Assembly: GCA_001600495.1 (NCBI GenBank)
Contig: BCKE01000119.1
Coordinates: 1 to 25,450, forward strand
Source of the DNA: Pilasporangium apinafurcum
Taxonomy: Eukaryota > Oomycota > Peronosporomycetes > Pythiales > Pythiaceae
Direction of reading: 5' to 3'
DNA: 25,450 nucleotides
Program-made: the position numbers and the translations under genes
Shown here: positions 1 to 25,450 of the stretch, piece after piece
Numbering within the stretch: position 1 is the stretch's first letter
How the letters are laid out: every line of letters begins with the position of its first letter
Notes under the pieces: model-generated
The model's database searches: none
What the model saw: only the letters and a program-made list of their open reading frames with translations
Told to the model about the DNA's origin: nothing

Positions 1-552
1 CAATGCAACTCCATCGTCTCTTCCATACATCACTCTGCACACTGCGTCACCGTGCATCGCCCTGAACACAGATCAACAACTCATACAATCAACATAACTA
101 CCATACTATTTGCAACATCAATTTACCCACGCGAAGACATGGCTTTACCTTGCATTCGTTCGACTTCACTTCGACATGCTTTCACTCACCATCATAGCTT
201 CAGCAATCTAGATCTAGTATACAATTGCAATCGGACATCACAATACTTCATTTTTCTTTCAACTTCACTCACAATATTCTAACAAATACCTCTTTCTCTC
301 TTCGACTATTGCTTGTTCACTACATCATCAACATGGCAGAAATTAACCAAGAACTTGTGTTCAATACGACTCACTCCTGCATCATATACATCGATAATCG
401 TTCTATGCAACTGAAGACGAACGGCTTTGCTGTATTCAGTGAGTGTAACGTTATACAGAATCTTCTTCTTCTTCTTTCATCTACTTCCACTTCTCAATAA
501 TGTGCTGTACTCCATCATCTCTATAGTAATCACGCACCATCTTCCACATTCA
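1..552. other. No supported gene; one weak ORF
   Basis: Pyrimidine-rich sequence with only short frames. The best candidate starts at the ATG at 333 (context CAACATGGC) and stays open to 500, giving about 55 residues with no recognisable domain. A GTGAGT sequence at about 439 could be a splice donor, with pyrimidine tracts and AG acceptors near 524 or 556. If so, only a first exon of about 36 codons would be coding, but no second exon is recognisable. I see no RNA gene or repeat here. Confidence 0.3.
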
Positions 553-1925
553 TCAGATCAGTGACATACCAACCATTATTTCCTCCAGATTTGCCATCCG
601 ACCTTCCATTGCTTTCAACTTAGCTCTCAGCAAGTCATTTTCATTCTTTCTTTTCTTCATTTTTGTCGTCAGGATAGGAAGAGTATCCTCCTATGATATG
701 TTGAAAGCACCATTAGCAAGAGAGACAAACCCATATACATCAATTTCTTCGTTAAGACCATGGCATGGAGCAATATTGATTAATTCTANGAACTCAGTCT
801 TGGTAACATTTTGTGCAATTAAACTACAGCGATTAGCTTGCAGTGGATCATTTGCATAATTGAGTCAGACTGACCGACTACTTTTGATAAACCACCAACA
901 ACCATCGTGTGATAGTGGTTCAATTCATTACTACAATCGTCGGTCTGATGTTACACACACAGTTTCATTAACAATGATTGAACTAGCAGTAAGAATGGAA
1001 TATGACGTTGTGGTCGGTACCATTGTACNNGTACTATCTTCTGAATGAAGACAACCAGTTTTCGAACTTGTTGTAAACGATGCAGAACATATTTCAAGTG
1101 AAAATGTGCTGTTAGTAGTATTTCCAATTTGAAGAGAACATCCAGATGGATTAGTCTTCATAATCCCAGTGTTACTCACTGTGATCGAAGCAGTTCCTNT
1201 TGATCCAATTGCTACATTCGAAGCAATATGAAGATTGGATGAAGAATCCACACCGACATCACAATAAGCAATTTCACTGTCATCAAATGCATTGTTAGTC
1301 AATCGTATTCAGTATGTAGCCCCAGTGCCATTTCCTGATAATGTCATTGTTGGAGAAGATGTTTGAATACCTATAAATCCAGATGATTTGATCATTGACT
1401 TTTTTGTAGATGTAAATACCCCAACATCATAGTTGCCAATGAATAAACCGCCAGCCGCATTCGCTGTTGTAGGTGATCTCGCTTGTATATAGCATGCACT
1501 TGAACCTGATGCTAATCGCAATGAATNTGTTAAAGCGACAATAATATCAGACGAATTATTCAAGGTTGAAGAGAGAGAGTTTTGAATGAGGTAATATATG
1601 TCTGCGCAGGAGTACGAATAGTACCAACAATATCAGTGTTAGAAATCGTGGTAAACCCAGATAATGATTCGAGTCTAAAATCAGTGAGCAACTCATATTT
1701 GGTGATTTCAACAGCATGTACATAGCACGATATCTCTCCATCAATCAAGTATTCTTCAAGTAATGAGGCAGTCAACAACAAGTGACTACGGCGCAAATCA
1801 TTGTAAGAAGCATCATAACAGCGATTGGAAGGACAATTGGCATGGTCAGTTGATACATATTTAATTATGATAGGTGGCAATTTTAATGGTAATATAATCC
1901 TATTGGATATTAGATGACAAGGCAC
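553..1925 (-). pseudogene. Decayed tail-fibre-like protein with C-terminal peptidase S74 domain
   Basis: Read on the minus strand. The upstream part (1925 to about 1572) ends in a segment, GTIRTPAQTYITSFKTLS (1572-1625), like the repeats of tail-fibre and tail-like proteins of large DNA viruses. Next comes FIGIQTSSP (about 1351-1377), the GIGT-SP type repeat of the same proteins. The end shows the peptidase S74 (endosialidase chaperone) signature: SDRRL at 934-948, IEPL just after, IAQNV at 805-819, and a charged coiled coil at about 565-684. In known families this domain trimerises the fibre and then cleaves itself off. The gene is broken by a frameshift in a GA repeat near 1570-1579 and by in-frame stops at 1309, 931, 928, 925, 865 and 691; from 1563 downward everything stays in one frame. 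Scattered Ns also fall inside it. No start codon is evident. Viral origin is inferred; the domain assignment is fairly firm. Confidence 0.78.
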
Positions 1926-2083
1926 AACTGAAATTAACCAGCATTTTGCGTTTCTGCATTCATGTGGCTGATAGGTGCGAAACTACTATTTGTGAGAGTT
2001 TCAATTTGTTTCGGTTTTGTTCATAGTGGCAATCTTCTGCGCGACTCGACAGCCCACAGAGGATCACAATCCCTCTTTTGTGT

Positions 2084-2100
2084 CTCACTTTCCAATCTTT
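2084..2100 (+). promoter_or_regulatory. Oomycete initiator-like core promoter for the Cys-rich gene
   Basis: CTCACTTTCCAATCTTT fits the oomycete initiator pattern (YTCANTYY followed by an AAT-rich flanking region). It ends 36 nt before the ATG at 2137, a typical distance. It supports that ATG as the true start. Confidence 0.5.
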
Positions 2101-2136
2101 TCTTTCCCATACTAGTACTAAACACCACCATCAAGC

Positions 2137-2868
2137 ATGTTGGACTGGATTTCTATGTTCAATCCGTTTGAGTTGTGTTTTAGCTGTAAAGGTTCTCATC
2201 TGCGGTTCTGCTCGACATACCAGCACTTGATTATCCCCAAGAACAGCTCCGATGGACACAACGTGAACAAATTGTGCTGGGTGCGCAACAAAGGGATTTG
2301 GAACGGCGACCACTTCGAGCAGAACGAAGCTATGATTGTTACCAGGGATGGCTTGAGATTACGTCTGAATGACAAGGCCATGGAGCGTATTCGCAAGAAG
2401 AGGCAGCAAGGAAAAGCATTCAAGTTGGTATTTAAAGATAAGTGCAAGTGCATCGACTTTACGTGCAAATGCGTCATGTGTCCGTGCAAATGCTGTCCAT
2501 GGTGGTGTTGCAAAGAAGCGAAAACAATCGATCTCTTGATACCAAACGAAGCATTTATTGAAGGAACCGACGTGAAAGCTTGTGCAGGTCCCAATGGATC
2601 GGCCTGTGTGCTCAATACGTTCTGTTCATGTTGTGTCGAATATGCCGTTTATTGTTGTTTTAGTTGTTGTGAGAATAAACTTCGGATCCATCATTCCGAG
2701 TATGAACTCGTGGATTTTGAGGGCGATTTTGTTGCCCCGTACTGGACCGACATGGAACGAGGTATCGCCAAAGCTCCCGCGAGCCCTACCAGCAGAGCAG
2801 GAAAAAAAGTTGTCGGCAGAGATGCGAGTCCCACTGTGAAAACGAATGATACGACCATTAATAACTAA
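2137..2868 (+). CDS. Cysteine-rich protein of unknown function, 243 aa
   Basis: Intact frame from an ATG to TAA with an initiator-like motif just upstream. I do not recognise the family. The protein has 23 cysteines, mostly in two dense clusters: residues 103-125 (CxC, CC and WWCC patterns) and 149-178 (ending in CCFSCC). Between them is an ordinary, probably folded segment. Residues 75-100 are basic (RIRKKRQQ), and the C-terminal 40 residues are Ser/Thr/Lys-rich and look disordered. There is no N-terminal signal peptide. The CC clusters beside aromatic and hydrophobic residues could be palmitoylated and hold the protein on a membrane, or bind metal; both are inference. It is convergent with the membrane protein at 3216-4847. 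Confidence 0.75.
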   Translation: MLDWISMFNPFELCFSCKGSHLRFCSTYQHLIIPKNSSDGHNVNKLCWVRNKGIWNGDHFEQNEAMIVTRDGLRLRLNDKAMERIRKKRQQGKAFKLVFKDKCKCIDFTCKCVMCPCKCCPWWCCKEAKTIDLLIPNEAFIEGTDVKACAGPNGSACVLNTFCSCCVEYAVYCCFSCCENKLRIHHSEYELVDFEGDFVAPYWTDMERGIAKAPASPTSRAGKKVVGRDASPTVKTNDTTINN

Positions 2869-2888
2869 ACAAGAAGCTTACGACCAGT

Positions 2889-3149
2889 ATGTCTGCACGT
2901 AATAATATCAATATCATTTTCACTTTCCTGCTCATTCCCCTTGTAACCTATTGTGGAATATGCAAAATAACGCGTACATACCGTTCCCTATGCGTTTCTT
3001 CAGCCACTCGTTGGTATATAGCGCCTTATGCGCGTATCTTGCAGAAAAATTATTACACTTACTATGATACTGATGCGCAACGCATGGCTGTAGTCTTATC
3101 TCTTTGGTTCGTGGAGACTACTATGATTACTCAAATATTGAGTATATAA
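2889..3149 (+). CDS. Doubtful small ORF with N-terminal hydrophobic segment, 86 aa
   Basis: ATG-to-TAA frame starting 20 nt after the stop of the preceding Cys-rich gene. Residues 7-24 are hydrophobic and could act as a signal or anchor; the rest is Tyr-rich and matches nothing I know. No initiator-like motif lies ahead of it. It may simply be the 3' UTR of the upstream gene. Confidence 0.2.
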   Translation: MSARNNINIIFTFLLIPLVTYCGICKITRTYRSLCVSSATRWYIAPYARILQKNYYTYYDTDAQRMAVVLSLWFVETTMITQILSI

Positions 3150-3215
3150 ATGCTCCAACTAATATTGATATTAATTGTCCACGTCATTAAATGTCTAATC
3201 AACTAGCTGTATAGC

Positions 3216-4847
3216 TCAACCGTTTTGCTTTGGCTTGACCGCCATTGGCTTTTCTCCCGATAAGTCTTTGAGCTCTGTGAGACGCAGTGGGCGTTCTCCT
3301 GGGTATATGATCGCTCCACCGGTCGATTGCTTGTTTTTTGGCGTTGACCCGATCCAAATGATCCAGGCGTAATACGATATCACATACAGGATATAAAACG
3401 CGGGGACTTTGACAAGATCGGTCAGCTGATCTTTCCACCATCCATTGAACATGATGGTCGTGATCATCGCAGAGCGTTTCGAGGCACCCACGCTGTCGCC
3501 ATAAGTGCCCGTGTCTCGCGTAACGCTCGAGGAATACCACCAGCTAAAGACGAACAGACCCGCCGTGATGATGTAGGTGATAAAATACCGGTAGTAACTG
3601 CTACGCGACCCGACACTCGCGGTGCTGATACAGACATCAAAAGCGGCTTCGAGCACTTGCGTTAGCGCAGTAGAGATCCACCCGGCAAGATCGCTGGTTA
3701 CGACTTCATCAGATTGCCAGCACTCAGTCGACGTCGTGGACGAGTAGGTGTTGCTCGACTGCGTCGCCTGCGCATTGTTACAGCTATACATTGAACAGCT
3801 ACTAAGAGTGAGGCATTCACACGCAGCGGTGCAACCCAAAGACACACCATTGCAGAGCGTATCGCACTCACAGGTCTTGCAATCCGCGACTGTGCGCGTG
3901 GACACGCAATTTTCGCTATCGTACTCAATCGTACCAAAGAGAAACGCAAGCGAGGTCAAGAGCAGAAGCGCCCTGATGATCGACCCGACGCGCAACCACC
4001 GCGCCGGCTGTGATGCTGCTGTCGATGATGAACGATGACAACTCACGATGTTGAACAGGTCGTGCTCGTCGACGAAATATGACCAGAACTGGCGACGCTG
4101 CCGATTGTCGTCCAGTACTGGTGCCACACAATGCTGAAATGCAAGATTGCCCATAGCCGTCATAAACTTACCCTTCCAGATGAATTTTATAGTGGAAGTA
4201 ACATTCTTCGCGATTGAATCATCTGTTGCCTCGCTATTTCTGCGTTGGCACCAGAATTCATACCACTTGGCAGCAAATGTAACGACGGCAGTAATCCCAA
4301 CGTAGACACTAACGACGACCCAATAGTCTTTGGGGGTCAATGTTGGTGCGTAAATGGTATTGGGTACATCTGGATTTGTTCCGGTGCCGGAACACTGAAA
4401 TGGCTCCAAACACGATAACTCCAGTTGGCCTTGGGTTTCAACACAGTGATAGCAAGTGCAGCCAATGTCAGCGAACGCCTCTTGGGCTGCGTCACACGAG
4501 CTCAGTGCGAGATTGTAGTCGGCGACACAGGAGCCAGACGTTGCCAAAGTAGGCTGCGTGGTCGATGGGTTGCCGGTGGTTGGTGCTGGACTGGTTGGTG
4601 CTGGAGTGGTTGGTGCTGGAGTGTCTGGTGTCGTGGCCCCATTACAATTCAGACTCAAGCATGTGAAGGCGAGATACCCATCCGTATCGGAACAGGAATA
4701 AGATGAACACCGGGTCGCCAGCTCGGAGCAACTGGAGATAGCGATACCGTAATTGTCGAAGCACGAACCAGATGTCACAGCCCCCACGAAGGTATGTCGA
4801 TCAATACACGACAGTAACAAGATAATGGACCAACTCAGCGTCCTCAT
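3216..4847 (-). CDS. Signal-peptide membrane protein with duplicated Cys-rich ectodomain, 543 aa
   Basis: The start chosen is the ATG at 4847, which opens directly into a signal peptide (residues 1 to about 24); the longer frame upstream has no ATG. Two related Cys-rich repeats follow, at about 27-69 and 105-153. Each begins GSC and has spaced cysteines and a shared Leu/Cys-rich end. They are joined by a Thr-Pro-Ala linker (70-100) that is probably O-glycosylated. Predicted membrane segments lie near 174-195, 287-306, 420-438 and 482-500. A third Cys-rich stretch (314-377) lies between the second and third. The C-terminus is soluble and Lys/Pro-rich. This arrangement suggests a cell-surface receptor or adhesion protein, but I do not recognise the family. 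It ends in TGA and is convergent with the gene at 2137. A TCATTTT motif about 70-85 nt upstream is a weak initiator candidate. Confidence 0.8.
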   Translation of the reverse strand: MRTLSWSIILLLSCIDRHTFVGAVTSGSCFDNYGIAISSCSELATRCSSYSCSDTDGYLAFTCLSLNCNGATTPDTPAPTTPAPTSPAPTTGNPSTTQPTLATSGSCVADYNLALSSCDAAQEAFADIGCTCYHCVETQGQLELSCLEPFQCSGTGTNPDVPNTIYAPTLTPKDYWVVVSVYVGITAVVTFAAKWYEFWCQRRNSEATDDSIAKNVTSTIKFIWKGKFMTAMGNLAFQHCVAPVLDDNRQRRQFWSYFVDEHDLFNIVSCHRSSSTAASQPARWLRVGSIIRALLLLTSLAFLFGTIEYDSENCVSTRTVADCKTCECDTLCNGVSLGCTAACECLTLSSCSMYSCNNAQATQSSNTYSSTTSTECWQSDEVVTSDLAGWISTALTQVLEAAFDVCISTASVGSRSSYYRYFITYIITAGLFVFSWWYSSSVTRDTGTYGDSVGASKRSAMITTIMFNGWWKDQLTDLVKVPAFYILYVISYYAWIIWIGSTPKNKQSTGGAIIYPGERPLRLTELKDLSGEKPMAVKPKQNG

Positions 4848-4919
4848 GACGGCTCCTGTTGGTTGACAGTAGGGGACTGGACGGTAATTTGTGAATACGG
4901 ATTGTCTCACTCGCTATTC

Positions 4920-5196
4920 ACTTAAAATGACCATGGACGCGTAAGATATGCAGTATGAACCAGTTTTGCAAAATCTATTTCGAGTCATTTGAATGCGACT
5001 GAGAAAAGATTGCAATGATGCAATTGGGCGAGAAGAGTATGGAATTCTACTGTCGCAAAACTATATTAAGATCTCTTTTGCGTGTATAAAAAACCGCAGC
5101 CAAACGACCTTTTGACTAAGTGCATGTATCTAGACGACCAACCTCCTATCTCTTGTCATTTAGTATCTTTGAAGATCTCAACCCTCTTATCTTGTC
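4920..5196. other. Intergenic; possible eroded 5' part of the helicase remnant
   Basis: No intact frame. A short open stretch begins with an ATG near 4993 and runs about 40 codons without recognisable similarity. The N-terminal (primase) part expected before an SF3 helicase is not visible. Confidence 0.3.
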
Positions 5197-6038
5197 TAGG
5201 ATACGCAGAGTTGCGGTAAAAACATTTAGTTCAACGTGTTCTAGCGCTGTATGGTGAACTCATCTAGTATCATTGAATTCGCAAATATGGACAAGTTACT
5301 GACTCGGTTCAATAGCTTGAGACTTGGAAAGATGTTCATTGTGCTTGATAAAGTAGTCAACAGCGACATCAGCAAGATGAACAATCGAATAAAAAAATTG
5401 ATCATCAATGATTGTGCGCACATTGAACATAAAAAGATAATGAGGTCAATAACTTTACCAACTACGTGATCATCACCAACAACTATTTTATCTCTATCAT
5501 CGAATTACATGATCGTCAGTACTTATGCCTTGAACCATCCGCTTCCAAGGTTGGAGACGATGAATACTTTGATGAATTGGCTCATTCGCTGCTTAATGTT
5601 GAAGTCGACAAATACATCTTTTATCGGCTCTTTCGATGTGATATCGCTCACTTTAGACCAGCTCGTATGCCTAAAACATAGCACAAGAAGGTACTCAAGA
5701 TGAGCTAATGCAACGATGTCGTGGAATATCTGCTTTACTATCGTGATCACCTTGTCGACAACGATATCTATGATGACTTTGTGGTCTCAGTGCCACAGTG
5801 GTACGATCACTATAAGATATGGTGCACTGACGTTACTGAAGAGGTATGTGTTAGGAATCTTGACACATTCAATGGCTTACTCAATTCTGAGGGTATCGGC
5901 AGTAAGAAAAGACGATCACCAAGAATTGTACTCGTCAAATTGTTCGCACTCGCACTAGAGGCCGATCTATCTTTGAAACGTACTTACAACAATGTCTACT
6001 CTAGCGATAGTAAGATCGCACACTTTAGTGATGACTAA
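5197..6038 (+). pseudogene. Decayed superfamily 3 (D5-like / DUF5906) helicase
   Basis: Several SF3 landmarks appear in order. A degenerate Walker A (QSCGKN, 5206-5223) is followed by an NxDKLLxRFNS stretch and a Walker B-like FIVLDK (5335-5352). Motif C, IITNN, lies at about 5469-5483, followed by the HDRQ segment that matches the DRR motif of this family. Then come a GDDEYFDEL block and a C-terminal winged-helix-like part with YDHYKIWC (about 5805-5828). This is the helicase architecture of nucleocytoplasmic large DNA viruses, virophages and related mobile elements. It is broken by TAG at 5197, 5227 and 5242, a frameshift at the A run near 5431-5435, TAG at 5679 and TAA at 5706. The frame ends at 6036-6038. 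No N-terminal primase domain is visible. Family assignment is by motif reading only. Confidence 0.72.
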
Positions 6039-6441
6039 TTCGACAATTGTTTCGATGTCGACTTCATCACCTGAATACCTTGTCCCAATAGCAATAGAGA
6101 AGTACTTGGTCGTACTGCGTCTCCAATCATGCAATGAAACGTTTCGTGTTACAACAACCTTGACATTTTCTTCTCCACGCCTCACTCAGCGATTCAATTC
6201 ATGAATTACTTTTTGTAAGTGAACAAGAGTCATTTGACTATTCAGAGGTTGATATGACCGCATGGCCATATGTGTCGTTTGATAGACATAAGCAGATAAA
6301 GACGATTCCTCTACCCGCAAGTATTCCATGTGCTTTCGTCCCAGAGAAAGCTAATGAAAAAGAATAGGATGTGTGTGTCTACAAGCTCTGCAAAAACACG
6401 CATCACCAAGGCGTGGCCATCCATAAACAAACAATTCACTT
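6039..6441 (+). other. Unassigned sequence with a protein-like open stretch
   Basis: Downstream of the helicase remnant a frame stays open from about 6165 to 6366. Its composition is protein-like (acidic, then the stretch IKTIPLPASIPCAF), but it has no good start and ends in TAG. I recognise no domain. It may be another eroded gene of the same insertion. Confidence 0.25.
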
Positions 6442-7078
6442 TCAAACCACGCACAAATTACAAAACCAGATCAAGACGCATATGTGAAGGTATTTTCTCA
6501 TTTTCTTTACAATGAATGCATTGAGAAAGTGTACGTCGGGATCATATCCACACATTATGCTCTCATAACAAGCAAATAACCAATTAAGCATTTTTGAGGA
6601 GTGCACACTAATGTCATTGCTGACATAAATGCCAATATCATATGTTGATTGAATAGCCATTGCCAATATTTTGCTGCTGGTTACTTGACGCTGTTTGTTG
6701 TAGTGCCGTACAAAGAAGCGCTAGATTTGTCGACACAATACTTTGTCTCGATATACGAGGACGTTTATTTCCACTTCCCACATACGCGATGAATCACTAT
6801 GTGCATGCATGAATTTCATAGGTGTAAGCAAGTCCATTGTACACGTTTTAAATAGTACAGGATGCGTTCGCATGAGCATCACGTGGAGAGAATCATGCGA
6901 CGCCGCTCTTGACAAGATACAGCTTCAGTTGATCTGCATCAGTTTCCTTCAGAGTGTTCGTCTTCTCCTTCTTGATCGCCTTTTTCAGATGATCCACCGA
7001 TTTGTTTGCTTCAATGTCGATGAAGAGAGGGGCTCCTTGCACGCCTATTAAAGCGCAAAATAGCGCGATTATCTTCAC
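6442..7078 (-). pseudogene. Broken CRN (Crinkler) effector, N-terminal LFLAK-type domain
   Basis: From about 7078 the minus strand encodes the CRN leader: IIALFCALIGVQG, a DIEANKSVDHLKKAI block, then LKLYLVK (6908-6928), a variant of the LxLFLAK/LYLAK motif. CRN proteins are secreted by oomycetes and act in host cells, usually the nucleus. The codon at the expected start (7076-7078) is GTG, not ATG. The frame stops at a TGA at 6893-6895. The adjacent frame continues with a segment ending INVLVYRD (about 6748-6768), which resembles the HVLVxxP boundary of CRNs. It then has TAG at 6721 and runs on to 6442 without a recognisable effector domain. So the gene has at least a lost start, one frameshift and one nonsense codon. 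The CRN leader is fairly sure; assignment of 6442-6720 is weak. Confidence 0.68.
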
Positions 7079-7251
7079 TCGAGACGAAAAGTTGGGGAAT
7101 AAGAGCACTGCAAAGACGATTTTCCACCTTTTTAATTCAGCCAATTAGATACTGTTGGTAGTATATTATCGTAAATGGCAGATTGAGAAAGACCATAGAA
7201 GTGACAAACATTCTGTATGACAACAGAAAGGCCGCATTTGAAAATGTTATG

Positions 7252-7894
7252 ACAGTGGTGGACACCATAAAGGAAACATTTTCACGAAAAAAATAATTGA
7301 GATGCTCAAAAAGCTCTGGTAAAACGACGCTGATTTTAATTGTTTTCGCTCACATCACAGGTTCGTGCATTACAGGAGCACGTATCAAAAAATTTTATTG
7401 CTACAAATTTAATATGAATTTCATTATAGATCAACTATGTGCATACTAAAGTGCTATTAAAAATACAGCCTCACTCGAGTTCTCCTCGTGCTGGAAATAT
7501 TTGAATTCAGTGCTCTCAGAGTCTGAATCGCTTCTCTCTTCGTCTATATCGCCCTCTTTGTCAAGCTGAGCTTCTTTCCACAGTTCAAATGCCCGTTCTG
7601 CTACGGTACGAATCATTGCTTCAACCCTTGTTTGTTTGTCGTCCTCATCTTCCATTTTGAAATGTCACTGCGTCAATAGCATACAAAACTCAATATACTT
7701 ATATTTTCACAAGTTTATGCATGCCCTAATTGCTAGGAGTTAGCATATCTCGGGCTTAAATCACCCAATCCAACAGCTGAATAAGTCATTGGAAAGCCAG
7801 CAAAAAGTACTTTCAAACACAATTATCCTTGTCACATATACTAAAAATTGAGAAAGTTATAGTCGAATGTTTCCTTTATGGTGTCCACCACTGT
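7252..7894. mobile_element. Possible non-autonomous element with perfect 29-bp inverted repeats
   Basis: The 29 bases at 7252-7280, beginning ACAGTGGTGGACACC, are repeated exactly in inverted orientation at 7866-7894. Such ends and the CAGTGG terminus resemble Tc1/mariner-type elements. There is no clear TA or other target duplication, so insertion is not proven. The 585-bp interior carries one small intact ORF (7446-7655, minus strand) and no transposase. Confidence 0.5.
7446..7655 (-). CDS. Small acidic protein of unknown function, 69 aa
   Basis: ATG (context AAAATGGA) to TAA inside the inverted-repeat segment 7252-7894. Residues 1-37 are charged and helix-prone (MEDEDDKQTR, then AMIRTVAERAFELWKEA). 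They are followed by a DSDSES acidic patch and a hydrophobic tail, VFLIAL. No family is recognised. No initiator-like motif is seen upstream. It could be a genuine small gene carried by the element or a chance frame. Confidence 0.35.
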   Translation of the reverse strand: MEDEDDKQTRVEAMIRTVAERAFELWKEAQLDKEGDIDEERSDSDSESTEFKYFQHEENSSEAVFLIAL

Positions 7895-8033
7895 GAACAC
7901 GCTTCATTTACAGCGTCGGTTTGATGTGCGTTTGTGTAGAGGAGGGTGATTATTATGACAGAATAAAGCCATAGTCGAATGGTAAAATTCGATTTATATG
8001 ACACAAGATAAATGTTGACAGTATATAAGAAAT

Positions 8034-11000
8034 CTAGACTTTTGTGGACTTCTTTGCTAATGACATGAAGATTGAGTCAGACCGACTCAACAGATCCACT
8101 GGTGAGCCGAACTCGGCGACCTGACCAGCATCCATGACGGCAATCTTATCACAGTGCATGATGGTGTTGATACGGTGTGCTATAATCAGCACAGTCTTGC
8201 TCACAAATGTTGCCTTGATGGTCTCTTGAATCAAATTATCCGTGGCTGTATCAACATTCGCGGTTGCCTCATCTAAGACAACGATTTTGCTATCTTTCAG
8301 GAGTGCACGACCAATGCACAACAATTGACGCTGACCCACAGAGAGATTGTCCCCACGTTCTGATACCACAAAGTCTAAACCAACTCCCCACTTTTTTACG
8401 GTCTCTGCCAAATGCACTTGTTGCAAGACCAACCAAATCACATCATCCGAATAGTCATCAAAAGGATCCAAGTTTTCACGTAGTGAGCCACTATACAGCA
8501 CTGGATCTTGAGGAATGATCGCCAAGGTATGACGAAGATCATAAAGTTTCATGTTGGCGATATTAATCCCGTCAATGAAGATTGTACCGCTATCAAACTC
8601 ACAGATACGGAACAGAGCGATCATGAGCGAGCTTTTCCCTGCACCTGTGCGACCACAGATTCCCACTTTCTCGCCACCACTGATCTCCATATTCACACCA
8701 CGAAGTACGAGTGGTAGTTCGGGACGATACTTGAGATGGAGATTGTCGAACTGAATCGCTCCTTGGGAGGGCCATACCTCACTGTTAATGGGCACACAGT
8801 TCGGACTATCTTCTTCAATCGGAATATTTCTAAAATGCAGCAAACGCTCCACACTGGTCATGGCATTGTCCGTCCTATCCACGGATCGTACAGTGTTCTG
8901 CATCATCGATGTCAACATAAGCGAGTACGTCAACGAAATCCCTGCCACTACAGGTGTGATTTGCCCCTTTGTCGCTACAATATATAGTGACACCACAAAA
9001 ATGATCGCCACGGAAAGCCAATCGAGCCGAACGGCTAGCCATCGTCCAGCAGCCCAATACATGAAATATAGAGATGTATTCTCATCCACGACTTCTTTGT
9101 TGCGTTCCACAAAAATATCTTCCATTTTAAAGGCACGGATCGTTTGTAAACCAGACAAAGTTTCTCCAAACAGATTGAATACCGGTGTACGTGTGATCCC
9201 TTCCAAGCGCTTCACCTCTCGCGAAGTTTTTTTGAAGTATTGACCCGTCACCACAAAGATCATAATCATCGGTATATATGATACTCCGATCCAAATGGAC
9301 GAAGACGCTGAGACAACCAAACAACCTACACAAAGCGCCATGTTTTGAAGCATGAGCTGGTATTGTGGTGGTAGGGAGGAATCCATTTGGTCCAAATCGT
9401 TCGAGAATCGATTCAAGATCCGACCCATGGGAGTAACGTCAAAGTACCGATTGATTGGTGCTTTCAGCACGCGTCGGAAGAGTTCATCATGCAAGTTGTT
9501 AGCACTTCGAATACACGCTTCAATCACCAAGAGACTGCGACCGACTGTCAGTAGTGTACACAGCACGATAAAGACGAGGTACCATATACCAAACGCCGTG
9601 CCATTATATGAAGCGGTCAGCATTCGACTCGCCCAATGCCCTTGCCACCAATCGACAAGTGTTCGCATCCCTTGACTAGATGCATAGGCGATAGTGATTA
9701 CGATAATCACGAAAATACCATTGTAACCAGTTTCGCTGAAGTACGTCATGTATGTTTGGCCTGTGACTTCACCCTTCACGCGGTCTTCGTCTTTGATCAG
9801 CCTGTTATCTTCACTAGTGGTCGATGGGTGGTCTGCTTTGGAGCGGTCAGCACCAACAACCGCCGAAGACTCAGTAGCTGCGTGCACTTTCGTTGCTTCT
9901 ACCTCCTCTTGGTCATGTTCATCAATCACATCCTTCTCAACATCGTCAAGAATCTCAATCTTGGTGTACAAATTGGGAAACTGCGCTAAAATATCCTTGT
10001 ATGTGCCATCGCCAGTGATCCGGCCATGTTCGATGACCAGAATTTTATCTGCTCGACTCAGTAGATCATAATGGCTATTCAGAACCAACAAGCGAGTCTT
10101 GTCTTTTGCCAATCCCATAATACATTGGTCGAAAATGGCATGCGCGACATGGGGGTCCACAGCACTCAACGGATCATCCAGAATCAGAATGTCGTATCCT
10201 GATCGGTACATCGCTCTCGCAATCGATACACGAGCTTTTTGACCACCGCTTAAGTTAATACCACGCTCACCAATCTCCGTCTGATCTCCGTTGGGAAGAG
10301 CGTTCAGATCTGTGACCAGTTGTGCTGCCTCGAGCACTCTTTCATACAACTCAGGATCGTATAGAGATTCGAACAAGATGTTATCTTTGACACTCGAATT
10401 CCGGATCCAGGATTCTTGGCTCACATACGACACTTCACCGTTAACAATCATAGACCCGATTTTGAGGGTCATTTCGCCAAGTAACGCATTGAGCAGACTT
10501 GACTTTCCTGATCCGACGACACCAACAATCATAACGAGTGACCCTGCATCGATTTCCAAGTTCATTCCCTCCAGCGAGAACGCTTGGGATAGCGTAGCCT
10601 CAGGTTCTTCATCATTATAGACATTTTTATTGTCAGCCACTGGTCTCTCGTTGATCATGATCACAGCATCCGTCGTGGCTGTTACATGTGGAACAGCCCA
10701 TTCGAAGTGCGCGTTTTCAATAGAAATGCTCCCTTTCGGGAGTTCGTGAGACATCTCCATTGAGTCTTTTGTATTAGCCATCCCAGGTTCGATGCGCTCC
10801 AACTCGCGACTGCATAGATATCGATCAATCCGCGCATAGGCAATCTTCGCTTGTGAAAGTGCAGCAATTGCTAGTGGCAAGGCATTCATGACTGCACGAC
10901 AAATGTTGACAATCGCAATCAATGTGAATGCATTTGTGACAGAGATCATTCCGTTGATAAGCACATAGCACCCCAACGTTGTACCAGAAATGAAAATTGG

Positions 11001-12116
11001 TGTGAGAAAAAGCATAACCGAGTTGGTAATCTGGTAGAAATGAAATTTGCGAAATAGTTGGATTTCCAATCCACGAATGCGTTCAACGCGACGCGCGAGC
11101 GATTCCTCCCAGGCGTAAAATTTCATCACACGTATGCCTTGCAGAGCTTCTGATGTCACCTTCACTCGTTCGTCCACGACACGCAGCAGATTCCGCTGTG
11201 TGATGCCAATCCATTTCGCTTGGTGAACGGAAATTGTCAGCACAGTGACAATGACAACCACACCAGTGAGCGCCGAGATCCAGTCAAAGATGATGACAAT
11301 CAGTGTCAACGTAATAAGGAACCCAAACAGCGCACAAAACAGCCACGGCCCTTGTATCATGGCATTAAAAATCCGCTCGGCGTCAACACTCATCAGCGTC
11401 ATGACTTCACCAGTTGTGTACTCTTGACGTGCGGTAGATGACAAGCGCAGCGATTTCTGGTAGACAATGCCCATGATGACGGTCCGCATGTTGGCGCCCA
11501 AGCGAGAGGACAGGAAATAGCCGTAGTTGACTGTCGTGATCGCTGTCATCGATGCACACGTGAGCAACAGCACCAGTACGTATCCACTACTGATATGAAA
11601 TCGATTGACACGATCATTGAGGAAATCGAGGATCGCTTGGGTGAGGATTGATTGCATGGCCATCATGATGATATAGACGGCGTAGTTTGTGAGCACCACT
11701 ACGAGATCGCGATGAAACATTTTGAGAAACGCCCATGCCACGGGCGACATGCGTAACGGTGTCTGGCCATTGGGATTATAGATGGTTCGAAATCGTGCAG
11801 TCAAGGCGTCACAAGAATCTGCTTGGCAGACTGGCCAAATGTCTTCTTTTTCAAGGATTTTCTTGGCGCCGAGTGTGATTAAAGGCTGGAGCCAATGGGT
11901 TACTACCACTGATGGCAAGGACGCAGTGGATAATGGATTCTCCTGCTGATTGAATGGTACTTGCTGCTTAGTCGTTGTCAAGAGTTGTTTGGGGTCTACC
12001 GAATTTTTCTTTACTGATGAAATGGAGATGGGATGGCGGTCCAACTGAGATTGTGTATTTGGCGTCGTTGGTGCAGCTACGTAATGTCCGCCATGATCCT
12101 CATCTTGCACCATCAT
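8034..12116 (-). CDS. ABCC (MRP-type) ABC transporter, 1360 aa
   Basis: Full-length, intronless full transporter (TMD-NBD-TMD-NBD), expected to export conjugated or amphipathic compounds across the plasma or vacuolar membrane using ATP. The ABCC-typical WLQPLI segment lies at residues 75-80. TMD1 spans about 138-420. NBD1 has Walker A GVVGSGKSS (532-540), signature LSGGQ (622-626) and Walker B ILILDD (643-648); the Asp in place of the catalytic Glu is characteristic of ABCC NBD1. An acidic linker runs to about 785 and TMD2 spans about 800-1065. NBD2 has Walker A GRTGAGKSS (1155-1163), signature LSVGQ (1258-1262), Walker B IVVLDE (1278-1283) and H-loop His at 1314. There is no TMD0. Two ATGs sit in tandem at the start; the first is used. 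It ends in TAG. Substrate cannot be told from sequence. Confidence 0.97.
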   Translation of the reverse strand: MMVQDEDHGGHYVAAPTTPNTQSQLDRHPISISSVKKNSVDPKQLLTTTKQQVPFNQQENPLSTASLPSVVVTHWLQPLITLGAKKILEKEDIWPVCQADSCDALTARFRTIYNPNGQTPLRMSPVAWAFLKMFHRDLVVVLTNYAVYIIMMAMQSILTQAILDFLNDRVNRFHISSGYVLVLLLTCASMTAITTVNYGYFLSSRLGANMRTVIMGIVYQKSLRLSSTARQEYTTGEVMTLMSVDAERIFNAMIQGPWLFCALFGFLITLTLIVIIFDWISALTGVVVIVTVLTISVHQAKWIGITQRNLLRVVDERVKVTSEALQGIRVMKFYAWEESLARRVERIRGLEIQLFRKFHFYQITNSVMLFLTPIFISGTTLGCYVLINGMISVTNAFTLIAIVNICRAVMNALPLAIAALSQAKIAYARIDRYLCSRELERIEPGMANTKDSMEMSHELPKGSISIENAHFEWAVPHVTATTDAVIMINERPVADNKNVYNDEEPEATLSQAFSLEGMNLEIDAGSLVMIVGVVGSGKSSLLNALLGEMTLKIGSMIVNGEVSYVSQESWIRNSSVKDNILFESLYDPELYERVLEAAQLVTDLNALPNGDQTEIGERGINLSGGQKARVSIARAMYRSGYDILILDDPLSAVDPHVAHAIFDQCIMGLAKDKTRLLVLNSHYDLLSRADKILVIEHGRITGDGTYKDILAQFPNLYTKIEILDDVEKDVIDEHDQEEVEATKVHAATESSAVVGADRSKADHPSTTSEDNRLIKDEDRVKGEVTGQTYMTYFSETGYNGIFVIIVITIAYASSQGMRTLVDWWQGHWASRMLTASYNGTAFGIWYLVFIVLCTLLTVGRSLLVIEACIRSANNLHDELFRRVLKAPINRYFDVTPMGRILNRFSNDLDQMDSSLPPQYQLMLQNMALCVGCLVVSASSSIWIGVSYIPMIMIFVVTGQYFKKTSREVKRLEGITRTPVFNLFGETLSGLQTIRAFKMEDIFVERNKEVVDENTSLYFMYWAAGRWLAVRLDWLSVAIIFVVSLYIVATKGQITPVVAGISLTYSLMLTSMMQNTVRSVDRTDNAMTSVERLLHFRNIPIEEDSPNCVPINSEVWPSQGAIQFDNLHLKYRPELPLVLRGVNMEISGGEKVGICGRTGAGKSSLMIALFRICEFDSGTIFIDGINIANMKLYDLRHTLAIIPQDPVLYSGSLRENLDPFDDYSDDVIWLVLQQVHLAETVKKWGVGLDFVVSERGDNLSVGQRQLLCIGRALLKDSKIVVLDEATANVDTATDNLIQETIKATFVSKTVLIIAHRINTIMHCDKIAVMDAGQVAEFGSPVDLLSRSDSIFMSLAKKSTKV

Positions 12117-12134
12117 GGTGAGCGACTAACGCTT

Positions 12135-12148
12135 GGCAAATTGAATGA
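12135..12148 (-). promoter_or_regulatory. Initiator-like motif upstream of the ABC transporter
   Basis: On the minus strand TCATTCAATTTGCC fits the oomycete initiator plus flanking region pattern. It ends 18 nt before the ATG at 12116, which would give a very short leader. Confidence 0.35.
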
Positions 12149-13333
12149 TCCACAGCACCCAGCTAACTGACTGACTGACCGATTATCTGACTCAGTGGAT
12201 TCTTTCCAGTAAATTGCCAAGTGAGATGCAGATGAAGATGAATGTTGATTGTGGAGAAGGGATCTAAAAGTATAGAATTTAAGAGGTGAAGATGGGCAAA
12301 ACAGTCATCGAGGTCTCATTGTTGTTAGATGACCGAGTGATCTAAATGATGGTTGATTGCCTACAAAAGGATGTACATGAGTGAAGGTAAGTCTGCCCTT
12401 TCAAACACGGTCGTGAAATTAGAGTATTGTACTCAACAAATAAATCAAGAAAACATATTGTTTTAATGAAAAAACGGAATGATGTTAAAGACAACAGAAG
12501 AGAGAGAACACAAATTCCTTTACTACATCCAAACAATACCACCATCGCAGCAGTTGCGTGACAATTGATTGCAGACGACACTTATCTTTCCCAAGCGACA
12601 TGAAAAAACCTTTACTTCAAACAGATGGAGCCACCGACTTGTTGCTCAGTATGACTTGCAAAGTCAGCATGTGTCCACTGCCTTCCAATGCAGGGATAGA
12701 GGTAATCGCTTGACTGTTAAGTGAGCAAATGCAGTTTTGTAGTTGATGATGAATGGTCATCACCTAGACAGGTTGAACCTCAAGAACAAACTCAATCTAC
12801 CTGTCAAATTTTATACGATATGATTGCGATGTGATAGCATGAAAGAAAAATGTATTACTTCCGTGGATAAGCTTACGACTAAAATGTGTGAAGTCTTTTT
12901 CAAGGCTGTTTCGAAATAAAGAGAGGAAGGTACACACGAGAAGAGGTTTCCACCTGCTGCAGCACCACAATAACGTTGTGGCAGATGGTTCATGACAATT
13001 GCACGTAGCTATACGGCATGAGCGATAATTGAACCAAAAATCACAATGGAACACATCCTCTCGACCAGTGAGTGGATGAAGGAAACTGAAGTTTTAGGCT
13101 CAGTTGTTTTTCAATCAATACAAAAGTTGCCATTCAATTTTTTTAAACTATCGCCAGGCGACTACCGGCGGTAATTGACGCATCGCTCGTTTACATGCAC
13201 TTCCTTATTCTGCCTGCAACATTTGAGCTCTTCTTCAACTCACTCTATTTGAGGTAAATTATGTGACATGATGATAAAATTACAATAATAAACATTTGAG
13301 GAATTAATCGAAATATTAACCTTGTTTATTTTT
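12149..13333. other. Intergenic region, no supported gene
   Basis: About 1.2 kb between the ABC transporter and the MITE-like element. The longest minus-strand frame (85 codons, 12797-13054) has no ATG-led domain and no recognisable similarity. The sequence near 13240-13330 is AT-rich. I found no RNA gene or repeat. Confidence 0.4.
13326..13333 (+). repeat. Left target-site duplication of the MITE-like element
   Basis: The 8 bases TTATTTTT immediately precede the element's left end and recur directly after its right end at 13697-13704. Because the sequence is low-complexity and AT-rich, chance agreement is possible. Confidence 0.5.
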
Positions 13334-13696
13334 GGAGCCTGATCGGCCGACACCCTTTCCTGCATCACACTAACAAATTATTAAAAATGTAACGAATTAT
13401 AAAAAAATGACGAATTATTTATTATTTCATGCTAAAATTATCCTGCGAATCCGAACAATGTGGAACAGCTTCCCAGTCAGTAACAGCTCGGGCCTCAGTT
13501 GCTTACAACTCTCGAGTCTTGTGTGTTTTGGCGACTTCCGAAGCATCAGCACCGCTGATCGCAAATGCGGCACTTTCGTCGTGCTCTTTCCGCTGTCTCG
13601 AATAGTGAAGGATTTCTTCGAACACTACGAATAATTCACCGTTTTTTAATAATTTGTCAGCGTAATGGAAGGGGGGGTGTCGGCCGATCAGCCTCC
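13334..13696. mobile_element. MITE-like element with about 55-bp imperfect terminal inverted repeats
   Basis: The left end (13334 onward) begins GGAGCCTGATCGGCCGACA. The right end read on the minus strand from 13696 begins GGAGGCTGATCGGCCGACA. The similarity continues for about 55 bp through ACAAATTATTAAAAA, with a run of extra C in the right copy. Flanking 8-bp direct repeats (TTATTTTT) suggest a hAT-type target duplication. The 363-bp length and absence of a transposase fit a non-autonomous MITE. A minus-strand open frame runs through it, ending at 13503, but nothing in it is recognised. It lies next to the truncated end of the kinase pseudogene. Confidence 0.68.
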
Positions 13697-13704
13697 TTAT
13701 TTTT
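13697..13704 (+). repeat. Right target-site duplication of the MITE-like element
   Basis: Direct copy of TTATTTTT, matching 13326-13333. Confidence 0.5.
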
Positions 13705-13854
13705 TCTTGAACATCCAAACAACAATTGTAGCTGTTCGCATCAGTACTGTCAACACCGATTAGCACATATGAAACCAATGTAGCTATTATTCCAGTATAC
13801 ATTCTCAGCTGGTGTGACAGAAGGTCAAGTGAACTCAAGAAAAAAGAAATAAGG

Positions 13855-15418
13855 CTAGTGAAGAACCTCGAGGGCATATAGGAGTAGAGAAGAAGCAGTT
13901 GAGCTTTTTTTAAACATTTCAATCTCATTTTCAAATTTATCATGTGGAGCATATCCACACACGAAGAAGAGTTCTCCAACATGGAAAGCATCGTAAAAGC
14001 GGACAACATGCTCATACTTCAGTGAATGCCATCTTTCGATTTCTTTGAGGAACTGATGTTCGGTGGTATCATCACATTCATTCAGAAGGCGCTTGACCAC
14101 GACAGGAGTGTCTCACCATTCTCCACGATGTACAGATCCAAAGCCACCTCTGCTGAAAGATTTTTCCTCTCACACTACATCGTAAGGAGGAATAAATCAT
14201 TTTTTCACTTTGATATTTGAACTATGGACACCATCAAGACTGGCGATGTCTCCCTCTAGCGTATTCATCACCTCTAAGCACCTTTTCGAGTTTCTAAGTC
14301 GTTGTTTGGTCATTTCATAGCATAATAGAGTGATTGTTTCGTTTCGTGATCTTGTATCCTTGAACTCCCTAGTGATTACTTATTTATCTTGACAAAACAA
14401 AGCAAATATTCCTTTCTGCACCAGTTGATCCTTCTGCGAGAGCCTTTTGTTGAAAGATTACACAACAACACGTTGAAGACTTTCTATCGGTCCTGCAATG
14501 GCATCAATGTTTTGATGGAACTGTTCTATGTGATCTGTGAGTTTTCGACGGCCTGCAAGTCGAAAGATCAGTTTGTTTTGGCTCAAGTACATAATCACCA
14601 GCTTGTGGCGCCGAGGCAGCAATCACGATAACTCGTCAAGAGCATCTTTTTCCGTCACAATAGTTAAAGAGTCTGCCTGTGAATAGATCTCGATCAATNT
14701 CGTGTAAATGNGAGTGCACATGACTCCCGATTCGTACATCTCCTTGCACAGACAAAATACTTGCNCCATTACGTATGAGNCAGAGAAAGGTAGAGCAGAG
14801 ACAAANACTTTATCTAATGCATATGGTAGTGCTGTTAATCGTGGTATTTGTTATTGGTTTGGCTTAGTTTCGTCCGANTCAAAATGACTTTGGGTGGAGA
14901 TATCAATAAAGTTAATTGATCAGATCTACATCTATGATGCTTGCTGGTCTGGTAACGGTGCCATGACTATGTTCATTAGTACAAACTCTTTCTCGTCACC
15001 AACAGGAGTTCGAAGTACCAACGAATTCGTCGCTACTTTTTCTGGGTCTTTTTATCCCCGTGATAACATCCAATGCCATTTCGCCTTCATTATAACTGCT
15101 ATCGGATGCCTCATCGTGGATTTTAAGGCTTTCTATCACGTCAAGATGATCTTGTCTTGCTGCTACATGTAATGGAGTCTGACCGTCTTCACTCTTCTCA
15201 TTCACTGTTGNTCCTTTATCGACCAAATACTTGATCATCTCTAGATATAATGGAGTCAAGGCATATCTGCCCTTCGGGTTCACTGCTACTCCATTCGCCT
15301 CCACAAGGTACCGGATCCTCTCTAGATCTCCGATTCGAGCAAGCTCATANATCGACGAAGCCTATGCACTCATGGCATTCCATACGCGACTCGGTAACCC
15401 GAATTTTCGAATGACCAT
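13855..15418 (-). pseudogene. Decayed ankyrin-repeat protein kinase (TKL type)
   Basis: From an ATG at 15418 the minus strand reads into ankyrin repeats (IYELARIGDLERIRYLVEA, then TPLHVAARQDHLDVI at 15134-15178). A frameshift lies between 14996 and about 14880. A helical middle region runs about 14820-14230. The kinase domain then begins: FIPPYDV, glycine loop GGFGSVHRG (about 14122-14148), VVVKRLL with the ATP-binding Lys at 14092-14094, the helix C region, and the hinge segment FFVCGYAPH. The combination of ankyrin repeats and this WFIPPY-type kinase is common in oomycetes. In-frame stops lie at 15362, 14996, 14851, 14623, 14458, 14380, 14197, 14170, 14113 and 13855. The match ends at the LEVLH segment, so the catalytic loop, DFG and the C-lobe are missing. 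Several Ns fall inside. Confidence 0.8.
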
Positions 15419-15994
15419 ATCACAACATCACATCAAAAACTCGCCGCAATATAGTCATTACTTTTCAAACTTCATCTTTCTTTGATTATCTATATGAAAT
15501 AGAATACAATAATTCAATCTGCTTAAAACATGGTCTAATCCCTCATCACCATCAGCTATTTCTCTGTGTGAAAGAGCCATTTCCTTTATTCTCTTCCATC
15601 AAGACGAGATATTCAACAACCATCTNCACTTTCTTACACAACGATNACAAGGAGACAGAAACCAATGAAGATAATGCTCCTAATAATCTAGCTGGCTACG
15701 ATCAGAAACAAACGACTTAACAAAATAAGGCTATATATGCGATGTTGGGNCACTTCGTTGCATTTAGAGCTTCGTTCATTCATGAACAAACAAGANNATG
15801 CTCTGAAGTGGTAGCGTCATATTCAGTCTAGTAACAAATATGATGATGAAAGAAAGCTCGTGATGCAGCTAGAGTAAGTAAGTATAGTCTCATTCGTTGT
15901 CTTCGATTAGACATGCAGTCGTAGAAGAGATGAATATCCAATATTATGCGGCATCANCGACNCATNNAATCAGNATATGAAGCAACCAAAATAA
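15419..15994. other. Intergenic region with ambiguous bases, no supported gene
   Basis: Lies between the ankyrin-kinase start and the 3' end of the CBEL-like gene. It contains Ns at about 15626, 15646, 15750, 15796-15797 and 15957-15974. I see no coding signal or repeat. Confidence 0.4.
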
Positions 15995-16390
15995 TTAGTT
16001 GAGTTTGCCAGACACGGCACCAATCAACTTGCTTNNNGGACCGGCTNCACTCTTGAGATANCACACANGCTGTCCAGGGTTGCTGTTAATGCACGTGTAT
16101 GCTTTGCATCCGCTCAACTTGGCACATGCCTCACAGCAGAGCGATGGGAGATTTACATAGACTGTTTGAAGATCGTTGCCATAGTAATCGGCATCAGTTT
16201 CTTGTGACGTGCATTGTGCTGGTCTCGCGATGCATTAGTAGTAAGTAGGGTTCCATGGCTGGCAGTATTGGTCAGAGGGACAGCACGTGATGCCAGCATC
16301 AGAGCCACAGCTGCCGTATGCAGGCGTATTGCATGTCGCTACAGCAGCAACGGATGTGAATAGGGCGAGGAGGATCGTGGATTGGAACAT
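15995..16390 (-). pseudogene. CBEL-like secreted protein (CBM1 plus PAN/Apple) with one nonsense codon
   Basis: The frame runs from the ATG at 16390 to TAA at 15995-15997 (132 codons) with a single internal stop. Residues 1-18 form a signal peptide. Residues 20-54 are a fungal-type cellulose-binding module, CBM1 (YGSCGS, GITCCPSDQYCQPWNP). Codon 52 is TAA (16235-16237), just where CBM1s have a Gln before the last Cys, so CAA to TAA is the likely change. A PAN/Apple domain follows (QETDADYYGND, then LPSLCCEACAKLSGCKAYTC). In oomycetes this pairing is that of CBEL, a wall protein that binds cellulose and elicits plant defence. Ns at 16035-16068 leave some codons unread. It could be a recent pseudogene, an allele or a sequencing error. 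Confidence 0.8.
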
Positions 16391-16427
16391 TCTTGTGATC
16401 TTGAGGAGATTGTGCACAAATGAAAGT

Positions 16428-16441
16428 AAATTGCAAAGTGA
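16428..16441 (-). promoter_or_regulatory. Oomycete initiator-like promoter of the CBEL-like gene
   Basis: TCACTTTGCAATTT on the minus strand matches the oomycete initiator and flanking consensus at nearly every position. It ends 37 nt before the ATG at 16390. Confidence 0.6.
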
Positions 16442-17183
16442 TTCTCTGCGTGTCCGTATTCCAAATACGCTTAGATGCGAGAATTAGTTTGGATGCATAA
16501 GGAAGATGAGCAGAAGGCTAGACTGAGTCGGTTTGCAGTAGTCGTGACTGAGTTTGTCATGTCTGCTTTACCCCATTAGCAACATTTCTAAACAAAGTGT
16601 GCATCTAGTCATACGAATAGCAAAAACGATGCGGATTGGCATCATATGCATTTTCAGAGATCGAATTCTACAACGACAGCAGTTGACGACTAGTAATGAC
16701 TAAATAAGAAAATAGAGGGTATTAAGATGTTGAAGCTGGTGGATATTCTTGAAATATGTCAATGGGAGACAAATTCGACTACTTGTGAAAAGCAAAAGGC
16801 AGTGGATGAATACTGGTGTTGATGATCAACGATAATGGCGCGCATGGACAGATGATATCTATTGATACAACTGATATCTATTGATACAGTAACAATGTTT
16901 CAATGATCGTTTCCCCATTGGTACCCAAGCGCTGGTGGTAGGTGCTATGACAGATTTGAAACGGGTTTCTTCATGGACAGAAAGAGAGACATCTCTTTTT
17001 TTCTTTTACGTGAAATTTTTGGGAAACGTTTGATGCGACGCTTGCATTTCTCTCATGCTATGACTGTTTGATAAGGCACTGATCTTTGAGAGTAAGTAAA
17101 GTCTTTTGAGCAAAGTGATTTTGAGGATATTTTACCAGGATGATGGTTTCTCTCACATTCTACGACTGCACTTCCTACAAGAC
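16442..17183. other. Intergenic region with a short tandem repeat
   Basis: No gene is supported. It contains two tandem copies of a 19-bp unit, TGATATCTATTGATACA plus two variable bases, at 16853-16871 and 16872-16890. Confidence 0.4.
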
Positions 17184-17462
17184 ATGAACCACTTGTCCAA
17201 TGCTGAACAGCGATACAAGAAAAGAAATGATACTCTAAAGCTCCTGTTCAAGATCTCGGTGGATACTCCCAAACACAGCGTGCTATCCGATATCCAATGT
17301 CGTCAAGTTGCCATTGTGATGATTTATGAGTTTATTCTTGACCAATACACGATTAAGGTAATGTACGAAGTAACAGATTTGAGAGGATTGGTGCTTTACA
17401 AAGGGAATAGTTCAAAGATAAGAATGAACGGCGATTTGTACCCTCAAGCCATCCGCTCTTGA
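17184..17462 (+). CDS. Unrecognised ORF, 92 aa
   Basis: ATG-to-TGA frame; the same frame is open upstream to 17106 without an ATG. The protein is basic and helix-rich at first (NAEQRYKKRNDTLKLLF), then hydrophobic. It matches no family I know, and no initiator-like motif was found upstream. It may be a fragment of a larger eroded gene. Confidence 0.25.
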   Translation: MNHLSNAEQRYKKRNDTLKLLFKISVDTPKHSVLSDIQCRQVAIVMIYEFILDQYTIKVMYEVTDLRGLVLYKGNSSKIRMNGDLYPQAIRS

Positions 17463-18716
17463 AATGTCGACATTTCCTAGATCATAGCTGTGAGAATGCC
17501 AAAGTCAAATGATCTTCACTGACGTACAGCCATTTCTGTACACATTTACGATATTGATATCTCTGTCTTAGGAATATCAGAGAGTTATCTCTCATATCTT
17601 GGCTAGGAATGCTTTGCAAATAATATATTGGGGTGTGAGAGCTTGTAATCTCTTTGACTGACGTTAACAGTGAAGTTGACATACATCCCGTCATTTTCAA
17701 GTCACATGATACTAGTGTTGTCAACAAAGCCTTTTGGGTCTATTCTGAAGTACGTCATATCTGTCTACAACACCAACAAAAGACGCACTATGCAGCTGAA
17801 TGGTGCTGTAGACTCAGTCAAAGGTCCCCAATTTTGGCTGCTACAAAAACACGATAAATGTCTAGAAGCAGTGGCAATGCATTGAATGTTGATATCATAA
17901 TTCATTCCTGGTAGGTGCTTTTGGATAAGAGTATTGCGGTTCTCTTCTTTTCAGTGACAATTTGAAAGAACAAGTATAGAACTGGACTATTTTGTACTCC
18001 ATTCTATACCACCTTTGAACGAATGATAGAAGCAGCCAAGACGCTTTACTGAGCTACGTCTCTCAAAATTCATGAGAGCAATAATAGCGTTCACTCTGGT
18101 TGGGTCTGTTGAAACCCTGTTTGGCATAACTTTTTTGGCATCACGTGATTAGCCAAACTCCTACAACATGACAAGCAATCATTAAAATTTTGATAGCAAG
18201 CGAATTGATACTTCATATAATACACATATATTTAGTGGATTGAGTTGGAGAGCTCCCGAATACTTATAAAGTAAGCAGTTATCGTTTGCTTCAGATGTAC
18301 AAATTTGATCCGAATGAGTGACTACAGATTAACAAAGTGGCTCGGGAGCTTAGAAGATTCACTGAAGTTGACACTTAACCAAACACGAACTTTCTTAAAA
18401 TCAATCGACTTTAATGCTAATGTTTCGAGTGGATAGCCAAATAGAGCCACATCAATTTAACTACAAATACCACAGCTAACGTCACTACCGCATGCACTAG
18501 ATGACGTCTTCGTCCCCGACCTGCACTCCTCTGCACCAGACATGATGTAACAAATGTATTGTCTATGCAGAGAGATGTGCAAATCGAAGTTTATGTGTAC
18601 TCGTATGTTCTCGAGTTGACGAAGATCTTTGCGCGTCCAGGTGGTTTAACTGGTCATGCCACGAATGCGGGACTTGATGTTATGACTGTGCAATTGCCGA
18701 CATTTGATGCGATCTA
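17463..18716. other. Region with short frames, no supported gene
   Basis: Short protein-like stretches exist on both strands at 17482-17885, for example a minus-strand stretch containing FRIDPKGFVDNTS near 17720-17750. They switch frame and give no family. A plus-strand frame from about 18568 contains FARPGGLTGHATNAG but runs into the transposase remnant. Possibly several eroded sequences. Confidence 0.3.
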
Positions 18717-19270
18717 TCAGGGGTCCATTTTGAGAGATACGTTGTTCACTGTCTCTAAGTACTTATTCTTGATTTTCGCGCAGTACTCAATGTACTTCGT
18801 CCACTTGCTAGGGTTAAACGAATCCAGATCTTTATGTACATGCTCTTTGACTTCCTTCAGCAAGAAATTAACACTGTGTTTGGCGATATATGCCTTCACA
18901 TAGCCCCAGACCATCTCGATCGGGTTAAGTTCTGAATGTCCCATGGACAGCAAAAGTAGATGACATTTTCACTTCTGAGCCAGCACCTTAGCCTCATAGA
19001 TTGACTTGAGGTTGTTTTCCTGGCATAGTCTAGCCAGTTCTGGCCTCGCCAATCGCATATAGTCCTTTGGAGTTTTCATCAGATGTTTATCACAGTCTGT
19101 CGAGAGATGTCAAAGCAGACTGCTGTTCGATTAAGAGCTTGCGAAACTTTGTGTCGACTGTTATCCTGTGCTTTGCGTTCGAAATACTCCCTGTACTCAT
19201 CAATCATTACAGTCATATCGCGCGAAATCACTCTACACCTACGTTTTCTTTTCCTGGAGACGCCTTCCAC
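18717..19270 (-). pseudogene. Internally deleted Tc1/mariner-like DDE transposase
   Basis: The N-terminal part (19270-19079) is a basic RKRKRR stretch and a helix-turn-helix-like segment (CFDISRQTV); no ATG opens it. It ends in TGA. The next frame begins at 19079 and encodes the C-terminal part, HSELNPIEMVWGYVK (18894-18938). This is the conserved NPIE/W block of the DDE_3 superfamily, which carries the last catalytic acidic residue. TGA at 18969 interrupts it. The central catalytic core between the helix-turn-helix and this end, normally about 150 residues, is missing. The remnant cannot encode an active enzyme. I found no terminal inverted repeats bounding it. Confidence 0.75.
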
Positions 19271-20025
19271 GTTTTAATCGCTCATGTTCTTGCTAAGTTG
19301 GCTTCAATCACTGCGAATGATGGCTTCAATGAAAGAATGTTTTTTGTAGATTATTTCAGTTGAGTGCCTTTATAGAAAACTCGAGCCAAAAATGTCAAGA
19401 CACAGCGTCCTCCAAGGGGTGCGCCGATTTGACTTGGCTAAAGTATGCTGTCCTGACCTGTTTAACTTTCCTACTCACTCACCACCCAAAGCGCCTCACC
19501 CACACAATAGGAATATCTCTCTTCTTTGATTATTGCAGGGTCATCCTGCAGCCAAATGTTACTTTGTTATCTCCATGAGTTGATCGAGGAACAAATGACG
19601 GGATGTCGGTGCTCCGATTATTTCAGTGCCTGCGGCGACGCTTTCTGTGTACTTACAGCATTTCTAGGGTTCTAAATTTGTTAATCGAACTAAGTAGAAT
19701 GCAATCTCACGCTCTTTCTGATCACCCAAAAAAACTGATTCGACTTTTGTCGGACTGGTTCAGAGCCAATTGCAAAATAATCCGATTGGATATAACTTTA
19801 ACTCGTTTTTGACCAACTTGTGGAATGCTCTTATCTTCTATAAAGGGAATAGAGATAACTTGCTGTTGAGCAAATAACAGGTACTCGAGCTTCAACTATC
19901 CTTCGCAAAACGACCGATGATATATATCACTGGACCAGTCTTTTACAGACACACTCTTGTCTCTTTTATGCCTTTACCCACCATGCGACATGTTTATATA
20001 AACAAGCGATCCAGTACCATGTCGG
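19271..20025. other. Intergenic region upstream of the crystallin-like gene
   Basis: Only short frames without recognisable similarity. A TATA-like run (TTTATATAAAC) lies at about 19993-20003, some 30 bp before the initiator-like motif of the next gene. Confidence 0.35.
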
Positions 20026-20040
20026 TTCATTTCCAAATCT
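20026..20040 (+). promoter_or_regulatory. Oomycete initiator-like promoter of the crystallin-like gene
   Basis: TTCATTTCCAAATCT matches the initiator and flanking pattern. It ends 54 nt before the ATG at 20095 and has a TATA-like run about 25-30 bp further up. Confidence 0.55.
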
Positions 20041-20094
20041 GCTTCTTGTTGCGTTCAACTCCAAGTCGACTTTACAACACTCACTCCCAGCTCC

Positions 20095-20640
20095 ATGCAA
20101 CTCACCCGGATTATTCTTCTACCCGTTGCTATAGCAGCGATCGCCTTGTCACCTTCGCTCACTGATGCGAATACTACATGCAACGATGGGTCGGCTTCGG
20201 CTACTGAAGCGCCAACACCCACTGAGGCTCCGACTCCTGAGCCGACAATGGAGGTTCTAACGCCTGAGCCTACGACCGCAACCCCGACGCCAGCGCCGGC
20301 AACAGTGACGCTGTACGACCAGAGCGACTTTGGAGGTAATAAGTACACAGTGACTGTGTCAGGCAAGAATCGCTGTTACACCTTTAGCGATTGCTTCAGC
20401 AACGGGGTCAAATCTGTGAAATGGAGTGGTATCGAAACATCCGACAGCACGGTCATCCAGTTGTACACACAATCCGATTGTTCCAGCGAGCCCGACAACG
20501 AGTATGTGCTGGACAACTACATTTTCGGCGTGACGAATATCCAGGGATTGTCCATCCCACAGGTATCCTTTGCGTTGACGACTGCGACAGCCTGGCAGAT
20601 CACGGACTACGAGACTACATGCACAGTGGTCCGTGTGTAG
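20095..20640 (+). CDS. Secreted beta/gamma-crystallin-like protein, 181 aa
   Basis: Intact, ATG to TAG. Residues 1-25 form a signal peptide. A short Cys-containing stretch is followed by a Thr/Pro/Glu-rich linker (about 36-69) with repeated TPEPT units, probably O-glycosylated. From about 71 the protein reads VTLYDQSDFGG, then NRCYTFSDC and NGVKSVKWSG. This is the order of a beta/gamma-crystallin Greek-key motif (aromatic-x-Asp-x-x-FGG, then Cys, then SV). A second, weaker motif follows (VIQLYTQSDC) with paired cysteines. It is probably an extracellular or wall protein, possibly calcium-binding; the precise role is unknown. The gene at 21085 is a broken tandem copy. Confidence 0.8.
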   Translation: MQLTRIILLPVAIAAIALSPSLTDANTTCNDGSASATEAPTPTEAPTPEPTMEVLTPEPTTATPTPAPATVTLYDQSDFGGNKYTVTVSGKNRCYTFSDCFSNGVKSVKWSGIETSDSTVIQLYTQSDCSSEPDNEYVLDNYIFGVTNIQGLSIPQVSFALTTATAWQITDYETTCTVVRV

Positions 20641-21084
20641 CTGGAAAAAGAAAATATAGTACATAATGCCACCCAGAGTTCTACCAATTAATGTATGAAA
20701 TGGACATCGACAGCTCCTGGTTTGTGTTATGTTGATTATTTTGCGTAAGCTGCATCACTAACGATGGGTATCAGTTAGTACTGCATTTCCCCCACTCGTA
20801 ACGATTCACTTCGGTGTTGTTTTACACAGTTTCCGTTGTGAAGAGAAATTTGATCAAGTGCGGGCAGGGTGAGTGAGAGGGAACAGAGAGTTAGGCCAGC
20901 TGATGCGCAAAGAAGAGACAGATGATATTTACTGCCCTTTTGCTACACATTCGTATGTTTGTGGTGGGGACTCCTGGCCCCTCTAAGTGTCTTCCTCTGG
21001 CGACAAAATCCACACTCACTGACCGGGATCGTTTTCAAATCCACCGTGCTCTACCATAAGCCAAGCGACCCCTCTTCGAACAGC

Positions 21085-21688
21085 ATGAGGCTCACACGGA
21101 TTACCTTTGTCGCTATTTTGGCGATCGCTGAACTCACATCCGTCCTAGCTGGTGCAACAATCTGTAACGATGATGCAACTGGATCGTCCACGAGCGTACC
21201 TACTCCAGAACCCCACGATGGCCGCTCCAATACCGGAAGCGATGACAAAAGTTCTTACTCCAGAGCCGACAGCAGGAGCCCCGACCCCCGAACCAACAGT
21301 AGCAACGCCAGTCAGCTCGCTGACGCTCTACGACTTGGACAGCCTTGGGGGTGAGTCGTTAGCGGTGGATGATCTGGTGATTAACCGCTGCTACAATCTC
21401 GACAACTGCTTTGCGTAACAAGCAAGTTCGGTGGTCTGGAACGGCATCGACATTTCAGACAATCGGGCGATCGGTCTGTTCAAAGAAACGGACTGTACCG
21501 GCTGGGCATCATACCATGTTCTAGAGGGAAATCTCAACGGGATCGAGTCGTTTGGGAACTTGGGCGTCAATAATGATGCGCGTTCGTTTGCGATCGTAAG
21601 CGGCTCGAGTAATTGGGCCATCACGGCCGGCTCCGAGGGTGCGTGCCTCGTGACCATCGCAAATCGCGTGTTGCGAGGAAAAGAATGA
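21085..21688 (+). pseudogene. Broken tandem copy of the crystallin-like secreted gene
   Basis: The start MRLTRITFVAILAIAEL is clearly related to the signal peptide of the gene at 20095. The TPEP-rich linker and the domain also match (LTLYDLDSLGG, then NRCYNLDNCF, then VVWNGIDISD). A frameshift occurs at the C run 21211-21214, where one extra C explains the change of frame. A TAA at 21416-21418 interrupts the domain directly after its second Cys motif. The rest is open to TGA at 21688. The upstream initiator region is also degraded (TTTTCAAATCC at about 21031 with no TCA). All three changes point to loss of function after tandem duplication. Confidence 0.8.
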
Positions 21689-22432
21689 TGAGCTCTAGGT
21701 GAAGTCGAGCCGGTATGCTTCACGGCGATGATGTTAATATAGCTGAAGGTCATCGTCTTATTGGGCTGGCCACGACCTTTCTCATCTCCAACATCCTTGA
21801 TGTTTCGTAAGGAATGTTATCACTGTCTGCTGCCGTATACTATTTTCTCGTGAAACAAAAGCACCAAACGTGGTGCGATTGCAGCGAGCACTGGTTTGTG
21901 AAGCAGCTGCACACAACGTGAAGCGCAACTCGTCTCAACAGACTATTCAAGACCTCTGTCTTCGGAATGATAGCAATTCCTTTGGTCGAATCCCCACGTT
22001 TAAGAATATAATGCTGGTCAAGGGCCGTTAGATGACAGAGTAGCAAATAGGCCGATATTCACCAAGATGAAAGATAATATATATCATCATATCACTCAGC
22101 TCTATGCTGTTACGCATCGTACATGTTTCCTAAGCCCGCCTTCTTTTACTTTATTACTCACACCATGAGTTGTTGACGGTATAGCTGTCGTTCTAGTGTG
22201 AAATCGACTCCCGATGCTACGTGGTACCATGTTTCCGCTGCATGCACAACGATATTTCACTTTATATCTTTGCAAACAAGTTATAAAATTTAAGGAAAAG
22301 GGGAAAAATATCCCAAAAAATAATCAAAAAGAAAAAAAATATACCAGTACAGACTAAAAATGAAACGAAAGTTAAAATTTTGAAATATATTTCGAATATT
22401 ACCGACAATTAAAAGTGTGTACCGATATATAG
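21689..22432. other. Intergenic region, becoming very AT-rich
   Basis: No supported gene. Composition shifts sharply to AT-rich from about 22270, with long A runs at 22300-22345. Confidence 0.4.
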
Positions 22433-22972
22433 TGTAACTATGAGATTATTCGCACAATCGCATTAGAATTGTTTCATGCAAACGAAATGTTGATCCCGTC
22501 GTTCAAAGTACACAAAATACCTCATACTGGTCTAAATGCCTATAGTAAAAAAACTAGGAAGGTCGTTCGTAACCATCGTGCCAAGCATGGATGTATTGAA
22601 TTACACGCGAATTGAATTCTGTGCATTATATGAATTTTTTTTCATTTTGGAAGTTTAAAGTACAAAATATAAACCAGTATGAAATTTTCTAAGGCGAAAA
22701 ATTATATCACACGTAAAATAAGGCTTCAAAAGCAAACCCTTCTCAGTCAAACAATCATTGGTCTCAAAAACGAACAAAATAAGAAAATAACAGAAATATC
22801 CAAATTAGGAAACGAAATAGCTGTGCGAGGCCAAATAATAAACGAAATAGTAAAAAAGAATTAAATGGACAAGAAAAAGACACGGTTATGCGAGATAGTG
22901 ATAAAAAAAGAGATTGCTGAAAGAAAAAAAGCAATAGATGACATGAGCAACGAGCGTTCTTTTGCTGGATAA
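22433..22972 (+). pseudogene. AT-rich remnant reading frame, Lys/Asn/Ile-rich, unknown
   Basis: One frame carries protein-like sequence across 540 nt with several stops. It is open from 22433 to 22612 (segments such as ALELFHANEMLIPSFKVHK and KTRKVVRNHRAKHGC). It then meets stops at 22613, about 22628 and about 22658. It reopens at the ATG at 22679, gives a Lys-rich coiled-coil-like stretch (LKNEQNKKITEISKLGNEI) to TAA at 22862, and continues directly with a further ATG at 22865 to TAA at 22970. The composition differs from the host-type genes around it. I do not recognise a family. Foreign, possibly viral, origin is inference; the frame continuity may be chance in AT-rich DNA. Confidence 0.4.
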
Positions 22973-23280
22973 TATAATCAGATTTTGATTTGAAACTGTG
23001 AGGGTAGAAACCTCAGTGCATCACATAAAACATGATGATTTGATTGCGTTAATCCTGACCGCCATCCAAATCGTATGAGGTGAGCAAAAAATTAAAACCT
23101 CTTTATTTGGATACAATTCTACGTTTTATCACATTTGTCAGTTGAATTCTGTCAACAATAGCAGTGGATTTGTTGAATAGACTGACGAACGCACTGAAAC
23201 AAAAGTGGATATTGTTGACAAAACTGTAGATTCAAGTTCTCGTAACGAAAATATACTCGACGCACTAATAGGAACAAGGA

Positions 23281-23297
23281 TTCATTTTCTCATTATT
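23281..23297 (+). promoter_or_regulatory. Initiator-like motif before the 74-aa ORF
   Basis: TTCATTTTCTCATTATT resembles the oomycete initiator and is nearly the same as the motif at 23627 before the thioesterase gene. It ends 37 nt before the ATG at 23335. Confidence 0.35.
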
Positions 23298-23334
23298 TTA
23301 CAGCATCAATTGTAAAAAAATAGGAATAAGAAAC

Positions 23335-23559
23335 ATGGGCTACAGTTACTTAAAGGACCTCAATCGATTGTCCGCGTTTGACAGTGGCAACCACGATTTT
23401 GCACCCAAGTTTAAGTGGTTGAAAACAGATGGGACCACGTTTGATCTCAAAGAGACATCATGTGATCCCAGATGGTTTTCAGTATTCCTCACAACAAGGA
23501 TAGACTTCAACGTCTTTGGATGTATAAAGAGGATTGCACAACTTTCTCTCAATGATTAG
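23335..23559 (+). CDS. Unrecognised small ORF, 74 aa
   Basis: ATG-to-TAG frame with an initiator-like motif at the usual distance. The protein contains the segments HDFAPKFKWLKTDGTTFDLK and DPRWFSVFLTTRIDF, which look folded, but no family is recognised. It lies about 105 bp before the thioesterase start and could be a separate small gene or an eroded fragment. Confidence 0.35.
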   Translation: MGYSYLKDLNRLSAFDSGNHDFAPKFKWLKTDGTTFDLKETSCDPRWFSVFLTTRIDFNVFGCIKRIAQLSLND

Positions 23560-23626
23560 TAGCATTTTAACAGACTAAACACTTTGATTATAAATCTTTT
23601 GCTGTCAAAACTATGGATTTGAATTG

Positions 23627-23642
23627 TCATTTTCTCATTTAC
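23627..23642 (+). promoter_or_regulatory. Oomycete initiator-like promoter of the thioesterase
   Basis: TCATTTTCTCATTTAC matches the initiator and flanking pattern and ends 22 nt before the ATG at 23665. If it is the transcription start, no upstream signal-peptide exon is expected. Confidence 0.45.
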
Positions 23643-23664
23643 TCCGCTTCAGGTACTTCGTGTG

Positions 23665-24624
23665 ATGTCCAATCTACCAATCTTCTTTTTCCACGGTGCG
23701 GGTGGAACAGCAGCTAACGGACTCCAGTTTCAACATCTTGCTACCGAACAACACCCAGTTATTTCACTTAACTTCGCTGAAGCTGAAGCATCGTTCCATC
23801 CACTACCAGAACAAATTGAGCTCGCTATTAAACAAGTGCGCAACTACACAAGTAGTGATAAAGCTTTTGACAATGGTTATACCTTTATTGGTCATTCCTT
23901 GGGCGGTATCATTGCTCGTGCAGTCGTAGAAGAAATGGATGATCACAACGTCCAAGTGCTCGTGTCGCTCGCCTCACCACACACTGGTCTTTGTCATGGC
24001 CCTCAAGCTGATCCTTCCATTGCTAAACAATTTGGTACTGTTTTATTGAATGCTTACTCATTGCCAATCGAGTTGATGGACTTTGCCAGCTACTCGGATG
24101 AGGATGTCAAAGAAGGTCGAATGCTAGTAGACCTCATGGAAGTGATGGAAAAGCATCCTGAAATGGCGCAAAATTCTTCCATCAGCAGTCTTCTCCGTTA
24201 TCCTGTGCGTTCACTGTGGTTGGATCTCAAACCGTACCTCGCCACCATCGGTAATCTTGAAAAACAATGCGGGCCAGATCAAAAACGACGCAAGGAAAAC
24301 TTTCTCAAACTCAAAGAGTTCCATGCCTTCACCTCACCTCAGGACGGTGTTCTTGAACCATATCAAAGTGGTGTTTTTAGTCACTATACTGAAGTGGAAG
24401 ATGCGGATGAGTTGCTCAAAAAATTCAAGACCTTGGGCACTGTTGACATGAAGGATACTGTGGAATACCGTAAGGACACGTATGGCCTTCGCACCCTTGA
24501 TGAACGTGGTGGATTGTTCCGTCATGTCGTTGATCAAGTGCCTCACACTTGTTGGATTTATGACACAGGTGACTGCAAATTCGACAAAGTATTTGAGGCG
24601 GAATTGGCTCCAATTTTAAACTAA
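23665..24624 (+). CDS. Palmitoyl-protein thioesterase family hydrolase, 319 aa
   Basis: Alpha/beta hydrolase that in its family removes palmitate from cysteines of proteins, usually in the lysosome or vacuole. The sequence starts almost at the first beta strand (LPIFFFHGAGG, oxyanion region). Nucleophile Ser78 lies in GHSLGG (76-81). The acid is probably Asp227 in SPQDGVLEPYQS, and His294 in VPHTCW completes the triad. The YGLRTLDERGGL segment (273-284) is typical of oomycete members. Length fits the family minus a signal peptide: the ATG at 23665 lacks one, and an in-frame stop at 23620 excludes extension without splicing. Either a short first exon is unrecognised or this copy is cytosolic; the initiator-like motif just upstream favours the latter. 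It ends in TAA. Confidence 0.88.
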   Translation: MSNLPIFFFHGAGGTAANGLQFQHLATEQHPVISLNFAEAEASFHPLPEQIELAIKQVRNYTSSDKAFDNGYTFIGHSLGGIIARAVVEEMDDHNVQVLVSLASPHTGLCHGPQADPSIAKQFGTVLLNAYSLPIELMDFASYSDEDVKEGRMLVDLMEVMEKHPEMAQNSSISSLLRYPVRSLWLDLKPYLATIGNLEKQCGPDQKRRKENFLKLKEFHAFTSPQDGVLEPYQSGVFSHYTEVEDADELLKKFKTLGTVDMKDTVEYRKDTYGLRTLDERGGLFRHVVDQVPHTCWIYDTGDCKFDKVFEAELAPILN

Positions 24625-24765
24625 TTCATGTCTAGATACAATGATTGTTTGCATGAAGCTGTAGAACATGCACTCGTTTGTTGTGACAATCAATACAATA
24701 CTCACTTCTAGTTATATATCCCGTGTTCATCATTTACATTTAAATATCAATTCAAATTTGTTTGA

Positions 24766-24990
24766 CTATGGCACAGGCTCGATTATGAAGGCAGTTTTCA
24801 CAACTCCAACACCAATTACATTACCCTGATCATGCATTACGATACAACCAAGTGCTGGATACGGAAGACTTCGACAACCATTAGTTGGATAGGTTGGAAA
24901 AGCACCATCTTCGCTGGAGAAAGTGGTATTATAATGCGTCCCTGGTCTAGGGTTTAGTACGTGTCCCGATTGCGTTCTGGATACAACCAC
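24766..24990 (-). pseudogene. Possible fragment of a translation elongation factor (EF1A/EF-Tu domain III)
   Basis: An open minus-strand frame without an ATG at its head ends in TAG. Its second half, YPALGCIVMHDQGNVIGVGVV, resembles the LGRxxxRDxGxTxGVGVV C-terminal strand pair of eEF1A-like GTPases. The N-terminal part does not match anything. No GTPase domain is in the window. It is a decayed fragment or a chance likeness. Confidence 0.35.
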
Positions 24991-25215
24991 AAAAGAAGAA
25001 CACCATATTCAGATAGCCCTTGAAAAATTAGGATGTTGAAGAGAAAAAACGGAGGTGGTCACCAGTCTCGTTCGTGAGATAATTGCGAAAAACCCACTCA
25101 AAAACACAAAAGGGTTAGATTAGTAGAAGGGGTTTTCCAATAAAAAAGGGTACTGTTATTTACACGGGGTAAAAATTGTTATTTACACAGGGTAACAAAA
25201 TAATAATACAATATT
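24991..25215. other. Intergenic; short direct repeats
   Basis: A direct repeat of TGTTATTTACAC followed by GGGTAA occurs twice at about 25154-25197, separated by a few bases. No gene is seen. Confidence 0.4.
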
Positions 25216-25360
25216 GAGACAATAATAAGCCAGTTTTAAAATTAAATAAAAAAAATACGCCAACTTTTCAAAAAATAAAAAAAGAGACAATAAAAATAAT
25301 AAGCCAGTTTTAAAATTAAATAAAAAAAATACGCCAACTTTTCAAAAAATAAAAAAAATA
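25216..25360 (+). repeat. Tandem AT-rich repeat, two units
   Basis: The unit starts GAGACAATA and includes AAGCCAGTTTTAAAATTAAA and TACGCCAACTTTTC. The first copy is at 25216-25283 (68 bp). The second, at 25284 to about 25360, has an insertion of about 6 bp near its start. A partial third match follows (ATATGCCACACT). Confidence 0.8.
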
Positions 25361-25450
25361 TGCCACACTGAAAGAAATGCGAAAAATTCCGTAATTAATT
25401 TTTGTGACGAGTCTGTGATAACGAAGCCTGTAATGGGCAGTTGTAAACTT

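Follow-up and report, generated by a model that had tools for sequence, protein, structure and literature searches.

One end of an oomycete contig most probably carries a pseudogene, about 470 codons long, that once encoded a viral attachment fibre, was integrated into the oomycete genome with a DNA virus and was later broken. The window analysed here is the whole of that contig (C119; 25,450 bases) in an assembly of 36.47 Mb and 136 contigs. The remnant occupies 1982-553 on the minus strand, nearly the length of a gene, and ends in an S74 (endosialidase-chaperone) domain. Fibres with this domain are trimers whose C-terminal S74 part is an intrinsic chaperone for their folding; after the trimer has formed, this part releases itself by cleavage at an SDR motif.

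Layout and decay of the remnant

The first-pass annotation, made from the letters alone, had proposed an order of fibre repeats, SDRRL, IAQNV and coiled coil, and this order was borne out. In the remnant, the repeats are followed by SDRRL (948-934), the IAQ motif (822-805), the coiled coil and a terminal stop (Table 1). The S-D site of SDRRL, at which self-cleavage would take place, is present, and the spacing from SDRRL to the IAQ motif is 37 codons, as in three of four metagenomic relatives (P0010, P0020 and P0021; 34 codons in P0022).

The annotation had also read a single frame with six stops and one frameshift in a GA run, and we find the same: the open frame changes near 1570-1579, and the second frame, 1632-553 (-), holds six internal stops, at 1311, 933, 930, 927, 867 and 693. 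Because all five after the first fall from SDRRL onward and break the frame of the S74 domain, this frame is unable to make that domain. The remnant is expected to be functionless, with no fibre made from it, and is probably a dead, broken copy of a virus attachment-fibre gene.

The true start of the remnant is uncertain, but it probably lies about 60 bases upstream of the limit given in the first-pass annotation. The N-terminal part, at 1982-1563, gave nothing convincing in a phmmer comparison with a set of 138 proteins, where its top hit was a capsid protein at E 0.037.

Table 1. Features of the fibre remnant and its surroundings, in window coordinates
Feature	Position	Strand	Basis or remark
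Dispersed repeat: 3' flank of the remnant and last coil codons	1..619		83-91% identical stretches on C14, C42, C51 and C128
Terminal stop codon	553..555	-	Frame reading
S74 C-terminal coiled coil	556..690	-	Profile positions 97-130, E 0.058 (weak; backed by its place)
S74 core, with LIAQNV (822-805) and GFVS	694..864	-	Four-sequence profile, positions 38-90, E 5.9e-9
S74 stretch between SDRRL and IAQ, with four in-frame stops	865..933	-	Frame reading
Fibre repeat piece with SDRRL, the S74 start motif, at its end (948-934)	934..1308	-	Weak phmmer match: C111 fibre, E 0.0035
Fibre repeat piece, second frame	1312..1632	-	Weak phmmer matches: P0010, E 0.014; C111 fibre, E 0.033
GA run, site of the open-frame change	about 1570..1579	-	Frame comparison
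N-terminal fibre part, own open frame	1563..1982	-	Frame listing; SNTDIVGTIRTPAQTYITS inside it resembles stretches of P0010 and P0020 by eye
Neighbouring open frame, 243 aa, taken as a host gene	2137..2868	+	Without Pfam family
ABC-transporter frame, 1,360 aa	8034..12116		By eye

Relationship to S74 fibres

The S74 relationship was established by profile comparison. A search with the S74 fibre of another contig, C89, gave 19 proteins, 17 of which carry PF13884; one of them, P0010, was chosen because by eye it resembled the window. Searching with the S74 part of P0010 then returned four proteins, P0010 itself, P0020, P0021 and P0022, all metagenomic S74 fibres with PF13884, and these make up a small profile set. 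Against all 801 six-frame pieces of the window of at least 20 aa, the four-sequence profile ranked 694-864 (-), the IAQ piece, first (E 5.9e-9, 31.6 bits) and the adjoining 556-690 (-), the coil piece, second (E 0.058, 9.0 bits), while the third match was an unrelated piece (E 0.37). When 1-2136 was shuffled 500 times with its dinucleotides preserved, the top score was 9.8 bits; none of the 500 shuffles reached 31.6 bits, and two reached 9.0 bits, so that the coil piece counts by its place and not by its score.

Two further profiles were built, of 12 and eight sequences; the larger took 12 of 22 proteins, with P0001, P0003, P0005, P0007, P0011 and P0015-P0019 left out. The 12-sequence profile also placed the IAQ piece first (E 6.3e-6), with the coil piece fourth (E 2.1). 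The eight-sequence profile, built from the other fibre type, again put the IAQ piece first (E 0.0073), and the coil piece was not among the six matches listed. A search of the whole genome with P0021 gave two matches from three candidates: the C111 fibre and window 1218-580 (-), the latter read through five stops (E 9.8e-8). Most of the repeat piece at 934-1308 falls within this window match.

The check suggested in the first-pass annotation, a Pfam Peptidase_S74 search, found no match to the remnant: its pieces, searched singly up to E 10, gave no Pfam family, and PF13884 was found at four places in the whole genome, none of them in the window. The pieces are short and diverged, and decayed remnants of this sort can escape a search that uses the Pfam model alone. 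The match to PF13884-bearing proteins is significant and follows the domain order, the coil piece matching at the profile positions after those of the IAQ piece. As the Pfam S74 model was not passed, we call the remnant a decayed relative of these proteins and not a member of PF13884. Searches of the single pieces against PHROGs returned no S74 family, only families without assigned function (phrog_1638, E 0.0026, and phrog_21042, E 0.16, for 556-690; phrog_21133, E 0.31, for 934-1308), and P0021 had no match in the PDB at E 0.01.

Host proteins can carry S74 domains too, and two proteins of this genome, on C52 and C127, look host-like by eye, which would fit a decayed MYRF-like host gene instead of a viral one. 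We consider this origin very unlikely. The GFVS-type fibre profile fits the IAQ piece best, and among the 138 proteins compared its best relatives were P0021 (E 7e-6) and P0010 (E 1.4e-4), with P0022 and P0020 also among them. The proteins of C52 and C127 were not among the nine best listed for any of the five remnant pieces; a best match to a MYRF-like host protein, named in the first-pass annotation as evidence against a viral source, thus did not occur in this set. As the set came from fibre and capsid searches (134 proteins, 112 of them through the capsid search, plus four from the genome itself), the result is a ranking and not a tree. The C127 locus (L002, C127:2918-6103, on a contig of 14,968 bases) lies in an open frame of 2,887 aa, with S74 amid glycine/serine-rich repeats on both sides; since this S74 domain is not terminal, self-cleavage would cut the protein in two.

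Contig context, copies and the reality of the stops

The rest of the contig looks host-like. Pfam pieces elsewhere on it belong to thioesterase, Crinkler and ankyrin families, and two open frames are listed in Table 1. The Crinkler effector N-terminal domain lies at 6893-7144 (-) (Pfam E 3.9e-15); together with the capsid relatives described below, it points to an oomycete host. A cluster of N letters at 14699-16068 surrounds an ankyrin piece, perhaps reflecting collapsed repeat copies. The G+C content is 37-40% over 1-2100, 43-53% over 2101-4900 and 38% over 4901-5600; because it is low again in the last of these stretches, base composition gives no sign of a foreign origin for the remnant. 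Taken with the profile and shuffle results and the stops, this context supports the earlier proposal of a decayed S74 fibre gene within a eukaryotic contig.

Part of the remnant is present elsewhere in the genome. In a DNA search, window 800-577 recurred on C42 (91% identical) and C91 (89%). The TAG at 693-691 is common to both copies, and that on C91 carries one additional stop of its own. Since this stop recurs in both of these diverged copies, the decay is, for that stop, not merely an assembly error; the other five internal stops are seen in this assembly alone. Differences between the copies at the three codon positions number 6/7/6 of 223, 8/11/5 of 223 and 10/8/7 of 224, a spread that would be expected of sequences without selection. 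For the 3' copies, however, nonsynonymous/synonymous ratios of 0.46, 0.81 and 0.68 were obtained, all below 1, and with 19-25 changes neutrality is not proven.

These copies bear on whether the gene might be intact in the organism, its stops having arisen where near-identical copies collapsed in the assembly. Such artefacts have been reported for endogenous viruses in PMC10120064, which cautions that stops in endogenous virus genes can arise in this way, and the remnant stretch contains five N letters. We nevertheless regard an intact gene as unlikely: beside the shared stop, a DNA search with 300-2136, in which very common words were skipped, found no second match for 800-2136, and the long ABC-transporter frame on the same contig stays open.

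The flank of the remnant is itself repetitive. A query of 1,131 bases over the repeat at 1-619 matched at least 24 places, itself and two in its own contig included, although several of these match other parts of the query only. Ankyrin-like frames adjoin several of the repeat copies by eye. Near the other end of the contig, 58 bases at 24991-25048 (-) match the left-end repeat at 88%. Because 1-619 is a dispersed repeat, we infer that duplication within the genome, more likely than a virus, spread the broken 3' end.

Ankyrin-like frames also lie near the C42 copy, and a frame ending upstream of that copy is one that we take to be Crinkler-like. The C42 and C91 segments both continue into a fragment that, read by eye, is presumably a zinc-finger endonuclease; Pfam finds no family in it. 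Two such fragments, L014:5418-5687 (-) and L015:4903-5196 (+), lie downstream of an S74 coil remnant. A genome search with one endonuclease-like fragment gave 12 places, including L014 and L015; at the ten others the match was confined to roughly residues 59-95. The endonuclease-like protein has relatives at 25 loci in IMG/VR, and the contigs that carry two of these loci measure 302 and 428 kb. When the six-frame pieces of at least 30 aa from these 25 loci were searched for S74 fibres accompanying the endonuclease-like gene, none came up (best S74 E 0.28).

Possible donor and known viral insertions in oomycetes

The same genome contains two Polinton-like virus loci, on C89 and C111, each with an open capsid frame and S74 fibre frames. 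The capsid frames, 647 and 610 aa as cut, are 45-50% identical to each other. A capsid search that scored the 7,990 candidates sharing most words gave 112 relatives at E 1e-5. Proteins of Phytophthora, Aphanomyces and Lagenidium are among them; by name, three of the relatives are major capsid proteins and one a capsid protein. Each locus has an S74 frame above the Pfam cut-off, but both fibres are split over two overlapping frames, so that they too may be broken or contain errors of sequence. On C111 there is, in addition, an ATPase frame of the Pox_A32 type that passes its cut-off; in another frame a chromo domain passes its cut-off and an integrase core falls just short, and this frame could also belong to a retrotransposon. 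The capsid, A32-type ATPase and S74 fibre frames of C111 make up L022 and L023, and the end of that contig has a 95-base perfect inverted match to L022:4528-4622, such as could come from terminal inverted repeats or from an artefact at the contig end. The second locus, on C89 (L020 and L021), has capsid and S74 fibre frames, and the two fibre relatives from named organisms are from Phytophthora.

None of 17 frames from these loci, fibres included, matched the window by tblastn at E 0.01, so that by this search no capsid or packaging ATPase gene accompanies the remnant. In IMG/VR, no relative could be confirmed for the IAQ piece, the C89 fibre, the C111 capsid, P0010 or P0021. The repeats of P0022 matched five loci there, taken as phages by their other frames; one of these loci (L066) has an S74 domain of the other type (E 2.4e-10). 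With neither a frame match nor a confirmed IMG/VR relative, the donor virus is one that we infer.

A bacteriophage or bacterial fibre gene as the source would agree with the matches of P0021 to four phage records (three from Synechococcus phages and one from phage Phi NF-1; best E 5e-8). These matches cover 40-50% of P0021, at its S74 end, with 28-32% identity, and the remaining contig is host-like, so that we hold such a source to be extremely unlikely.

For the viral pseudogene that we favour, the following course may be proposed. The fibre gene would have entered the oomycete genome through the integration of a DNA virus, most probably of the Polinton-like type or one allied to it, and would there have accumulated stops and the frame change. 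The 3' part, already broken, would then have been copied to other repeat-rich places, and the remnant would now yield no fibre. A more specific version, in which a GFVS-type fibre lineage distinct from those of C89 and C111 left debris that Crinkler/ankyrin clusters absorbed and spread together with the endonuclease-like fragment, is tentative and on the whole doubtful.

Integrations of Polinton-like viruses in oomycetes have already been published (PMC10120064), and according to PMC12220804 such viruses commonly carry S74 fibre genes in most groups of eukaryotes. Like those fibres, which are integrated in protist genomes, the remnant has a fibre body with an S74 chaperone at its C-terminal end, and its length lies between those of its relatives P0010 (431) and P0022 (520), with P0020 and P0021 shorter (363 and 273 aa). 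In contrast to them, it is broken and stands alone, and by eye it is of the GFVS type, whereas the C89 fibre is of the NENLK type. The endogenous Gossevirus (GKS1) Polinton-like viruses of oomycetes (PMC10120064) may be compared with the C89 and C111 loci, whose capsid frames have oomycete relatives; none of the 17 frames taken from these loci matches the window. For Phytophthora parasitica, PMC8204020 describes the insertion of a giant virus on a contig that also bears Crinkler and ankyrin genes; there, as here, viral debris shares a contig with such genes and with repeats, but giant-virus genes are involved there and a single fibre gene here.

Viral leftovers are thus known from oomycetes, and the remnant is a further dead example, real but mostly ordinary. 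With it, an oomycete-like genome gains one more fossil, that of a viral attachment gene; the general picture is left unchanged, but the remnant suggests that viral debris travels within clusters of effector and ankyrin repeats.
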